Source: Tunicatimonas pelagia
Lineage (GTDB): Bacteria; Bacteroidota; Bacteroidia; Cytophagales; Cyclobacteriaceae
Assembly (NCBI RefSeq): GCF_030506325.1
Contig: NZ_CP120683.1
Coordinates: forward strand, 6,700,501 to 6,764,500
Length of the DNA: 64,000 bases
Direction of reading: 5' to 3'
The position numbers and the translations under genes are program-made. This document shows, piece after piece, positions 1 to 64,000 of the stretch. A model generated the notes under the pieces. That model did no database searches and was not told the DNA's origin. It was given only the letters and a program-made list of their open reading frames with translations. Within the stretch, counting starts at the first letter, position 1, and every line of letters begins with the position of its first letter.

Positions 1-2085
1 GTAGAATAGCTGGGGGATGTTAGGTACCTGGTTACCGATCAGTTGGCCGGGGGCAGCGTTTCCGCCCGCACCTATCTCGTTGCTTTGGTAGGTGAAGTTA
101 CCCGAGAGCCGGAGGTTTTTGATGGGGCTGTAACGCACCGAAAATTCAGCACCCCGGCCCGCTACCTGCGCTTCATTGATAAAGCGCGTATTTTCCGGCC
201 CGAAGGCATCGGGTCGGATCAAGTCTTCCTGGCTTCGCACAAAGCCGTCCAGGCGCAGAAACAGCTCTTGGTGAGTTGATAAGAACGTACTGTATTGAAC
301 CCCCAGGTTGTAATTATTACTCTTTTCCGGGCGTAGCTCGTAATTGGGTAAGATGGCTCCGAAATCACCGAATATTTCTACTTCAGTAGGAATGCGCACC
401 GCCCGCTCAAAGCTGCTGCGTACAAACATCGTGGGGTGCAACTGGTACTTCACGGCCAACCCGTAGCCGTTCTCATTGGCCTGCACCTCCCGAAGAGGCA
501 ACCGGGTGGCCGAACGCTGCAAAATATCAATCGACTCAGCGTTGTAGTCGTAGTTTTTGTAGAACGCCACCGTAGTCAGCTTCTCTTTCAGTAGGGTAGC
601 AGTGAACTCCGCCCCCACAATATTGCGACCCAGTCGCGAGGGAACAGTATTGGGGTCAAGAGAGGTATCACCGATACTGATGCGGGAGCCTACCGGATCA
701 TTGCCCTCTATCTCGGTGTAGCGAAAGAACTCCGAAACGGTCAGGGCAAAGTGCTCACTGAGCGTATAGTTGAGCACCAGTCGGTGCGCCGTTCCCAAAT
801 CGCGTCCCTCGCGCAGCGTAGGAATAGGAAACAACTCCGAACCGCTGGCATTGGTGGTAGTGAGCCGCTCACCCCGCCAGTTGTACCGAAACCGGCTGCT
901 ATCTCGCACTTGCGACTGGGCCACCGAAAGCACGCCGTAGTAGCGTACATCCAGGCGATCGTTGAGCAGGGCCTTGCGGTAGTCGAGGCGCTGGGCCAGG
1001 GTGTTAATGTCAAATTCAGCCTCGCCGACAGCCGTATTCGTGATAAACGCACCGTGCTGGATTTCATCATCCCGCCGTGCGTAAGAAGTCGTGAGGTCGA
1101 GCCGGTCGGCCCACGCTAAATCCCGTAGCTGAATGCTGGCCTCGGCGTACCCTGAAACGTGCCGGTCGTGAAAACGGCGAACATCAATGGTTTCCTCCGA
1201 TCCCGCCACCACGCTGCCATTCGCCAGCGTATTTTCGGTGATGCTTCGGATATCACGCATTTCGTAATCGTTGTCCGAGTAGTTGAAATACGCCAGGGTA
1301 GAGATCGCTAGCTTACCCGACAGATTTTTGTGCGCGTTGAGGGTAAAGCGGTGGGTATTGAACGAGCCGATAGTGTAGGAAGTCTGCAAGTAGTCCTGGC
1401 TCTTTCGGGCCGGCACTAGGTTGATACCTCCGCCCAGGGCATCGGTACCAACCGCAATGGGCATTACGCCCTTGTACACGTCAATACGCTCCAATGCATC
1501 TACCGGAATGGTGTTGAGCTGCAACCCACCTCCGAATACGTTGATCGGAATGCCATCGAAGTAGATACGAACGGCTTGCCCGGACAGTCCGTTGAGGTTG
1601 ATATTGACGTTGCTGCCCAGTCCGCCCGTCTGCCGCACCACCACTCCGGTCGACACTTTAAGCAGCTGCTCAGCTCCCAGGGCTTGATCCATCACAGGTT
1701 TGGTATCCAGCGAATTGATGGCAATGGGCTGCTCACTCACCTCCCGGGCTTCGGTTTTTCCTAATACAACTATGTTATTTAGTTCCTGTACGCTAGGGGT
1801 TAGCGTAATGGTTAGGGTGCGGTTTTGATCAAGGACCACGCTTTCAGACCAAACTGCGTATCCTACCGCGCTGGCTTTCACTACGTATTCACCCGGCGGT
1901 AACGCTTCGATCTGAAATTGCCCTTCCTGATCAGCTACGGCGTACTGCTGGCCTTCTTCCAGCGAAACGTGCGCGTAAAAAACAGGGGCACCCTCAGCAT
2001 TAACTACTTGACCGCTAAGTGTGTGGGTGGACTGACTAAACGCTAAACTGGAAAGAAAAAGGAAAAGTAGCAATGGGAGCTTCAT
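1..2085 (-). CDS. TonB-dependent outer-membrane receptor (C-terminus cut by window edge)
   Basis: The frame is open from ATG at 2085 to base 1 (695 codons) with no stop, so the C-terminal barrel lies outside the window. The first 18 residues form a signal peptide (MKLPLLLFLFLSSLAFSQS). A carboxypeptidase-regulatory-like domain follows to about residue 105, then a plug domain (about 115-220; motifs GLSGQAVRIYFDGIP and VYKGVMPIAVGTDALGG) and a beta-barrel. It should import an iron chelate or similar ligand across the outer membrane using TonB energy. It resembles the receptors at 5934-8306 and 10952-13393. A Fur-like palindrome lies 77 bp upstream of the start. The ligand cannot be told from sequence. 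Confidence 0.93.
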   Translation of the reverse strand, partial: MKLPLLLFLFLSSLAFSQSTHTLSGQVVNAEGAPVFYAHVSLEEGQQYAVADQEGQFQIEALPPGEYVVKASAVGYAVWSESVVLDQNRTLTITLTPSVQELNNIVVLGKTEAREVSEQPIAINSLDTKPVMDQALGAEQLLKVSTGVVVRQTGGLGSNVNINLNGLSGQAVRIYFDGIPINVFGGGLQLNTIPVDALERIDVYKGVMPIAVGTDALGGGINLVPARKSQDYLQTSYTIGSFNTHRFTLNAHKNLSGKLAISTLAYFNYSDNDYEMRDIRSITENTLANGSVVAGSEETIDVRRFHDRHVSGYAEASIQLRDLAWADRLDLTTSYARRDDEIQHGAFITNTAVGEAEFDINTLAQRLDYRKALLNDRLDVRYYGVLSVAQSQVRDSSRFRYNWRGERLTTTNASGSELFPIPTLREGRDLGTAHRLVLNYTLSEHFALTVSEFFRYTEIEGNDPVGSRISIGDTSLDPNTVPSRLGRNIVGAEFTATLLKEKLTTVAFYKNYDYNAESIDILQRSATRLPLREVQANENGYGLAVKYQLHPTMFVRSSFERAVRIPTEVEIFGDFGAILPNYELRPEKSNNYNLGVQYSTFLSTHQELFLRLDGFVRSQEDLIRPDAFGPENTRFINEAQVAGRGAEFSVRYSPIKNLRLSGNFTYQSNEIGAGGNAAPGQLIGNQVPNIPQLFY

Positions 2086-2161
2086 ACAGTGTAGGCCGAA
2101 GTATTTTGCAAATCTCCTGATGAGTAATAATCAAAGGATTTTGAACTTACTATCCTGTTTA

Positions 2162-2178
2162 TTTAGACTAATTATAAA
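2162..2178 (-). promoter_or_regulatory. Fur-like operator upstream of the first TonB receptor
   Basis: TTTAGACTAATTATAAA, a 17-bp imperfect palindrome matching the motif found before three other TonB receptors and a LuxR gene here. A -7-like element (GACATTTG on the minus strand, 2183-2190) lies 4 bp upstream, so the site would overlap the transcription start. Fur as the binding protein is inferred from the iron-uptake context. Confidence 0.6.
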
Positions 2179-2429
2179 AATACAAATGTCGATAAGAAGC
2201 AGGTAATAAGCAATAGATAGACTTAGTAAATTTAAATTTGGTAGTAAAAACTAAGAAAGGTAGGAGAGTGAGACGGCCATGTATACCTAGGCTTGATCTG
2301 AATTATCGGTATACTTTAGCCATTTATAATGAGTGGGGTACTACTTTAAGGGCAGGGCAGCCATTGCATTTTCTTGTTAAGAAAAATAATCAGAGGTTCA
2401 AGCAGTCGGGGCGGTATACCAGAAGCTAA
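2179..2429. other. Intergenic region without a supported gene
   Basis: This AT-rich stretch lies between the receptor promoter and the end of the Fur-family gene. A 63-codon plus-strand frame (2238-2429) has no recognisable domain or ribosome-binding context and is not called as a gene. Confidence 0.5.
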
Positions 2430-2897
2430 CTATCCTTCGGCTTGTTTATCTTCTTTGGCAGTTTTATTTCGGGTACCGTAGAAATATAGGGAGTGCTTAT
2501 CGATAGTAATATTAAATACCTCTTCAATGGTCTTTTTAATAGACTCAATACGAGGGTCACAAAACTCTACGACTTCGTTGGTATCGGTTAGAATAATATG
2601 ATCGTGTTGGCGGTAAAAAAATGATTTTTCGTAGTGGGCTTTATCATCCCCGAACTGATGCTTCCGAATTAGGTTACATTCCAATAAGATTTCAATGGTA
2701 TTGTACACGGTTGCCCGGCTCACCCTAAAACTCTCGTTTTTCATTTTAATGTACAAGGAGTCTACATCAAAATGTTCTTTACTGTCATAAATCTGCTCCA
2801 AAATGGCAAACCTCTCCGGCGTTTTCCGTAGCCCGTTTTCTTCTAAAAAATTGGTAAAAACATTCTTTACTACGTTAAAATCGTTTTTTGCCATCAT
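2430..2897 (-). CDS. Fur-family transcriptional regulator
   Basis: 155 residues, with two adjacent ATGs at 2897 and 2894. The N-terminal winged helix (about 15-85) contains the family signature for DNA recognition ([20 protein letters not shown]). The dimerisation/metal part has HYEK and [22 protein letters not shown]. The usual CxxC structural zinc site after HDHI is absent here (LTDT). The protein presumably represses iron or peroxide genes when metal-loaded. Its place between an iron receptor and iron modules, and the repeated palindromes in front of those receptors, make ferric-uptake control most likely. A PerR- or Zur-like role is not excluded. Confidence 0.9.
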
Positions 2898-2962
2898 GAA
2901 AAAATACGGTTAGTAATTGCCAGAACCTACAAATTATTTTGAAGAGTTGGTAGCTTTGTCTT

Positions 2963-3000
2963 CAAAAAAATAAAGCCAGCCCCGCTACGGAGCTAGCTTT
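2963..3000 (-). terminator. Intrinsic terminator after the cysteine-rich gene
   Basis: On the minus strand, AAAGCTAGCTCCG pairs with a GGGGCTGGCTTT arm around a short loop (2972-3000), followed by a run of T (2964-2971). It lies just past the stop of the gene at 3022-3270. Confidence 0.75.
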
Positions 3001-3021
3001 CTGATTTTTAGCGATAAAGTG

Positions 3022-3270
3022 CTAAGCACTAATACTTTGAGGTGCCCAAACCGAACACATCATACCGGAAGCTGCTTTGCCAGGATTGGCACAGTCTTCT
3101 TGCTCAAAACGGATGCAGGTGGTACAATCCCGGTCATCCGACAATTCGGCTTTCATGTTAAAGTTGTCACAGGTGTAGTGGTTTCCTACTTTCACGCCGT
3201 GAACCTTGCACATTTGGTCACTCATCAAGTTTTCGCAGTTTACACAGTTACTTCCTAATCGTATAGCCAT
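3022..3270 (-). CDS. Small eight-cysteine protein, probable metal binder
   Basis: 82 residues from ATG at 3270. The longer frame to 3336 starts in A/T-rich leader sequence and gives no sensible N-terminus. The cysteines fall at 9, 12, 21, 34 and at 49, 52, 60, 72, forming two similar blocks (CxxC-x8-C-x12-C and CxxC-x7-C-x11-C). This suggests an internal duplication and two zinc or iron-sulfur sites. There is no signal peptide, so it should be cytoplasmic. It has its own -7-like promoter element and an intrinsic terminator, so it is probably monocistronic. I do not recognise the family; the iron neighbourhood hints at metal or redox homeostasis. Confidence 0.8.
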   Translation of the reverse strand: MAIRLGSNCVNCENLMSDQMCKVHGVKVGNHYTCDNFNMKAELSDDRDCTTCIRFEQEDCANPGKAASGMMCSVWAPQSISA

Positions 3271-3296
3271 GATTTTATTTTTTTTTGGTGATGCTA

Positions 3297-3304
3297 CAAA
3301 GGTA
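3297..3304 (-). promoter_or_regulatory. Bacteroidota-type -7 promoter element
   Basis: TACCTTTG on the minus strand matches the TAnnTTTG -7 consensus of Bacteroidota. It lies 27 bp upstream of the start of the cysteine-rich gene. No convincing -33 element was found at the expected distance. Confidence 0.4.
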
Positions 3305-3442
3305 GGAGAGGAACAGCATAGAATGAATATAAACAACTGGTATTCAGAAATTTGTAATTAGATTGTTTCCAAATAGAGTTGATTATCACAGCTTGCGGAG
3401 AGTCTGCGGCTATTCAACCTGATGATTTGCTGTTTAGCCGAG

Positions 3443-4618
3443 CTACGATGTTATGTTAGCGTGCCTGTTGCGCTCTGAATACTCGAGATTGCCTTTTTGA
3501 AGCTTCTTCTTTTTTCGCCCCCACCAAAGCAGCGTACCGGTCACGGGCAAGCTGGCAGTCACCAGACTGGCTAAGAAGGCCAGTGCTTTGCCCAGCCATC
3601 CGCCAATGGACCCTACGTGAATGTCGTAGTTCATCCGAATCACCTTATCGGCGAAGCTAGCCTGCTCGTAGCGACGGTAAATGCTCTGCGGATCAAGCTC
3701 TTCCAGGGAATGAGCGTCAAAGAAGCGGTAGTCGGCATTGTAGAATACCCCAGGTTGATTAATCACTTCTACGTAGATACTGGAAGTGTCAGTGGCCGGA
3801 AAATGAATTTCAAAGCTCTCGGCTTCCGGATTCTCCTGCTGCAAGCGAAGCAGCAAACGGTCGGCCGACGAGCGGGTGGGATTGTCCGCCACCGGGCTCA
3901 CGTTGGTAGGAATGACGAAGCGCGGATTTTGATCACCACCAGCCGACTTGTACACCACGTAGTAAAACCAGCCGTAGCCCATCACCGATCCGGTAAAGGC
4001 CAGTGCGAACGCGAATAAGTAGATATAAAACCCAACCACGGAGTGCAGATCGAAGTTTTTGCGCCGCCAGCGAGTCGTGGGCTTCCACCGAAACTGTAGT
4101 CGCGCGGGAGCAGCCCGGCGGTTCTTCGGCCACCAAAGCAACAAACCACTCACCAAAATGACCAAGAACAGCAATACCGATACAAGCACCACGTGGGTAC
4201 CCAGGGCAGCAGGCAGCCAGAGATACTGATGGCCATCGAGCACCCAGGCAAAAAAGCCGCTGCGGTGATCTACCGTCCGTAACACCTCAGCCCGGTACGG
4301 GTGAATAAAAACACTTCGGTGATATACCGGTTCGTACTCGTAAAAGATCACCTCAATAGGATCGTTGCTCGCCCCGTAGGCCACTCCGTGAATGTCTCGC
4401 CCCGGAAGCTCAGCTTCGGCCAAGATCTTTGCCTCCGTAGGCGTGACATTGGGTTGGTCTTGCACAGGAATAGGCATCTCCGCCGAAAGAAACCCTTCAA
4501 TCTCCTCCTTAAACACCCATGCACAGCCGGTGATGGACACAATGAACACCACCAGTCCGGTAACTAAGCCGAGCCAACCGTGAATTTGGAGAACTACTTT
4601 TTTGGTTTTAGCACGCAT
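3443..4618 (-). CDS. PepSY-associated TM-helix protein, putative ferric-siderophore reductase
   Basis: 391 residues. Layout: N-terminal membrane helix (IHGWLGLVTGLVVFIVSITG), periplasmic PepSY region, a helix near 140-160, a pair of helices around DLHSVVGFYIYLFAFALAFTG, a second periplasmic part and a C-terminal helix ending in LLWWGRKKKK. Family members such as FoxB and FsrB are inner-membrane proteins linked to reductive release of iron from siderophores. It is third in an apparent operon after a TonB receptor and a DUF4374-like lipoprotein, 55 bp downstream of the latter. Substrate is unknown. Confidence 0.88.
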   Translation of the reverse strand: MRAKTKKVVLQIHGWLGLVTGLVVFIVSITGCAWVFKEEIEGFLSAEMPIPVQDQPNVTPTEAKILAEAELPGRDIHGVAYGASNDPIEVIFYEYEPVYHRSVFIHPYRAEVLRTVDHRSGFFAWVLDGHQYLWLPAALGTHVVLVSVLLFLVILVSGLLLWWPKNRRAAPARLQFRWKPTTRWRRKNFDLHSVVGFYIYLFAFALAFTGSVMGYGWFYYVVYKSAGGDQNPRFVIPTNVSPVADNPTRSSADRLLLRLQQENPEAESFEIHFPATDTSSIYVEVINQPGVFYNADYRFFDAHSLEELDPQSIYRRYEQASFADKVIRMNYDIHVGSIGGWLGKALAFLASLVTASLPVTGTLLWWGRKKKKLQKGNLEYSERNRHANITS

Positions 4619-4673
4619 GGGTGGAATGGTTAGTCAGAATTAACGGCCAATGGTGGCGAAGCGATACGCGGGA

Positions 4674-5921
4674 TCATAAGCGGTAGAACCCTTTAATCGT
4701 TTTGCCTGCAATCTTTGCCCCACGCTGGGCAGTGGCATCAGCTACATTTACCTCGTAGACGTAGGCCTCGGTGGCTGTTTCTACACTGACCAGCACTTGA
4801 CCATCTTCTACCAACACTGGTGAGGTGTAGCGCTTGGCGTGCAGAGGAAGCGCGGTGCCCGTATCATCCGTGACCGGAGTAATCGTTTGGCTGACCAAAT
4901 CGATAATCACGAGCTGCTGATTGAAAATATCCCGACCGTAGGCAGACCAAGCGGGACCATCGTCACCAGTCAAGATACGCGCAATAGCTTTGTTGTTACC
5001 CACGTAGTCAAACCAGAATAGCTTACCGCCATCAGTAGCTGCCTCTACATTGAAGAAATAGTCAGGGTCAAATTCAGTAGCTCCGGATGGAATACGTAGA
5101 ATACCCGAAGGCTTGGTAGAGGCCGGAGCGAAGCCCGCCATAGCAGCTCCGCAGGAGAAGGAGTACAGATCGCCGTTGTCGGCTTCGATCAGGCCAGTTG
5201 TCATGCCGTCTACCCCAATGTTACTGGTACGAGGGTCGGTAATGATTTTTTCGGGAGCATCCCCCACATTTGGGTAGGAAAAGATAGCGACAAAGGCAGT
5301 ATCAGCTCGGGGAGTAGTAAAGTTGCCATCGACATCAAGCTTCTGGAAGGGAATGAACAATTTGTCGTCGCGCACTTGCAGAGAGGTAGGCCGAGAAAGC
5401 AGGGAGTCTGTAGTAGACTGAAATACTTCCAGTGCAATTTTTTCGGTTACCTGCACGCTAGCCGCATCCACCAGATACAACTGTTTCTTAGCAAAACCAG
5501 CGCGAGGAATCTCCATCGCTAGCAGGGTTTGTTCATCATCGGTAGCTCCGAACATTTGCAAGGGCACATCGAAGATGAAAGCCCCCTGCTCTACAATGAT
5601 TCCCTCTTCGTTGGCGACATAACCCGTACACTGATTATCATCGCTATAACCAGCGGCAAACAAGGTTTTGCCCACCGGATAGTAGAAACGCCAGCCGGTT
5701 TGTTCAATGCCGGTGCCTACGGCGGATATCTCACCCATCAGAATAGAGTCACGGGCTTCATTGATAATGAATTCGGTTTCGTCACCCCCGGTGGTTTTTA
5801 ACGACATAGTAATGCCTGAAGCTGTTTCGCTCGTCACCGGGCCAGGGTCACCATTGTCATTGCAGGCGAGGCTAAATAGGGCTAGGAATAGATATAATAC
5901 TGATTTTTGAATGGTTTTCAT
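4674..5921 (-). CDS. DUF4374-like lipoprotein of an iron-uptake module
   Basis: 415 residues with a lipoprotein signal (lipobox SLAC, Cys20). The mature part shows repeated beta-strand patterns (for example DKLFIPFQKL, GDLYSFSCG, QLVIIDL) and is probably a beta-propeller-like extracytoplasmic protein. It starts 12 bp after the TonB receptor stop and is followed by a PepSY-TM protein. This receptor-lipoprotein-PepSY order recurs at 8437-13393. The role is unknown; handling of the iron chelate between receptor and inner-membrane reductase is an inference. The DUF4374 assignment is from memory of family pattern and context. Confidence 0.75.
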   Translation of the reverse strand: MKTIQKSVLYLFLALFSLACNDNGDPGPVTSETASGITMSLKTTGGDETEFIINEARDSILMGEISAVGTGIEQTGWRFYYPVGKTLFAAGYSDDNQCTGYVANEEGIIVEQGAFIFDVPLQMFGATDDEQTLLAMEIPRAGFAKKQLYLVDAASVQVTEKIALEVFQSTTDSLLSRPTSLQVRDDKLFIPFQKLDVDGNFTTPRADTAFVAIFSYPNVGDAPEKIITDPRTSNIGVDGMTTGLIEADNGDLYSFSCGAAMAGFAPASTKPSGILRIPSGATEFDPDYFFNVEAATDGGKLFWFDYVGNNKAIARILTGDDGPAWSAYGRDIFNQQLVIIDLVSQTITPVTDDTGTALPLHAKRYTSPVLVEDGQVLVSVETATEAYVYEVNVADATAQRGAKIAGKTIKGFYRL

Positions 5922-5933
5922 AGATAAATTAGA

Positions 5934-8306
5934 TTATGAGTTACTGAGAAAATAGCGTAGTTTGAGATAAAAGGCCCGACCGGGTTTTTGAATCAAGAAG
6001 TTGTCAAAGACAGTTTCATTGCTGAGGTTCGTAACGGTTGCTGAAAGATTGTACCGCCCCTCCCGAAAGCTAGTTTCAGCGGTCAGGTCGAAAGTAAGTT
6101 GAGTGGGAATGATATTTTTATCGCCCGGATTGCCCAGGTTTTCCCACTTCAGAAAGAATTCGTGCACGTAATTAGTAGTCCAGTGGAAAGCCAAGTGCCA
6201 ATCTTCGGTTCGTTGAAACGGTTGCAATGAAACCCGGCTGTTAGCGAAGAAGTAGGGTATGTTAGGAATACGACTGCGGTAGTTAACATTGGGTAGCCCT
6301 TCGTCAAACTCGGTACGGTCGGTGATGTGCTGGTAGGTAGCGTTGAGGTTGACCATCAAAAGTTGCCCTCGTTGTAGTTGCACGCTTCCCTCTACTCCCT
6401 GAGTGCGGACATTAGCTAGATTTTCGTACACCCCAAACGGGCCTTCGGCGCGAGGGGGCTGGATAAAATCTTCCGAAAAGCGGGCAAAGACATTCCATTC
6501 TGACACCAGCTCAAATTTTCCGAAACTTTGGTCGAGCCAACCGCCTAGGTTAAGATTATAGCTTTGCTCCGGTTGCAGGTTGGGGTTCGGTAAAATGTAC
6601 AGCCCACTTCCCAGAATTTCGGTAGGTTCAGGAATGCGGTACGCCCGTTCAAAGGAAGTTTTAACCCCACCAATAGCTGCTAGTTGGTACGAAAAGGAAA
6701 TGCCGTAGCCTGTATTGCGAAGGGCAATGTCGGTGGTTACATCGTTGTTCTCAAAATCTTGAGTGACGATGTTGCCCCGATAAAAGTACTGCTTGGCAAA
6801 CACCGATAAATTCAAGCGTTCGTTAGGGCTATCGAACTCGTAAGCCAGCCCCAGCAGGTTTTTATGAATGCTGTTAGGTGACTGAAAGGATCGGTTAAAG
6901 GTATCTACTTTGTCTTCGCCGGTGCGGCTTAGGTAGTTTTGCGAGGCGTTGAAGAGTAGGCGATGGCTATTTCGGAGAAAATACTGGGCGTTAAGCTGGC
7001 TTCGCAGGGTGTTATCGGTTAAGCGAAACAATGATCGTCGCTGGTTCAGTTCTCCTTTCGGATCGTTAACATCTTGCTCTAGCCGGTTGATTGCTTCCCC
7101 CGCCCAGTTGTAGCGAAAAGTACTGGTGTCCACAATACTTTCTTGAGTTTGTCCGGCCAGTACATAAGCCTGCAAATCGAGCTTGCCAATTCGTTTGCGG
7201 TAGGTGGTGGAAGCCAGCCAAGTCTGATTTCGAGTGTGGAACTCTCCGAACACCCGCTTGATATTGAAGTCCGGGTGCTGATAATTTTTGCGATTGGCAG
7301 CGTAGGTGATTCCTACTTTCCATTCGTCAGCCCACGACTTATCGAGCAATCCAGCTTCTAAGTTGAGCATAGCCGAAGTGTAGTGATCGTGAAAGCGACG
7401 AGTGCTGAAATTGTTATTGATAATATTACCGTTTGCATCAGTGAGCGGCACGCTCTCCATCCGGTAGTTGTTATCCGAGTGGTTGTAAAACGACAGCACT
7501 TTAACAAAATATCCCCGCTCAGGATTGACCTGCTGCACGTTGACTGCCGCCCGGTGGGTATTAAAACTACCGATAGAGTACGAAGCATCTAGAAAGCTCT
7601 TACGGCGGTAGCCCGTCATAATATTGATCGCACCCCCTAAAGCATCGGAACCCAAACTGATCGGTACGACCCCCTTGTACACCTCAATTTCTTCAATCAA
7701 ATTGACCGGATAGTTATTTAGAGTGAGGGCCGAGCCAAAATTTTCCATGGGCACTCCGTCAATAAAGTAGCGCACCTGATTGCCAGATAGCCCATTGAGC
7801 GACAGTGAGAAGCCCGACCCCAACCCGCCGGCTTCTCGGATATTGATTCCGGGCGTTCTCCCAATGATCTGGTTGATATCTGCCGTTAGGTTGCGCTGTG
7901 GTGCGGTCTCGATCACCTGTACTGCTAAACCCTCAGTTCGCTTTAACTCCGCAGTAGATGGCCCTTGCACTATTACTTCATCCATTTGATTAATGGCTTC
8001 TCTTAGCTGTAAGCGTAAATTCTTGGTTTGATCTGCTGGTAGCGTTACGGTCAGTGTATAGGTCTGATAACCCACGCCGGAAATTGCCAACTCATGCTGA
8101 CCGGGCGATATATTATTGATGGTGAACTTACCAAATGTATCAGTGGCTGTGCCCTTTGTGCTGTCTAGTAGAATAGTAATGCCAGGTATAGGATTACTAT
8201 CGCTATCGGTAATGGTGCCAGTAAGATTGGCTAACTGAGCGTGCAGATAGTAGGGTAGGAGTAATAGTAAAATGATACCACTGGTACGGCGAAAAAGAAT
8301 TGACAC
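5934..8306 (-). CDS. TonB-dependent receptor of iron module A
   Basis: 790 residues; the start is GTG at 8306, giving a good signal peptide (about 1-23, ending LHAQ). A carboxypeptidase-regulatory-like domain spans about 26-105, a plug about 120-225 (GLSGNQVRYFIDGVP; VYKGVVPISLGSDALGGAIN), and the rest is a 22-strand-type barrel. No SusD partner is nearby, so polysaccharide uptake is unlikely. The two downstream genes (lipoprotein, PepSY-TM) point to iron chelates. A Fur-like palindrome starts 9 bp upstream of the start codon, so the leader must be very short. Confidence 0.93.
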   Translation of the reverse strand: MSILFRRTSGIILLLLLPYYLHAQLANLTGTITDSDSNPIPGITILLDSTKGTATDTFGKFTINNISPGQHELAISGVGYQTYTLTVTLPADQTKNLRLQLREAINQMDEVIVQGPSTAELKRTEGLAVQVIETAPQRNLTADINQIIGRTPGINIREAGGLGSGFSLSLNGLSGNQVRYFIDGVPMENFGSALTLNNYPVNLIEEIEVYKGVVPISLGSDALGGAINIMTGYRRKSFLDASYSIGSFNTHRAAVNVQQVNPERGYFVKVLSFYNHSDNNYRMESVPLTDANGNIINNNFSTRRFHDHYTSAMLNLEAGLLDKSWADEWKVGITYAANRKNYQHPDFNIKRVFGEFHTRNQTWLASTTYRKRIGKLDLQAYVLAGQTQESIVDTSTFRYNWAGEAINRLEQDVNDPKGELNQRRSLFRLTDNTLRSQLNAQYFLRNSHRLLFNASQNYLSRTGEDKVDTFNRSFQSPNSIHKNLLGLAYEFDSPNERLNLSVFAKQYFYRGNIVTQDFENNDVTTDIALRNTGYGISFSYQLAAIGGVKTSFERAYRIPEPTEILGSGLYILPNPNLQPEQSYNLNLGGWLDQSFGKFELVSEWNVFARFSEDFIQPPRAEGPFGVYENLANVRTQGVEGSVQLQRGQLLMVNLNATYQHITDRTEFDEGLPNVNYRSRIPNIPYFFANSRVSLQPFQRTEDWHLAFHWTTNYVHEFFLKWENLGNPGDKNIIPTQLTFDLTAETSFREGRYNLSATVTNLSNETVFDNFLIQKPGRAFYLKLRYFLSNS

Positions 8307-8314
8307 TATCTTTA

Positions 8315-8348
8315 ATTAGACTGATTTTAATTAGCGAGCGCAAATTTA
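8315..8348 (-). promoter_or_regulatory. Promoter and Fur-like operator of iron module A
   Basis: ATTAGACTGATTTTAAT (8315-8331) is the shared palindromic motif. TAAATTTG on the minus strand (8341-8348) matches the -7 consensus TAnnTTTG exactly, 9 bp upstream of the operator. The operator would therefore cover the transcription start and ends 8 bases before the start codon. Confidence 0.62.
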
Positions 8349-8436
8349 ATTACTTAGAGAGAAAAGGGCAATCGCTATAAGTAGTAATTATTGACACTAC
8401 CTATAGCTAATACCACTGGAGTTTATCGGTAAGATG

Positions 8437-9636
8437 CTACTGTCCGGCAATCTCTATTTGCCGAAAAGCTTTCTTATCTCTCCGCCGCTTCTTCGTCTTC
8501 TTCTTTCTTCCCCACCAGATGTAGAAACCTGTGATGGGCAAACTAGCAGCAATTAGACTGGCAAAGAAGGCAAGTATCTTGGTAGGTAAACCTCCAATTA
8601 AACCCAAATGGATAGGATAGTTAAGGTGCATAATCCGCTCACCGGCATTATGCTCGCTCCACTTCTCAGAAGCAATCAGCTCTCCGGTATAGCGATCGTA
8701 GACATACTCATCGTGGCGGTCATAATTTTTACCTTGTTCGGTTAAAATACTGACGGCGATACTGGCGGTAGAGTCCATTGGGTAGGAAACAGAGTAGCGG
8801 TAAACTTCGGGATATTGATTCAAAGTAGTAGCTGTCACCTGATCAATCAGGGTAAACAACTGATCGTCGGTTTGTGGAGCATCCTCGGAGTGATACGTTG
8901 AAAGTGCCCCCTGATACTCGGGCTGCTTCTCACCAGTCGCCATAAAATAAACCCCATTGCTAAACCAGCCGAAGCTCCAGACCAGTCCGGTGAGAGCAAT
9001 GATGATAACTACCCACAAGGTGTAGAAACCTAAAACGTTGTGTAAGTCGTAGTTTACCCGCTTAAAACTTGCTCCCCACTTAACAGAAAACCGCTGTTTG
9101 TAGCCTTTTCGGCTCTTGGGAAACCACAGCACTAAACCGGTAATGAGCATCAGGATAAAGATAACCGTAGCCCAACCGACGACCTGATGACCTACCTCAT
9201 AAGGCAACAGTAATGTTGTATGAAACTTGACCATCCAGCCCCAAAAGCCCCCTTCCCACAGTTCGTTTAACAGCACTTTCCCCGTGTAGGGGTTTTGATG
9301 AATCTCTCGGTAGCCCGCCGGAATATCCGCTTCTTCGCTACCGGGATGGTAGTGCCAATTGACAATAACATTATTTTCCTGCTCTCCGGTAAAAAAGTAT
9401 TGGTAAGTACCCCCTTGGGGCGCTACTTCCAGTGACTTCTGAAAGATCAGGCTAGGTGGTGCCGCTGGAGCTTTTTGTCCTGGTACCGTTCTATCGTAGC
9501 TAGCCGTTCCAGTTGCCCAACGAATTTCTTTCTCAAAAACCATAATGGCTCCGGAAATACTGACCAAAAACACCACCAGCCCGGAAGCGAGTCCAAGCCA
9601 GAGGTGAATTTTACCAATGAGTTTCTTAGTAGTCAT
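8437..9636 (-). CDS. PepSY-associated TM-helix protein of iron module B
   Basis: 399 residues with the same architecture as the protein at 3443-4618: N-terminal helix (IHLWLGLASGLVVFLVSISG), PepSY-type periplasmic part, central helices (DLHNVLGFYTLWVVIIIALTGLV) and C-terminal helix before a basic tail (WWGRKKKTKKRRR). The family is associated with inner-membrane reduction of ferric chelates. It lies 59 bp after the interrupted lipoprotein gene. If the nonsense mutation upstream causes polarity, expression of this gene may be reduced. Confidence 0.88.
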   Translation of the reverse strand: MTTKKLIGKIHLWLGLASGLVVFLVSISGAIMVFEKEIRWATGTASYDRTVPGQKAPAAPPSLIFQKSLEVAPQGGTYQYFFTGEQENNVIVNWHYHPGSEEADIPAGYREIHQNPYTGKVLLNELWEGGFWGWMVKFHTTLLLPYEVGHQVVGWATVIFILMLITGLVLWFPKSRKGYKQRFSVKWGASFKRVNYDLHNVLGFYTLWVVIIIALTGLVWSFGWFSNGVYFMATGEKQPEYQGALSTYHSEDAPQTDDQLFTLIDQVTATTLNQYPEVYRYSVSYPMDSTASIAVSILTEQGKNYDRHDEYVYDRYTGELIASEKWSEHNAGERIMHLNYPIHLGLIGGLPTKILAFFASLIAASLPITGFYIWWGRKKKTKKRRRDKKAFRQIEIAGQ

Positions 9637-9695
9637 ATTTTCGCTAGATGGCGTAGAAAAATTTCAGAACGCAGTAGTCGTTATTAATAGCAGAG

Positions 9696-10946
9696 CTAGC
9701 GATTTTTTAAGACAGCAAAGGCCAAAACATTATTACCGTCTAGCGCAGCTCCTTTTCTGAAATCATTCGGTCCGCCGTTAATATCTATTTCGTAGATGAA
9801 AGCTTCGCCTCCTACTGGGCTAATCGGAAGATACAGCTTGCCATTTTCTACTACGCCTTGGTCTATATTGATAGAGGGTGCCAGTGGAATATTTAGCTTC
9901 GTAGCGGTTTGGTTATACAGGTCTATTTTTACAATAGAGGTGTGGTTACCCGATGCGGCATCATCCCACTCGTTGGTGGCATCTTCGTCCAGCAGCTTTC
10001 CTTAAGCAATACCATTTCCAGCGTAAACAAAGCCAATCAGGCTCACTGTACCCGGAAACTGTTCAGAAACATTAAATACGTAAGAGTCATCATACTCACC
10101 GTCACGGATGCGTACAAACACGGTTGGCATCTCTTCTCGAGTACCCATGTTGTACCAATGTTTACTGCGAATATTTTGCTGATAAATATCACCTTGTTCA
10201 TCTAGTACCGAACTAGATCCTGAAAAACCAGCTACTGTTCCTAGCGAAGCGGTAGAGACCATCATCTCAGGATTGGTAAACGACGGATAGTCTAGTTTCC
10301 AGGTTATCAGCGAATCAGGAAAGGTAGTCCACTCACCCCGGTTCGTATACATGGTGCCCAGGTAGATTTTGTCGCCTTTGACTACTCCTCCTATCTCTTC
10401 GGGGTCTAGTCCGCCTACATCTGGCAATGCAAAAGAACCACTGCTTTTCACTGTAAACGAAGGAAGACCAACAATAGCAAAAGTCGATTGACCATTGTCA
10501 TCGGGCCAATTCATTAGCAATAAGTCACCTTCAGGCGTCTGTTGCATAATACGGAAGCCCCCTGATGGAGAAAGTGAAGCCATCGATAGACTAGCAACAT
10601 TATCTAATCCATCAACAGTAACTTTATACTGCTCAACGTTGCCCCCGCGGTAATTGATGGTGTAAACATACCCATCACGTGCCTCTGCGTTGCCGTAAGA
10701 CTCGATTTCAACACCCCTGCCGACTACCGATATTTCACCCGATGTAAGATCATGAGTAGTAACCATGTACTCTTGATCGCCCACGCTGGCGAGCATCGTG
10801 TACTGAGGTACTACCTCTTCGGAAGTATCCGGAACATCTGGGGTAGGGGTAGTGCCTCCTTCGTCCTCACTGCAAGCACTGAATAGTACTCCACTCACCA
10901 AGAGCGATCCTATTAATCGAAATACGTAATTGCTCATAAAATTCAT
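9696..10946 (-). pseudogene. DUF4374-like lipoprotein gene interrupted by an in-frame stop
   Basis: The N-terminal 314 residues run from ATG 10946 (signal peptide, lipobox FSAC) to TAA at 10002-10004. In the same frame, coding sequence continues for 101 more codons (GKLLDEDATNEWDDAASG... to ...LAFAVLKNR) to TAG at 9696-9698. The full frame would be about 416 residues, matching the 415-residue paralog at 4674-5921, whose aligned position is an arginine (AIARIL). This is a point nonsense change rather than a frameshift. The truncated product might still be made; a sequencing error or read-through is the alternative. The gene begins 5 bp after the receptor stop. Confidence 0.8.
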
Positions 10947-10951
10947 ATAGA

Positions 10952-13393
10952 TTATAATTGTGAAATTGATTGTAAAGAATAAGTAAGTTTGCCAAAGACG
11001 GCTCGTCCTGGTTTTTGCAGCAGGAAATTATCGTACACCTGCTCATTCGTAATGTTAGACATATCCACCGCAACGGTAAATCGTTCACCCGGGAAGGCAT
11101 AGCTCACGCCTAAGTCGTGCGTTAGCTGGGCCGGAATAGTATTCTTCTGACGAACGTTTCCTAAGCTAGGCCAGCCTAAGAAATACTCATGCACATAGCC
11201 CGTTTGGAAGTAGGCAAACACTCGTGAATCTTCCTGGAGTAGGTCGTTGAACTTAAACCGAAACCCACTGTTGGCCATCAGGTAAGGGGTGTTACGTAGC
11301 CGGTCTTGGTACACAATATTTGGTTGATTCGATACCTCGTCAAAGGGCTGGTTATTGCGTATATCCAGGTAGGTAGCGTTGGCGGTAAACTCCAGAAAGT
11401 CGCGGTAGCCGTAGCTAAAGTCAAATTCCCCGCCCTTGCCCAAGGTTTTGGCAATATTCTGAAACTGCCCATTACCCTGATTATCAACCACGGTAAATAG
11501 GAGCTGGTCTTGAGTATCCCGGTAAAATCCGGTTAAAGTCAGCCGATAGCTGTGATCGTCTCGGAAAAATTTACCTAACGTAACTCCGGCGTTGATATTA
11601 AAGCTACGTTCCGGAAGAATACCCGGCGCGTTTTGAATGGTAATTCCATCACCCAGAGCTTCAATAGCATTGGGCATTCGTACTGCCTGTTCTACTGATA
11701 CTTTAGCTAATACGGTGGGTAATACTTTGACGGTGGGTAATACTTTGTAAGATGCCGCGAATCCGCCACCCCAGTTGTTTTGCTGGTTGTCAACAGAACG
11801 AGAGATAAATTGCTGTTCTCCTTCAATAGCTACCAGTACACCTTCATTAACTGAAGCCGTGTAGGCGTAATACTTCGCAAAAAGATTGGTAGTTAGCTTC
11901 TCATTCAGCAGAGTGCTCTCATAGGAAAAACCCCCAAAAAAGGTTTGCAGTGACTGTGGTTCTAACAGAGGTATTCTATAATCTGGCTGGAAAGGGTCAC
12001 TTCCGCTGCGTTGTACATCATTAAGTACGTAGTTCATACCAAGCTTATGAGATTCATTCAAAGCGTAGGTAGTGTTCCAGCGTACTACGAGAGCATTTTC
12101 TGATAATGTAAAAGCAGAGCGACTATTATTATTAATCTCCCCACCGTTGGGGTTAGTATTGATTATCCTGCCCCTCCAGTCATAAACATTGGTAGAAGTA
12201 TCTACCGTCAAGCCATCCTTCATAGCCAGTGAAGCAAACAGATTGGTATTTAAACCTTTTATCAGTAAGTCATTTTTCTGATACGTTAAAAAGGGCATCA
12301 AAAAATCTTCTTGGTAGCGGGCATCGCCGTACGGATCTTCCATTGTTTGCCCGTGCTGAATACCCCGGTCCAGATCAGAAACTACTGCCCCCACAAAAAA
12401 TTGATCGGCCCATGTACGATCAGTAAAGCCAATGTCTACCTTAGCATTAATGGTTCGAAAATCATCGTTAAAGCGTTCGGCAGGTTCTTTCCGAGTAAAC
12501 TCTATCGGGCGAAAGTTCTCATTATCGTACGTTACCCCGCGCCCCCATACCCGGTAATTATTATCTGAATAGTTGTAGAAGGCCGACAGCCGGGTAGTAA
12601 ATCCCGAATTGCCTTCGGTCCACTGCCCTTGCACGGCTGCTTGGTGGGTATTGAATGAACCAAAGGAGTAAGAAGCTTCCGCAAAATTATCAGCTTGCTG
12701 ACTGGTAACCAGATTGATAGCTCCCCCCAGCGCATCTGAGCCAAGCTCTACCGGGACTACACCCTTGTACACATCAATCCGATCTACCAGCGAAACAGGA
12801 AAGTTGTTGATAGAGTAGGATGAGCCGAAGTAATCCATCGGAATACCATCCACAAAGAAGCGAATGGAATTACCTGACATGCCATCTAGTGAATATACAA
12901 AATCAGAACCCATCCCGCCCGACTGCCGAATACGAATACCAGCGGTACGGTCGAGTACCCGGTTTAAATCTAGGCTTTGGGCTTGTAATGGCCGGGTGGC
13001 CACAGCTTCTACATTGAAGCCTCTCGATTCAATCTCAGTCGTCTCAGATTGTCCAACCACCGTCACTTCGTCCATTTGGGTAGTTCCTTCTTCCAGTCGG
13101 ATAGTTAGTTGCTTCGTTTGTCCGGCTGCTAGTGTCACGAGCTGAGTCTGGGTTTGGTAACCTATTCCTGAGATAGCCAAGGTATGTTTACCCGGGGAAA
13201 TATCACGTAAAGTAAAGTTGCCCGACACATCGGTAGCAACGCCTCGTTCTTGGTTAAGCATGATGTTGATACCGGGTATGACTTCATTCCTTGGATCAAC
13301 GACCTGCCCTTGAATAATAGCCGTTTGGGCATACAATAGTTGAGATAAGAATAGTAGTGAAGGTGTCAGTAGATAGGTAGAAGTAGCGTACAT
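10952..13393 (-). CDS. TonB-dependent receptor of iron module B
   Basis: 813 residues from ATG at 13393. Signal peptide to about residue 23 (ending LYAQ), carboxypeptidase-regulatory-like domain (about 24-107), plug (about 125-225; GMSGNSIRFFVDGIP, VYKGVVPVELGSDALGGAIN) and barrel. It is clearly paralogous to the receptor at 5934-8306 and is followed by the same two gene types, so the modules arose by duplication or share an ancestor. An 18-bp in-frame duplication (VLPTVK twice) sits in the barrel at about residues 550-561. A Fur-like palindrome starts 9 bp upstream of the start codon. Confidence 0.93.
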   Translation of the reverse strand: MYATSTYLLTPSLLFLSQLLYAQTAIIQGQVVDPRNEVIPGINIMLNQERGVATDVSGNFTLRDISPGKHTLAISGIGYQTQTQLVTLAAGQTKQLTIRLEEGTTQMDEVTVVGQSETTEIESRGFNVEAVATRPLQAQSLDLNRVLDRTAGIRIRQSGGMGSDFVYSLDGMSGNSIRFFVDGIPMDYFGSSYSINNFPVSLVDRIDVYKGVVPVELGSDALGGAINLVTSQQADNFAEASYSFGSFNTHQAAVQGQWTEGNSGFTTRLSAFYNYSDNNYRVWGRGVTYDNENFRPIEFTRKEPAERFNDDFRTINAKVDIGFTDRTWADQFFVGAVVSDLDRGIQHGQTMEDPYGDARYQEDFLMPFLTYQKNDLLIKGLNTNLFASLAMKDGLTVDTSTNVYDWRGRIINTNPNGGEINNNSRSAFTLSENALVVRWNTTYALNESHKLGMNYVLNDVQRSGSDPFQPDYRIPLLEPQSLQTFFGGFSYESTLLNEKLTTNLFAKYYAYTASVNEGVLVAIEGEQQFISRSVDNQQNNWGGGFAASYKVLPTVKVLPTVLAKVSVEQAVRMPNAIEALGDGITIQNAPGILPERSFNINAGVTLGKFFRDDHSYRLTLTGFYRDTQDQLLFTVVDNQGNGQFQNIAKTLGKGGEFDFSYGYRDFLEFTANATYLDIRNNQPFDEVSNQPNIVYQDRLRNTPYLMANSGFRFKFNDLLQEDSRVFAYFQTGYVHEYFLGWPSLGNVRQKNTIPAQLTHDLGVSYAFPGERFTVAVDMSNITNEQVYDNFLLQKPGRAVFGKLTYSLQSISQL
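11712..11747 (-). repeat. 18-bp in-frame tandem duplication in the receptor barrel
   Basis: ACGGTGGGTAATACTTTG occurs twice in direct tandem (11712-11729 and 11730-11747). It adds six residues (VLPTVK) to the barrel and keeps the frame. Confidence 0.85.
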
Positions 13394-13401
13394 TATGTTT
13401 A

Positions 13402-13431
13402 TTTAGACTCAATCTAAGAAACGCGAAGGTC
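13402..13431 (-). promoter_or_regulatory. Fur-like operator and weak -7 of iron module B
   Basis: TTTAGACTCAATCTAAG (13402-13418) is nearly a perfect palindrome (TTAGA and TCTAA half-sites). A weak -7-like GACCTTCG on the minus strand lies at 13424-13431. The operator starts 9 bp from the start codon, the same spacing as in module A. Confidence 0.58.
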
Positions 13432-13507
13432 GCAACGAATCCAATAATAAACAATAGCTATAGGTGGGGTATTTAGATAGCTAGTACTAGTATTATAAAA
13501 GAGGGTA

Positions 13508-14017
13508 TCAGTTCATTGTTAGCCAATCGGATAATTTATGGGCGAGCCAAGCGGTTAACTGTGAAATTGCTGAGGTGCCTACTGCTAATAATAAATATAC
13601 CCAAAGAGGGCGTGAGCCAAGAGAATGCCCTACTACGTTCAGTAAAAAAGTTAGCAGGGCTACCACTCCGGCAACCCAGTATAATGAGCTTGCGATGAGA
13701 GAGGTAGTAATCCACAGTGTAAGACTCGCCATTACTCCCACTAATACACAGGAAAGTAAACTGTCCCAAAAATAGCCAGACACCATTCCGGCAATCGCTC
13801 CAACAAATAGTTGAATAAGCACCGCAGCTAAGTAGCGTTCGCTAAGCTGGTAGGCTAACCAAGAAGGTAAAAACAGCAGCATAGCTGCCCCGGAAAGTCC
13901 TACCAACGTAGCATTACTCATATCGGTGTTCATGGAGGAAACAGTGAAGCGTAGGCCGAACCCGACCAATGCTCCGAATATCAGGGAGAATAGTAGTAGA
14001 ACGACCAGGCTGTTCAC
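13508..14017 (-). CDS. Unknown polytopic membrane protein
   Basis: 169 residues, start GTG at 14017. Five hydrophobic segments are visible (LVVLLLFSLIFGALVGFGL; ATLVGLSGAAMLLFLPSWLAY; LIQLFVGAIAGMVSGYF; VLVGVMASLTLWIT through VAGVVALLTFLLNVVG; WVYLLLAVGTSAISQLTAWL). There are no catalytic motifs. It lies 56 bp downstream of the TonB receptor at 14074-16539 in the same direction and may be co-transcribed with it. An inner-membrane accessory role in that uptake system is only a guess from position. I do not recognise the family. Confidence 0.7.
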   Translation of the reverse strand: MNSLVVLLLFSLIFGALVGFGLRFTVSSMNTDMSNATLVGLSGAAMLLFLPSWLAYQLSERYLAAVLIQLFVGAIAGMVSGYFWDSLLSCVLVGVMASLTLWITTSLIASSLYWVAGVVALLTFLLNVVGHSLGSRPLWVYLLLAVGTSAISQLTAWLAHKLSDWLTMN

Positions 14018-14073
14018 GGAATTAGCAATTCTTTCACTTTTACTTCCTACTATATTAAATAATCGCCGTGTCT

Positions 14074-16539
14074 TTAAAAGGAGTACCCTACCGAAACGCT
14101 GTAGCCTAGAGGGGCGCCTCGCTTAATAAATAACAAACTTTGCGTAGGTAGAAAGTAATACTCATCAAAGATATTATTAACGGTGAGGTTAAAGTCTAAG
14201 GCTCCTTTGGTTAGCTCCAGTTGGTAGAATGCGCTAGCGTTTACAACAAAGTAACTATCTTCTTCCAACGGTACGGTCTGCCCAAAGCTACCAGGTTGTA
14301 ATTGCCAACTACTGCGGTACTCAGCACCTAAACCAAAACCTAAACGGTTGGGAAGCTGGTAGGTATTCCACAGGGAGAAAAAATGTTCGGGTACTCCACT
14401 AAAACGCTCACCCTCTAGTGCATCGGATACGCCACTTTCCACAATTTCGGTATTAGTGTAGCCGTAGCTCAGGTAAAAATTAAAACCTTCAAAAAGCTGA
14501 CCACTGGCATCTACTTCTACTCCTCGGCTGCGGCGTAGACCGTCCTGAGCACTTTCATCTTCGCTTATCATAACCACTTCATTTTGCCGATCCAGTTGAT
14601 ACAGGCTTACGGTATAGTTCAGACGCTCAGCTAATTGCCCCTTCAGACCAAACTCAAATTGCTCTCCCTCAACCGGTTCAGGATTATCGTTTACTACTAC
14701 TCCGTTGGCCCCTAGAATAGGGGCAATGGGCAAAATAGATTGGCTAAAGCTTCCGTAGGCCGATAGTAAGGGGGTGAATTCATAAATCAATCCCAAACGA
14801 GGTACTAACGACACATTGTCTATATCAGGTCGGAGGGAACCCTCCTCACCGCTCCACTGAGTATTGCCGACGCTACGATATTGGTAGTTGTTGTAGCGTA
14901 ATCCCAGCATTACATTCAGTCCGCTACCCTCTATTTTTATCAGATCTTGTAGGTACACTCCATACTCCTCCTGATCCCAGTCTTCGATAGCAAATGGTGG
15001 CGAATCTTCGGTATTAGTCAGATGGTTAAACGCTACGTAAACTGGTTGAAAGATATTGGTCGGAGGCATTTCATCAACGAACCCGGGCGGTACCAGAGGC
15101 GAAAAACCGTTGCGGTTTTGTGTTGTGATCTGCGTGTACGATCCGCCTACGATCAAGCGGTGGTTTAGTAGGCCGGTTTTCCCGTTATAATTCACATCTA
15201 CGTTAGCGGCAGTTCCCTGCACAAATCGTCCCTGATCGAAAACCAGACGGTTGAGTTCTCCGGTTTCCAGATTAGGCTCACCGGCAGCCCCAAAGGTATT
15301 TTCCGGCCCGGCTAAAGGAAAGTAGCCTCCGGCTCCTGATTCCCGCTCCGATTTGTTCCAACTAAAGTTAGCGGTGGCGTTCAGGTTATCAGAAAACTCA
15401 TGCCGGAGGCTGGCTTGATATACTTGGGTAAGGTCTTCGGAATAATCGTTGGTGAAGCCCGCGTACCAGTTGTCCGGCACCCGAAAAATCTGGGCCTGTC
15501 CCGAACCATCGGCATCAGTTAAGTTGATGGCCGGGGCATCGGTATTAGAGGGGTTAGCGTCCTGAATGATCATTTCCCCGGTTAGTTGCAGGGAGGTGCG
15601 GGGGGTGATCTTGTAGAGAAAAGTAAGCATAGGAGCATAACGCTCAGTGTAGCTGAAGTCCTGCCAGGTTTCACTATTTTCAATTCCCAGCGTAGCCCGG
15701 TACAGTAACTTATCAGCGATAATGGGGCCTCCGGCATCCAGTGTCGCTCGGAAGGTATTCCAACTTCCGGCTAATAGATTAATATTGTAAGCGGCCTCTT
15801 CCAGCGGCTGCTTGTATACGTAGTTAAGCTGTCCGCCCGGTTCGGCACTACCGTATAGTAATGAGGACGCTCCTTTTAGAAATTCTATTCGGTCTAAACT
15901 GGCTACGTCGGCAATGGGCGAGTCAGTACCCGCGTAGTATTTCCCGTCTTTCAGTACTCCACCCAATGAAGAGTTATGAAAGAATCCTCGTGCTAAGAAG
16001 TTGGATTTGGTTTGGCTGTGGGCTGAGGCTACGGGGGTAAGTCCCGCCACCATGCGAAGTGCGGTCTCCGGTCGGATGAACTGACGGGATGCAATTAGGT
16101 CGCTTTGTACTACAGTGGCACTAAGAGGTAGCTCTTGGTAATCTACCGGTAACTTAGTAGCTCCGGTGATGCGTCCTGGGGTAAAGCCCGGTGCTGCACC
16201 GCTCACCGTTACTTCCAATAATTCCTGGGCTTCGGTTAGCAATTGCACTTCTAATGAAGCGGTAGAATCAGGCTCTATTCTAATGACCTTCGTTTGCGTG
16301 GCGTACCCTACACTGGAGATCACAATCGTTTTTCGTCCTTCTGTAACTCCTTTTATTTCGAATTCCCCTGCTTCATCAGTAGCAGCACCGAGAGTAGTAT
16401 TCTTCACTTGAACATTAATTCCGGGCAGTCCATTCCCATCATTATCCGTCACTGAACCCCGTAGCGTAGCGGTGGCAGACTGAGCGTGTCCGGTAACATT
16501 GATTACTAGTACGACTAGCATTACGTATAGTATTCTCAT
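14074..16539 (-). CDS. TonB-dependent siderophore receptor next to an AraC regulator
   Basis: 821 residues from ATG at 16539. That start gives a clean signal peptide (MRILYVMLVVLVINVTGHAQ); the in-frame start 39 bp further up does not. A carboxypeptidase-regulatory-like domain (about 24-105) is followed by a FhuA/FoxA-type plug (about 125-240; RFIRPETALRMVAGL-like, FLKGASSLLYGSAEPGGQLNYV) and a barrel ending in the aromatic GYSF. The plug type points to hydroxamate or catecholate siderophores. The AraC-type gene immediately upstream probably senses the same siderophore, a common arrangement. No Fur-like palindrome was found at this promoter. Confidence 0.92.
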   Translation of the reverse strand: MRILYVMLVVLVINVTGHAQSATATLRGSVTDNDGNGLPGINVQVKNTTLGAATDEAGEFEIKGVTEGRKTIVISSVGYATQTKVIRIEPDSTASLEVQLLTEAQELLEVTVSGAAPGFTPGRITGATKLPVDYQELPLSATVVQSDLIASRQFIRPETALRMVAGLTPVASAHSQTKSNFLARGFFHNSSLGGVLKDGKYYAGTDSPIADVASLDRIEFLKGASSLLYGSAEPGGQLNYVYKQPLEEAAYNINLLAGSWNTFRATLDAGGPIIADKLLYRATLGIENSETWQDFSYTERYAPMLTFLYKITPRTSLQLTGEMIIQDANPSNTDAPAINLTDADGSGQAQIFRVPDNWYAGFTNDYSEDLTQVYQASLRHEFSDNLNATANFSWNKSERESGAGGYFPLAGPENTFGAAGEPNLETGELNRLVFDQGRFVQGTAANVDVNYNGKTGLLNHRLIVGGSYTQITTQNRNGFSPLVPPGFVDEMPPTNIFQPVYVAFNHLTNTEDSPPFAIEDWDQEEYGVYLQDLIKIEGSGLNVMLGLRYNNYQYRSVGNTQWSGEEGSLRPDIDNVSLVPRLGLIYEFTPLLSAYGSFSQSILPIAPILGANGVVVNDNPEPVEGEQFEFGLKGQLAERLNYTVSLYQLDRQNEVVMISEDESAQDGLRRSRGVEVDASGQLFEGFNFYLSYGYTNTEIVESGVSDALEGERFSGVPEHFFSLWNTYQLPNRLGFGLGAEYRSSWQLQPGSFGQTVPLEEDSYFVVNASAFYQLELTKGALDFNLTVNNIFDEYYFLPTQSLLFIKRGAPLGYSVSVGYSF

Positions 16540-16602
16540 AATTAGTTTTTTGAAGTTTAAGTACAGCGCAAAAAGCAACTTTACTACTAGCCGATCTTCT
16601 CA

Positions 16603-16644
16603 ATTTCGGTAAATCCTGATCGATTCCGAAATCAATCAGGATTT
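16603..16644. promoter_or_regulatory. Overlapping inverted repeats between AraC gene and receptor
   Basis: ATTTCGG (16603-16609) pairs with CCGAAAT (16626-16632), and AAATCCTGAT (16611-16620) pairs with ATCAGGATTT (16635-16644). The two stems interleave, so both cannot form as simple hairpins at once. The region lies 64 bp upstream of the receptor start. No T-run follows, so it is more likely an operator or leader structure than a terminator. Confidence 0.5.
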
Positions 16645-16663
16645 GTAGTATCAATAAGCCTGT

Positions 16664-17680
16664 TTAGGCTACAGAAAGGGGCGATGGGTTCTGATCAATC
16701 CAACTCTTTCGGTATTTAGTAGGGGTCATCCCGGTGTACAGCTTAAAAGCCCGGTTGAAGGGAGCAATAGAATTAAAGCCGGTTTGATAGGCGATTTGAA
16801 GTACTGTCAGATCGCTCCTAGCTTGGTCTTTCAGTATTCCGGTAGCCTCTTTGATACGGAACGAATTCACAAAATCCAGAAAGTTTTTAAAACCCAGGTC
16901 ATCGTTGATCGCCCGCCGTACCCGGTATTCCTGCTCATTGAGCTGTTTGGCAAGTTGCCCAATCGTCAACTTCTCTACCCGGTACAGCTTATCATAGCTC
17001 ATCTTGTGCCGTATCTTGGTAGCCAACGCCGGATTTTTGGTAGCAGGCTCTTTCGGTTTAGTGAGATTTTCGTTGATAGCAAAATTGGAAAAAATGAATA
17101 AGCTACTTAATAGTAAAATTAGCAGGCGTTGAACTACGACTGTATACAGCCAGGTAGTATCGTCGAACAGAAAATCGCTCAATACGGTAAAAACAATGGT
17201 GATCGCTATGGCGTATACTGCGTATATTTTTAATTGGTACTGACTACGCTCCTTGCTTTTCGGGGTTTTGGTTTCCACTACGGCCATCACCGCAAACAGG
17301 ATCGACAGCATGGCTGATCCCAAAGCGATAACGCTCGAAGTGTATTCCGTCAGGGGCAGATACCAGCATAAGTAGGGTACTAACGAAGCAATGATACCCA
17401 CCACCCGGGTACGAAGAGGAATACTGCCGATGTTGAATAAGGAATGGGAAAAGACCCAAAAGGTAAACGGTACTAAGAAACCGCCGATAATTAGGGTGCG
17501 TTCTACTAAAATATTCTCTATTTCATCGTACATAAGATACGCGCCAACGCAGGTCAAAAAGCATAAAGGAGCAGAGATAGTATTAACTCTTTTTCGGTTC
17601 TTCCACGTAAGCAGTCCGCAGAGCAGGATACTATAAAAAGTCAGCGTATTGGCGTGATAGTAAAAAGTAAGTGTACTCAT
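16664..17680 (-). CDS. AraC-family regulator with N-terminal membrane domain
   Basis: 338 residues from ATG at 17680; a TTG two codons upstream is less likely. Six or seven hydrophobic helices fill about residues 1-195. The C-terminal AraC DNA-binding domain is at about 240-335: first helix-turn-helix around LTIGQLAKQLNEQEYRVRRA, second around VLQIAYQTGFNSIAPFNRAF, ending TGMTPTKYRK. It is thus a membrane-bound regulator. The receptor gene at 14074-16539 follows in the same direction after 124 bp containing inverted repeats, and is its likely target. Confidence 0.88.
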   Translation of the reverse strand: MSTLTFYYHANTLTFYSILLCGLLTWKNRKRVNTISAPLCFLTCVGAYLMYDEIENILVERTLIIGGFLVPFTFWVFSHSLFNIGSIPLRTRVVGIIASLVPYLCWYLPLTEYTSSVIALGSAMLSILFAVMAVVETKTPKSKERSQYQLKIYAVYAIAITIVFTVLSDFLFDDTTWLYTVVVQRLLILLLSSLFIFSNFAINENLTKPKEPATKNPALATKIRHKMSYDKLYRVEKLTIGQLAKQLNEQEYRVRRAINDDLGFKNFLDFVNSFRIKEATGILKDQARSDLTVLQIAYQTGFNSIAPFNRAFKLYTGMTPTKYRKSWIDQNPSPLSVA

Positions 17681-17943
17681 GATCAAAAAGGTTTAAAAAA
17701 ATGGTTGCAAGTAATCAAGGTTATTTTAAAAATTTTGTAAGGGGTTGCCGAGAGCGTGGCGTACGGGAGCGGAGAGTACCACTACCCGGTCATTCGTGGT
17801 CAATCTCATTATTGTTCCTGCTGCTGTGGGACAGCCCCTGTGGGACAGCCCCTGTGGGACAGCCCCTGTGGCGCAGTCTCCGGTCGGCCATCGGCGCGGT
17901 TTTCGTCCCCGATCTGGAAACAAATCAGAATACTATTTAATAG
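17681..17943. other. Intergenic region with AraC promoter and tandem repeat
   Basis: Apart from the 14-bp tandem repeat nothing is recognisable. Several overlapping plus-strand frames are low-complexity translations of the repeat. The AraC promoter must lie in the left part. Confidence 0.5.
17824..17876. repeat. 14-bp tandem repeat with hairpin potential
   Basis: CTGTGGGACAGCCC is repeated three times exactly (17824-17837, 17838-17851, 17852-17865), followed by a partial copy. Each unit contains CTGT-GGG-ACAG, which can fold back on itself. It lies in the gap between the AraC gene and the small gene at 17944-18114. There are no spacers, so it is not a CRISPR array. Confidence 0.85.
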
Positions 17944-18114
17944 TTACGGCTGCTCTAGGTATTGATTATAAGCGCGCTTAATCCGCCGTTTTAAAAATGG
18001 GCAACTGGTCTCTTGTTGGGCTTGCAGTAAAATGCGCCACTTCTGTTCAGGGTTTTCCTCAATACGACGGTGTAATTCTAATAGGAATCGATCAAAGTCT
18101 TGCATGGTTTCCAT
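17944..18114 (-). CDS. Small 56-residue protein after the cysteine-protein genes
   Basis: The frame runs from ATG 18114 to TAA 17944-17946 and encodes METMQDFDRFLLELHRR... ending in RAYNQYLEQP. It is charged, probably helical and has one Cys (TSCPFLKRRIKRAYN). It starts 12 bp after the stop of the gene at 18127-18459, in the same direction, as the last gene of a run that begins with the receptor at 22693. Position and composition favour a real gene. No family is recognised. Confidence 0.5.
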   Translation of the reverse strand: METMQDFDRFLLELHRRIEENPEQKWRILLQAQQETSCPFLKRRIKRAYNQYLEQP

Positions 18115-18126
18115 AAGAACGGGGTT

Positions 18127-18459
18127 TTAAGAGTTAGAGTGGAGGATTTTATAAGCTTCGTGAACAGTCAGTGCCCCACGGATGAGGCTTCGGAGGGCGT
18201 ACACATCGTTGCGGTTTAGGCAAAGGCCTACGTAGGAACTAGAGCCCCGGATAATGGCGTGGGGCTGATCTTTAAAGTCGTAGCAAAAATTATCGGGGGT
18301 CAGTGCATTTAGCGTCTCTACAAACTGATCTAGTTCGTGGCGATAAAAAGACACGCAAGCACTTCGGTACACTAGCGAGTAGCTTTCGCAGCCCGGACAC
18401 CAGCTCATCTGTCCGTCATCGGTTTCGTTTAAGTTAATGGGAGATTGAGTTTTACACAT
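18127..18459 (-). CDS. Small cysteine-containing protein, paralog 1 (DUF6686-like?)
   Basis: 110 residues. An N-terminal CPGCES motif after a polar stretch resembles a small zinc knuckle; two more Cys occur later (NFCYDF, GLCLNR). The pattern (S-x-F-Y...F, central strand, then a C-terminal helix ending LTVHEAYKIL) matches the proteins at 18482-18853 and 30204-30536. It looks cytoplasmic, with no signal peptide. It lies in the receptor-PepSY operon, 22 bp after the previous gene. A role in iron uptake or its sensing is inferred from co-location only; the DUF6686 link is tentative. Confidence 0.72.
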   Translation of the reverse strand: MCKTQSPINLNETDDGQMSWCPGCESYSLVYRSACVSFYRHELDQFVETLNALTPDNFCYDFKDQPHAIIRGSSSYVGLCLNRNDVYALRSLIRGALTVHEAYKILHSNS

Positions 18460-18481
18460 GCGGTTATAGTTTTACAGTTGA

Positions 18482-18853
18482 TTAATTGGTAGATGAATTA
18501 GGAAGGTTGATAATCTGACCTACTTCTAGCATTGTTTGCGTGTTGACCATCACTTGATTGATTTGGCAGAGTTCGCAGTAGCTGAAGGTAAACACCATGT
18601 TCCTGACCGATGTAGAAATGATAAACTCCCGATAATAAGGGTCTCGTACAATCTGAATTTGCTCAAGCGTTTCTGCTACCTGCTTCTGTAGTCGGGCAAA
18701 CTCGGTAGGGTTTAGTTGCAGGCTTACGTTGCCGAAGCTCAGCTGTAGTATTTCTGCTTGTTTACGATAGCTCGATGCTCGGTGGTCTGACACCCGGTAA
18801 GCTACGTAGGCAAATTCGTTTTCTTCCAAGAGTTCAAAGGGACTTTTATTCAT
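18482..18853 (-). CDS. Small cysteine-containing protein, paralog 2
   Basis: 123 residues. The fold pattern (LQLSFGNVSLQLNPTEFARL; YYREFIISTSVRNMVFTFSYCELCQINQVM; C-terminal helix MLEVGQIINL) aligns with the two related small proteins in this window, but its CxxC (CELC) sits in the C-terminal half rather than the N-terminal half. It begins 11 bp after the PepSY-TM gene stop, so it is very likely co-transcribed. Function unknown. Confidence 0.72.
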   Translation of the reverse strand: MNKSPFELLEENEFAYVAYRVSDHRASSYRKQAEILQLSFGNVSLQLNPTEFARLQKQVAETLEQIQIVRDPYYREFIISTSVRNMVFTFSYCELCQINQVMVNTQTMLEVGQIINLPNSSTN

Positions 18854-18864
18854 AATTTTAGGTG

Positions 18865-20220
18865 TTAGGCTAGTTTTTTCTGAACAACTTTTTTTATCCG
18901 GTACTCAAATAGATACCAGGCTGCGCCAATAAAAAGTAACCATCCGGCGGTAATCAGCAGCAAAGCAGATAAAGAAGCTTGGTAGCGGGTAACAAGCGTA
19001 CCGTACATGAAAACCATCATCACTCCGTACACAGTCCAATTGGCGTACTGCCACGGGCCCAGCCGCTGAGCCTTAACTTGGCACTGGGCCGTACGTTTTA
19101 TCCGGCGCTTTTGGCTAATCCAAATGCCAGTCAAGACCAGCGAAGAGATGCCCAACCCCAACAAAAACCAAATAATTTTGGTCACCAGGCCACCCCAGTA
19201 GCCGAAGTGCAGTGGGTCGGTAATATCATTGAGCCAAGTAACGGTTGGTAGTGCATTGGCTCGTTGTACTTTTAGTACTTCGTAGGTGGTGGGGTGCAGA
19301 TATACCCGGTTGGCCCGGTTTCGCACCAATGGCTCGTGGCTCTTTCCGGTAAGGTAAATAGCGGAAGTAGGTTTAGCTGGCGGAAGAATATCTTTCACAT
19401 CTAACCCCTTAATTTCCTGCTGCGCTATTTCTACGGCCCGGTCGTAGTCAATAGCTCGCCGTACTTCAGCAAACGTTGCCGAATCGATAGGCTCGGCAAG
19501 TTGGGGGGCAGAGATATTTGCCGTATCAGCAACCCCGCCCACATTGGCTCGTTCTACAAAGTACCAAATACCCGTTACTGAAAATAGTAACGTAAACGGA
19601 ACCGACCAAACCCCCACCAGTCGGTGCAGACTACGGAAAAGAACTAAGGCTCCTTTTCCGGTCTTGAGTTCAAATAACTTGCGGTACCATTTTTTATAGA
19701 ACACCAGAGCAGTGAGCAGCGACACCAGCAGCATAAACCCAAAAATGAGTACGGTGAAGTGACCAATTTGAAAAGGAATAAACAAAAAATAGTGTAGGTC
19801 GCGAAAAAACCGTTGGAAGGTTAGCACGGTACTGCCTTGCACCTCACCACTGTAGGGGTTGACAAAAACGTAATCGCGACGGTCACCATTTTTCACGTAC
19901 ACCACATCACAAAGGTAGGGCTCACGCGAGCCCATCCAGAATGTGATCTCGCCCTGAGGGAAAGCTTGGTATACGTTTTGTGCCTGCTGGTTACGTGAGA
20001 CCCGGTCTGGCGAGACCCGGTCTGGCGAGACCCGATCTGGCGAGACCCGATCTGGCGAGACCCGATCTCGCCAGACCCGCATCTCTGGATTAAACAGCCA
20101 ATCCATTTCGTGGCTCACGGTGGCCAGTGTGCCCGAAAAGCACACAATAAAGAACAGCACACTCAGCTTAACACCAATCCAACTGTGGATACGAAATAGG
20201 GCTTGTTTATTCAGTTTCAT
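18865..20220 (-). CDS. PepSY-associated TM-helix protein with a tandem SPDRV repeat
   Basis: 451 residues from ATG at 20220 (MKLNKQALFRIHSWIGVKLS); the frame extends upstream to 20325, but that part overlaps the receptor gene and lacks family similarity. N-terminal helix, periplasmic region, central helices (VLFRSLHRLVGVWSVPFTLLFSVTG) and three C-terminal helices are present, longer at the C-terminus than the other PepSY proteins here. At about residues 51-75 a five-fold 15-bp repeat encodes SPDRV units. It follows the receptor stop by 4 bp, so it probably reduces or processes the siderophore that receptor imports. Confidence 0.88.
   Translation of the reverse strand: MKLNKQALFRIHSWIGVKLSVLFFIVCFSGTLATVSHEMDWLFNPEMRVWRDRVSPDRVSPDRVSPDRVSPDRVSRNQQAQNVYQAFPQGEITFWMGSREPYLCDVVYVKNGDRRDYVFVNPYSGEVQGSTVLTFQRFFRDLHYFLFIPFQIGHFTVLIFGFMLLVSLLTALVFYKKWYRKLFELKTGKGALVLFRSLHRLVGVWSVPFTLLFSVTGIWYFVERANVGGVADTANISAPQLAEPIDSATFAEVRRAIDYDRAVEIAQQEIKGLDVKDILPPAKPTSAIYLTGKSHEPLVRNRANRVYLHPTTYEVLKVQRANALPTVTWLNDITDPLHFGYWGGLVTKIIWFLLGLGISSLVLTGIWISQKRRIKRTAQCQVKAQRLGPWQYANWTVYGVMMVFMYGTLVTRYQASLSALLLITAGWLLFIGAAWYLFEYRIKKVVQKKLA
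19996..20070 (-). repeat. 15-bp in-frame tandem repeat (five units)
   Basis: Five units of CGAGACCCGRTCTGG-type sequence (first unit starts with T, last ends in CG) encode SPDRV repeats in the periplasmic part of the PepSY protein. Each unit contains the short palindrome AGACC-C-GGTCT or a near match. Confidence 0.88.
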
Positions 20221-20224
20221 AGCA

Positions 20225-22693
20225 TTAGAAAGTGTAAGAAATAGTAGTAAGCAGATTACGCGGAGCTCCCGGAAAAGCCCGGATGAAATCGTAGCCACCC
20301 ACCCAATGGGTCTGATCCAGCACATTATTCACGTTTACCTGAATACGAAATTTATCTAACTGATAGTATAGGGCAGCATCTACTACTTCGTAGCCCGGAA
20401 ACAGTGGTGGGTTTTCACCTTCGGGGACAATAGACCCAAAGCGTTCGGTTACTAGGTTAATACCTACCCCGATACCCAGTCCGGCGAATGCCCCGCGGTC
20501 GATTACGTATTTAGTCCACAGATTACCCGTATGCCGGGGTGCATTGGGCTTCTGGCGGTTTTCTTCGGTTTCATCATCGCTCACCTGAATAACTGCCTCG
20601 TTAAAGGCGTAGTTGGCAACTATACTCCAGTTGGGTAAAATTTGTCCGGTAATGTCTAACTCTATTCCCTGCGACTGCTCTTCGCCGATCTGCACCTGCC
20701 GATCAGGGTTATCAGGATCATTGGCGTTGTAGAGGGCGCCCTCCTGCCGTAATCGGTATATAGCCAACGTAGCACTTAGGCGATCATCCATCCATTGGGT
20801 CTTAGCACCGAACTCTATTAGATTACTAATAAGCGGATCGAACGGCCCTCCCGCATCGGGGTCATTTATCACACTAGCCGATTGGGGCTGATAACCTTCT
20901 ACGTAGGTGCCGTATAAATTTATCCGATCACTAAGCTCGTACACCAGTCCCAAACGCGGAATAAATGCATCCTGGCTTACTCGTTCTTCGTCTTCGGTAC
21001 GGTAGTCCAGCTCATCAATATAGTACTCCTGTCGTAGGCCGATTAGTACTTGCAGCGGCCCCCAGGTTACTTGGTTCTGTAGGTAGATACCGTGGTTATG
21101 CAGTAGGCTTTGCGGAAAAAGCCGGGTATCATACACATAGTCGCTCATATCCCGTATTTGGTTAGCGAAAGGGTCAGTGAGGTCGAAGTGAGGTACGTTG
21201 GGAATGGGGTTACCCGCTTCATCTAGGGCAAAAGCATCAGCGTTTTCGGGATCAAAATTACTAGTCCCCGTTCGGTCAGCTAAAAGGTATCGCCGGGCCT
21301 GTAACTGTGAGCCACCGGGCTTCAGTGTTTGGCGGAAGTAGTCGTAGCCTACAAGTAATTGATGCTCCAGCGGGCCGGTAGTCAGATCAAGGGTTAAGTA
21401 ATTATTGAAGTTATCGTTGCTCCAATTACGCCTACGAATGAACGCCTGCATAGCTACTTGTTCAGGGTCAATACCACCATCGCCTAGCGCTGCAAAGCGA
21501 TTGGCGGCGCGGTGCTCCTGAAGGTCTTCCCGATAGTTAGAGTGCAGATATACGCTATTAAACTTAATTCGGTCGGTAAACTGGTGCTGAAACGATAGGG
21601 TAGCGTTGAGGCTCTCTTCCCGCAGGTAGTCGTTAGCTGCATTAAGAGCCTTAGTAATAGGAACCGAAAAGAGGTCACCGTCGCCGAATACTGCTTGCCC
21701 TCGGTCTAGGCGTCCGTCTGAGCTTTGGTAAACCACATCTACGTTGAGCCGGGTGGCATCATTGGGGAGAAATGAGAACGACGGGGCTACAATCAGGTTA
21801 TTATCATACTGTAGGTCGCGAAAGCTGTCAGCGTTTTCGTAGCCTAGGTTGAGGCGGTACAGCAGGGTGCCATCTTCGGTCATTGGTCCGGTGAAGTCAG
21901 CCAGGGTACGTAGTGTACCAAAGCTACCTACGGTGGCAGTAATTGATTGTCGGGTTTCATCCAGCGGCTTCTTAGTAACTCGGTTGATGGTGCCCCCCGG
22001 TGAAGCATTACCAAATAGGGCAGAGGCTGGCCCCTTGATAACTTCTACTCGCTCAATGTGCGGAATAAGCTGCTGTTTCCAGAAGCTGGTAAACGCCCGC
22101 ATTCCGTTGATGAGGTTGCCAGAGTTACGTTGTCCGGCCACCCGAAAGCCCCGAATAGTGATGTCGTTGTAGAACGAATACTGATTCACCCCGCTCATAT
22201 TTTTCACCACATCGTTGACCCGAAAAGCTGCCTGATCGAGAATCAGTTCTTTGGTGACGTAGCTTACCGACTGCGGTACATCTTGCAGTGGCGTAGCCGT
22301 CTTGGAGCCTATGAACGATACCTCGTTCTGGTAGGTGGTTTCCTTTCGTCCGGTGATTTCTACTTCCTGTAGCTGAGTAAGGCTCGGCTGTAAGGTGAAA
22401 TCAAGCTGTAGAGTTTGACCTTCGGTGACATTGACCGAGCGACGTTGGGTCTGGTAGCCCACTCCGGAAATCATAAGCTGATACGATCCGGTGGGAATTT
22501 CACCAATTGTAAATTCCCCGTCAGCGTCAGTTACGTTACCCAGCGTAGTACCCCGCAGAGCCGCGTTCAGTCCGGGTATTGGATTATTGTCTTTATCAGT
22601 GATGGTGCCTTGTATGGTACCCAAGTTGGTTTGCGCTAACAGTGCTCCGGCACCAAGAAATAGCAGCAGAAACATAAGTATAAATTTGTTCAT
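20225..22693 (-). CDS. TonB-dependent siderophore receptor paired with a PepSY protein
   Basis: 822 residues from ATG at 22693. Signal peptide (about 1-20, ending LLAQ), carboxypeptidase-regulatory-like domain (about 22-105), siderophore-type plug (about 120-230; TPLQDVPQSVSYVTKEL, VEVIKGPASALFGNASPGGTIN) and a barrel ending in ISYTF. The plug is typical of ferric-siderophore receptors such as FhuE/FpvA relatives. It heads a run containing a PepSY-TM protein and three small proteins. No Fur-like palindrome was seen in the 56 bp upstream, so it may be transcribed from further up. Confidence 0.93.
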   Translation of the reverse strand: MNKFILMFLLLFLGAGALLAQTNLGTIQGTITDKDNNPIPGLNAALRGTTLGNVTDADGEFTIGEIPTGSYQLMISGVGYQTQRRSVNVTEGQTLQLDFTLQPSLTQLQEVEITGRKETTYQNEVSFIGSKTATPLQDVPQSVSYVTKELILDQAAFRVNDVVKNMSGVNQYSFYNDITIRGFRVAGQRNSGNLINGMRAFTSFWKQQLIPHIERVEVIKGPASALFGNASPGGTINRVTKKPLDETRQSITATVGSFGTLRTLADFTGPMTEDGTLLYRLNLGYENADSFRDLQYDNNLIVAPSFSFLPNDATRLNVDVVYQSSDGRLDRGQAVFGDGDLFSVPITKALNAANDYLREESLNATLSFQHQFTDRIKFNSVYLHSNYREDLQEHRAANRFAALGDGGIDPEQVAMQAFIRRRNWSNDNFNNYLTLDLTTGPLEHQLLVGYDYFRQTLKPGGSQLQARRYLLADRTGTSNFDPENADAFALDEAGNPIPNVPHFDLTDPFANQIRDMSDYVYDTRLFPQSLLHNHGIYLQNQVTWGPLQVLIGLRQEYYIDELDYRTEDEERVSQDAFIPRLGLVYELSDRINLYGTYVEGYQPQSASVINDPDAGGPFDPLISNLIEFGAKTQWMDDRLSATLAIYRLRQEGALYNANDPDNPDRQVQIGEEQSQGIELDITGQILPNWSIVANYAFNEAVIQVSDDETEENRQKPNAPRHTGNLWTKYVIDRGAFAGLGIGVGINLVTERFGSIVPEGENPPLFPGYEVVDAALYYQLDKFRIQVNVNNVLDQTHWVGGYDFIRAFPGAPRNLLTTISYTF

Positions 22694-22749
22694 CGTAGTG
22701 TAATTGGTTTGATCAGAAAATGCTTACAGATTGTTATTGAAAATTTTTA

Positions 22750-23406
22750 TTATACTGAGTTGATAGATGTCAAGAGCCACACCTCTTCTTGGGCGGCTAT
22801 CCTCTTTCTAAGTGGACCGGTCGCTTCGGTGCGGGATAGATGTTTTACTTGGTAGGGTTGAGCGTAGTGTTGCTCAACTTCCTCCTGACTGATTGAGAAA
22901 GGCGGCCCGTCCATCTGGTTTTGGTCGTATTCGTAGGTAATTAGCAGTTGCGGAACTGACTCCGCGATTTTCATCAAATGGTCGGAGTAGCGCGACCGGA
23001 TTTCTTCGGGTAAGGCTACCAAGGCACCCCGGTCGTAAATAGCATCTATTGACCCCAGCATTGAGCCAGACAATTGAAATAGGTCACCCACAAAAATATC
23101 CAGGTTTTTGGCGCGGTAGAGGCGTAATTCCCCTTGCTGAATAATTTCCGGCTCGGCATACAGTTCGGCAAATAACTGTTCTACCGCTAACTGGCTTAGC
23201 TCCGCTCCGGCTACCGCGTAGCCTTGGGACAGTAGCCAGGCAATATCCCGCGTTTTACCACAGAGCGGTAGAAATACCCGACTTCCTTTTTTTAGGGAAA
23301 GCATGGGAAAACACTTAACCAAAAGTGGGTTGGCTTCGCTTTCGTGAAAGCCTATTTCGTTATTTTTCCAGCGGTTGAGCCAGAAGTTAGTGTCAATTAT
23401 CGTCAT
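22750..23406 (-). CDS. Thiopurine S-methyltransferase-like SAM-dependent methyltransferase
   Basis: 218 residues. The N-terminus (FWLNRWKNNEIGFHESEANPLL) and SAM-binding part (SRVFLPLCGKTRDIAWLLSQGYAVAGAELS) are typical of the TPMT family. The family methylates thiols, selenium or tellurium compounds; the physiological substrate here is unknown. The start overlaps the stop of the upstream PepSY-TM gene by 14 bp, so the two are translationally coupled. The pairing of this enzyme with an iron-reductase-like protein is noteworthy. Confidence 0.85.
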   Translation of the reverse strand: MTIIDTNFWLNRWKNNEIGFHESEANPLLVKCFPMLSLKKGSRVFLPLCGKTRDIAWLLSQGYAVAGAELSQLAVEQLFAELYAEPEIIQQGELRLYRAKNLDIFVGDLFQLSGSMLGSIDAIYDRGALVALPEEIRSRYSDHLMKIAESVPQLLITYEYDQNQMDGPPFSISQEEVEQHYAQPYQVKHLSRTEATGPLRKRIAAQEEVWLLTSINSV

Positions 23407-24694
23407 TGGTGGATTGTTTTGCAGTGGATTTGGATCGGGTTACCTGCGAACGAGGCTGAACCCTTACTTTATTGTGAGAAACCTTAGGCTTACTTGAGGA
23501 GGAGCTAGCCACTACGGGGCGAATGGACTTGGCTTTGGTACCTTGCCTTGGGGCGCGCTTCGGCTTCTTCTTACGCCGACCTAACCAGATGTAAAAACCA
23601 GTGATGGGCAGCGAGGCGCAGAACAAGGCAGTCAGGCAAGCCAGTATTTTAGTTGATAGGCCGTAGATACTGCCCACGTGAATAGGGTAGTTGGAATTGC
23701 GCCATTTTTCACCCAGTAGCTTATTTTCGTGCTGCCGCCGAAAGTGGATATTACCCGTTTCGGGCTGGTAGAGGTACTGGTCAGACTCCTGCCAACCGGA
23801 GCTTCCGTCAAACTCTACGAAGGCCGAGATGCCTCCCTTTTCCACTGACTTGGGTAGATTGAAGTAGATGCGCTGCCAACTAGACCGCTGCTGTTGAGCA
23901 TCTTGCCAAGCGAGGTTGATCGCTGATTCGGGAGTAGGCCCGAAGCGAACCAGCTCGGGCGGTTTGGCAAAGATTTCCTCCGGATCATTCCCCAGTAAAC
24001 GATAGATGCCATCGCTCCACCAGTCAAATGTCCAGACCAGTCCGGTAGCTGCCAGAATGGTGATAAACAGGTAACTATAAAACCCACCTACGTTGTGAAT
24101 GTCGTAGTTCACCCGTCGCCAGCGGGCGTTCCACTTAATCTTCAATCGGTGCCGGAGCACTTTTCGGTTGCGGGGCCACCATAGTACCAGTCCGGTAATC
24201 ACCATTACCAAAATAATTAGCGTAGCTACGCCCACAATCCAGTGCCCAATAGCGTAGCGGAGTAGCAGGTTTTGGTGCAGGCGACGGGTTAGCTCAATCC
24301 AGTTGGTGAGCATATTGACTGTGCCGGTTACCTCACCGGTGTAGGGGTTAACGTATACTTTATCCCAGTACTGGTAGTCGTCCCAAAAAGTCCATCCACC
24401 CGCATCCGGGTTGCGCTGGAAGGCGGTAAAAAGGTAGGCTCGTTCAGGCTCGTTAAACACCTCAACTCCGTAGACTTCTTTATCGGGCAAAGCTTTACGG
24501 GCTGCGGCAAACAACGCGGCCATAGGTTGCCGGGTAGTTTGCTCTTCCACAAATACATAGTCGCCGTAGTACCAGTCAGTCAGTTCCTCTTCCCACACAA
24601 AGATAGCGGCCGCCGTCATGCTGATGACTACCACGAGTCCGGCTAAGAATCCCAGCCAAAGATGAACCTGTCCGATTAGCTTTTTGAAGGTCAT
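23393..24694 (-). CDS. PepSY-associated TM-helix protein with long basic tail
   Basis: 433 residues. N-terminal helix (VHLWLGFLAGLVVVISMTAAAIFVW), PepSY region, central helices (DIHNVGGFYSYLFITILAATGLVW) and final helix before WLGRRKKKPKRAPRQ. A Lys/Arg/Ser-rich tail of about 60 residues follows, longer than in the other copies, and is probably cytoplasmic and disordered. It has no receptor directly upstream; the divergent toxin-antitoxin pair at 24748-25423 separates it from the heme locus. It may have been the end of the heme operon before that insertion, which is an inference. Confidence 0.87.
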   Translation of the reverse strand: MTFKKLIGQVHLWLGFLAGLVVVISMTAAAIFVWEEELTDWYYGDYVFVEEQTTRQPMAALFAAARKALPDKEVYGVEVFNEPERAYLFTAFQRNPDAGGWTFWDDYQYWDKVYVNPYTGEVTGTVNMLTNWIELTRRLHQNLLLRYAIGHWIVGVATLIILVMVITGLVLWWPRNRKVLRHRLKIKWNARWRRVNYDIHNVGGFYSYLFITILAATGLVWTFDWWSDGIYRLLGNDPEEIFAKPPELVRFGPTPESAINLAWQDAQQQRSSWQRIYFNLPKSVEKGGISAFVEFDGSSGWQESDQYLYQPETGNIHFRRQHENKLLGEKWRNSNYPIHVGSIYGLSTKILACLTALFCASLPITGFYIWLGRRKKKPKRAPRQGTKAKSIRPVVASSSSSKPKVSHNKVRVQPRSQVTRSKSTAKQSTNDDN

Positions 24695-24747
24695 ATCTTT
24701 ATCGTTAGGTTTTTCGTAAATGGAGATTAAACAATGAATAGATTGCT

Positions 24748-25020
24748 ATGGAACGAATCGTGATTGAGGTAGACGAGGCTACCGCTCGGAAGTGGGACGC
24801 TACTTCCGAAGGGGTAAAGACATCGACTGCCAAAAAGATTAATGAAATACTGAAATTGGCACTGGATAAAAATGGAGAAGATATGACTAGGCTTTTGGAT
24901 GAGATAAGAGAAAAAGCTGCTTCCCGGGGACTCACTCCTGAAGTCTTTCAGGAAATTATGGAACTTGATGACCAGACGATGAAAAATTTGTTCGGAGAAA
25001 CATCCGAATTGAAGAAGTGA
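24748..25020 (+). CDS. Putative antitoxin of a PIN-type toxin-antitoxin pair
   Basis: 90 residues, mostly charged and helical after a short N-terminal strand (RIVIEVDEATARKWDAT), similar in style to small ribbon-helix-helix-like antitoxins. It lies one base upstream of the PIN gene on the plus strand, against the direction of all surrounding iron genes. It probably neutralises the toxin and represses the pair. Confidence 0.7.
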   Translation: MERIVIEVDEATARKWDATSEGVKTSTAKKINEILKLALDKNGEDMTRLLDEIREKAASRGLTPEVFQEIMELDDQTMKNLFGETSELKK

Positions 25021-25021
25021 A

Positions 25022-25423
25022 ATGCTCTTTATCTTGGATACCAACGTTATACTTAGCGGTCTGCTCTTTTCCAACTCCGTTCCTTCCAAGGCTATCAATA
25101 GAGCTACAGAATTAGGCACGATTGCCGTTTCAGAGGAAGTAGTTTCGGAGTACCGCGAAGTATTTGCCAGGAAAAAGTTTGATCGCTTCATTGGTGCGGA
25201 AGAGCGTAGGCTCTTGTTGAACAATTTCCTGTTAGAGAGCAAGTACTTTGAGATCGAAGAAACTATTACTGAATGTACCGACGCAAAAGATAACAAGTTT
25301 TTAGAAGTTGGAGTAGCCGCTTCAGCAGCTTGTTTGGTAACAGGCGACAACGCACTACTGGTGTTGCATCCCTTCCGAACCATTCCCATTCTCAACGCAG
25401 CGGACTTCCTTCGGCAATTTTGA
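25022..25423 (+). CDS. PIN-domain toxin (COG1569-type)
   Basis: 133 residues. Acidic residues of the PIN active site are visible: Asp6 (FILDTNVILSGLL), Glu43, Asp87/Asp90 (CTDAKDNKFLE) and Asp109 (VTGDNALL). The family comprises Mg-dependent ribonucleases that inhibit translation when free of antitoxin. It follows the antitoxin gene by one base. Signs of insertion are its opposite strand and its place between iron operons; no flanking repeats were recognised. Confidence 0.82.
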   Translation: MLFILDTNVILSGLLFSNSVPSKAINRATELGTIAVSEEVVSEYREVFARKKFDRFIGAEERRLLLNNFLLESKYFEIEETITECTDAKDNKFLEVGVAASAACLVTGDNALLVLHPFRTIPILNAADFLRQF

Positions 25424-25496
25424 GCGAGAAGGATTAGCCCGAAAAATGTATAAATCGAATCGCTGACTACAGTATGGTCTGGCAAACTATCATTCA

Positions 25497-26576
25497 TTAT
25501 TCAGCAATTTTAGGCAACGTAGCCACTAAATCAGCCCAATCGCTTCGCTGGGGAATGCCGGGTTTACGCAGACCGAAAAACTGGGTAATGAGGTTACGCT
25601 GGGCATCAAACAGTTCCACCGCAGTGACAATACCGTCTTCGGTGGGCTTTTTTACCACCCAAGCGGTATCCACCATGTTTAACCGCAGGTGCAGATTAAA
25701 CTTGGGATCAAGCACATTAAGCCAGCGTTCCACCCCATTGTGTCCGCGCTCCAGCATCCGAATGGTTCGTATCGTATCCTGATGAATCTGGAGATTGCCC
25801 CGGTTTCCGGCAAAGATCATAATAGGTAGTTTAGTTTGGGAGGCGCGCTTCAGCATACCTTCTAGGGCTTCCGGATCAATCTGGTAGGTATATTTTTCTA
25901 CTGCCAGCTCCAGCGCATGGTAGCGATGTACTTGATGCTTGCGTAGCATCGGAAAAAAGTCGTGGGTATCTTTCAGGTTGTCCCAGTCGGCAAGGAATGA
26001 GTCCTGATCTACTTCATCGGTATAGGTTTTTTCTTCGGTGCCCGGTACGCTTTGCTCAGCTCCCTGATCATCGTTCCGAAAGTCACGCACGATGGATTGA
26101 TAGGCATCCTGATTACTTTCTTTTTGCAGGAAAATCTTAGTAACAGCGTCGCCCGCCCGATCAAATACCTGGAGGCTGGTGAGTTCGCGTTCCCCTTTTT
26201 TTTGGTGAACCGCAAAAGCCACGTGCCAATTGTTGAAAAATACCCGGGTCTCAATAGGGCCAATAACGGTAGCCATCCGGTGGTCGCCCTTTCCAAAAGC
26301 GTTGATCTGGTCGAAGTGACCTTTGTGTTCCAGAATACAAGCATCGTTACGGGTCAGCGACATCACGTAGCCCAGTTCGGGCAGTCGCTTGAGGAAATCA
26401 GGCCAGGGGCCCCGCAGGCGGATGCAATCTTGGCTAATGGTAGTGGCCAGTAGCTGAGCTTCACTTGACTCTAGCCGCTTGGCTGCTTCCCGGATGCGTA
26501 GGTTAGGTTCTTCTTCTAGTAACTCCTGCCAGGCAGCGCGAATGGTATCGGCTGATTGTTCAAGGGTGTGATTCAT
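25497..26576 (-). CDS. hmuS: Hemin-degrading factor HmuS/HemS-like
   Basis: 359 residues, the usual two-repeat length of the HemS/ChuS family. The halves begin near RIREAAKRLESSEAQLLAT and (second repeat) FFPMLRKHQVHRYHALELA. The protein binds heme in the cytoplasm and either hands it on or degrades it to release iron. It is the last gene of the heme locus; its start overlaps the end of the ATPase gene by 17 bp. Confidence 0.9.
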   Translation of the reverse strand: MNHTLEQSADTIRAAWQELLEEEPNLRIREAAKRLESSEAQLLATTISQDCIRLRGPWPDFLKRLPELGYVMSLTRNDACILEHKGHFDQINAFGKGDHRMATVIGPIETRVFFNNWHVAFAVHQKKGERELTSLQVFDRAGDAVTKIFLQKESNQDAYQSIVRDFRNDDQGAEQSVPGTEEKTYTDEVDQDSFLADWDNLKDTHDFFPMLRKHQVHRYHALELAVEKYTYQIDPEALEGMLKRASQTKLPIMIFAGNRGNLQIHQDTIRTIRMLERGHNGVERWLNVLDPKFNLHLRLNMVDTAWVVKKPTEDGIVTAVELFDAQRNLITQFFGLRKPGIPQRSDWADLVATLPKIAE

Positions 26577-27423
26577 AGTGTTGTTTGTTTGCGTTGATTA
26601 AAGTTTCTTCTTTGTTGTGGCGAGGTTGTAGTTTAGGAACAACAATCAGTTGCCTCTGATCGCGAATAAGTCTTACCGCGAGCCGTTGCTCTGGATGAGA
26701 AAAAGTTTCTTCGACGATGGCCTGCGTAACAACTTCTTCCACTGCTCCATAGGCAATGGTTTCACCCTGCTTCAGAAAAAGAATATCATCGGCGTACTGA
26801 ATGGCCAAGTTCAGATCGTGCAGAATAGCTAATAAGCCAAAGGGGCGTAAGCATAAGTCTTTCGCCAACCCCAATAATCGCTGCTGCTGCGCCAAGTCCA
26901 GGCTGGAAGTAGGTTCATCAAGTAGCAAGTACCGGGGTTGAGATAAAGCCCCTCGGTAGGTTTCCCCCCCGAGTTGCGCCATCACCCGAGCCATCTGCAC
27001 CCGCTGCTGCTCACCTCCCGAAAGAGTTTGGTACGCTCGTCCCTGGAAAGGGACTAGTCCAGTCAGTCGCATCACTTCGCTTATGATGAGTTGGTTCTCC
27101 TGATCCGAAGTACGGTGAGCGAAGCGGCCAACTTCAATCACCTGTTCTACTGTGAAGGGGAAGTTTACCGTCGTGTGTTGCGGTAGCACCGCCCGTACCT
27201 GCGATAGCTCCCGGCTAGAGTGATTGGCTAGTAGCCGACCGTTCAGGTGAACCTGCCCCCGGTCGGGTTGATCTTCGCCCGATACGATACGAAGCAATGT
27301 GCTCTTTCCGGCTCCGTTCGGTCCCACCACTGCCGTGAACCGTCCGGGCGTAAGGGTAAGCGAACAATTATTGAGTAGTACTTTCTGCCCAATTCGGCGC
27401 GATATGTCGGTAGCCCGCAGCAT
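26560..27423 (-). CDS. hmuV: Heme ABC transporter ATP-binding protein
   Basis: 287 residues from ATG at 27423; an open frame further up overlaps the permease and is not used. Walker A (VVGPNGAGKSTLLR), signature (LSGGEQQRVQMARV) and Walker B (YLLLDEPTSSLD) are intact, with the downstream switch His (ILHDLNLA). It powers heme import with the permease encoded just upstream; start and permease stop overlap (TGATG). Confidence 0.93.
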   Translation of the reverse strand: MLRATDISRRIGQKVLLNNCSLTLTPGRFTAVVGPNGAGKSTLLRIVSGEDQPDRGQVHLNGRLLANHSSRELSQVRAVLPQHTTVNFPFTVEQVIEVGRFAHRTSDQENQLIISEVMRLTGLVPFQGRAYQTLSGGEQQRVQMARVMAQLGGETYRGALSQPRYLLLDEPTSSLDLAQQQRLLGLAKDLCLRPFGLLAILHDLNLAIQYADDILFLKQGETIAYGAVEEVVTQAIVEETFSHPEQRLAVRLIRDQRQLIVVPKLQPRHNKEETLINANKQHYESHP

Positions 27424-28487
27424 CAGATCAATTGGCGTTTTTGGGTAGCTCGCAGCAGATAGATAAAGAAAGGAGCTCCAACTGCCGCCGTAATGGCACC
27501 AATGGGAAGTTCCGCCGGGGAGACGACAGTGCGAGCCAGCATATCGGCCAGCAAGAGTAAGCACGCTCCACCCAGCGCTGAAGCCGGAAGTACCAACCGC
27601 TGATCGGAGGTAAAGGCAACCCGGATAATATGGGGTACAACCAAGCCTACAAAACCGATAATGCCGGAGAAAGCCACCGAAACACCTATCGCCAACGCAC
27701 TGAGTAATACAATAATTAGCTTAACTCGCTCTACCGCCACGCCAGAATGGTACGCCTCCGCTTCGCCTAGTGCAATAGCATTCAGCGGACGGGCCACTGC
27801 CAGCAGACCAATAATCGCTAAACCCACTAATGGGGTGAGTACATATAATTTATCCCAGGTGGCGGCACTCAGGTCACCCAGCGTCCAGAAAGTGTACGCC
27901 CGTAGCTGGTTGTCGTCAGCGTAAAAAGTAGCTATTCCGATGACAGCCGCAGCTAGAGCCGATATAGCTACTCCGCCCAAAATGAGGTAGGTGATATGCA
28001 TTCGGTTCGCTGCTTGTCCGATTCGTAAGGTGAAGAAGGTGGCAGCTAATCCTCCCAAAAAGGAGAACAGGGGTAATAACCACGTCTGAGCCCACTCCGC
28101 CAGTTGAGGAAATCGGGTGCTGACGAACATGATGACGAAGATGGCTCCTACTGCTGCTCCGCTAGAAATACCGATGATACCGGGCTCCACTAGCGGGTTG
28201 CGAAACAAACCCTGTAAGGCAGCTCCACTCAACCCCAAGGCCGCCCCGATAAGTACAGTAAAAAGCAAGCGAGGTAGCCGAATGCTTAGCAGCACAATCT
28301 GAGCGGTATCTTCTGTATCAGCTACTATGCCCAGCTTTTGTCCTATGATCCGTAGTACATCGGTCAACGTGATAGAAACAGCTCCTACGACTAACGAACT
28401 GAGCAGCACTCCAACAAGCAGTATCGCTAACAGACTAAGCGTTAGGGTTCGAGAATTACTTTTCCGGACGGTCAGTACGCTGGGCAT
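27423..28487 (-). CDS. hmuU: Heme ABC transporter permease (FecCD family)
   Basis: About 354 residues from ATG at 28487; an alternative ATG at 28520 would add 11 residues. Nine to ten membrane helices and FecCD motifs are visible (GLSGAALQGLFRNPLVEPGIIGISSGAAVGA; FSGIIGFVGLVVPHIIR). It forms the inner-membrane channel for heme with the ATPase. It overlaps the 3' end of the binding-protein gene, so the locus is tightly coupled. Confidence 0.92.
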   Translation of the reverse strand: MPSVLTVRKSNSRTLTLSLLAILLVGVLLSSLVVGAVSITLTDVLRIIGQKLGIVADTEDTAQIVLLSIRLPRLLFTVLIGAALGLSGAALQGLFRNPLVEPGIIGISSGAAVGAIFVIMFVSTRFPQLAEWAQTWLLPLFSFLGGLAATFFTLRIGQAANRMHITYLILGGVAISALAAAVIGIATFYADDNQLRAYTFWTLGDLSAATWDKLYVLTPLVGLAIIGLLAVARPLNAIALGEAEAYHSGVAVERVKLIIVLLSALAIGVSVAFSGIIGFVGLVVPHIIRVAFTSDQRLVLPASALGGACLLLLADMLARTVVSPAELPIGAITAAVGAPFFIYLLRATQKRQLI

Positions 28488-29316
28488 GCTCTTCGGGATG
28501 AGTAAGATAAAAGAGTTCACGAGCGGCTTCGGCTACACGAGGTCCCCAGTTGGTCAGTTTGACCCCATTTATGGAAATGATCTGTCGCTGCTTACCAGCA
28601 GTGGTTTGGGCTACGCCCGGAATCTCCAGTACCCCGTCAATACCTCCTAAACTTTGCAGTCCCGAATCAAAAAACAAAATGTAGTCAGGGTTGGCCTTAA
28701 TAAGCGATTCGGTATTGAGCGGTTTGAAACCCTCAATTTTGGGAACGGCATTCTGAGCACCCGCCAGTTCAATGATAGAGAAAGGAGAGTCACTACCACC
28801 CACCTGCATACTCCCGGCTCCTCGGGCGTATACTCCTAGTACTTTCGGACGTTGGTCACTACTCTCAACCAGTTGTTTAACTTCCGCCAGTTCCTGCTCC
28901 AACTCAGTAATCAGTTCTTGTCCCGCATCTTCCTCGTCTAGGGCTTCGGCAATCACATCAATCCGATCACGGGTACTTTCCCAGGTGCGATCCTGAGTTA
29001 CCACTTCAGTAGGGATACCCGTAGCGAGCAGTTGCTCTACCAGCGCATCCTTTACGTATTCTTCTTCCAAGATCACCAGATCGGGATTCTGCGAAATGAT
29101 GCCTTCGGCTCCGATACTGTTTCGGTAGCCAATAGAAGGAAGTCCCTGCAAATGTTCGGGGTAAACGCTAGTACGGTCAGTCGCCACAATTTTATCGCAG
29201 TAGCCCAGGGCACAAACAATCTCAGAGGATGAGCTACCCGCCGTCACGATGCGTTGCTGGGCGGCTAGCGGTAAGCTGATAACGATCAGCAGTAGATATA
29301 TTACGTTCTTTTTCAT
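28456..29316 (-). CDS. hmuT: Periplasmic heme-binding protein of the ABC transporter
   Basis: 286 residues from ATG at 29316 (another ATG lies at 29328). Signal peptide MKKNVIYLLLIVISLPLAAQ, then a PF01497-type binding fold (RIVTAGSSSSEIVCALGYCDKIVATDRTS; SIGYRNSIGAEGIISQNPDLVI). It should carry heme from the outer-membrane receptor to the permease. It starts about 12 bp after the ChaN-like gene. Confidence 0.9.
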   Translation of the reverse strand: MKKNVIYLLLIVISLPLAAQQRIVTAGSSSSEIVCALGYCDKIVATDRTSVYPEHLQGLPSIGYRNSIGAEGIISQNPDLVILEEEYVKDALVEQLLATGIPTEVVTQDRTWESTRDRIDVIAEALDEEDAGQELITELEQELAEVKQLVESSDQRPKVLGVYARGAGSMQVGGSDSPFSIIELAGAQNAVPKIEGFKPLNTESLIKANPDYILFFDSGLQSLGGIDGVLEIPGVAQTTAGKQRQIISINGVKLTNWGPRVAEAARELFYLTHPEEHAQRTDRPEK

Positions 29317-29328
29317 AGAAATTAGCAT

Positions 29329-30207
29329 TTAGTAAGTCTTAGTCATGTCACTAGGTATACAGATAGTGAAGTCGGCATCGGTTTGATTTTCTTCTACTAG
29401 TTCATCAATAGTATCCTGTTCTACCGAATGGATATTCATAATAATTAAGTCCGGTTGGGCTTGCCGTAGGTACCAGGCAATTCCTTCTTTGTCTTGGGAA
29501 TGATAGCTTCCGTTGACGTGGAACACGGGACGGGGCAACTGCTGAAGTACGAAGTGAGCCATAGTGGCATCTTTCACCGCTTGGGCATGTACTAGGGTTT
29601 CAGCCTCTCCGGTATCACCTCCGTGGCTGCTTCCGCCCATCATCGCGAGCATTTCCTGGTAGCTGGATAGTTGCATATCGACGGTGATGGGTAGGGGCGC
29701 GACCCACTGCTTCGCTTGATCGGACAGTGAATCTAGTGCAGCCAGACCCTGCCGGTAGACCAGGTTGGCGTAGCGACGGGGAACATTGGAGGCGACCACC
29801 GGAATATCATTCGCCTTGGCGAACTCAATCAGCGGTTGGTAGTCGGTAGCGTAGTTGTTCCATACCTTGGCTTCATTCAGCAGGTGCTTCTCCTGAATGG
29901 TACCCAGTAAGTACTCATCCAGCACCAGTTGATTATCGGCTTCAAACATCTCCATTGCTAGTACGAGGCTGTCGTGTTCTTGGTGCAGATCGCGGAGCAG
30001 TTGCAGTTCCAGCCAGTGGCAAATAGGGTTGTTGTGCAATTCGCCAAATAACACCACATCAGCCTTGGCTAGAGTTCGGAGCATTTTAGCGTAGGAAGTC
30101 GGCTTACCCTTTTGGTTGAATAGTTGGTAAGCGGGCAACTGCTGCGCCCAGCTACCGGAGGCTATTAGCCATAAGATACTCAGTACTGTTATTCGTCGGA
30201 TCATCAT
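29329..30207 (-). CDS. ChaN-like heme-binding protein
   Basis: 292 residues with a signal peptide (ILWLIASGSWAQ). Typical ChaN/PF04187 motifs follow: VVLFGELHNNPICHWLELQLL, LAMEMFEADNQLVLDEYL, and HAQAVKDATMAHFVL. ChaN from Campylobacter binds two stacked hemes, and the family sits in heme or iron loci. No lipobox Cys is seen, so it is likely periplasmic. It overlaps the upstream small gene by 4 bp and precedes hmuT. Confidence 0.88.
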   Translation of the reverse strand: MMIRRITVLSILWLIASGSWAQQLPAYQLFNQKGKPTSYAKMLRTLAKADVVLFGELHNNPICHWLELQLLRDLHQEHDSLVLAMEMFEADNQLVLDEYLLGTIQEKHLLNEAKVWNNYATDYQPLIEFAKANDIPVVASNVPRRYANLVYRQGLAALDSLSDQAKQWVAPLPITVDMQLSSYQEMLAMMGGSSHGGDTGEAETLVHAQAVKDATMAHFVLQQLPRPVFHVNGSYHSQDKEGIAWYLRQAQPDLIIMNIHSVEQDTIDELVEENQTDADFTICIPSDMTKTY

Positions 30208-30536
30208 TTGTTAGGGTCTAGTACCTGTTGCACTTGAAGTAGTACTTGGGTCTCGGCTAAGGCTTGCCTCAACTGTTCGTACTCGTGGCGGATGAAGGTG
30301 AATTGAATATCGCGATGGCAGGTTTGTAGTACGATATTTTTTTCACCTTCCGGAAACAACATCCCGAATTCATCAAAGTCCGTGTTCTGAACATTATGGC
30401 AGAAGTTATCGAAATCTTGCGGGGAAAAGCCTGCTAACAAGTTAGCGTAGTACAGACTAATGCGGTGACAGCACTTGCACTGGGCAATGCAAATGCGGTG
30501 TGCTTGGTAGAGTACTTGGGGCTGGCAGGGAGGCAT
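30204..30536 (-). CDS. Small cysteine-containing protein, paralog 3
   Basis: 110 residues. The N-terminal cysteines (CIAQCKCC) could form a metal or heme site; two more Cys follow (FCHNV, QTCHRD). The rest (RISLYYANLLAGFSPQDFDNF; IQFTFIRHEYEQLRQALAE; C-terminal helix) aligns with the proteins at 18127-18459 and 18482-18853. Its stop overlaps the ChaN start, so it opens the heme transport part of the locus. Recurrent location in two iron operons suggests a shared regulatory or iron-handling role. Confidence 0.75.
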   Translation of the reverse strand: MPPCQPQVLYQAHRICIAQCKCCHRISLYYANLLAGFSPQDFDNFCHNVQNTDFDEFGMLFPEGEKNIVLQTCHRDIQFTFIRHEYEQLRQALAETQVLLQVQQVLDPNK

Positions 30537-30582
30537 ATAGTACGTTTTTACGGGTGTGCTTTTGGGTTATATCTTGATAAAT

Positions 30583-30628
30583 GCCCCTACGAAGCCCAAC
30601 GAAGTTACTCGGTGGGTTCGTAGGGGGC
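30583..30628 (-). repeat. Stem-loop before the heme transport genes
   Basis: GCCCCTACGAAGCCCA (30583-30598) and TGGGTTCGTAGGGGGC (30613-30628) are near-complementary with a 14-base loop. There is no T-run on the minus strand, so it is not a classic terminator. Confidence 0.65.
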
Positions 30629-30865
30629 TTCTGGTTTGAGGGTTGATTTTCATCAACAGTACAACCGCCAAACCATTATTTTTGAGTAGTTTTAGTACAT
30701 TGTAGAGTAGGTATGTTTATATTCTCTTCGCTACGTCGTGGCGAGTCAGCGAAGCCATCTTACCCACACGGCATCCGCTCGCCACGACGGGACAAAAAAT
30801 TGCCATTTGCTTACTTCACAGTGTATCAGTATCATGTAGTGTAATTCTTGTAGTATATTTTGGTG

Positions 30866-30910
30866 CCCCGACACCAGGGTTTTACGGTTAACTATATACC
30901 CTGGGCGGGG
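30866..30910 (-). terminator. Stem-loop after hmuY, possible attenuating terminator
   Basis: CCCCGACACCAGGGT (30866-30880) pairs with ACCCTGGGCGGGG (30898-30910), with a small bulge. On the minus strand it lies 69 bp after the hmuY stop and is followed by an A/T-rich but not pure-T stretch. Its efficiency is uncertain. Confidence 0.45.
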
Positions 30911-30978
30911 TCTTCAAACTCCGGGTTTTTATCGCTTATCAGTTGAAACTTAGCAGATTCATCCGGAAATAGTTCGTT

Positions 30979-31614
30979 TTAAAACTCGCGACTGCCCCCT
31001 GGTCGTAGTGCGTACTGGAAAGTGAAATGTCCACTTCCGCGAGCCGGAATATTATCAGCAAACTCATCGGTAGAAGTATCGGGATTTCCTTTATACCAGC
31101 TTATAATCTCGAGTTTGGCGAAGTTACCTTCGTTAGTACGAAGTACAATTACTCGACCGGGAATAGGAAGAACGGCTCGGGCAGGCCTGGTTTCCGCTGT
31201 GTATCGATACCAGCTATTTTCGAATTCTGGCCCCGCAGGAATGGCTAAAGCCGAATCAGCATCCGTTCGATAACCATTTTCCGGAGCTGACCCTATACTT
31301 TCAAACACGCCTTCTACTATTTGAGCCTCTACTTGCCCTGATCCGGAAATACCACTATTAACTAGAATGTCGGTATTATCAAAAGCAATATCCCATTCGG
31401 TAGTATTAGCTTGGTCGTCAGGCACTATCTGTCCGCTTTCTAAATCGAAGTAGGTAGTGTCACGACCTCTTCGCCGGGTGCCCGTCTCAAGGTCTTCAAT
31501 TAATACGGTCTCAACTTCCGCAGGGGGAGCAGCCTCTTCGTCTTCCTCACAGCCAGCAAAGACTAACAAAGTACTGAGTAGTCCGAAATAAAATAATGAA
31601 TGTACGCTTCTCAT
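30979..31614 (-). CDS. hmuY: HmuY-family heme-binding lipoprotein
   Basis: 211 residues from ATG at 31614 (a TTG two codons up is less likely). Lipobox FAGC near residue 22, acidic linker, then the HmuY pattern (YFDLESGQIV, TTEWDIAFDNTDILVNSGISGSGQ, KLEIISWYKGNP, FTFQYAL). HmuY in Porphyromonas is a surface hemophore that passes heme to HmuR. It lies 12 bp downstream of the receptor gene. Confidence 0.9.
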   Translation of the reverse strand: MRSVHSLFYFGLLSTLLVFAGCEEDEEAAPPAEVETVLIEDLETGTRRRGRDTTYFDLESGQIVPDDQANTTEWDIAFDNTDILVNSGISGSGQVEAQIVEGVFESIGSAPENGYRTDADSALAIPAGPEFENSWYRYTAETRPARAVLPIPGRVIVLRTNEGNFAKLEIISWYKGNPDTSTDEFADNIPARGSGHFTFQYALRPGGSREF

Positions 31615-31626
31615 CGTCAATATAAT

Positions 31627-33963
31627 TTAGAGGTTAGGTTTAACAAAATTCACTTGTAGTCCAGCGAAGAAAGTGCGTCCGGCTAAAGCCGGTTCGAACG
31701 GGTTGGTTTGATCCGTCAGATTATTCGCTCCAGCTTCCAGGGTGAGCCAGTCGCCGAAGTGCTTACGGGCCGCTAGGTTCACTAGCCAGTAACCATCGGC
31801 GTATTCGCTATCCGCATCTAATACACCACTGCCGTCAAAGTCGCCAACACCCCAGCGGCCCCGGTAGATTCCTCGTAAGGATATGTCAAAGTTGTGGCGA
31901 GAATTGGTATAAAATAGCTTAGCATTACCCGAATGGCGCGAGCGGTTGATTAGTCCCCCGTAATCAGCCGTAGTCACCTGCACCGTACGATTATCAGCGT
32001 TACGGCGAAAAACCTCACCGTTCTCTACCCGTCGGTAGGCCTCCTTGTCGCGGGTATCCAGGTACTGATAACTGATGCTAAACGCCCAGCTGGGGTAGGG
32101 TTCGTAGTCCACTTGGGTTTCTACTCCTTGGGTCAGTACTTCGTCAAAGTTGAAGTAGCTCACAATGTTTTGGTCGTTAGTTTTGATGGCAATCGGCGCG
32201 GTATCAATCAGGTTACGAATGTCGTTTCGGAAAAGATTAACTTGCCAGCGGAGTTGGTCGGATCGCTTGAGCCGAACCCCAAGGTTGTAGGCCAATGAGC
32301 TTTCGGCTTGAATCTCCTCAACAGTAGCCGGATCAATCAAGACCTGCTTGATTTCCCCCCGCTGCTCGAATTCAGCAAACTCTTCTTCCACAATGCGGGA
32401 ACCCAGCACACTGTAGCCCACCCGAGCGTTCGTAAAGTTAAGTAGCAACTGTCGGAAGTCAGGTGCTTTGTAGCCACCGCCGAAGGAGGCCTGTAAACTC
32501 AACCAGTCTAATGCTTCGTAGCCCACCGCCAGCTTAGGACTGAATCGGTCGGCGTAGTCGCTGTGGATATCGTAGCGCCCCCCGGCCACTACATTCCAAC
32601 GGGCAGTAGGCTGCCACTGGTACTGAGCGAAACCGTAGGTCGAGTAAAAGCGGTTCACATCGTCGTAACGAGTCGCTTCTACCCGCTCGGTGAGGTGCCC
32701 GCCGCCCCCCGTGATGATATGCTGGTCGCTGACGTACCAGTCGTACTGGGCTTCGCTACGCTGAAAAAATTGGTCGAAGGTGGTATAGTTAAAAGTTTGG
32801 CCATCGCGCTGGTAGGTTTCGTCCGTTTCAGTTGCATAGCCGGTAATGTAATGCCGTATTTGCATCTTGTGCCGGTCGCTGGGTTGGTATTCCAGAATCG
32901 GCAGTACATTCCAGTCGGTAAGTACATTTTTGCTATCTATCCGCTCTAGCATGATGTCTGAACCTGGGGCAACGTCCACATCACCTTCATCCTCGTTACT
33001 TTCTTGGTAGAATCGACTACTTATCCGGAGATTTAACCGATCGTTGATACGATACGAAACCTTCGGCCCGAACGTTAGCGCCTCATAAGGGGAGACCGTT
33101 TGAGAAACCGTTTCTTCGTTTAGATCATAGCCATCGGAGCGTAGACGGTTAGCAAACATCCGAACCGACAGTCGGTCGTTGCGATAGCCCGCTTCGGCCT
33201 GCGTATCCCAAGTACCAAACGAGCGAAATTGTGAGCCCAGCGAGCCATTCCACCCGGGTTCATTACCGCTCGTGATGATATTGACTACTCCAGCCATCGC
33301 CTCGCTGCCGTAGAGCGAAGAAGAAGGACCACGAATAATTTCTATTCGCTCAATATTGTTCACCGTTAGGCGGGTTAAGTCAACCGTTCCGGCGGTGCGC
33401 CCAATCACGGGTTCCCCGTCAATCAGAATCAGAATATAGTCCGAGTCTAACCCCTGCATCTGCAAGCCCGCCCCGTGGTCGGAGATCATCTGCAAGCCAG
33501 TTTGCTCCTGCAATACTTCGTTGAGCCGTAGTGCCCCAATACGCTCAATCTGCTCGCCGGTAATCACCTGAGCGGGTACGGGTACTTCATCAATAGCCCG
33601 GGCAGTACGGGTAGCTGTTACGATAACTTCGTCTGCTAGCGCACCTGATGTTTCGGTGAGTTGCACCGATACTTCTTTTACTTCCTGTGACGAGAGTGTA
33701 ATTGTCTGCTGCTGAGTTTGATAGCCCAAATAGGATATAACTAGGGTATGTTGCCCAACAGGCAATTGGTTTAAGGAATATTGACCATTTAAATCTGTAG
33801 CAGTACCCCTCGTGGTGTTTTTTACAATGACTGTCGCCCCAGCCAGTGGCTCCCCGCCTTCATCGGTTATCGTCCCGCGTAGCAACTGAGCCTGAACGGA
33901 CGTTACGGTCATCCATAGTATAATCAGCAGGCTAATCTGACTAGTAGGTATCAGTTGTGCCAT
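31627..33963 (-). CDS. hmuR: TonB-dependent heme receptor HmuR-like
   Basis: 778 residues from ATG at 33963. Signal peptide to about residue 25, carboxypeptidase-regulatory-like domain (about 26-110), BtuB-like plug (about 125-225; LNEVLQEQTGLQMISDHGAGLQMQGLDSDYIL-type, IEIIRGPSSSLYGSEAMAGVVNI) and barrel. The partner hmuY and the downstream ABC, ChaN and HmuS genes identify heme as the likely cargo. A Fur-like palindrome and -7 element lie 28 bp upstream. Confidence 0.93.
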   Translation of the reverse strand: MAQLIPTSQISLLIILWMTVTSVQAQLLRGTITDEGGEPLAGATVIVKNTTRGTATDLNGQYSLNQLPVGQHTLVISYLGYQTQQQTITLSSQEVKEVSVQLTETSGALADEVIVTATRTARAIDEVPVPAQVITGEQIERIGALRLNEVLQEQTGLQMISDHGAGLQMQGLDSDYILILIDGEPVIGRTAGTVDLTRLTVNNIERIEIIRGPSSSLYGSEAMAGVVNIITSGNEPGWNGSLGSQFRSFGTWDTQAEAGYRNDRLSVRMFANRLRSDGYDLNEETVSQTVSPYEALTFGPKVSYRINDRLNLRISSRFYQESNEDEGDVDVAPGSDIMLERIDSKNVLTDWNVLPILEYQPSDRHKMQIRHYITGYATETDETYQRDGQTFNYTTFDQFFQRSEAQYDWYVSDQHIITGGGGHLTERVEATRYDDVNRFYSTYGFAQYQWQPTARWNVVAGGRYDIHSDYADRFSPKLAVGYEALDWLSLQASFGGGYKAPDFRQLLLNFTNARVGYSVLGSRIVEEEFAEFEQRGEIKQVLIDPATVEEIQAESSLAYNLGVRLKRSDQLRWQVNLFRNDIRNLIDTAPIAIKTNDQNIVSYFNFDEVLTQGVETQVDYEPYPSWAFSISYQYLDTRDKEAYRRVENGEVFRRNADNRTVQVTTADYGGLINRSRHSGNAKLFYTNSRHNFDISLRGIYRGRWGVGDFDGSGVLDADSEYADGYWLVNLAARKHFGDWLTLEAGANNLTDQTNPFEPALAGRTFFAGLQVNFVKPNL

Positions 33964-33987
33964 AAGGTTAGGTAAGTGTTACTAATT

Positions 33988-34022
33988 TTATTTAGACTTA
34001 TTTTAAATAATATCCAAAGGTA
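33988..34022 (-). promoter_or_regulatory. Promoter and Fur-like operator of the heme locus
   Basis: TTTAGACTTATTTTAAA (33991-34007) is the core of a 23-bp palindrome (33988-34010; 8 of 9 arm positions pair). TACCTTTG on the minus strand (34015-34022) matches TAnnTTTG exactly and lies 7 bp upstream, so the operator covers the likely transcription start. Confidence 0.68.
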
Positions 34023-34139
34023 AGGGCGCAACTTATTCGTGTCAATCGCTGGAGCTAGTCTTTTTTAAGTACTACTACTAGGTATACCACTAGCTACTGC
34101 TAGGGTGTTTGTGACCGACAGCCTTAGGTAGAGTCAATG

Positions 34140-34814
34140 CTACGTCTCACGTTTGGTGAGTAGAATTTGATCGTCTTGATAATGAATAATATCTAAATGT
34201 AATGATTGGATAATCAGCCCTACGGGTGAGGTGACATTTAGCTTCTTAAGTATGCGTTTGCGGTGGGCATTAATAGTATGAGGACTTAGCGAAAGCTGTT
34301 TGGCAATATTTTCAGAAGAGTACTCTTGGGCAATAAGCTGAATAATTTGACGCTCCCGTTTAGTTAGTGAGGCAGCCATTGGATGAACCGGTGAGGTTTG
34401 AGTATCAGGATACGTAAGTAAATCGAGCACAGAGTTGCAGAAAAATTTCTGCCCATCGGCCACTGCTTGGAATGCCCGGATGATTTCGTTTCGGCTGCAA
34501 TCTTTGGTTAAAAAAACAAATACACCCATCTTAATTATCTTAAGTATCCTAGCGTGATTGGTATCAGTGGTTAACACAAAAAACTTGAGTGATGGATACT
34601 GCTTTTGCAAGCTACTCAACTTGGCGATGGTAAAACCAGGTAAAAAAAGATAATCTAACACCAGCACATCGGGCGAATATCGCTGTACTTCGGCAGAAAC
34701 CTTTTCCCAACGGTTAACTGTGCTTACTATCTGAAAAGTTGTCTCACCATTCAGTAAGTACTGAATTCCGGCTGAAGCCAGTTCTTGATTATCCGCCACT
34801 AAAACCTGTATCAT
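34140..34814 (-). CDS. Orphan LuxR-type response regulator
   Basis: 224 residues. Receiver domain (1-120) with phospho-acceptor Asp54 (VLVLDYLF) and conserved Lys (FLTKDCS). GerE/LuxR helix-turn-helix at about 148-212 (LTKRERQIIQLIAQEYSSENIAKQLSLSPHTINAHRKRILKKL). No histidine kinase is adjacent. It lies 130 bp upstream of the heme receptor operator and has a perfect Fur-like palindrome of its own. It may link iron status to another response. Confidence 0.9.
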   Translation of the reverse strand: MIQVLVADNQELASAGIQYLLNGETTFQIVSTVNRWEKVSAEVQRYSPDVLVLDYLFLPGFTIAKLSSLQKQYPSLKFFVLTTDTNHARILKIIKMGVFVFLTKDCSRNEIIRAFQAVADGQKFFCNSVLDLLTYPDTQTSPVHPMAASLTKRERQIIQLIAQEYSSENIAKQLSLSPHTINAHRKRILKKLNVTSPVGLIIQSLHLDIIHYQDDQILLTKRET

Positions 34815-34822
34815 CTATCTTA

Positions 34823-34839
34823 TTTAGAAGACTTCTAAA
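34823..34839 (-). promoter_or_regulatory. Perfect Fur-like palindrome before the LuxR gene
   Basis: TTTAGAAGACTTCTAAA is a perfect 17-bp palindrome around a central A. It begins 9 bp from the start codon, the same spacing as at the receptors at 8306 and 13393. A weak -7-like AGGCTTTG is at 34848-34855. Confidence 0.6.
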
Positions 34840-34855
34840 CTAAGCAACAAAGCCT

Positions 34856-35099
34856 TAGCATACAAGCACTGCATCATTTTGCTGCTAGTTTATAATCGCG
34901 AGTGACTTGCACTTGATAATTAGCTCAAAGCTTGGCGTAACTGATTACCAGCAAAACGAAGATCTACGGTCATTGCTTTGAATTCTTTGTCATATTTTCT
35001 TGCTTCATGTATTATGTCTGTTAAATCAAGTAATACATATTCAACTTTACCTGCCGCCACCGCGAGCAAACCCAATGCAACATTCTATCACCTTGCCCT
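34856..35099. other. Intergenic region, no supported gene
   Basis: A short minus-strand frame (about 34920-35083, about 54 codons ending RFAGNQLRQALS) lacks an ATG start and a known domain. It could be the remnant of a lost gene. Nothing else is visible. Confidence 0.4.
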
Positions 35100-35747
35100 A
35101 TGTCTATACCGCAACCTGAAAGAAAACGTAACAACGCAGCTAAGCAAAGGTTAGCACTGCCTTATTTTGTTAACTTGCTGAAATTCAGTATGCTGACTGG
35201 GCTATTGACTTTGTGCTCTGTAAATTTAGAGGGGCAGACGCTTAATTACTTCTACCACGTTGCTGTTTCCAATGACTATAGTATTAACTCCATTACGGCG
35301 ATCTTTCAGGATGAGCAGGGCTTCTTGTAGTTCGGAACCCGCGATGGTCTTTTTTGGTATAATGGCATCGAGTTCAAGTGGTCTGAGGCGATCAATCGTT
35401 TTCTTCAGGAAGCCGATTATACTGATATTACATCGCTCTTCTTAGACGGTGCTGGAAAGCTCTGGATAGGCGCTGCCGCCGGAATCACTATCTACGATCT
35501 GGCGAAAGAAGCGATTATAGAAGAGAACAATCCTTTTGTCAACACGCATCAGGTACTGGCCATTGGTAGCACGGCCGACAGACAGATGTTGATCGGTACC
35601 AAGCGTCATTTTTTTGTGCTGGGAAAAGAAGATCAGTTACATCAAGTATATTTATCAGGGGAGTCCCGCGATTCGCTGCACCGTATTCGTACGATCTACC
35701 CAACCCCGGAAGGTAACCTTTGCTTAGGATTCTACCTTCCTAATTAA
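35100..35747 (+). pseudogene. Decayed two-component sensor N-terminus (ligand-binding propeller)
   Basis: The start encodes a basic stretch, a membrane/signal segment (KFSMLTGLLTLCSVNLEGQ) and then the propeller motif NSITAIFQDEQGFL followed by TAG where Trp is expected, and FGTRDGLFWYNG continues in the same frame. A further 138 codons follow with another propeller blade (DGAGKLWIGAAAGITIYDL) to TAA at 35745-35747. Intact hybrid sensors of this type run to over 1000 residues, so both a nonsense mutation and loss of the 3' part have occurred. It is the N-terminal fragment of a reg_prop sensor kinase. Confidence 0.8.
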
Positions 35748-36541
35748 TTCTGCTTGTTCCATTTTTTCTAATTTTAAAATCGATGAATCAAAGTTCAGAG
35801 ACAGGAAGTAAGATTCTTTTAACAAATGTTAAAAAAGGCTGAGTAAGCAGTAGGACAGAATTAAATTGATAATAACCATTTAGATAGAGGGGAAACATAA
35901 ATGCTGAAAATCCCCCTAGCCCCCTTTTCCAAAGGGGGAACGTATAATGTATTTTTGTCTTAGTGCTTACTTGGTCAAGTTTGCCTACAGCTTTAAAAAA
36001 GCGACTGTCGCACAGTAAAATAGCGACTCAATATAACTTTAAAGACTAGCTTACAGAGGAGTCAAATTGTTACATTATCGTGTTTATATTAATCACAAAT
36101 CGCTGTAATAGCACTTCGCTCAAAAACCGATGAAAATTTGGCAACCGAATTTTCCTCTCTGAGAATTCACTCCGGATCAGGGCGGACTTTTGCCCTGCTT
36201 TCTCCCTAATTCTCTATAGCTAACAAATAAAGTTTCGTGTCGAGAAATAAAGCCAAATTATCTGCATTTGATGTAAATCTGTTAGAGCATGTTTAAGTTT
36301 TGTTTTTGATGGCGAAAATTCAAGATTTGATTGCTGAACGAGTCAATTTTTGAGGGAATACCTGAGCTATGGCCGATAAAATTGGTGAAGTGCAGCGATT
36401 AAAGATGAATTTGCTTTGTATCAAAGCGGAAAACAGCAAATTGCACAAGCGAGGAGTTATCCTTATTCTACTGAGCGTTCCACCGTGGACGCGGGGTCGC
36501 CTTTTTAGAGCTACAGGCTAAGAATATCAAGTTAGTAGAAA
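35748..36541. other. Long non-coding stretch after the sensor fragment
   Basis: No intact gene is visible on either strand. It contains a G/C hairpin (35920-35938), a short inverted repeat around 36178-36197, and near 36293-36345 an A/T-rich sequence beginning GAGCATGTTTAAG that might be the end of an insertion element. That last point is a resemblance only. Confidence 0.5.
35920..35938. repeat. Perfect short hairpin of REP-like type
   Basis: CCCCCTTT and AAAGGGGG flank a three-base loop. The surrounding text (TCCCCCTAGCCCCC...) resembles dispersed G/C hairpins seen in many Bacteroidota and cyanobacterial genomes. Confidence 0.55.
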
Positions 36542-38719
36542 TTACGGAGCTGGAGAAAGAAATTTACGGAATTGATCGAGCGGAGTAAGTGAGTCAGTGT
36601 GGTAGGTAAGTTTTTTGCGTACCCACTCGCTCGCTCGGACAATGGTACCTTTACTTTGTTCGGCCTGATGGTAACTTTGCAGCAACTGAAAGTAGATGAG
36701 CAATTCTTCTGCTTGTGCTTCGGATAAATAATACTCCTTGCTTTTTGTAACCTTTAATGATTGAAAACTAGAATGGAGAATAAAAGTGAACGAAGGGCCT
36801 GCCTGAATAGCGTCTTGGGTAAGTAGCTGATTGTCAAAAAATAATTCGGGCGGTAGCGCAACGGAGGTTAGCTGTTGCCGCTTTTTATCATACACCTGGA
36901 AGCTACTTTTCAGGTTGCTTGGAGGGGTATTAGCTTGCGTAATGAAAGTATCGGCTGAAACGTACTTTCTAAAAGCTTCTGGGTTGTAGTAGAACGGATA
37001 GCGAAGTTGGGACAGGAAAGTTGTATCCCGACTTAGAACATCCTGATAGTTAATGGTGGTAGTGCTATCGGTACTCCAATAGTCGAGGATAATCTTGGTG
37101 GAATCAGCCCAATCGGTAAATGCTCGCTCATTATTGGGTAAATTTACCAAAAAGGTATCAACCACTTGTACATTCATGGTAGCTAAATGCCGGAGAGCTG
37201 CGTTGTACTCCATCATAAACTTCAGTGAATCTTCGTACCAGAACCTTGGGTCTTTGTAGGCTACTAGCTGGTGCTGATCGCTCGGTTGGGCATGAGACAT
37301 ATTCCAGCGTACCTGTTTCAGTAATTGACGTTCGTGTTGATCTACCGTAGAGTCCAATCCAATCTGATAGGTCAGAGTTGAAAAGTAGTTGAAGTGCTGA
37401 TCGGTTCCTTCAAAGCGAAGTTTTCGTAACCTCCGGAGTGATTGTCGGCGGATGCTATCCAGTTCAGTGGTTAGTTGCTCATTGCTGGTTCGGTTGGTGA
37501 CCGCCTGGGTAAGAGAGTCGACTCGGCGACTTTCTTGGGCAAGTATTGAATCAAGCAGTAGTCCTTCGTAGTAGTTGATGTACTCGTCTTGGGCAATTTC
37601 CTTTACAGTTTGAGTCAGTATATCATTATGAAAATGCACTCGTTGGATTTTTTGCCCGGTAACTAGAGAAAAGAAACTTTTGAGGGTTTCGGCACCCTGC
37701 TGCTGGGCTTGATCGATAATTTGCGCTTGGTGGGCGTAAAATACTAACTTTTGAATGCAGTGCTCTTTTACTCGCTGGGCATCTTTAAAGTTTACAGGGC
37801 CTTGGTAATTAATGATATCGAATCCGGGTACGCCTCGCTCAGGTATAAACCAGGGGTTAATATCGGCATCCAGAATTTGAGGTTCCAGCCCAAAGAAGTG
37901 AAGCTCGCCGGTTTCCTCGTGCAAATAAAACGAGTTTTCGTCAAGCTGATCAAAATTAAAGCCCGCTTTTACCCAGCCTCTTCCTACCAAGGCCAATTGC
38001 TTCTTACGCTCCGCGCGGGGTAGTGCCGATTTTTGCTCACCGAAAAAAAAGTCTCGGAAACTAGCCACAAATTCAAATCCATCATTAAGGTAGTCCTGAA
38101 ATGCTTCATCTTCAGATGACTGTCGCCGAGTGGTTAATTCTTGGTAGAGATTGAGTAGTACTTCGGCCTCGGTACGGGCATCGGGGTTCCAGTTTTCTTT
38201 TTCCGAATGCAAATATTTATTTCGCCACAAAAACTCAATTACCGGTGAGTAAAGTGCGTGTCTTGCTAAGCTGTCAGTTAGGTTAAGAAATTCTAGCTTC
38301 TCTATGATATTGCTGCGCCTGACGTTTTGCAGGGCTTTTCTTTTCAAACCATCACTTCGTCGGTTCTCGGCCAAAAAATTTTCGCGTCGCTCTCGCTCAG
38401 GGATTTGCTGGTATTGGTACAAATCATAGAGTGCGTACTTTACCTCGACATAAAGTTCATTGGCTAGCTGTTGCGTATTGTTCTCTTCAATCAGCACAAT
38501 TCTCGATTCATCTAATGATGAAATTACTTCGCCGTAGTATTCGGCCGTTACCAGCTGGCCAATTTTCTGTACTTCGGTCACCATGTTGGTGGTCGTTCCC
38601 AGTTGTAATCCGCTGCCGAATATGCCGAATGGATTAACAATAAATAGCAATACCACCAATGCAATCACCAAAAGTACATCCAACAAAAATCGCCAGTTAC
38701 CAAAGAGTAAGCTAATCAT
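36542..38719 (-). CDS. Large membrane-anchored protein with DUF4230-like segments
   Basis: 725 residues. One N-terminal helix (FLLDVLLVIALVVLLFIVNPFGIFG) anchors a long, mostly helical, charged region. Two stretches recall DUF4230: the opening TEVQKIGQLVTAEYYGEV, and a later block with KAGFNFDQLDENSF and LEPQILDADINPW that parallels KAGVDLSQIGESDV and LPPVKIINFSYP in the next gene. There is no catalytic motif. Fourth gene of an operon with peptidoglycan hydrolases; it overlaps the DUF4230 gene by 8 bp. A structural or scaffolding envelope role is inferred. Confidence 0.78.
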   Translation of the reverse strand: MISLLFGNWRFLLDVLLVIALVVLLFIVNPFGIFGSGLQLGTTTNMVTEVQKIGQLVTAEYYGEVISSLDESRIVLIEENNTQQLANELYVEVKYALYDLYQYQQIPERERRENFLAENRRSDGLKRKALQNVRRSNIIEKLEFLNLTDSLARHALYSPVIEFLWRNKYLHSEKENWNPDARTEAEVLLNLYQELTTRRQSSEDEAFQDYLNDGFEFVASFRDFFFGEQKSALPRAERKKQLALVGRGWVKAGFNFDQLDENSFYLHEETGELHFFGLEPQILDADINPWFIPERGVPGFDIINYQGPVNFKDAQRVKEHCIQKLVFYAHQAQIIDQAQQQGAETLKSFFSLVTGQKIQRVHFHNDILTQTVKEIAQDEYINYYEGLLLDSILAQESRRVDSLTQAVTNRTSNEQLTTELDSIRRQSLRRLRKLRFEGTDQHFNYFSTLTYQIGLDSTVDQHERQLLKQVRWNMSHAQPSDQHQLVAYKDPRFWYEDSLKFMMEYNAALRHLATMNVQVVDTFLVNLPNNERAFTDWADSTKIILDYWSTDSTTTINYQDVLSRDTTFLSQLRYPFYYNPEAFRKYVSADTFITQANTPPSNLKSSFQVYDKKRQQLTSVALPPELFFDNQLLTQDAIQAGPSFTFILHSSFQSLKVTKSKEYYLSEAQAEELLIYFQLLQSYHQAEQSKGTIVRASEWVRKKLTYHTDSLTPLDQFRKFLSPAP

Positions 38720-39323
38720 CAGTGGTGGGTGAGGTGAGGTTCACTTTGTCTATCAATAATTCATCACTACTGAAAGAGATATACACTTCCTTATAGTTGA
38801 GAGAACGAAGTAATTGCCGAAGCAAGGTGCGGGTATGGTTTTGCGTAGTCTCCACAATACCCATGTATTCCAGGTTATTACGAATATCTAGCTCAGCATT
38901 CCGAAAAAACAGCTCCTGATCAGCCACACTAATGCTATTTAAAAAGGTTTTGGGATCAGAAATGACGGAATCTTCCTGGAAGCTACTGGGAGGATACGAA
39001 AAATTAATAATTTTTACCGGAGGCAATCGTAACGTAATTTTCTGCCCCTCAATCTTAACATCACTTTCTCCGATTTGTGATAAGTCAACTCCGGCTTTAA
39101 TTTTGGCTTGAGAGTAGGCTAAAAATCGGGCCTCGTTAAGCTTAATGAACCAAGCAATCTTTTTGGTTTTGGTGCCGTGAACAATTTTCTCCACGGTAAA
39201 CTCGGTAGTGGCCAAATCGCTGGCTTGCTGAATTTTTCCTACGACCAGGCTACGATCTTCTGGCTGGCAGGCTAGAAGAAATACAATAATTCCCCAAGGT
39301 AGAAGACGACGAAGCGGTATCAT
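38712..39323 (-). CDS. DUF4230-family lipoprotein
   Basis: 203 residues with a probable lipobox (VFLLACQ, Cys19). The body has the DUF4230 pattern: TTEFTVEKIVHG, a LAYSQAKIKAGVDLSQIGESDV core, ITLRLPPVKIINFSYPP, and a helical C-terminus with conserved pairs of basic residues. The family's function is not established. It overlaps its neighbours by 4 bp (upstream) and 8 bp (downstream), so translation is coupled with the hydrolase gene and the large membrane protein. Confidence 0.78.
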   Translation of the reverse strand: MIPLRRLLPWGIIVFLLACQPEDRSLVVGKIQQASDLATTEFTVEKIVHGTKTKKIAWFIKLNEARFLAYSQAKIKAGVDLSQIGESDVKIEGQKITLRLPPVKIINFSYPPSSFQEDSVISDPKTFLNSISVADQELFFRNAELDIRNNLEYMGIVETTQNHTRTLLRQLLRSLNYKEVYISFSSDELLIDKVNLTSPTTDD

Positions 39324-41752
39324 ACGCTAAACTTCTGGTTGATTTCTCGTATAATTGAGAAGAGGCAACGGGCAATCCGGCGCTGGCCTTGCGAACTTAG
39401 TAAGAACTCGGCTTCCAGGCGATTATCGTAAAAAAGATTTTCTACTAAGAACGCGGAACCCCGGGTTTTACGCAGTACGTAAAACGTCTCGCTTTGATGC
39501 TTCTTCTCTTTGTCTTCATCGCCGTCGGTCATATCCTGCCGAAACTTGAATTCAGGAAACTCTCGCTTATACCATTTGGCAGCAATGGTGGCTAGCTCGT
39601 CACTGGTAGTCTGTCCTACACTAGTCCATACTTCAAAGCCTGAAGCGTTTTTTCCCGTTCCGGAAGTTTGGTTACTGGCCGCATTACTGTGAATGGATAA
39701 AAGGTAGTAATTTTGATTGCGGGTGTATAGCTGATTGGCTACGTTCACTCGGTCAGTTAAGCTAACATCCTCCTCTTCGTCAACCGTAAGGTTGTGGTAG
39801 GGGATACCTGCTTCGTCGAGCAACTCAATAAGCTGCTGACCAATTTTTCGGTTAATAACTCCCTCAAAAATTTGGGTGCCATCCTCAAAAGTATATTGCT
39901 TTCCCTGGGTATTGTACTGGTTGTCCGACATGCCACCGTGTCCCGCATCAATAATAGGTATAAATCCGGTGGGTGTTTCTTCTTTGTCTCCCGAATATAT
40001 TTCTACGTATTTGCGGTAGGCGGTTCTTAGCTTAAGGTCGTACTGGTTACGTTTGTAGCCCGAGCCATTGTATCCGAACGCAAAGCGATCCCAATCGTAG
40101 TTACCCCGATTTTTTTCCGAGATAAAATCCACTAAGGGCGTTCCATCTACTTGCTTGGTTTTAATAAATGCTAGAAAGTCGAGGAAGTGATGGTACTCTG
40201 ATACTTCTTGTTTACGCTCAAAGTCTTCGTAATCACGATAGTACAGGTCATCTTGAGCAGCACCTTTCCTGACTCGTTCTCTCAGATTATGCTCCAGGTT
40301 TTCGCCTAACATCTGAAACAATCCCCAAGAAGTAGCGTACACCGCCGACTTAGCATCGATAGTCCGAGCTAGCTCTAGTCGTCGGTACTCATCTTCTCCT
40401 CCTAAGTAGTGCTCGGTGGTCCAACGAGAATATACAATTGAAGGGTGCCTACGTTGCCAATTCTTTATTTCAGCCTCTGTAAACCCCTGTTTTTTCAGCC
40501 AGTACGAAAAACGATGACCTTCAAAGAGAATTTTGGGCTTTCCGTTAGGCAGATGACCCTGCCCCGATGATTCAACTTCTACTACCGCTCGCACCACGGG
40601 CATGGTAAGTTCAATTCCTTCTTCTTCCTTCAGTTGGGTTAAGGCTTGTTTTATCTCTTCGTCGCTTAGTACTTTACTGTGTATGTTATCTCGCACCTGT
40701 ACAAACCCACCCTGTAGTTGAACGGGCAGGGGCGACAAAGCTGATTCTGAAAGCTGATTTCGGACTTGCGTGAGTGGAGTAGGGGATGGCTCCGGTTCTC
40801 CTTCTAGTTGATCCATTTCCCAGTTTTCTAACTGTAGCAATTGATCATCAGACTCTATTCCTGTGGTTGAGAAACCGGTTGCTGGTTCTCGGGTAGAAGG
40901 TTGCTTAGATTTAATCCAATTGCCTTCTTCATCTTTCACTTCGGGGGCATTGGTCGTCCACCGACGCTGTAAATACTTGAGGGATTTATCCCCGAAGTAA
41001 AAAGCAATCATCATCAAGAAAGCCGTTTCAAAAAATTCAAACTGCTGACGAATAAGGGCTAGTTGGTTTCCGGTGTAATACTCATTTCCAAAGCTGACAA
41101 TGAGTAAAGAAAGTCCGCCTAGCAGTAACGTAAAAGCAATCATGCCGCGAACCGTACCGGGGGGTAATCCGAAGGTTTGGCTACGGTAAGGGTTTTTGTC
41201 AGGAGCTTTTACATCTTCTGGGTTTACCGGAAAACCCATCTTTTCTCGCTTGCGGGCCGACTCAATTTTCTCCCAGTCTTCGTCGGTTAGGCCGTAATTG
41301 ATATTGTAGTGGTAGACCGACCACATAAAGTAGCGAAGGAAGACCGCTACCCAAATTACGGAAACGACAAGTCCGAGTGCCTGAAACAAATTTTCGTGAT
41401 GAAGGTATACCAGTAATGCTCCTACCAGCCCTACCAGCGTAAGTACAATTGTTAGCAAGCGTGTTCCGGTAAAGAAAAAATTGTGGTGTGGGTTTGGTCG
41501 CCCATCGGTACCCAAATAACTTGTTCGGAGATGTCTAATGCTCAGCCACATAGTAGTTCCTACCGTAGCGATAAGAGTGATCCCGATAAATACTCCGCGT
41601 ACGTCGTCTTTAACCCCCCAAGCTATTAGCAAGATTAGAAATAGCGCGATAAGCAGTGTCCCACCGAGTTGAATAAGTAAGATTTTTGTCGGTCGCTCAG
41701 AAAACCGATTAGTGAGTCGCTTAAGCCAGGTCGAGTCCTCAGAATTTTTCAT
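39320..41752 (-). CDS. Six-TM protein with muramidase and amidase domains
   Basis: 810 residues. Six hydrophobic segments (about 24-46, 53-72, 97-117, 123-145, 200-221, 237-255) precede a linker. A PF11860-type N-acetylmuramidase domain spans about 370-585 with probable catalytic Glu394 (VEVESSG). An Amidase_3 domain spans about 597-805 with zinc ligands His605 (DAGHGG), Glu630 and His688 (SIHSNAA) and catalytic Glu771 (VENLF). Both cleavage types (glycan strand and peptide stem) are thus on one membrane protein. It overlaps both neighbours by 4 bp. Such a layout is unlike ordinary autolysins and suggests a dedicated wall-remodelling or lysis role. Confidence 0.88.
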   Translation of the reverse strand: MKNSEDSTWLKRLTNRFSERPTKILLIQLGGTLLIALFLILLIAWGVKDDVRGVFIGITLIATVGTTMWLSIRHLRTSYLGTDGRPNPHHNFFFTGTRLLTIVLTLVGLVGALLVYLHHENLFQALGLVVSVIWVAVFLRYFMWSVYHYNINYGLTDEDWEKIESARKREKMGFPVNPEDVKAPDKNPYRSQTFGLPPGTVRGMIAFTLLLGGLSLLIVSFGNEYYTGNQLALIRQQFEFFETAFLMMIAFYFGDKSLKYLQRRWTTNAPEVKDEEGNWIKSKQPSTREPATGFSTTGIESDDQLLQLENWEMDQLEGEPEPSPTPLTQVRNQLSESALSPLPVQLQGGFVQVRDNIHSKVLSDEEIKQALTQLKEEEGIELTMPVVRAVVEVESSGQGHLPNGKPKILFEGHRFSYWLKKQGFTEAEIKNWQRRHPSIVYSRWTTEHYLGGEDEYRRLELARTIDAKSAVYATSWGLFQMLGENLEHNLRERVRKGAAQDDLYYRDYEDFERKQEVSEYHHFLDFLAFIKTKQVDGTPLVDFISEKNRGNYDWDRFAFGYNGSGYKRNQYDLKLRTAYRKYVEIYSGDKEETPTGFIPIIDAGHGGMSDNQYNTQGKQYTFEDGTQIFEGVINRKIGQQLIELLDEAGIPYHNLTVDEEEDVSLTDRVNVANQLYTRNQNYYLLSIHSNAASNQTSGTGKNASGFEVWTSVGQTTSDELATIAAKWYKREFPEFKFRQDMTDGDEDKEKKHQSETFYVLRKTRGSAFLVENLFYDNRLEAEFLLSSQGQRRIARCLFSIIREINQKFSV

Positions 41753-42537
41753 ATAGCTTGTGGTTGGAATTGCTCAAACCAGTCTTCGTCTACGATACGA
41801 ATTGTTACTGCTTCCTTGATTTGAAGCAGGGCGCTAATCTTTTTGTATAGTCGCTCGAAGGCTAGGCGAGAATCAGTAATCATTTTATGAGAAGAGGAGG
41901 CATTTACTCCATCGGCAATAAGTAAGCAGCCATCGGTATCAGTATGTGTATTGCCAATATGGATGTAAATATTTTTGAAGCTAGGTACGTCTTTAAGTTC
42001 CAGATGATACGTAAACCAGGGGAAGCGTTGGCGATAGCTTTCCGTAAGGGGGGTATCTTGTTTTCTGTATTCAATTTGGTAGGTTCCGGAAGGAATACGG
42101 GTTTTACCCGCTACTTTCTCTGGTTGATGCGTATCTTCTAAGGTGTACGCAAAGAATTTCTTATTTAAGAAAATCAACCCTAATGAAGTATGGCCATCAT
42201 CCAGGTAGCGCAAAACTGTCATAATACTGCCCGATGCAAGATTATTCACTCTCTCTTCCTGTTCAAGTTTGCGTTCTAGCTCTACCACTCGTTGCGATAG
42301 TGGATTATCAATAGCTAGAGAAGGGGAGGTAACCGTAGAAAGCGACTTTGTTCTATTGGATTGGGGGTTTACGGAAGCTACGATAGCTTTAAATCCCTTT
42401 TCCAGTAATAAAATAACGTAGCCAATGAAACCAATTATCCAGAGCCATATTTCTTCCAGCAAGGTTGGGTTTGCTAAAAACAGAAGTATTACCGTGGTAA
42501 GAAGGGCTACAAAAAGTAAAGCTGCAACGTGTTTCAA
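41749..42537 (-). CDS. Membrane-anchored DUF5675 protein
   Basis: 262 residues. Two N-terminal helices (about 3-22 and 31-46), a short coiled coil (LSQRVVELERKLEQEERV) and a DUF5675-like domain at about 104-250 with KTRIPSGTYQIEYR and IHIGNTHTDTDGCLLI (His193, Cys204). The H...GC arrangement recalls L,D-transpeptidase-like active sites; DUF5675 proteins are often found near phage-type lysis genes. It is first in the four-gene operon, overlapping the hydrolase gene by 4 bp. Confidence 0.82.
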   Translation of the reverse strand: MKHVAALLFVALLTTVILLFLANPTLLEEIWLWIIGFIGYVILLLEKGFKAIVASVNPQSNRTKSLSTVTSPSLAIDNPLSQRVVELERKLEQEERVNNLASGSIMTVLRYLDDGHTSLGLIFLNKKFFAYTLEDTHQPEKVAGKTRIPSGTYQIEYRKQDTPLTESYRQRFPWFTYHLELKDVPSFKNIYIHIGNTHTDTDGCLLIADGVNASSSHKMITDSRLAFERLYKKISALLQIKEAVTIRIVDEDWFEQFQPQAI

Positions 42538-42876
42538 AGTTGGTAGTTGGTGTATCAGTGGCCGTTAAATATAAGAATATATGTATATCAACAGCCCCAG
42601 TGCTTTTTCAAAGTAGAGTACAGGTTTATTTATTAGTAGTTTGCCAACTCAGAATGTAACCAAATTTAAGAATTGAGTGAGAAGCTGTTTTAGTTATTAG
42701 CTCGAGAGTGAGAGCAACGAGTTTTGAAGCAAAACAACACTCTGTTATTTCTAAATTGTTAAAAAAAGATATAGTCAAAACCCTATTTTTGGCTTTTTTT
42801 AAAATACTACCCTTAAAACATTGCTAATTTGCTATATATATGCTAAATAGATATAGATAACTAATCTACCTTAGCA
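42538..42876. other. Divergent intergenic region with repeated TGCTAA motifs
   Basis: It separates the minus-strand wall operon from the plus-strand acetate cluster, so it holds both promoters. TGCTAA-type hexamers occur at 42822-42827 and 42841-42846 with a TGCTAT at 42830-42835. No gene is visible. Confidence 0.45.
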
Positions 42877-43296
42877 TTGACCTATCCTGAGTGCCCCCGT
42901 TGCCAATCTACTTCCGTAGTGAAAAGTGGCATTGTGAACGATAGACAACGTTTTAAATGCAAACGCTGTAAATATTCATTTACTGTCAACAAGCTAGGTA
43001 AGCAAATTGATAGCTACTACGTCATCAAAGCATTGCAGCTCTACCTGGAGGGAATTAGCTATCGTGAAATTGAGCGGTTGCTCGGAGTCAGTCATGTTTC
43101 GGTAATGAACTGGGTACGCAAATACCGTATTAAAGCCCCCACTCAGCAAGACTACCGCCCCACTTATAAAGTCCTTAATCACGCTGAACTGAGCACATTT
43201 TTTTCTCAACCCCACAATCTTCAAGGAGCCGGTATGATTGTAACCGAAGTGGGTGATAAGTATATGCTCATTAAGTGGGAACGGTTTAAGGATTAA
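42877..43296 (+). CDS. InsA-like zinc-ribbon/HTH protein, probable domesticated regulator
   Basis: 139 residues; start TTG at 42877, since no ATG fits before the zinc ribbon. CPRCQS...CKRCKYSF is an IS1 InsA-type zinc ribbon (about 6-35), followed by a helix-turn-helix (KALQLYLEGISYREIERLLGVSHVSVMNWVRKYR, about 50-84). The C-terminal 45 residues are not a transposase part, and no DDE catalytic gene or terminal inverted repeats are present. It is therefore more likely a transcription factor derived from a transposase, probably acting on the acetate cluster that follows. Confidence 0.75.
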   Translation: MTYPECPRCQSTSVVKSGIVNDRQRFKCKRCKYSFTVNKLGKQIDSYYVIKALQLYLEGISYREIERLLGVSHVSVMNWVRKYRIKAPTQQDYRPTYKVLNHAELSTFFSQPHNLQGAGMIVTEVGDKYMLIKWERFKD

Positions 43297-43437
43297 ACGG
43301 GCTCATGTATATTAGTTAGCAAATATCTCTCTGTTAACTTTTCTTCTTAACATTTTTTTTGACCTTTCTTGAGTCACTACGACGGGCGCCTTTAGTTCAT
43401 TGCTAATTACTTTCTCAACCTCAAATGCAACCATCTA

Positions 43438-44769
43438 ATGAAAAAGTACCAGCCCCTTCTATTCGCTACTTTATTGCTATTGACTAGTGGACTTTCAACT
43501 CAAACTGCTTACGCCCAAGGTGAACAACTTGAAGAAAAGTCAAAGATAAACTACAGCTACAAACCACTCACCCTCAACCTTAGCGACGATGGCTTAGCCT
43601 ATATCCGATTTATTATCTGGAATCAGCTATGGTTACAAACCAATAATTTAAGTGGAGATGAAAATCTGCGAATCACTCCCCAAATTCGTCGGGCGCGGAT
43701 TTTGGCATTTGCCCAAATCTCACCCCGCTTTCTAGTACTGTCTCACTTCGGAATGAATTCTGAGTCTCCTGCTGGACTAGACCCTTTGGGTGAAAATACG
43801 AATGTCTCTCTATTCTTTCACGGTGTGTGGGGCGAATACAAACTCTTTGATAACCACTACGCTGGCTTGGGATTGCACTACTGGAATGGCTTATCACGTC
43901 TTACCAGTCAATCTACGCTAAACTTTATGACCTTAGATGCCCCCATCTTCAACTGGGCACAGCTTGGGTTGTCTGATCAGTTTGCCCGCCATCTGGGTGC
44001 CTACGCCAAGGGCGAAGTAGGCAAATTTCACTACCGGGTATCGTTGAACCAATCGCTACAGAGCAGCTTAGACGTAACCCGACGCGGTAGCGTTGCTGAG
44101 GGAGCTGCCCGCTACGGAGGACGATTTACAACGGATAGCTTACGACGAGCTAACAGTGAGTTGGAGGTAGATAACAATGCCTTCGTAGCCCAAGGATACT
44201 TCAACTATAATTTCCTAGATATGGAATCGCACAAGCTTCCTTATTTTGTGGGTACATACTTAGGGACAAAGAAAATCTTTAACGTTGGCTTTGGCTTCTT
44301 TCATCACCAGGGGGGAACCGTTACGGGTACAACGGAGAATGACTTTGAGTTTTATAATGTCAATCACTTTGCTATCGATGCTTTTTACGACGCGCCTATC
44401 GGGAATAATGGTTCTGCGGTTAATGCATTACTGGCTTACTATAATTATGACTTCGGCCCTAACTACGTGAAAACCGCCGCAAATCCGGCTCGAAGTATTG
44501 CTACCGGTAACCTGTTTTACGCTCAATTGGGCTATCTACTGCCCGGAGAAGGTACCCAAGACCGCTTTATGCCCTACGTGACCTACGCCAACGGTGATGC
44601 AGAAGCTTTTGATGCTAACTCTCAAATTTTTAAGCTGGGTCTTAACTACTTTATGAACGGACACAACAGCAAGTTAACGCTAGAATACCAAAATACGCAG
44701 ACCCCTACGGGCGGAGAACAAACGGCAGATGCAGACATCCTTACCTTACAACTTCATGTATTCTTATAA
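43438..44769 (+). CDS. Outer-membrane porin-like beta-barrel
   Basis: 443 residues with a signal peptide (about 1-26, ending AYAQ). Alternating aromatic/polar strands run through the protein (for example LAYIRFIIWNQLWLQ, LGLNYFMNG) and it ends TLQLHVFL, an aromatic terminus. It resembles phosphate-selective-porin-like or short-chain-acid porins. It heads the acetate genes, 36 bp before the DUF4212 gene, so it probably lets small carboxylates through the outer membrane. Confidence 0.82.
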   Translation: MKKYQPLLFATLLLLTSGLSTQTAYAQGEQLEEKSKINYSYKPLTLNLSDDGLAYIRFIIWNQLWLQTNNLSGDENLRITPQIRRARILAFAQISPRFLVLSHFGMNSESPAGLDPLGENTNVSLFFHGVWGEYKLFDNHYAGLGLHYWNGLSRLTSQSTLNFMTLDAPIFNWAQLGLSDQFARHLGAYAKGEVGKFHYRVSLNQSLQSSLDVTRRGSVAEGAARYGGRFTTDSLRRANSELEVDNNAFVAQGYFNYNFLDMESHKLPYFVGTYLGTKKIFNVGFGFFHHQGGTVTGTTENDFEFYNVNHFAIDAFYDAPIGNNGSAVNALLAYYNYDFGPNYVKTAANPARSIATGNLFYAQLGYLLPGEGTQDRFMPYVTYANGDAEAFDANSQIFKLGLNYFMNGHNSKLTLEYQNTQTPTGGEQTADADILTLQLHVFL

Positions 44770-44805
44770 AAATTTGATAATCTTTACACCTAACTAAATC
44801 TTATA

Positions 44806-45072
44806 ATGATGGATAACTCACCTAAATCGCTCAAAAATTACTGGAAAAAGAATGTCCAGTACCTATTGATTCTACTCAGTGTTTGGTTTTTAGTCTCCTA
44901 CGGATTTGGAGTCCTGTTTGCCGATGCGCTGAATAACATACAGTTTGGTGGCTTCAAACTGGGCTTCTGGTTCGCCCAACAAGGTTCCATCTACGTTTTC
45001 GTGATCCTCATCTTCGTATACGTCAGCCTGATGAATAAGCTCGACAAAGAATTCGACGTAGACGAGAAATAA
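44806..45072 (+). CDS. DUF4212 small subunit of the acetate symporter
   Basis: 88 residues with two helices (VQYLLILLSVWFLVSYGFGVLF; GSIYVFVILIFVYVSLMNKL). DUF4212 proteins are small partners of sodium:solute symporters of the ActP type. It lies 82 bp upstream of the symporter, with a large stem-loop in between. Confidence 0.88.
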   Translation: MMDNSPKSLKNYWKKNVQYLLILLSVWFLVSYGFGVLFADALNNIQFGGFKLGFWFAQQGSIYVFVILIFVYVSLMNKLDKEFDVDEK

Positions 45073-45085
45073 ACAATATAATGAC

Positions 45086-45142
45086 TAATGATTGATGAGT
45101 AATGATTAATAAACCTCATCAGTCATTAATCATCAACCATTA
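45086..45142 (+). repeat. TAATGATTA-type stem-loop upstream of the symporter gene
   Basis: Two 22-base arms (45086-45107 and 45121-45142) pair at 19 of 22 positions around a 13-base loop. It ends 12 bp before the symporter start. Related elements lie upstream of acs and beside the XRE regulator. Confidence 0.7.
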
Positions 45143-45154
45143 ATCATTACAATC

Positions 45155-46846
45155 ATGGATGTACAAACTTGGACATATATTCTAGTAGGGCTCACTTTTG
45201 CCCTCTATATTGGTATCGCTATCTGGTCAAGAGCCGGATCTACCAAAGAATTTTACGTAGCTGGCGGAGGAGTTTCGCCTCTCGCTAACGGCATGGCAAC
45301 CGCCGCCGATTGGATGTCAGCCGCCTCCTTCATCTCAATGGCCGGACTGATCTCCTTTATGGGCTACGACGGTGCCGTTTACCTTATGGGCTGGACGGGT
45401 GGCTACGTGCTACTAGCTTTACTTCTGGCTCCTTACCTGCGGAAGTTCGGTAAGTTCACCGTACCTGATTTCATCGGTGATCGTTACTATTCTAATATGG
45501 CGCGAACCGTGGCCGTGATCTGTGCTTTATTCGTTTCTTTTACGTATGTAGCCGGACAAATGCGCGGGGTAGGCGTGGTATTTTCCCGCTTCTTGGAAGT
45601 AGATATTAATCTGGGTGTAATCATCGGTATGGCAATCGTATTTTTCTACGCAGTACTGGGTGGCATGAAAGGTATTACTTACACTCAGGTTGCTCAATAC
45701 TGCGTACTGATCTTTGCTTTTATGGTTCCGGCTATCTTTATTTCTATCCAACTTACCGGACATATTTTACCCCAAGTAGGTTTTGGTTCCACGCTGGCAG
45801 GCACTGATACTTTTTTGCTTGAAAAGTTAGATGGACTAAATCAAGAACTAGGGTTTGCTGCTTACACCAATGGTAGCAAAAGTGTGTTTGATGTATTTTG
45901 TATCACCGCAGCGCTCATGGTAGGTACTGCCGGGCTACCCCACGTGATTGTCCGCTTTTTCACCGTGCCTCGCGTGAAAGATGCCCGTATCTCGGCAGGT
46001 TATGCGTTAGTCTTTATCGCTATTCTGTACACCACTGCTCCTGCAATCTCCGCCTTTGCCCGCACCAATATGATTAACTCAGTATCTAATGTTGCCATTG
46101 ATGAATTACCTAGCTGGGTTACCAACTGGCAGTCTACTGGCCTAATTACGATTGAGGACAAAAATAATGATGGTTTGGTGCAGTACGTAGCCGATGCGGA
46201 GCAAAACGAGTTTATACCTGACCGGGATATTATGGTGCTAGCCAATCCGGAGATTGCTAACCTTCCTAACTGGGTGATTGCCCTAGTAGCGGCTGGGGGA
46301 CTGGCAGCCGCCCTATCGACCGCAGCTGGACTACTACTGGTTATTTCTACTTCTATCGCCCACGATTTGGTGAAGAAGCAGCTTAAACCAGATATTTCTG
46401 AGAAGGGTGAGCTTTGGGCAGCCCGGGGTGCAGCAGCCGTAGCGGTTTTTGTTGCGGGTTACTTTGGGGTGAACCCTCCCGACTTCGTAGCGGCAGTCGT
46501 GGCCTTGGCTTTCGGACTAGCCGCCGCCTCGTTCTTCCCGGCTATCATTATGGGTATCTTCTACAAGCGAATGAACAAAGAAGGAGCCATTACCGGAATG
46601 GTGGTTGGCCTACTGACAATGATTTTCTACATCCTGAAGTTTAAGTTTGGATTACTAGGCGGTGGCACTGCTGAAGACTGGTGGTTTGGTATTTCTCCCG
46701 AAGGCTTTGGCTTTATAGCAATGCTAGTCAACTTTGTGGTTTCGCTCGTGATATGCCAGATAACGGCCCCACCTCCGGCTGATGTACAAGATTTAGTGGA
46801 AGACATCCGCTACCCACGTGGTGCCGGGGAAGCCGTCGCCCATTAG
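45155..46846 (+). CDS. Sodium:solute symporter, probable acetate permease
   Basis: 563 residues with about 13 hydrophobic helices and SSS motifs (FYVAGGGVSPLANGMATAADWMSAASFI; GTAGLPHVIVRFFTVP; GGLAAALSTAAGLLLVIST). The DUF4212 partner upstream and acetyl-CoA synthetase downstream support acetate or another short acid as substrate (ActP-like). A short insert at about 320-360 (ITIEDKNNDGLVQYVADAEQNEF) is longer than in E. coli ActP. Confidence 0.9.
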   Translation: MDVQTWTYILVGLTFALYIGIAIWSRAGSTKEFYVAGGGVSPLANGMATAADWMSAASFISMAGLISFMGYDGAVYLMGWTGGYVLLALLLAPYLRKFGKFTVPDFIGDRYYSNMARTVAVICALFVSFTYVAGQMRGVGVVFSRFLEVDINLGVIIGMAIVFFYAVLGGMKGITYTQVAQYCVLIFAFMVPAIFISIQLTGHILPQVGFGSTLAGTDTFLLEKLDGLNQELGFAAYTNGSKSVFDVFCITAALMVGTAGLPHVIVRFFTVPRVKDARISAGYALVFIAILYTTAPAISAFARTNMINSVSNVAIDELPSWVTNWQSTGLITIEDKNNDGLVQYVADAEQNEFIPDRDIMVLANPEIANLPNWVIALVAAGGLAAALSTAAGLLLVISTSIAHDLVKKQLKPDISEKGELWAARGAAAVAVFVAGYFGVNPPDFVAAVVALAFGLAAASFFPAIIMGIFYKRMNKEGAITGMVVGLLTMIFYILKFKFGLLGGGTAEDWWFGISPEGFGFIAMLVNFVVSLVICQITAPPPADVQDLVEDIRYPRGAGEAVAH

Positions 46847-46895
46847 CCTCAGGTTGCATCCTTTCCTAAAAACGTGCATATTGGGCAGAATGAGT

Positions 46896-46999
46896 AATGA
46901 CTGATGCCGACGCGGCGCGGAGTAATGATTAGTAGGCAATTATTATTTATCCGCGTAGCAGTCATTGTTCATTCATCACTATTCATTAATCATTACAAA
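46896..46999 (+). repeat. TAATGA-type inverted-repeat element upstream of acs
   Basis: AATGACTG with a following CGCGG (46896-46915) is complementary to 46951-46966 (CCGCGTAGCAGTCATT), and a right-hand AT-rich part ends in ATTAATCATTA at 46985-46995. A short G/C palindrome (GCCGACGCGGC) is inserted in the left half. It ends a few bases before the acs start. Confidence 0.6.
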
Positions 47000-47003
47000 A
47001 GCT

Positions 47004-48902
47004 ATGAGCAACAAAATACAAACCCTAGGCGGCTACATCCACGAGTATCAAAAAAGTGTACAACAACCTGAACAGTTCTGGGCTCGAGTTGCTGAATCAT
47101 TTTACTGGCGAAAGAATTGGGATGAGATAGTTACCTGGAACTTTGATGAGCCTAACGTAAAGTGGTTTGTCAACGGCAAACTGAATATTACCGAGAATAT
47201 TCTCGAGCGTCATCTGTTCACCCAAGGTGATCGTCCGGCCATCATTTGGGAACCAAATAACCCCGAAGAAGAAAATCGTACCCTCACTTACCGCGAACTA
47301 CACGAACAGGTTTGCCAGTTTGCCAATGTGCTCAAAGAGCAAGGCGTACAGAAGGGCGACCGAGTGATTATTTACATGCCAATGGTGCCCGAATCGGCAG
47401 TAGCGATGCTGGCTTGTGCCCGAGTTGGCGCAGTGCATTCGGTAGTATTTGCCGGGTTCTCCGCTACCTCTCTCTCCGACCGTATCAATGATTGTGAAGC
47501 GAAAGTGGTACTAACTTCCGACGGTAATTTCCGGGGTAAAAAAACCATTCCGGTGAAAGCCGTAGTGGATGAAGCACTAGAAAATACCAGTTCAATTGAG
47601 CGAGTGATTGTACTGAAGCGTACTGAAACTGAAGTTACCATGCAGCCCGGTCGAGATCTTTGGTGGCACGAAGTAACCGAAGGTGTGTCGAGTGAGAACA
47701 AAGCTGAGGAGATGGACTCGGAAGATATGCTGTTCATTCTGTATACCTCTGGTTCAACGGGCAAACCCAAAGGAGTGGTACATACTTGCGGTGGCTACAT
47801 GGTATACACCCACTACACCTTTGAAAACGTCTTTCAGTACAATCGGGGAGATGTTTACTGGTGTACCGCGGATATTGGCTGGATTACCGGGCACTCTTAC
47901 ATTGTTTACGGCCCTCTACTGGCCGGAGCAACTACGCTGATGTTTGAAGGCGTTCCCACTTATCCCGACGCCAGTCGTTTTTGGAAAGTGGTGGATAAGT
48001 ATCAGGTGAAACAGTTTTATACCGCTCCAACTGCTATCCGTGCCTTACAAGCCTATGGGCTGGAACCTTTACAAGACTGTTCGTTGAAATCGCTCAAGGT
48101 GATTGGCTCGGTAGGTGAACCCATTAACGAAGAAGCTTGGAACTGGTACCGCGACCATGTAGGTAAAGGAAAGTGCCCCTTAGTAGATACTTGGTGGCAA
48201 ACTGAAACCGGAGGTGTGCTGATCTCACCTATCCCGGGAGTGACTCCTACCAAGCCGGGTTACGCAACCTTACCCCTCCCAGGTGTTCAACCCATTATTG
48301 TTGATGCTGACGGAAAAGAATTAAAAGGTAACAGTGTGCAAGGAAATCTGTGCATCAAGTTTCCTTGGCCTTCTATGCTCCGCACTACCTACGGAGACCA
48401 TGAACGCTGCCGCCAAACCTACTTCTCGACCTACAAAGGACTCTACTTTACCGGAGATGGGGTGAAACGAGACGAGGACGGGTACTACCGAATTCTGGGT
48501 CGAGTAGACGATGTAATCAACGTATCTGGTCACCGTATGGGAACTGCTGAGGTAGAAAACGCTATTAACGAGCACCCTAAAGTGGTAGAATCTGCCGTAG
48601 TAGGTTACCCGCACGATATCAAAGGGCAAGGAATCTATGCCTACGTAATCTGTGACCTTACCGATCGTTCGGAAGAAAACCTGGCTAATGAAATCCGGCA
48701 AACCGTAAGTCAGATTATTGGCCCAATTGCCAAACCAGATAAAATTCAGCTAGTACCAGGTTTACCCAAGACTCGCTCGGGTAAAATCATGCGTCGTATT
48801 CTTCGCAAGATTGCCCAAGGAGATACCAGTAATTTAGGGGATACTTCTACCTTACTAAACCCTGAAGTGGTAAGCGAGATTATGGAAGGAGAAGCGAGTT
48901 AG
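47004..48902 (+). CDS. acs: Acetyl-CoA synthetase
   Basis: 632 residues from ATG at 47004; the open frame extends into the repeat element upstream but that part is not coding. AMP-binding motif [15 protein letters not shown] at about 247-261, acyl-binding [10 protein letters not shown], hinge [20 protein letters not shown] and the C-terminal [14 protein letters not shown] with the regulatory Lys594. It converts acetate, ATP and CoA to acetyl-CoA. It completes the uptake-activation cluster. Confidence 0.96.
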
Positions 48903-49260
48903 AATAAAGAGCATAACATCTTAGTATTGGCTGTTGTATTCACTTTTACCTTTCGTATCATACTGAGGTATGGTGAGTAATCGAGTGGTCGACACCCGGT
49001 AAAATCCACTATTATAAGTGGAAACAATTTGCCGCTCGTTGCGACGACGATCTGTAGACTGCCGTCTAAGGTAGCCATGCTTTACTGTGTGCAAAGTCAA
49101 ACGGAGGCTTTTTGGCTTTAGCGTGAAGGTCTATCAAAGAGTAGCATCTATTTCAGCTTGTAATAAAACAGTGGACTCGAAGGTAAGTCAATACCGCTCC
49201 CTGGTCTTAAACGAGCACAACGCTGATTCATGCGATCAAGATACATGCCTATCAAACTGA
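48903..49260. other. Intergenic region between acs and the LytTR gene
   Basis: The two flanking genes converge, so no promoter is required here. A short palindrome TAGAC-TGCC-GTCTA lies at 49055-49068. No clear terminator or gene was found. Confidence 0.45.
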
Positions 49261-50022
49261 TTAAGTCAACAAACTGAGTAGTTGTTCTTTGCGGCTGCGG
49301 GCTACGCTCACTTGAGACTGGTCGCTCATGACTACCGCCCCTCCATCGCCTCTCAGGTACTTACGAATGTGCCGGAGGTTGACCAGATGAGAGTGGTGTA
49401 CTCGGAAGAATGAGTATGCCTTGAGCATCTCCTCTACCTCCTTGAGCGTGCGCGAAATGGTTATTTTTCGTTCGTCCACCAGCAAAATATCCGAATAATT
49501 ACTGTCCGATTGGCAGCGGATAATATCCTGGATAGCCACTACCTCTAATCCCTCCTGGGTAGAAAAAGTAATTCGTTTGTCTTCAAGGTGCGGGCTGTGT
49601 AAAAATTGCCTAAGCGCCTGATACTGTTGCTTTTGAACAGGGTTATGCTCTACTTTTTGCACGGCAGCGATCAGCTCATCTTTGTCGATGGGTTTAAGCA
49701 GATAATCAATGGCATTCACCTTGAAAGCTTTGACAGCGTACTCATCATAGGCAGTAGTAAAAATGAGCTGAAAATCGATTGGAGCTAGTGTCTCTAACAT
49801 CTCAAATGCATTCATATGCGGCATTTCAATGTCTACGAAAGCCATCACGGGCTTCTGACTTTTTAGGGCTATTAGGGTTTCTTGAGCTGAACGGTAGTGA
49901 CCAATCACCTTCACCGAAGGGCAGTAATGGGTCAATTGCCACTGAAGCGTTTCCAGGCAGTGTAATTCATCGTCTACCAAAATAGCCGTGAGTGAATCAG
50001 GTTTTATGATTGGGTCAGCCAT
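49261..50022 (-). CDS. LytTR-type response regulator
   Basis: 253 residues from ATG at 50022 (a TTG four codons up is less likely). Receiver domain with Asp near residue 61 (VMAFVDIEMPHMNAFEML), Lys in DYLLKPID, and a C-terminal LytTR DNA-binding domain (about 150-250; DIIRCQSDSNYSDILL, FFRVHHSHLVNLRHIRKYLRGDGG). It is encoded 13 bp downstream of its likely partner kinase. Confidence 0.93.
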   Translation of the reverse strand: MADPIIKPDSLTAILVDDELHCLETLQWQLTHYCPSVKVIGHYRSAQETLIALKSQKPVMAFVDIEMPHMNAFEMLETLAPIDFQLIFTTAYDEYAVKAFKVNAIDYLLKPIDKDELIAAVQKVEHNPVQKQQYQALRQFLHSPHLEDKRITFSTQEGLEVVAIQDIIRCQSDSNYSDILLVDERKITISRTLKEVEEMLKAYSFFRVHHSHLVNLRHIRKYLRGDGGAVVMSDQSQVSVARSRKEQLLSLLT

Positions 50023-50035
50023 AGAAGTTTGCAAC

Positions 50036-52111
50036 TTAGTAAGCAGTGGGGATTTCTACTATAACTCGGGTTCCAGCGGCTAAATTATCCGCATCGACTA
50101 AATCTATCAGTTGAATATCAGCTTTTTGACCCAAAAGTTCAGCTAAGGCCTTAATGCGATCCGCCGCAATTTTGCTGCCCATCGATTTCTTTTTCGTGGC
50201 CGTTTTGCTTGGTAACTGTTCTGCGTGATGACGCTCGGCGTGACGACGCTCGGCGTGACGACGTGCGGATATTGGCCGTCCTACTCCGTTGTCTTCAATC
50301 ACAACTTTCAGTTTGCTCTCGTTCTCTTGTTGATGTATTGAAACGCTTAAATGACCGTCGCCTTCCGGTTTATGTAGCAGTCCGTGCCAGATAGCATTCT
50401 CGACGTAAGGTTGTAAAATCATGGGTGGTACGTTTGCGAACCGGGCATCGATAGAATCATCTACTTCGATCTTATACGTGAATTTATGTTCAAATCTTAG
50501 ACTTTCCATCTCGATATAGAGGCGTAGGGCAGTTAGCTCTTCTGACAAAGGAATTGTCTGAAGGTCAGAGTTTTGCAAAATCATTCGAATGAGTCGAGAA
50601 AACTTGGTGAGATAGTCTGACGCTTTCTCCGATTGCTTTTTAAGTACGAACCAGTTGATAGAATTCAAACTGTTGAACAAGAAATGAGGATTCATCTGGG
50701 AACGCAGAGCAGTCATTTTCAAGGCGGCTGTCCGACGGGCAAAGTCCTGTTCTACCTTCTTTTCGCGGGCGCGGGTCAAGTAACCTAATGTGATGGCGAA
50801 TAAAAGGACTTGGCCTAATATTCCAACTTCTACAAAGTAAGCAGGGCCACCCAGCGTGGCGTACACATCCGTAATAAAGCGGCTTTGCCAGGAAATAGAA
50901 AAAGCGTAGGCGAAGTACAAGATCATCATCACCAAAATGAAGCTATTGGCGGCTACGTAGTACCTGATAACATTCGTGCGATACGTCAGTGCCAATTTTA
51001 TGTGTAGGATGATAATACCCCCAAACTCCACCAAAGAGAGCACACGAAAGGCATCCGGAAAAATTGCCAATGCATGAACTAGTTTGTCCGTTGCTTCTGC
51101 GTGGCAATTGAGCGTGTATACTCCGAGCCAACTGCTAAAAAAAACCAGGTTTGCTATGATAAAACTACGTAGGGCAGTATCGGCTATTAGGTCTTCGGCA
51201 AATAGGGAAATGATCTTTCGGGAGAATTGAAAAAAACTAGTATAACTCAGGCCAATCGCTATTAGGAATACATAATCTTGAACGTACACATAACTAGGAA
51301 ATAGCTGAAGCAGTAGAAATTCTTTATCGAGCAAATAGAGGGTGATAGACGACAGAAAAATACAGTACCACAGGAGTGGCCGGGAAGGGGAGATAGCGTA
51401 CTGGATTAGATGAAAGAAGAAAACAAACCAGAGTGCCCCCTGCACAAACCCCGTGAGAAAAGTATGCTGATGGGCACTTTTTTCAATCGTAGATACTGGG
51501 ATGAATCGGAAGAGCTTTTGCGTATTCTTTCCGTAGATATTAGGGCCGTAAGGACTGTGGGTTTTCACATAGATTGTCGTGGTACTTCGTGGTGGAAAAC
51601 GTAAGCGGAAAGTGTTTACGTAGGTAGACCTCCAGACGCTAGTAACGTCTCGCTCATCTAAGGGTAAGGCGTTGCCCGCCTGACGGACTTCCGCTAATTT
51701 TCCGTTTCGCATAAGGTAAAGCTCAGCGTATTGATGGTAACCCGTGGTCAGTATGGTTGACTGAGCTTGAAAACTCTCGTTGGTAATGTCTGACCGGAAC
51801 CAGTGGCAGTAGTGACCTTGATAAACATTATAGTTACCAGGAAATGGTGCGGAGCGACTCCTGACAGATAGAACTTGATCAAAAGTCATGGTACAGCTCG
51901 TATCGGTAAGGTAAGTGATGTGTTGAATGACCAGTGAGTCACTTTTTATGAATGTACTATCATCAGTAGAGTTGACCTTAGTGGCTGGTTCTAAGTTAAT
52001 AAGTCTTGATGATTCTAAGCCGGGCATCGCCATGCCGGGCATCGCCATGCCGAACATTGTTGCACTGTATGCTAAAAGTGACGTTATGAGCTGGGTCGTA
52101 AACCGTTTCAT
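50036..52111 (-). CDS. 7TMR-DISM histidine kinase of the LytS/His_kinase family
   Basis: 691 residues. Signal peptide, extracytoplasmic DISM-type sensing domain (about 50-190), seven helices (about 205-450), then a His_kinase domain with phospho-acceptor in MNPHFLFNSLNSINWF and an ATPase domain (PYVENAIWHGLLHKP; EDNGVGRP; MGSKIAADRI). Two in-frame 15-bp repeats occur, one after the signal peptide and one in the ATP-lid at about 616-630 (HAERR units). It pairs with the downstream LytTR regulator. Signal unknown. Confidence 0.9.
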   Translation of the reverse strand: MKRFTTQLITSLLAYSATMFGMAMPGMAMPGLESSRLINLEPATKVNSTDDSTFIKSDSLVIQHITYLTDTSCTMTFDQVLSVRSRSAPFPGNYNVYQGHYCHWFRSDITNESFQAQSTILTTGYHQYAELYLMRNGKLAEVRQAGNALPLDERDVTSVWRSTYVNTFRLRFPPRSTTTIYVKTHSPYGPNIYGKNTQKLFRFIPVSTIEKSAHQHTFLTGFVQGALWFVFFFHLIQYAISPSRPLLWYCIFLSSITLYLLDKEFLLLQLFPSYVYVQDYVFLIAIGLSYTSFFQFSRKIISLFAEDLIADTALRSFIIANLVFFSSWLGVYTLNCHAEATDKLVHALAIFPDAFRVLSLVEFGGIIILHIKLALTYRTNVIRYYVAANSFILVMMILYFAYAFSISWQSRFITDVYATLGGPAYFVEVGILGQVLLFAITLGYLTRAREKKVEQDFARRTAALKMTALRSQMNPHFLFNSLNSINWFVLKKQSEKASDYLTKFSRLIRMILQNSDLQTIPLSEELTALRLYIEMESLRFEHKFTYKIEVDDSIDARFANVPPMILQPYVENAIWHGLLHKPEGDGHLSVSIHQQENESKLKVVIEDNGVGRPISARRHAERRHAERHHAEQLPSKTATKKKSMGSKIAADRIKALAELLGQKADIQLIDLVDADNLAAGTRVIVEIPTAY
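50223..50267 (-). repeat. 15-bp in-frame repeat in the kinase ATP-lid
   Basis: Three units of GCGTGAYGACGCTCG type (50223-50237, 50238-50252, 50253-50267) encode RRHAE-like repeats between the N and G2 boxes of the ATPase domain. Each contains GCGT and ACGC arms. Confidence 0.85.
52019..52057 (-). repeat. 15-bp in-frame repeat near the kinase N-terminus
   Basis: GCCGGGCATCGCCAT occurs twice (52019-52033, 52034-52048) with a partial third copy. It encodes GMAMP repeats at about residues 19-31, near the signal-peptide cleavage region. The unit contains GGCAT-CGCC-ATGCC arms. Confidence 0.85.
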
Positions 52112-52445
52112 ATACTAAAGATAGGGGTGAAAGCTTGATTTTACCTACGAATGAGCCAATCCCGTAATCTAGTATCCAAAATGTCACTTCTGATGAGTAA
52201 TTAACGTAAAATATTTTCCAGATGTAGGTTCAGACCAGATAAGTTAGTTGATACGAAAAAAACTTGACGCCCGCAAGTTGCTCATTAGAATATACCACTG
52301 ACTCATTCATCGGCTATACTGGCTCTTTTTGCAGTCTTTCTTATCCCGCTCACATGAAAGAATAATGAGCCTACATGCTGATGTAGGATAAATTTGTCCG
52401 ACATTAAGTAAGTACTATCTTTAGTAAGTCATTCAACCAGTAATT
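52112..52445. other. Divergent promoter region of the kinase and Rrf2 genes
   Basis: The kinase promoter must lie in the left part and the rrf2 promoter in the right. The operator-like palindromes at 52370-52404 are listed separately. No gene is visible. Confidence 0.5.
52370..52404 (+). promoter_or_regulatory. Palindromic operator upstream of the Rrf2 gene
   Basis: A 24-bp palindrome at 52381-52404 has arms ATGTnGGAnAAA facing each other (20 of 24 positions pair). It overlaps a second inverted repeat CCTACAT-GCTG-ATGTAGG at 52370-52387. TAAATTTG (52389-52396) inside it matches the -7 consensus, so a bound repressor would block transcription. The rrf2 start is 41 bp further on. Autoregulation by the Rrf2 protein is the likely use. 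Confidence 0.6.
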
Positions 52446-52880
52446 ATGTTTTCAAAAGCCTGTGAATACGGCATTCGGGCTACGGTTTACGTAGCGCAAC
52501 AATCTCGGCAAAGTCGTCGGGTGAGTTTAAAGCACATTGCTCGGGAAATTGATTCGCCCGTAGCGTTTACCGCCAAAATCCTTCAACAACTAACCAAATA
52601 TGAGATTATACGCTCAGTGATGGGGGTGCATGGTGGGTTTGAGATGCACGAAGTCCAGCGTAGTCAAATAAGGCTCAGCCAAATAGTGGAAGCGATTGAT
52701 GGGCCGGATATTTATCGGAGGTGTGCGCTCGGACTACCCGGATGCAACGCGCTAAAACCCTGTCCGGTTCACAGTAAGTTTGTTACCATTCGGAACGAAC
52801 TGAAGAATATGTTGGAAAGCACGTATGTCTCTGAATTGGCGGACGGCGTTGATACGGGGCTGGCTTTCTTAAAAAGGTAG
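52446..52880 (+). CDS. Rrf2-family transcriptional regulator
   Basis: 144 residues. Rrf2 winged helix at about 1-70 (KACEYGIRATVYVAQQS; DSPVAFTAKILQQLTKYEIIRSVMGVHGGFEM). Three cysteines at 93, 100 and 106 (RRCALGLPGCNALKPCPVH) match the iron-sulfur-type cluster ligands of NsrR/IscR relatives. It probably senses NO, redox or Fe-S status. Targets are likely itself and perhaps the following lipoprotein genes. Confidence 0.92.
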   Translation: MFSKACEYGIRATVYVAQQSRQSRRVSLKHIAREIDSPVAFTAKILQQLTKYEIIRSVMGVHGGFEMHEVQRSQIRLSQIVEAIDGPDIYRRCALGLPGCNALKPCPVHSKFVTIRNELKNMLESTYVSELADGVDTGLAFLKR

Positions 52881-52904
52881 TTAAGAAGAAGTAATATAAA
52901 TGAT

Positions 52905-53570
52905 ATGAAGAAGTTAACGGTTTATCTTGTGATAAGCATGATGTTCTTAGCAGGTATGTCTTGTAAAGAGCAACCGGAACCACTGGAACTAGGTAATCCG
53001 GATCAGTGCCCGACGGGTCGTTTTACAACGGAGGCAATTTCAACCTCCAGCATACGTACCTTTATAGCCGAACCTCAGGAGAATGTGATACTCTACCACT
53101 GGTACATTAACGATACCCTAGTGTGGAGTTCAGACAACCGAACATTTGCGTATGACTTTTGGGCTGTACTAGATGGCAGTGTGCCGGGGGGAGCGGGCGA
53201 CTACGAAATTTGTTTGCGAACTCTTACTCCGGATTGCCCGGCAGGTACTACTCCATTTTGCGAAGCCCTAGAAATAGCCGCAGTAGCCAACTGCCCCTCG
53301 GCCAATTTTACTACGGAACAGAATTCTTTCGGTCGCTTTACATTTACTGCCAATTCTGAAGAACGCGCACTCTATTATTGGTATGTCAACGGAATACTGG
53401 CCGGGGATGCCGGGAATAGCTCCTTTTCCTACGACTTTTTGCTTGACCCGGATGTAGCCACAGGAGGAAGCCCTGGAGACTACGATATTTGTTTAAGAGT
53501 AGTCACCCCGAGTTGCCACCAGGGTAGTCAACTCTTTTGTGAGAAAATTACCGTGGAATCAACTAGCTAA
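52905..53570 (+). CDS. Lipoprotein with two repeated PKD-like halves
   Basis: 221 residues, lipobox GMSC (Cys20). Two similar halves of about 90 residues follow: CPTGRFTTEA...YHWYINDTLVW...FAYDF...GDYEICLRTLTPDC and CPSANFTTEQ...YYWYVNGILAG...FSYDF...GDYDICLRVVTPSC. The pattern fits Ig/PKD-like domains with paired cysteines. It starts 24 bp after rrf2 and may be co-transcribed. Function unknown. Confidence 0.75.
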   Translation: MKKLTVYLVISMMFLAGMSCKEQPEPLELGNPDQCPTGRFTTEAISTSSIRTFIAEPQENVILYHWYINDTLVWSSDNRTFAYDFWAVLDGSVPGGAGDYEICLRTLTPDCPAGTTPFCEALEIAAVANCPSANFTTEQNSFGRFTFTANSEERALYYWYVNGILAGDAGNSSFSYDFLLDPDVATGGSPGDYDICLRVVTPSCHQGSQLFCEKITVESTS

Positions 53571-53643
53571 CATCATTAACCTTTCCCTTTTAGGAGGGAT
53601 ATATAGCAAAACACAACCCAATTTTCACCCAAAATCTGCAATC

Positions 53644-54105
53644 ATGAAAACCTTGTCATTATTAATTGTACTAACTGCCCTTTTTGCCTGCGATCCGGAA
53701 GATGCCGATCCGAACGATCCCAATAATGCGTCGGATAGAATTGCCGGATCAGCTTTTCATATCTTTACTAATTCTAGTCCCTGGTCCGAGAATAGCCACT
53801 CATCTTATCATAAGGTCGACTTTTGCCCGAACGGCCACTTTATGCGCTTTTTCGAGACCTCACTGATTGTTGAGGGAGGCCCCACAAATTATAATGGCGA
53901 GCGAGTCACCGGAGTGTACGCCGCCAGTAATGGCCTTACGAGTGGCACCTGGGGCATCACTGAGGTCAACGGTCAGTCTATGTTGATTCTCCAGTTCGAT
54001 GAAGGGTACACTTGGGAGTATGAACTGGAAAAAATTATGGAAGGCGGCTGGAAGGTAGGAAGAACGCGCTTTGCCATGGATTGGGACAATGGGGTGTGCC
54101 AGTAG
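53644..54105 (+). CDS. Small secreted lipoprotein of unknown function
   Basis: 153 residues from ATG at 53644; the frame opens earlier, inside the previous gene, but only this start gives a lipoprotein signal (LLIVLTALFAC). Acidic linker (PEDADPNDPNN), then a compact domain rich in aromatic residues (HKVDFCPNGHFMRFFETS; NGLTSGTWGITEVNGQSMLILQF). It resembles small lipocalin-like or META-like domains but I cannot assign it. Confidence 0.65.
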   Translation: MKTLSLLIVLTALFACDPEDADPNDPNNASDRIAGSAFHIFTNSSPWSENSHSSYHKVDFCPNGHFMRFFETSLIVEGGPTNYNGERVTGVYAASNGLTSGTWGITEVNGQSMLILQFDEGYTWEYELEKIMEGGWKVGRTRFAMDWDNGVCQ

Positions 54106-54190
54106 TATTGCGGAGATTTTATTAACCGGCGATCAACGGATACTTACCGTCGGATTGATCGCGATACAAACCATTTTAGATTGCATGAAC

Positions 54191-54736
54191 ATGATTTCAT
54201 TAGACAAAAAAGTAAGAATACCAGCTTATTTGCACGAACTACACGGGAGTCAGGCATCAATAACCGACTTAGTAATCACATACATGGCTGCTGTAATTTC
54301 AGCTATTGTCATTTTATACTTAGCTGCCAGTGTACCCCTACCAAATTACAAATTTATTTTGTTGGGGTTATTAGCTTTAGACTTAGCAGGTGGGGTAGTC
54401 TCAAACTTTACCGAAAGCACGAATTCCTTTTATACCAACCATCCGACTAGGCGTTATTTATTTATTGCTTTACACATAGTACAACCTCTACTACTCATCT
54501 GGATTTTTCCTGTTGATGCAACAGTTATTGGTAGCATTTCACTTTACACTCTTATAGCAGTTCTTTTAATCAATAGGCTAGAAGATCATCATAAACAGCG
54601 GGGGTACGCTGCTTTTCTCATGGCAATCGGAGTTTCCTTTTCCTTTTTGGTTAGCATCTCACAGGCGGTAGTTCATCTTATGCTAGTTTTATTCATTATC
54701 AAGCTAGTCGTAGCTTTTGCCGTACGGTGGAAGTGA
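54191..54736 (+). CDS. Unknown five-TM membrane protein
   Basis: 181 residues from ATG at 54191 (another ATG at 54185); the open frame reaches back to 54071 but overlaps the previous gene. Five hydrophobic helices (for example MAAVISAIVILYLAASVPL; FILLGLLALDLAGGVVSNF; LVSISQAVVHLMLVLFIIKLVVAF). A conserved-looking polar loop (TESTNSFYTNHPTRRY) lies between helices two and three. No family is recognised. Confidence 0.6.
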   Translation: MISLDKKVRIPAYLHELHGSQASITDLVITYMAAVISAIVILYLAASVPLPNYKFILLGLLALDLAGGVVSNFTESTNSFYTNHPTRRYLFIALHIVQPLLLIWIFPVDATVIGSISLYTLIAVLLINRLEDHHKQRGYAAFLMAIGVSFSFLVSISQAVVHLMLVLFIIKLVVAFAVRWK

Positions 54737-54742
54737 TATGAA

Positions 54743-55333
54743 TTGGTTCACCAAGATGCTCAAATTCTTGAAGATGGAAGGTGGAGAAAAGCTACCTATC
54801 GTGATGCCTTAAGTGTACAGTTTTCTAAAAATTTTGGGAATAAAAAGTGTTTTCCACTACAAATGCGGGAGATATACGGGTTGGAGAAAGAACTCGGGTT
54901 ACGCCAAGCCGGAGTGTATGCTTCAGGGTTCAGCCCGTTTAGCGATAATTTCGCTTTTCCGCTGGCGATGCTGATCGGTTTCGTCAGTAAAAAGGCGAGC
55001 CAACGGATAGCTAGCAAACTGCTGCACATGAGTACCAAAGATTATTGTAAAAACCGTCCGAAAGTTGAGTTTAGGCTAGAAGCAGAAGGTACCAAAAATG
55101 GCAAGAAAAGAATAGTTACGCTAACCGTGGTCTCTGACGATGCATTTAATCTCACTTCCCTCGTTGTTCAGGCTGGACTAAATCAGTACTTCAGTGGTGT
55201 TTTGGCTGAACCTGGTCTCTATCTAATGGGGCAGGTAGTAGACGAAACGAAATTATTCGCTGATTTAAGACGGATGGAGATTCAGGTCGAAGAGGCGACT
55301 TCACAAGCTGGGGCTGGACTTGTGAAACAGTGA
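54743..55333 (+). pseudogene. C-terminal fragment of a saccharopine-dehydrogenase-like oxidoreductase
   Basis: The frame from TTG 54743 encodes 196 residues that begin inside a domain (LVHQDAQILEDGRWRKATYRDALSVQFS), with no Rossmann nucleotide-binding part upstream. Features such as REIYGLEKELGLRQAGVYASG and LTSLVVQAGLNQYFSGVLAEPGLYLMGQVV recall the C-terminal half of saccharopine dehydrogenase / trans-acting enoyl reductase proteins. The preceding frame belongs to the membrane protein gene. It is probably the remnant of a truncated gene; a short intact protein is the alternative. Confidence 0.5.
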
Positions 55334-55380
55334 GAGGATTGATTAAGCATAAGTACTCCCAGTACAAATAATATGATAGC

Positions 55381-56310
55381 ATGAAAATAAAACGCTTATT
55401 TGTATCACTAGCAGCCCTACTATTTACCAGTTGTGCCACGTTGCTTAACCGACCAGTCACTAACATGGTTCTGCATACCTCAGAGCCAACGACTATTGTT
55501 TACCAATCGGATACGCTTTATACCAATCACCGTAACCGATGTACCATCTTGGTTGACCGAAGTCCGGAACCAATCGAGCTATCGGTAAAGCAGGATAGCC
55601 TTTTCCAATCCATTAGCATCCCTTCTAAAAACGCTCATGCCTACTATCTGAATATCGTTTATAGTGCCGGGTTGGGTATGTTGGCGGATAAGGATCGTCC
55701 CGAACGATACGCCTACCCCCGGCGAATTTACCTCGACCTCGCCGAGACACCGCCGACTTATGATCGGTACGGTAACCAACGCTACGTGCGGGTATCTACT
55801 CCCTACGTCAATCATTTCAGACTTGCTCCAGCTAACGAGTCCGACAAGATTAATACGGGCTTTTGGGGATTCAGCTTGGGTTTAGATCATTATCACTCAC
55901 CACAGCAGTATCTCAACTTTACGGTGGGTGCCGTAACCGATTTTGATGCACCTATTTTAGTGCCTTACGAAAGAGTAGGCGAGAAAGAATCTATGTTTTC
56001 AGTTTACTTCAACTTATCGAATAATCATCAGATTAGTCGCTTCCATCTGGGCTACGGACTTTCCTACGCGATCAATACCTGGCAACTACGCTACCATGAC
56101 CGTTTTAACGCGCCGCCACCTACCCGTGAACCGACCACCAAAACCAGTCATGCGTTGGGTGCGGTAGTGCCCGCTTACGTGCAGCTTGGTGAGCAGTTTA
56201 TGATTGGGGTCGTATATCGGCCAACCTTTTTGAGATTTAATGCGAACCCAACGTTAGCGTACGAGCACTTAATAAGTTTAGACTTTGTGTGGCGAGTACA
56301 CCTTAACTAG
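55381..56310 (+). CDS. Lipoprotein with barrel-like C-terminal half
   Basis: 309 residues, lipobox FTSC (Cys18). The N-terminal 90 residues form a strand-rich domain (VLHTSEPTTIVYQSDTLY...) and the rest has alternating aromatic strands (FSLGLDHYHSPQQYLNFTVGAV; HLGYGLSYAINTWQLRYHD) ending VWRVHLN. An outer-membrane-associated protein is likely. Function not recognised. Confidence 0.68.
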   Translation: MKIKRLFVSLAALLFTSCATLLNRPVTNMVLHTSEPTTIVYQSDTLYTNHRNRCTILVDRSPEPIELSVKQDSLFQSISIPSKNAHAYYLNIVYSAGLGMLADKDRPERYAYPRRIYLDLAETPPTYDRYGNQRYVRVSTPYVNHFRLAPANESDKINTGFWGFSLGLDHYHSPQQYLNFTVGAVTDFDAPILVPYERVGEKESMFSVYFNLSNNHQISRFHLGYGLSYAINTWQLRYHDRFNAPPPTREPTTKTSHALGAVVPAYVQLGEQFMIGVVYRPTFLRFNANPTLAYEHLISLDFVWRVHLN

Positions 56311-56436
56311 GCCATTGCATTTGGGAAAATTAATGCGAAATCCATCTCTACGAAGTATTTTCACGTTCGATCACATAGAAGTTACAGAATACTGTGGCGA
56401 ATAAATTAATGAAAGTCTACTAGTGAAATTTATGAT

Positions 56437-57417
56437 ATGAACCCACTTGTATTAATTGCCCCACTGGCAATAGGATTAACCGGAACCCTAGACTACCGAC
56501 ACTTCATAAAGCAACGGAAAGAAGTTTTTAACTCCTTCTCTGAAGCGGATGCGAAGTACGGAAAAGTGAAATACGTAGATATTGGCCCCAGAGATGGGCC
56601 AGTGATTCTCTTCTCCACCGGCGGAGGAGCGGGCATAGATCTGGTAGAGATGTTTGATTGGCTAGTCAAGGCCGGCTACCGAATGATTGCCGTAAATCGT
56701 CCTGGGTATTATGATCTGCCTGTCGATATTGTAGACTCTATTGCAGGACACGCGGCGATCTACCACGAAGTGATAACGTATTTGGGCATTAACGAGGTAA
56801 ATGTATTCGGAGTGTCTATGGGCGGTTTGTCGTCGCTCTACTACGCCCAGTCGTATCCCACCAAATCTATGGTACTGTGGTGCCCAGTCACCGGTGAGTA
56901 CTATCCCAACAAGGAGGCGGTAAACTCGCCACTTGGCAAGCTGATCATGTCTGACAAAGCTAAAGACATCATATCTTGGCTTATGACCCGTTCGGTAAAT
57001 CTGTTTCCAAAAGCGATAGTCACTAGTTTGCTCAATGCGGAAGCGAAGCTGGACAAGCAAGAAATAGCTGAGATAGCTAAATCAGTAGTGCAAGACGAGG
57101 GCGAAAAGCGGCGATTGATTCAGTTTGTACATTCGTTGGCACCCATGAGCCAGATTTATCCGGGGATGATGGACGAGCTGGAAAAGGCTAAGAAAGAACA
57201 CCACTTTGACTGGAGCAAAATTGATATGCCCATACTAACTTACGCTTCTCCGGTCGATAAAGACGTATCCCAGGATCATTTTGATCGTTTAAGTACTAAC
57301 CTCGTGAATGGCGAAGTTAGATTTGTCCGAGCGGGAGGGCACTTTGTGTGGTGGGGGCCGGAGGGGGAGGAAGTTCGGGAAGAGACGCTAAAATTCTTTG
57401 ATCGGGTAAATAAATAG
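56437..57417 (+). CDS. Alpha/beta hydrolase
   Basis: 326 residues with a hydrophobic N-terminus. Nucleophile elbow GVSMGG near residue 127, oxyanion region FSTGGGAGID, and a late His (AGGHFVWWGPEGE, about 307). A catalytic Asp is probably in ASPVDKDVS. The substrate is unknown. It starts a short run of small enzymes, 5 bp before the RibD-like gene. Confidence 0.85.
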   Translation: MNPLVLIAPLAIGLTGTLDYRHFIKQRKEVFNSFSEADAKYGKVKYVDIGPRDGPVILFSTGGGAGIDLVEMFDWLVKAGYRMIAVNRPGYYDLPVDIVDSIAGHAAIYHEVITYLGINEVNVFGVSMGGLSSLYYAQSYPTKSMVLWCPVTGEYYPNKEAVNSPLGKLIMSDKAKDIISWLMTRSVNLFPKAIVTSLLNAEAKLDKQEIAEIAKSVVQDEGEKRRLIQFVHSLAPMSQIYPGMMDELEKAKKEHHFDWSKIDMPILTYASPVDKDVSQDHFDRLSTNLVNGEVRFVRAGGHFVWWGPEGEEVREETLKFFDRVNK

Positions 57418-57422
57418 CAGAT

Positions 57423-57959
57423 ATGAACCACCGAAAACTTATCCTTTACATTTCCTGCTCCTTAGATGGCTACATTGCCCAACCGAACGATGACCTGAGC
57501 TTTCTGGATCGAGTCCAAAAAGAAGGGGAAGATTACGGATACGACAACTTCGTTTCAACGGTTGATACCGTTATTGTGGGAAGAAAGACCTACGATTGGG
57601 TAGTTGGGCAAGGGTATGACTTTCCGCACGCGGACAAAGAATCATACATAATTACCAGAACACCAAGATCAAAAGAGGGAAACATAACTTTTTATACGGA
57701 TGATTTATCCGCACTGGTACGTCAACTCAAATCCAGGGAAGGAAAGAACATCTTTTGTGATGGTGGAGCAGAGATTGTAAATCAGTTACTCCAAGAGAAG
57801 CTGTTCGACGAGCTGATTTTATCCGTTGTTCCGGTACTCGTTGGTGATGGAACGAGGTTGTTTCAAGATGGAAGACCTGAGCAAGTACTCGATCTTGTAT
57901 CGACCAAAAATTTCGATACCGGGCTGGTTCAACTTCATTACACAATGAGAGAAGAATGA
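57423..57959 (+). CDS. RibD C-terminal-like / dihydrofolate-reductase-family protein
   Basis: 178 residues. SCSLDGYIAQPNDDLSFLDRV, TVIVGRKTYDWV, IFCDGGAEIVNQLL and LSVVPVLVGDGTRLFQ are typical of the RibD_C family (NADPH-binding reductase fold). Many members act on unknown pteridine- or pyrimidine-like compounds. Its stop overlaps the start of the GNAT gene by 4 bp. Confidence 0.88.
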   Translation: MNHRKLILYISCSLDGYIAQPNDDLSFLDRVQKEGEDYGYDNFVSTVDTVIVGRKTYDWVVGQGYDFPHADKESYIITRTPRSKEGNITFYTDDLSALVRQLKSREGKNIFCDGGAEIVNQLLQEKLFDELILSVVPVLVGDGTRLFQDGRPEQVLDLVSTKNFDTGLVQLHYTMREE

Positions 57960-58468
57960 AAAGTAATTTAAATATGGTAACAATACGAAAACTACGCGAT
58001 GGCGAACAGGCATTTCTGGCTGAGATGCTTTACGAAGCACTATTCGTTCCGGAAGGCCATGATAAGTTCCCCCAAGAAATTATCCAAGACCCAACGCTGG
58101 CTAAATACATCGTTAACTGGGGCACCGATGCATTGGATATTGCTTTAGTAGCTGAAGAAGACGGCGAGTTAATCGGAGCCATTTGGGGACGAAGATTTAC
58201 CCGAGATAATGCTGGTTTTGGGTTCGTTGATGAAGAAACCCCCGAACTAAGTGTAGCAGTAAAAGAAGCGTGGCGGGGCAAAGGCATTGGTACCAAGTTG
58301 GTTCAGGAAATTGGCAAAGCCTACCGGGAAGTGGGCGTCAAAGCGCTATCGCTTAGTGTTGATAAGAAAAATCAAGCGTATGAGCTTTACAAAAAAATGG
58401 GTTTCGAGATCGTCAATATGGTTGCTGACACTGAGACCTCAGTGGTGATGAAAAAAGACTTGGATTAA
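57956..58468 (+). CDS. GNAT-family N-acetyltransferase
   Basis: 170 residues (an internal ATG at 57974 is an alternative start). The acetyl-CoA motif is visible as VKEAWRGKGIGTKLVQEIGKAYRE, followed by VKALSLSVDKKNQAYELYKKMGFEIV. The acceptor substrate is unknown. Coupled to the RibD-like gene by a 4-bp overlap. Confidence 0.9.
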   Translation: MKSNLNMVTIRKLRDGEQAFLAEMLYEALFVPEGHDKFPQEIIQDPTLAKYIVNWGTDALDIALVAEEDGELIGAIWGRRFTRDNAGFGFVDEETPELSVAVKEAWRGKGIGTKLVQEIGKAYREVGVKALSLSVDKKNQAYELYKKMGFEIVNMVADTETSVVMKKDLD

Positions 58469-58498
58469 TCCAGCAATAGGTCTGATACCCATACATTG

Positions 58499-59347
58499 AT
58501 GGAGATGCTTACCGAGAATATCGTAAAAATGGATGAGAAGCAGGTTACTTCAGAAAGAGGGAAAACATATTATTGGATCAAGAGAAATGAGACCAATCCT
58601 TCTGCTGATTGTGTAGTTTTCAGTCATGGGCTTACAGCGGATCATACCTTGTTCGACCAGCAGATTGACTTCTGGAGTACCACTTATACGGTAATTACCT
58701 GGGATATGCCGCTGCACGGTGAGTCAAGACCTTACGAGAACTTCACCTTGGGTCACGCTGCTGCCGAGCTAAAAGCAATATTAGCCGCTGAAAAAATTGA
58801 GAAGTGCGTCTTAATTGGCCAGTCAGCGGGTGGCTATGTGAGTCAGGTATTCATTCGGGAGTATCCTCAAATGGTAAGCGCATTTATTGGTATTGGTACT
58901 ACTCCTCTGGGGGCGAAAAATTACAAAAAGTCAGACCTCTTCTGGCTCAAGCACTTTAGCACCATTGCCCGATGGTACCCCTACCGTTGGTACTGTCGCG
59001 CTGCGGCCAAAGCTGCCACGCACACCGAAGCAGCCCAACAAAATTTTTACCGAGCTCTTGTCAAACTGGGAAAAGCGGGCATGTTGAAAGCAACCAAGCA
59101 GGTTTATACCGATTTTCTACGGATCCAAACCAATACTGAGTTTAGCTGTCCGGTGCTGCTGGTCATCGGTAAACATGATACCACGGGACTAGTACGTACA
59201 TATAACCAGCATTGGGCCGAAAGGACAGGATTTCCGCTCGTGGAGATTGCTGAGGCCGCCCACAATACGAACTTTGACAATTACGAAGATTTCAATCAGG
59301 TAGTAAAAGACTTTTTAGATAGACGTTGGAAGAAAAAGTCAAGGTAG
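58499..59347 (+). CDS. Alpha/beta hydrolase
   Basis: 282 residues from ATG at 58499. FSHGLTADHTLFDQQIDFW (oxyanion region), DMPLHGESRP, nucleophile GQSAGG near residue 109, Asp in IGKHDTTGLV and His in AHNTNF (about 258). It belongs to the general hydrolase/esterase group. Its 3' end overlaps a convergent gene fragment by about 50 bp. Confidence 0.88.
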   Translation: MEMLTENIVKMDEKQVTSERGKTYYWIKRNETNPSADCVVFSHGLTADHTLFDQQIDFWSTTYTVITWDMPLHGESRPYENFTLGHAAAELKAILAAEKIEKCVLIGQSAGGYVSQVFIREYPQMVSAFIGIGTTPLGAKNYKKSDLFWLKHFSTIARWYPYRWYCRAAAKAATHTEAAQQNFYRALVKLGKAGMLKATKQVYTDFLRIQTNTEFSCPVLLVIGKHDTTGLVRTYNQHWAERTGFPLVEIAEAAHNTNFDNYEDFNQVVKDFLDRRWKKKSR

Positions 59348-59529
59348 CCCTGTATTGCATCTTCCAAAGCTAGTTTTTTATTCAATATAAAGTCGGATAA
59401 CAGTGAAGAGGTAAATACTTTGCTTATGGAGCCTATCTCAAAGGCACTACGGTGATTTTCACTTTTAATTTGCCCCTTGGTGCAACCTGACAAAAAAAGC
59501 CCAGTCAATAATACTGAGTATTTTTTCAT
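59296..59529 (-). pseudogene. N-terminal fragment of a serine beta-lactamase-like gene
   Basis: 77 residues. Lipoprotein signal (MKKYSVLLTGLFLSGC) leads, after a short gap, to SAFEIGSISKVFTSSLLSDFILNKKLALEDAIQGYL. This is the SxxK active-site region of class C beta-lactamase/serine-hydrolase proteins. Intact members are 350 residues or longer, so the 3' part and part of the linker are missing. It runs into the convergent hydrolase gene. Confidence 0.65.
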
Positions 59530-59619
59530 AGTGGCTGTTTACTTTTACCTAAATGATCAATGCGGAGATAAATTAGTTGTAAGGTAAATTATTATCATTT
59601 GCGCGAAGATAGATAGGGT

Positions 59620-59982
59620 TTAGGATAAGTCCTTTACTTGTTTTACTAGTGTTCGAGTGGAGAAGGGCTTGGTAATGTACAAATCAGCTCCGGCTTCGTA
59701 TCCTTTCTGGATGTCATCTTCTTTACTTTTAGCACTTAAAAAAATGATGCGGGTATGCGAGTAATCAGGTTGGGATTTAAGAAAGTGGCAAACTTCGTAG
59801 CCATCTACTTTGGGCATCATAATATCTAGAATAACAATGTTGGGCTTCTCCTGCTGAGCAATGTCCAGTGCCTCTTCGCCATTGCGGGCAATAAAAACCT
59901 CGTAGCCATTTTTCTTCATTAAAAAATCTAAGGAGAGCAAAATATTTGGTTCGTCATCTACTAGTAAAACTTTCTTTTTCAT
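59620..59982 (-). CDS. Single-domain response regulator
   Basis: 120 residues from ATG at 59982; an open frame further up overlaps the kinase gene. CheY-like: acidic pair in LLVDDEPN, phospho-acceptor Asp in NIVILDIMMPKVDGY (about residue 53), Lys in LYITKPFS. It has no output domain. It lies 7 bp after the SSS-kinase gene and is its probable partner. Confidence 0.93.
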   Translation of the reverse strand: MKKKVLLVDDEPNILLSLDFLMKKNGYEVFIARNGEEALDIAQQEKPNIVILDIMMPKVDGYEVCHFLKSQPDYSHTRIIFLSAKSKEDDIQKGYEAGADLYITKPFSTRTLVKQVKDLS

Positions 59983-59989
59983 TGCTATT

Positions 59990-62719
59990 TTAATGCGATA
60001 ATTTCTTGTTAACAGGTGGCGTAGGCAGGGTAAATGAAAACTTAGCCCATTGACCGGGTTCACTTTCTACCCATAGTTTGCCCTGGTGATGCTCAATGAT
60101 TTTTCGGCTGATGGTAAGTCCTAAACCACTACCTACGGGCTTTTTAGTAGTTTGGTTATGAGCCTGAAAAAAGCCTTCAAAAATCATTTCCTGGCTCGTA
60201 GCCGGAACGCCTTTACCATTGTCTATAACGTTCACTTTTACCATATTATCTACTAGGTAAGACGAAATCCGCACCTGTCCGTTGTCCGAATCGCAAAATT
60301 TAATAGCATTGGAAATCAGATTGAGTACTACTTGCATTAGGCGGTCGTCATCGGCTTGCACCAGAGGCAAGTTAGGCGATAAATCAGTCTTTAGCGCAAT
60401 ACTTTTCTCTTTCAACACCTGAGAAACACTTTTGATGGCATCCTGAATAATGCTATTGATGTCTGTTTTGCTTAGATCTAACTGTTGTTTTCCCGATTCA
60501 AATTTTTCTAAGTCTAGCACTTGATTGATTAGTCGCTCCATCCGGTCGGTTTCTCTAATGATCGTACTTAAAAACTGATCTTTTTCTTCGTCAGACAATT
60601 CAGGGGAGTCCTGAAGAATTTCGCAAAATGCCCGAATAGAAGTAATCGGAGTACGCATCTCGTGGGTAACGGTAGAGATAAACTCATCTTTCAGATGGTC
60701 AATTTTTTGTAGTTCCTGATTAGCTCGCTTAAGCTGATGACCTATTTTTTCTAGCTCCTGCGATTTTTGTTTCAGCTCCTGATTGGCATACACCAACTGC
60801 TGGGATTCATTTAGTACTTGAAACAAGTCTTCTAGCATTAGCTCGTCTTTACGCACTACCGACATAACCATTACGTGGGCCGATGCCGAACCGATCACTC
60901 CCGCTAAAAGCCGTTCGGCGAAGCTCACTAATCGGTAATCTCCTTCAGTTGGGTAGCTTGTTTGGCTCTCATGATAAAAAGATTTTAGTGAGGCTTCTGT
61001 TCTGCTCTTGCCCAAAAATTTGGTCAGTAGCTCTTGAATACGGGCTAAATGTACTACCTGTTTTCCCCCTACCGAAGCAGTACTTTGGGGCGAGTAACGA
61101 AAAATATCAACGAATAGCTCAGCTTGCTTACGTTCACTGGCAGTGGCTTGCGTGAATAACGATACTACTAAGTAACATCCGGTATTGAGTAATAAACTCC
61201 AGAAGATAGCTTGGGAGAGGGGAGAGAAACTCGTCAATCCAAATAACGACTCGGGTCGTAAAGCAGAAAAACCAAATAGTCCCTGATTGAGCAGGTTAGG
61301 GGAGAGTAACTGGGCTTGTACAATAGTGGGTAGCACCAGCGTATAAAGCCAGATTCCAAATCCTACCAACAATCCGGTATAAGCTCCCTGTCGCGTACCT
61401 TCTTTCCAAAAAATGCCACCCAGCAAGGGGGGGGCAAGTTGGGCTACAGCTACAAAGGAGATAATGCCAATAGATACCAAAGAAAACTGGTCGCCAATCG
61501 ACTTGAAGTATAGATAGGCCAGCAATAAAATTCCAACAATCGTTAGGCGGCGACTATTCAGCAAAGCCCGGTTGATACTTCTTCGCTTTAATTCGTGCAC
61601 CGCCTTTCCAGAGAGCCAGATAGGAACCAGCAAATTGTTGTTAACCATTGTGCTAAGGGCAATGGTAGAGACAATAATCATACTGGTGGCGGCTGACAGA
61701 CCACCCAAAAATGTAAAAATTATCATAGCATTTGCCCCGTAGTACTGAGGGATTGCTAGCACGTAAGTGTCAGCATCAATGCCCTGATCTTGAAATAATA
61801 AATTGCCTCCCAGCGCAATTGGTAAAACAAATAGGTTAATTAAAATGAGATAAAGAGGAAAGAGCCAAGTGGCCCGAAGCAGGTGTTTTTCGTCTACATT
61901 TTCCTTCACAGCTACCTGAAATTGGCGGGGAAGCAGAAATATCGCTAACATAGCCACCAGCGTTAGCCAAAACCAGTCGGCGTACTGGCCTTCGTCGAGC
62001 GTAAATAGTGTGCGTAACGAAGGAAGTTGGCTGGCCTGGTGAAATATATCTCCGAATCCATCATACACTCCGAAAGTAACGTAGGCACCTACCGCTATGA
62101 AAGCGACCAACTTGAATAATGATTCAAAAGCAATGGCGGTAACCATTCCCTCATGACGTTCGGTAACATCTACGCGCCGGGTACCAAATAAAATGGCAAA
62201 CCCAGCCAAGGCAATTGTAATAAATAGCGCAGGGTTACTAGTTAATCCGATTAAGGTACCCCGCTGGCTGGGACTATCTAGCAAAATATCAATACTGGCC
62301 GCAATGGCTTTTAGTTGAATAGAGATGTAGGGCAGCACTCCTAAAATACATATTACGGTCACCAAAATACCCAGGCGAATATCGTTGCCGTATCGTACCG
62401 AGATAAAATCGGCTAAGGTGGTAATTCGCTGTACTTTACAAATTCGGATAATCTTACGCAGTACCACCCACCAGAGCGGAGCCATGAGAGTTGGACCAAG
62501 GTAGGTAGTTAGAAAAGTAACGCCCTGCTGGGCAGCCTGCCCTACACTTCCGTAGTATGTCCAGGCGGTACAAAAAACTGCTAGCGAAAGTGAGTAGATG
62601 TAAGGGTTACTTACCAGACTACGGCCTCGTCGGGTTTGTCGCTCACCAAGGTAGGCAATTCCGAAAAGTAACGCCAGGTATAAGATCGAGCTTATGAGAA
62701 TTAGCCACTGCAAACTCAT
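59990..62719 (-). CDS. Sodium:solute symporter-histidine kinase fusion (CbrA-like)
   Basis: 909 residues. The N-terminal half (about 1-500) is a 12-13-helix SSS domain (YYGSVGQAAQQGVTFLTTYLGPTLMAPLWW; FTFLGGLSAATSMIIVSTIALSTMV). A linker and coiled coil (QELKQKSQELEKIGHQLKRANQELQ) lead to HisKA with His686 (STVTHEMRTPITSIRAF) and an ATPase domain (LNLISNAIKFCDSDNG; GSGLGLTISRKIIEHHQG). CbrA-type proteins couple transport or sensing of a nutrient to a regulator. With the small TM protein and regulator nearby, acetate or carbon status is the likely signal. Confidence 0.94.
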   Translation of the reverse strand: MSLQWLILISSILYLALLFGIAYLGERQTRRGRSLVSNPYIYSLSLAVFCTAWTYYGSVGQAAQQGVTFLTTYLGPTLMAPLWWVVLRKIIRICKVQRITTLADFISVRYGNDIRLGILVTVICILGVLPYISIQLKAIAASIDILLDSPSQRGTLIGLTSNPALFITIALAGFAILFGTRRVDVTERHEGMVTAIAFESLFKLVAFIAVGAYVTFGVYDGFGDIFHQASQLPSLRTLFTLDEGQYADWFWLTLVAMLAIFLLPRQFQVAVKENVDEKHLLRATWLFPLYLILINLFVLPIALGGNLLFQDQGIDADTYVLAIPQYYGANAMIIFTFLGGLSAATSMIIVSTIALSTMVNNNLLVPIWLSGKAVHELKRRSINRALLNSRRLTIVGILLLAYLYFKSIGDQFSLVSIGIISFVAVAQLAPPLLGGIFWKEGTRQGAYTGLLVGFGIWLYTLVLPTIVQAQLLSPNLLNQGLFGFSALRPESLFGLTSFSPLSQAIFWSLLLNTGCYLVVSLFTQATASERKQAELFVDIFRYSPQSTASVGGKQVVHLARIQELLTKFLGKSRTEASLKSFYHESQTSYPTEGDYRLVSFAERLLAGVIGSASAHVMVMSVVRKDELMLEDLFQVLNESQQLVYANQELKQKSQELEKIGHQLKRANQELQKIDHLKDEFISTVTHEMRTPITSIRAFCEILQDSPELSDEEKDQFLSTIIRETDRMERLINQVLDLEKFESGKQQLDLSKTDINSIIQDAIKSVSQVLKEKSIALKTDLSPNLPLVQADDDRLMQVVLNLISNAIKFCDSDNGQVRISSYLVDNMVKVNVIDNGKGVPATSQEMIFEGFFQAHNQTTKKPVGSGLGLTISRKIIEHHQGKLWVESEPGQWAKFSFTLPTPPVNKKLSH

Positions 62720-62722
62720 AAG

Positions 62723-62926
62723 CTACGGTTTAAGCCTGTTATTTTCCAGTAAAATTCCTAAGAGCACCGTCATCAGTACCCAAGTACCAAAAATGTAAAG
62801 GTAAAGCTGCGGAATATCTAGCACGGTTGCTCTTTGATTAGCAATAGAAATCAGAGGGTACTGTAACAGTAGCAAAAATACTGTGAAAATAATAAGTAAG
62901 GCTGATTTCAGGGTAGGTTGTTGCAT
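62723..62926 (-). CDS. Small two-TM protein next to the SSS kinase
   Basis: 67 residues with two helices (LKSALLIIFTVFLLLLQYPL; LYLYIFGTWVLMTVLLGILL). It is encoded 3 bp upstream of the SSS kinase, much as the DUF4212 subunit precedes the SSS permease, so it is probably its small membrane partner. No sequence family is recognised. Confidence 0.7.
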   Translation of the reverse strand: MQQPTLKSALLIIFTVFLLLLQYPLISIANQRATVLDIPQLYLYIFGTWVLMTVLLGILLENNRLKP

Positions 62927-62928
62927 GT

Positions 62929-63131
62929 TAATGATTAGTGAGTAATGAATGATGATTAATAATCAATGAGCAGTGTGCAATTAAAAGTGAGCCATCGCAC
63001 GATGAATAATAGAAAATGAGAAGCATTTAGCAAGGAGCTTGCAGCAGAGAGTAATGCCTTTGGTTACCTCGCATCAGGAGCCCAGCCATTGAACAATTCA
63101 GCTATTAATCATTAATCATTATCCATTATCC
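62929..63131 (-). repeat. TAATGATTA-type inverted-repeat element
   Basis: Left arm 62929-62961 and right arm 63103-63131 are about 70 percent complementary, sharing the TATTAATCAT core. It overlaps the last codons of the regulator gene at 63112. Compare 45086-45142 and 46896-46999. Confidence 0.55.
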
Positions 63132-64000
63132 GGTCGAGTTCTTTCTGTACCGCAGCTCTGCGCTTTTCCTTTTCGATGACAATGGGCGGAGCCATGCGTA
63201 CCTGACAATCCGCAATGGCGCAACGCTCGCAAGTAGTATGAACGGTTTTTGTCACTAAATTCGGGTCGCTCAAAAACTGAATCTGCTTTTTTAGCTTACT
63301 ATCAATCAAAAAGCCTACAGTTACGCTGATGCTTTCGTCGGGATTAGATTCATTCGATTTGGCAATAGAAAGGCACAAATACTGGTTCGCTGTTTTCCAG
63401 TACTTAGAGATTTGGGTGCCGGCCATTACGTGGTGGTTGGGCTGCAAACGCTGCTGACTACGTAAAGCTTTAATAATATTAATTGAAATCCACCGGTGGC
63501 AGTAGTGTTCATTTAGCTGATTCGCGTGCGGACTGTGAAACTGAGAGAGGTGCAACTCTTTGGTAAGCTCGTAGTTTGAAAAGTTATCAGTACCGACGAA
63601 GCGCAAGAAAAACACATTTTTAATACCGAAGTACGTTGGCAGAATATTGGTGAGCCGCTGGAACAACATTTCGGGCGTAGCCTCGTATTTTTTCAAGAAT
63701 TGAAGTAAAACAGCTTCATTCCACTTTCGCAAACGGGCAAAACGCGTAACATCCTGAATAACTACCTTTTTTTCCATCAGCAAGGCAGCAGCGAAGTAAG
63801 ATGCGCGGTAATTATTCAGTAGCTCTTCAAAGGTGCCCGGGGCTTGGGGCGGTGTTTCCTGCGGACGTTCTTCTATTGCTAAGTACTGAAATGCTAGCTC
63901 TCGGGCCATTAGAAAATTTTCTTGCGCCCGAGTAAGTCGCTGATTAATCAGCAGCAACTTTCGTTTAGTGTGGTACAGCGAACGAACGTGCTGAAGAATA
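63112..64000 (-). CDS. C-terminal part of an XRE/IrrE (DUF2083-like) short-chain-acyl regulator
   Basis: The frame is open to base 64000 (upstream residues ...ILQHVRSLYHTKRKLL), so the N-terminus with the HTH is outside the window. Visible are the end of an IrrE/ImmA metallopeptidase-like domain, a region with FEELLNNYRASYFAAALLM and a C-terminal four-Cys/His patch (HYCHRW, CERCAIADC). Relatives of RamB/ScfR type control acetate and short-chain-acid metabolism. With the SSS kinase and the acs cluster nearby, control of acetate use is likely. Confidence 0.82.
   Translation of the reverse strand, partial: ILQHVRSLYHTKRKLLLINQRLTRAQENFLMARELAFQYLAIEERPQETPPQAPGTFEELLNNYRASYFAAALLMEKKVVIQDVTRFARLRKWNEAVLLQFLKKYEATPEMLFQRLTNILPTYFGIKNVFFLRFVGTDNFSNYELTKELHLSQFHSPHANQLNEHYCHRWISINIIKALRSQQRLQPNHHVMAGTQISKYWKTANQYLCLSIAKSNESNPDESISVTVGFLIDSKLKKQIQFLSDPNLVTKTVHTTCERCAIADCQVRMAPPIVIEKEKRRAAVQKELDRIMDND

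Follow-up and report, generated by a model that had tools for sequence, protein, structure and literature searches.

A chromosomal four-gene operon of Bacteroidota joins phage-type wall hydrolases to membrane domains and a DUF4230 pair: a candidate lysis-like cassette

Among the closest precedents for the locus described here is the type 10 secretion system (T10SS; Serratia ChiWXYZ and Yersinia entomophaga YenLC), whose action was found in later work to be lytic (PMC10847048). Natural holin–endolysin fusions, for which flipping of the C-terminus has been proposed as the mode of action, are known from Clostridium sporogenes (TpeE family; PMC9527704), and the two-component spanins Rz/Rz1 pair an N-terminally anchored transmembrane (TM) protein with a lipoprotein, encoded by overlapping genes at the end of a lysis operon. 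The window analyzed here, 64,000 nucleotides of the Tunicatimonas pelagia chromosome (contig NZ_CP120683.1), holds a four-gene operon that shares with the T10SS a chromosomal, non-phage cassette, membrane protein(s), a signal-less endolysin and an inner-membrane protein plus lipoprotein pair, and shares the spanin-like gene arrangement in its last two genes. Searches of Pfam, NCBIfam and PHROGs recognized no holin family in any of the four proteins and no spanin pair; judged by homology, the operon belongs neither to the T10SS nor to the spanins. Literature searches on DUF4230, DUF5675 and Bacteroidota lysis cassettes yielded no description of this four-gene set.

The four open reading frames (A to D; Table 1) all lie on the minus strand between 36542 and 42537, with successive overlaps of 4, 4, and 8 bp. 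These are the 4–8 bp overlaps claimed in an earlier sequence-only reading, and Pfam bears out the domains that it named, i.e., DUF5675 in A (PF18925, E 7.1e-26), a muramidase (PF11860, E 7.1e-49) fused to an amidase (Amidase_3, PF01520, E 2.5e-21) in B, and DUF4230 in C (PF14014, E 4.4e-31). Of the six TM helices it gave to B, five are clear and the sixth is weak; its count of three wall-active or lysis-like proteins was too high, as wall-active domains were shown only for A and B. That reading missed the probable role of DUF5675 as a wall enzyme, the exchangeability of the hydrolase and the occurrence of C and D on their own.

Table 1. Positions in the window of the four genes and of the domains delimited in A and B.
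Feature	Position	Strand	Description
Gene A	41749..42537	-	262 aa, TTG start; N-terminal two-helix membrane hairpin and DUF5675 domain
A two-TM hairpin, residues 1-50	42388..42537	-	two TM helices by hydropathy and charge of 52 homologs
A DUF5675 domain, residues 108-235	41833..42216	-	predicted L,D-transpeptidase-like
Gene B	39320..41752	-	810 aa; multi-TM domain, linker, N-acetylmuramidase, N-acetylmuramoyl-L-alanine amidase
B membrane domain (BTM), residues 92-264	40961..41479	-	motif NPYRSQTFGLPPGTVRG...TAFLMMIAFYFG
B muramidase domain, residues 380-582	40007..40615	-	PF11860
B Amidase_3 domain, residues 600-798	39359..39955	-	PF01520
Gene C	38712..39323	-	203 aa; DUF4230 lipoprotein, lipobox Cys19
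Gene D	36542..38719	-	725 aa; one TM at the N-terminus, divergent DUF4230 containing a helical insert, C-terminal region variable; periplasmic by prediction

The charge pattern of the A hairpin across 52 homologs indicates an N-in/C-in orientation, and the hairpin also exists as a stand-alone protein of 66–165 aa in six relatives (L092, L099, L105, L119, L112, and L116). Foldseek alone gave no useful match for the AF2 model of A (pLDDT 82.9), and its DUF5675 domain has no YkuD-family Pfam membership above cut-off. Yet YkuD-type folds make up all top 43 VIA-align rows for the model of this domain, at Z 5.6–7.8 (i.e., all below 8) against 4.2 for the nearest unrelated row, and His193, Gly203, and Cys204, conserved in at least 90% of 48 homologs, fit the catalytic His and the (S/T/D)GC motif with the catalytic Cys of YkuD-type enzymes. 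Based on this model, DUF5675 probably adopts a YkuD-type L,D-transpeptidase fold and is itself a wall enzyme: it resembles YkuD, LdtMt2, Csd6, and Tlde1a in predicted fold and His...GC motif, although the Z-scores are only in the range given and the His–Cys spacing is shorter in DUF5675. The domain is present in 167 phage records (identity up to 44%), one of which has it in a cassette that also includes an annotated Rz-like spanin. In B, the Glu of the muramidase motif VEVESSG is invariant (31/31), as are the expected zinc His/Glu/His and late Glu of Amidase_3 (9/9); the muramidase matches phage endolysins, including those of Polaribacter phages that lie within lysis-type gene groups. By their family matches, the enzyme domains of A and B are thus of kinds typical of phage endolysins. 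The BTM domain, common to all forms of B including enzyme-less ones, belongs to no Pfam or PHROGs family.

C and D, both DUF4230 proteins, are homologs of one another. A lipobox is recognized in nearly all of 62 homologs of C, and D carries a divergent DUF4230 (E 9.5e-6; 26.2 bits, under the Pfam cut-off of 27), the conserved motifs TAEYYGE, GRGxVKAG, and DINPWF, and a mixed alpha/beta, multi-domain AF2 model (pLDDT 85.2). DUF4230 is the sole family match of either protein, with no spanin family in Pfam or PHROGs, and nothing was found linking it to the wall. Because DUF4230 occurs in Streptococcus mutans, an organism without an outer membrane (PMC13041782), and the C–D pair sits alone, without the rest of the operon, among housekeeping genes in Bacteroidales, this family did not evolve for outer-membrane disruption. 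Three further leads were dropped: the K-(D/E)2 signal for surface export, expected behind the lipidated Cys of C, fits just 10 of 58 homologs, and both the best fold relatives of D (14-3-3 helical arrangements, Z ~6, covering residues 365–520) and a ring-nuclease winged-helix match at D 659–706 (E 0.0012, below cut-off) were regarded as chance.

The four genes travel together. The sequence-only reading had offered conserved co-occurrence as its check, and this was clearly observed: the order A-B-C-D on one strand was kept in all 52 loci holding all four genes (median intergenic gaps 7/-4/-4 bp), and among 241 genomes drawn without bias from the host's order, BTM and D occurred together in 9, BTM only in 2 and D only in 1 (Fisher p = 8e-14). 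This linkage is far beyond chance, and neither outcome named as refuting, i.e., homologs scattered without the other three genes or a match to a prophage, described autolysin or injection-system locus, was found. Distances correlate among the four genes (Spearman 0.65–0.83), all of which are under purifying selection (dN/dS 0.02–0.19), and many genera of Cyclobacteriaceae have the operon at the same position in the chromosome; the cassette is vertically inherited in the chromosome. Its overall distribution is patchy, with the same-order set in dozens of Bacteroidota genomes, while a sample of 395 genomes from across the phylum had BTM in 3. Cultured hosts include Echinicola, Cyclobacterium, and Aquimarina. 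Across lineages no gene family except the operon itself recurs beside the loci, and neither a conserved cargo gene nor a regulator was seen there; the neighbors k4/k5 and k7/k8, conserved in Cyclobacteriaceae, are absent from other lineages and so reflect synteny rather than function.

While the membrane core is kept, comparison of the loci indicates that the hydrolase is freely swapped across relatives. Specifically, B carries a muramidase, an Amidase_3, a second DUF5675 or no enzyme, and a separate Amidase_2 gene accompanies 15 of 20 loci with an enzyme-less B vs. none of 37 with an enzyme on B; all 16 such Amidase_2 proteins are signal-less. Elsewhere, a PG-binding+CHAP endolysin gene follows D (L092/L155), and at three loci without C and D (L151, L153, and L058) the A hairpin and BTM have as neighbor, in place of these two, a coiled-coil protein that is secreted and has a C-terminal TM. 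Two BTM loci were without a nearby hydrolase (L089, and L109, where the contig is cut). Such exchange of the hydrolase links both BTM and the hairpin of A to endolysin delivery.

Our preferred reading, held with about even confidence, is a chromosomal holin–endolysin–spanin-like cassette (type 10 secretion-like) that releases cytoplasmic material by opening the envelope, most likely through lysis of a subset of cells. A and B would reside in the inner membrane and hold DUF5675, muramidase, and amidase on its cytoplasmic face, away from the wall; upon a trigger, the hairpin of A and the membrane bundle of B would permeabilize or flip, the fused enzymes would reach and then cut the peptidoglycan, and inner-membrane-anchored D with lipoprotein C would couple the inner membrane to the outer one or act as a gate for the enzymes. 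The cytoplasmic placement is supported for A by charge and for the separate amidases by their lack of signal peptides; for B it hinges on the weak TM6, and should this helix not cross, the B enzymes would be periplasmic and the held-endolysin idea would fail for B. The proposal of a dedicated lysis, release or wall-remodeling module, made from sequence beforehand, fits this evidence, and no named counterpart was found; the lytic outcome, like the pore or flipping action, the role of C and D, the trigger, and the cargo, is what we infer. More tentatively, and with somewhat less than even confidence, the machine may be bacterial-made: its membrane parts would not derive from phages, BTM and the two-helix anchor, both new, would carry interchangeable endolysins, the DUF4230 pair would act for spanins, and phage-type hydrolases would have been recruited repeatedly to a retained core.

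A single chromosomal position retained by vertical descent in Cyclobacteriaceae, strong purifying selection, the lack of cargo and of phage membrane parts, and the existence of DUF4230 proteins without any hydrolase also speak for a constitutive wall-remodeling complex, in which periplasmic A and B enzymes, compatible with the weak TM6, are organized or restrained by C and D during growth, division or assembly of large envelope structures, with no lysis or release. We consider this somewhat unlikely, as the charge pattern of A and the signal-less Amidase_2 genes (16/16) point to cytoplasmic enzymes, free exchange among five phage-type hydrolase families, often with at least two cleavage specificities, is unusual for a housekeeping enzyme, and BTM is rare in the phylum. 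If the enzymes do face the cytoplasm, they might instead process muropeptides at the membrane for peptidoglycan recycling, as the sequence motif of Amidase_2, judged by eye, is similar to that of cytoplasmic AmpD-type amidases and some YkuD-fold enzymes work as carboxypeptidases. However, muramidase and Amidase_3 act on the polymeric wall rather than on imported muropeptides, BTM resembles no transporter family and C and D would be left without a role, which makes recycling a very slim prospect.

Closer to the lysis-like cassette is a non-lytic secretion gate, where holin-like flipping of fused hydrolases opens the wall locally for large protein(s) and C and D seal or guide passage. Such flipping has been proposed for fused holin–endolysins (PMC9527704) and fusion fixes the membrane:enzyme ratio of B at 1:1 (37 loci), but no conserved cargo gene adjoins the operon and later work found T10SS action to be lytic (PMC10847048), so that we regard a gate as improbable. 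A release module for contractile particles was rejected: the host genome has no sheath gene (PF04984), and such genes occur in 7 of 13 genomes with the operon vs. 6 of 19 without (p = 0.28), i.e., show no association. An anti-phage or abortive-infection module, lysing upon infection, is in keeping with the patchy distribution and with a TIR-like ThsB gene near the divergent L058 form. Yet the fixed place across many genera, a unit without sensor or regulator, the lack of recurrent neighbors and the absence of any PADLOC match of weight at the locus leave the phage-defence option of the earlier reading unsupported and, in our estimate, very improbable. The phage endolysin type of the enzyme domains could likewise point to a prophage remnant or a lysis cassette domesticated whole. 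Against this, the searched collections of phages and viruses (IMG/VR among them) gave no match for BTM, C, or D, plasmids gave none for D, and the genes around the operon are ordinary chromosomal ones with no phage genes among them; prophage or mobile origin was rejected, and a domesticated cassette is hardly credible.

If the operon lyses or opens cells, Bacteroidota would have a chromosomally encoded system for programmed lysis or secretion; the literature searches found no description of such a cassette in this phylum. It would also give DUF4230 its first functional setting, and DUF5675 its first outside phages, and would show for a whole family that endolysins can be delivered as fusions with membrane domains. 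Like the T10SS, the operon lies outside a phage genome and its endolysin lacks a signal peptide; it differs in having no recognized holin or spanin and no adjoining cargo or regulator, in endolysins fused to membrane domains, and in the large paired DUF4230 proteins C and D. These have the spanin layout of an inner-membrane protein with N-terminal TM plus an overlapping-gene lipoprotein (D TM, C lipobox, 8 bp overlap). However, Rz/Rz1 combine a phage-sized coiled-coil i-spanin domain with a short Pro-rich peptide, while C and D (203 aa/725 aa) are folded, mutually homologous DUF4230 proteins, D with a mixed alpha/beta model, of a family that, unlike Rz/Rz1, also occurs in Firmicutes. The C. 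sporogenes fusion shares with A and B a membrane segment followed by a C-terminal endolysin; it is Gram-positive and has a single short TM and amphipathic helix, whereas the membrane domains of the operon have two and ~six TMs and belong to another family, and the operon adds a second fused enzyme and a pair that spans the envelope.

The four overlapping reading frames that the sequence-only reading had described are borne out: all are minus-strand genes, and successive frames overlap by 4, 4 and 8 bp. In Pfam, A (a two-TM hairpin with a C-terminal domain) is assigned to DUF5675, B (a multi-TM protein whose conserved membrane domain we call BTM) to Muramidase plus Amidase_3, and C, a lipoprotein, to DUF4230; D matches a divergent DUF4230 at a score slightly below the curated cut-off. 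In PHROGs, B's enzyme domains fall among phage endolysins; C and D have no match of weight there. A literature search found no description of this four-gene set, for which a lysis-cassette-like unit is the best-fitting reading.

The genes are conserved as a set. A search of 59 relatives placed D in 12 further genomes, and A, B and C adjoin it in unchanged order wherever the contig permits (tblastn), with divergent forms in two genomes (G300 and G340) as exceptions. Scanning 85,000 genomes with a D alignment recovered 62 loci, predominantly from Cyclobacteriaceae and other Cytophagales but also from Aquimarina, Bacteroidales MAGs, one KSB1 MAG and one Chlorobiota MAG. Every locus with a complete set (52, the window included) shows the order A-B-C-D on a single strand, median gaps being 7, -4 and -4 bp. 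The pairwise distances of the four genes correlate with one another (0.65 to 0.83), and dN/dS between close pairs is 0.02 to 0.19 across all four genes. Of 241 genomes drawn independently from the order and scored with separate profiles, 11 contained BTM, 10 D and 9 both (p 8e-14); across the phylum BTM is rare (3/395 genomes). In many Cyclobacteriaceae the operon occupies one and the same chromosomal position, next to the divergently arranged gene pair k5-k4, and so is vertically inherited there. One contig labelled "Rickettsiales bacterium NP5" (L087), whose operon and neighbour gene resemble those of Marinoscillum (L110), is probably mis-binned. The BTM motif may extend beyond the A-B-C-D system, judging from a short stretch in L150 (see table).

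Coordinates of the operon and associated features
Locus	Positions	Strand	Feature
Window	35100-35760	+	regulator-propeller-type gene remnant (DEQGFL*FGTRDG), in-frame TAG, early end; between LuxR-type regulator and operon
Window	36542-42537	-	operon A-B-C-D (D, 725 aa)
Window	42877-43296	+	139-aa protein adjoining operon; weak InsA/IS1595-type zinc ribbon + HTH
L058	873-1310		ThsB-type TIR protein (PF08937, E 4.4e-12), same short contig as divergent BTM locus
L058	4253-7618		second-lineage locus: coiled-coil-bearing A hairpin, secreted coiled-coil protein, BTM
L151	5557-8244		second-lineage locus: coiled-coil-bearing A hairpin, secreted coiled-coil protein, BTM
L153	5929-8914		second-lineage locus: coiled-coil-bearing A hairpin, secreted coiled-coil protein, BTM
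L112	2106-2345		extra 79-residue coiled-coil protein, N-terminal TM, between B (BTM) and C
L149 (own genome, contig C1 near 4551448)	4395-5024		second, single DUF4230 protein, N-terminal TM, no operon partners
L150	5012-5437		141-aa protein, short BTM-like stretch (GLGLPKGSVRSMLALLIVGA), E 2e-9; genome without operon

Hydrolase content, tallied over 57 loci with BTM, is exchangeable. A bears DUF5675 in 48 of them. B may be enzyme-free; otherwise it has a muramidase, Amidase_3 or both, or a muramidase together with another DUF5675. The operon includes a stand-alone Amidase_2 gene at 15/20 loci with enzyme-free B vs. 0/37 with enzyme-bearing B; read by eye, none of the 16 Amidase_2 proteins starts with a signal peptide. 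A PG-binding + CHAP protein 3' of D is the substitute in L092/L155, DUF5675 is the sole remaining wall domain in L093 and L094, and no hydrolase is seen at two loci, L089 and L109, the contig of the latter being cut. Because the membrane and enzyme domains form one fused protein in certain genomes but are encoded by neighbouring genes elsewhere, we infer that the membrane domains are linked to delivery of the wall enzyme.

For A (AF2 model, mean pLDDT 82.9), Foldseek alone gave no match; when VIA-align 2 realigned the Foldseek candidates, 43 L,D-transpeptidase-type chains ranked top, aligning over residues about 100-254 at Z 5.6 to 7.8, the first unrelated row following at Z 4.2. Across 48 homologs, conservation is at least 90% at His193, Gly203 and Cys204 (H.GN...T.GC), and we assign DUF5675 with moderate confidence to the YkuD type. 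It occurs in 167 phage records: one lies in a cassette also holding an annotated Rz-like spanin, and two others inspected sit amid portal and capsid genes.

The two strong helices of A, joined by a short acidic turn, have positive ends on both sides, so A would be N-in/C-in with its DUF5675 in the cytoplasm. Loop K+R counts in B (2.0 before TM3, then 0.3, 5.5, 0.8 and 3.9 after TM6) are compatible with N-in/C-in. TM6 is weakly hydrophobic, however, and if it fails to cross the membrane the enzymes would be periplasmic; whether it crosses is the chief uncertainty for the mechanism.

In D a single N-terminal helix precedes a body predicted to be periplasmic (modelled at pLDDT 85), for which no meaningful structural match was found. 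The arrangement of C and D is similar to an o-/i-spanin pair, but they differ in being large folded paralogues. The C-D pair is found alone amid housekeeping genes in Bacteroidales; in L111 and L117 (Bacteroidales/Bacteroidetes MAGs) its neighbours, read by eye, are EngB-like GTPase, ribose-phosphate pyrophosphokinase and ribosomal protein L25-like genes. DUF4230 also occurs in Streptococcus mutans, an organism without an outer membrane (PMC13041782). The three loci of the second lineage lack C and D; beside the A hairpin and BTM they encode instead a coiled-coil protein that is secreted and has its TM at the C-terminus. BTM is fused to muramidase + DUF5675 in L151 and L153 (muramidase a separate gene in L058). 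These replacements and the extra L112 protein, which resembles an i-spanin in layout, hint at an envelope-bridging role.

No relative was found of BTM or D in IMG/VR, of BTM or C among 50,697 phage records, or of D in plasmids. The operon's flanks in the window are ordinary chromosomal genes (HmuY + TonB receptor, LuxR-type regulator, SSF transporter, acetyl-CoA-synthetase-like enzyme). Nearby, the propeller-type remnant looks like a pseudogene, and the 139-aa product could be either the remnant of an IS or a regulator derived from a transposase.

Release of contractile particles was unsupported when tested via sheath genes. The main rival is wall remodelling without lysis, and a wholly new membrane machinery is conceivable. 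Under the lysis-cassette-like reading, holin-like segments would keep endolysins at the inner membrane, a trigger would expose them, and C/D would complete or gate opening of the envelope. Type 10 secretion systems (T10SS), holin/endolysin/spanin cassettes of non-phage nature, let proteins out by lysing a subset of the cells (PMC10847048), and C. sporogenes has a natural holin-endolysin fusion (PMC9527704); the operon is not a member of either by homology, but is alike in its proposed working.
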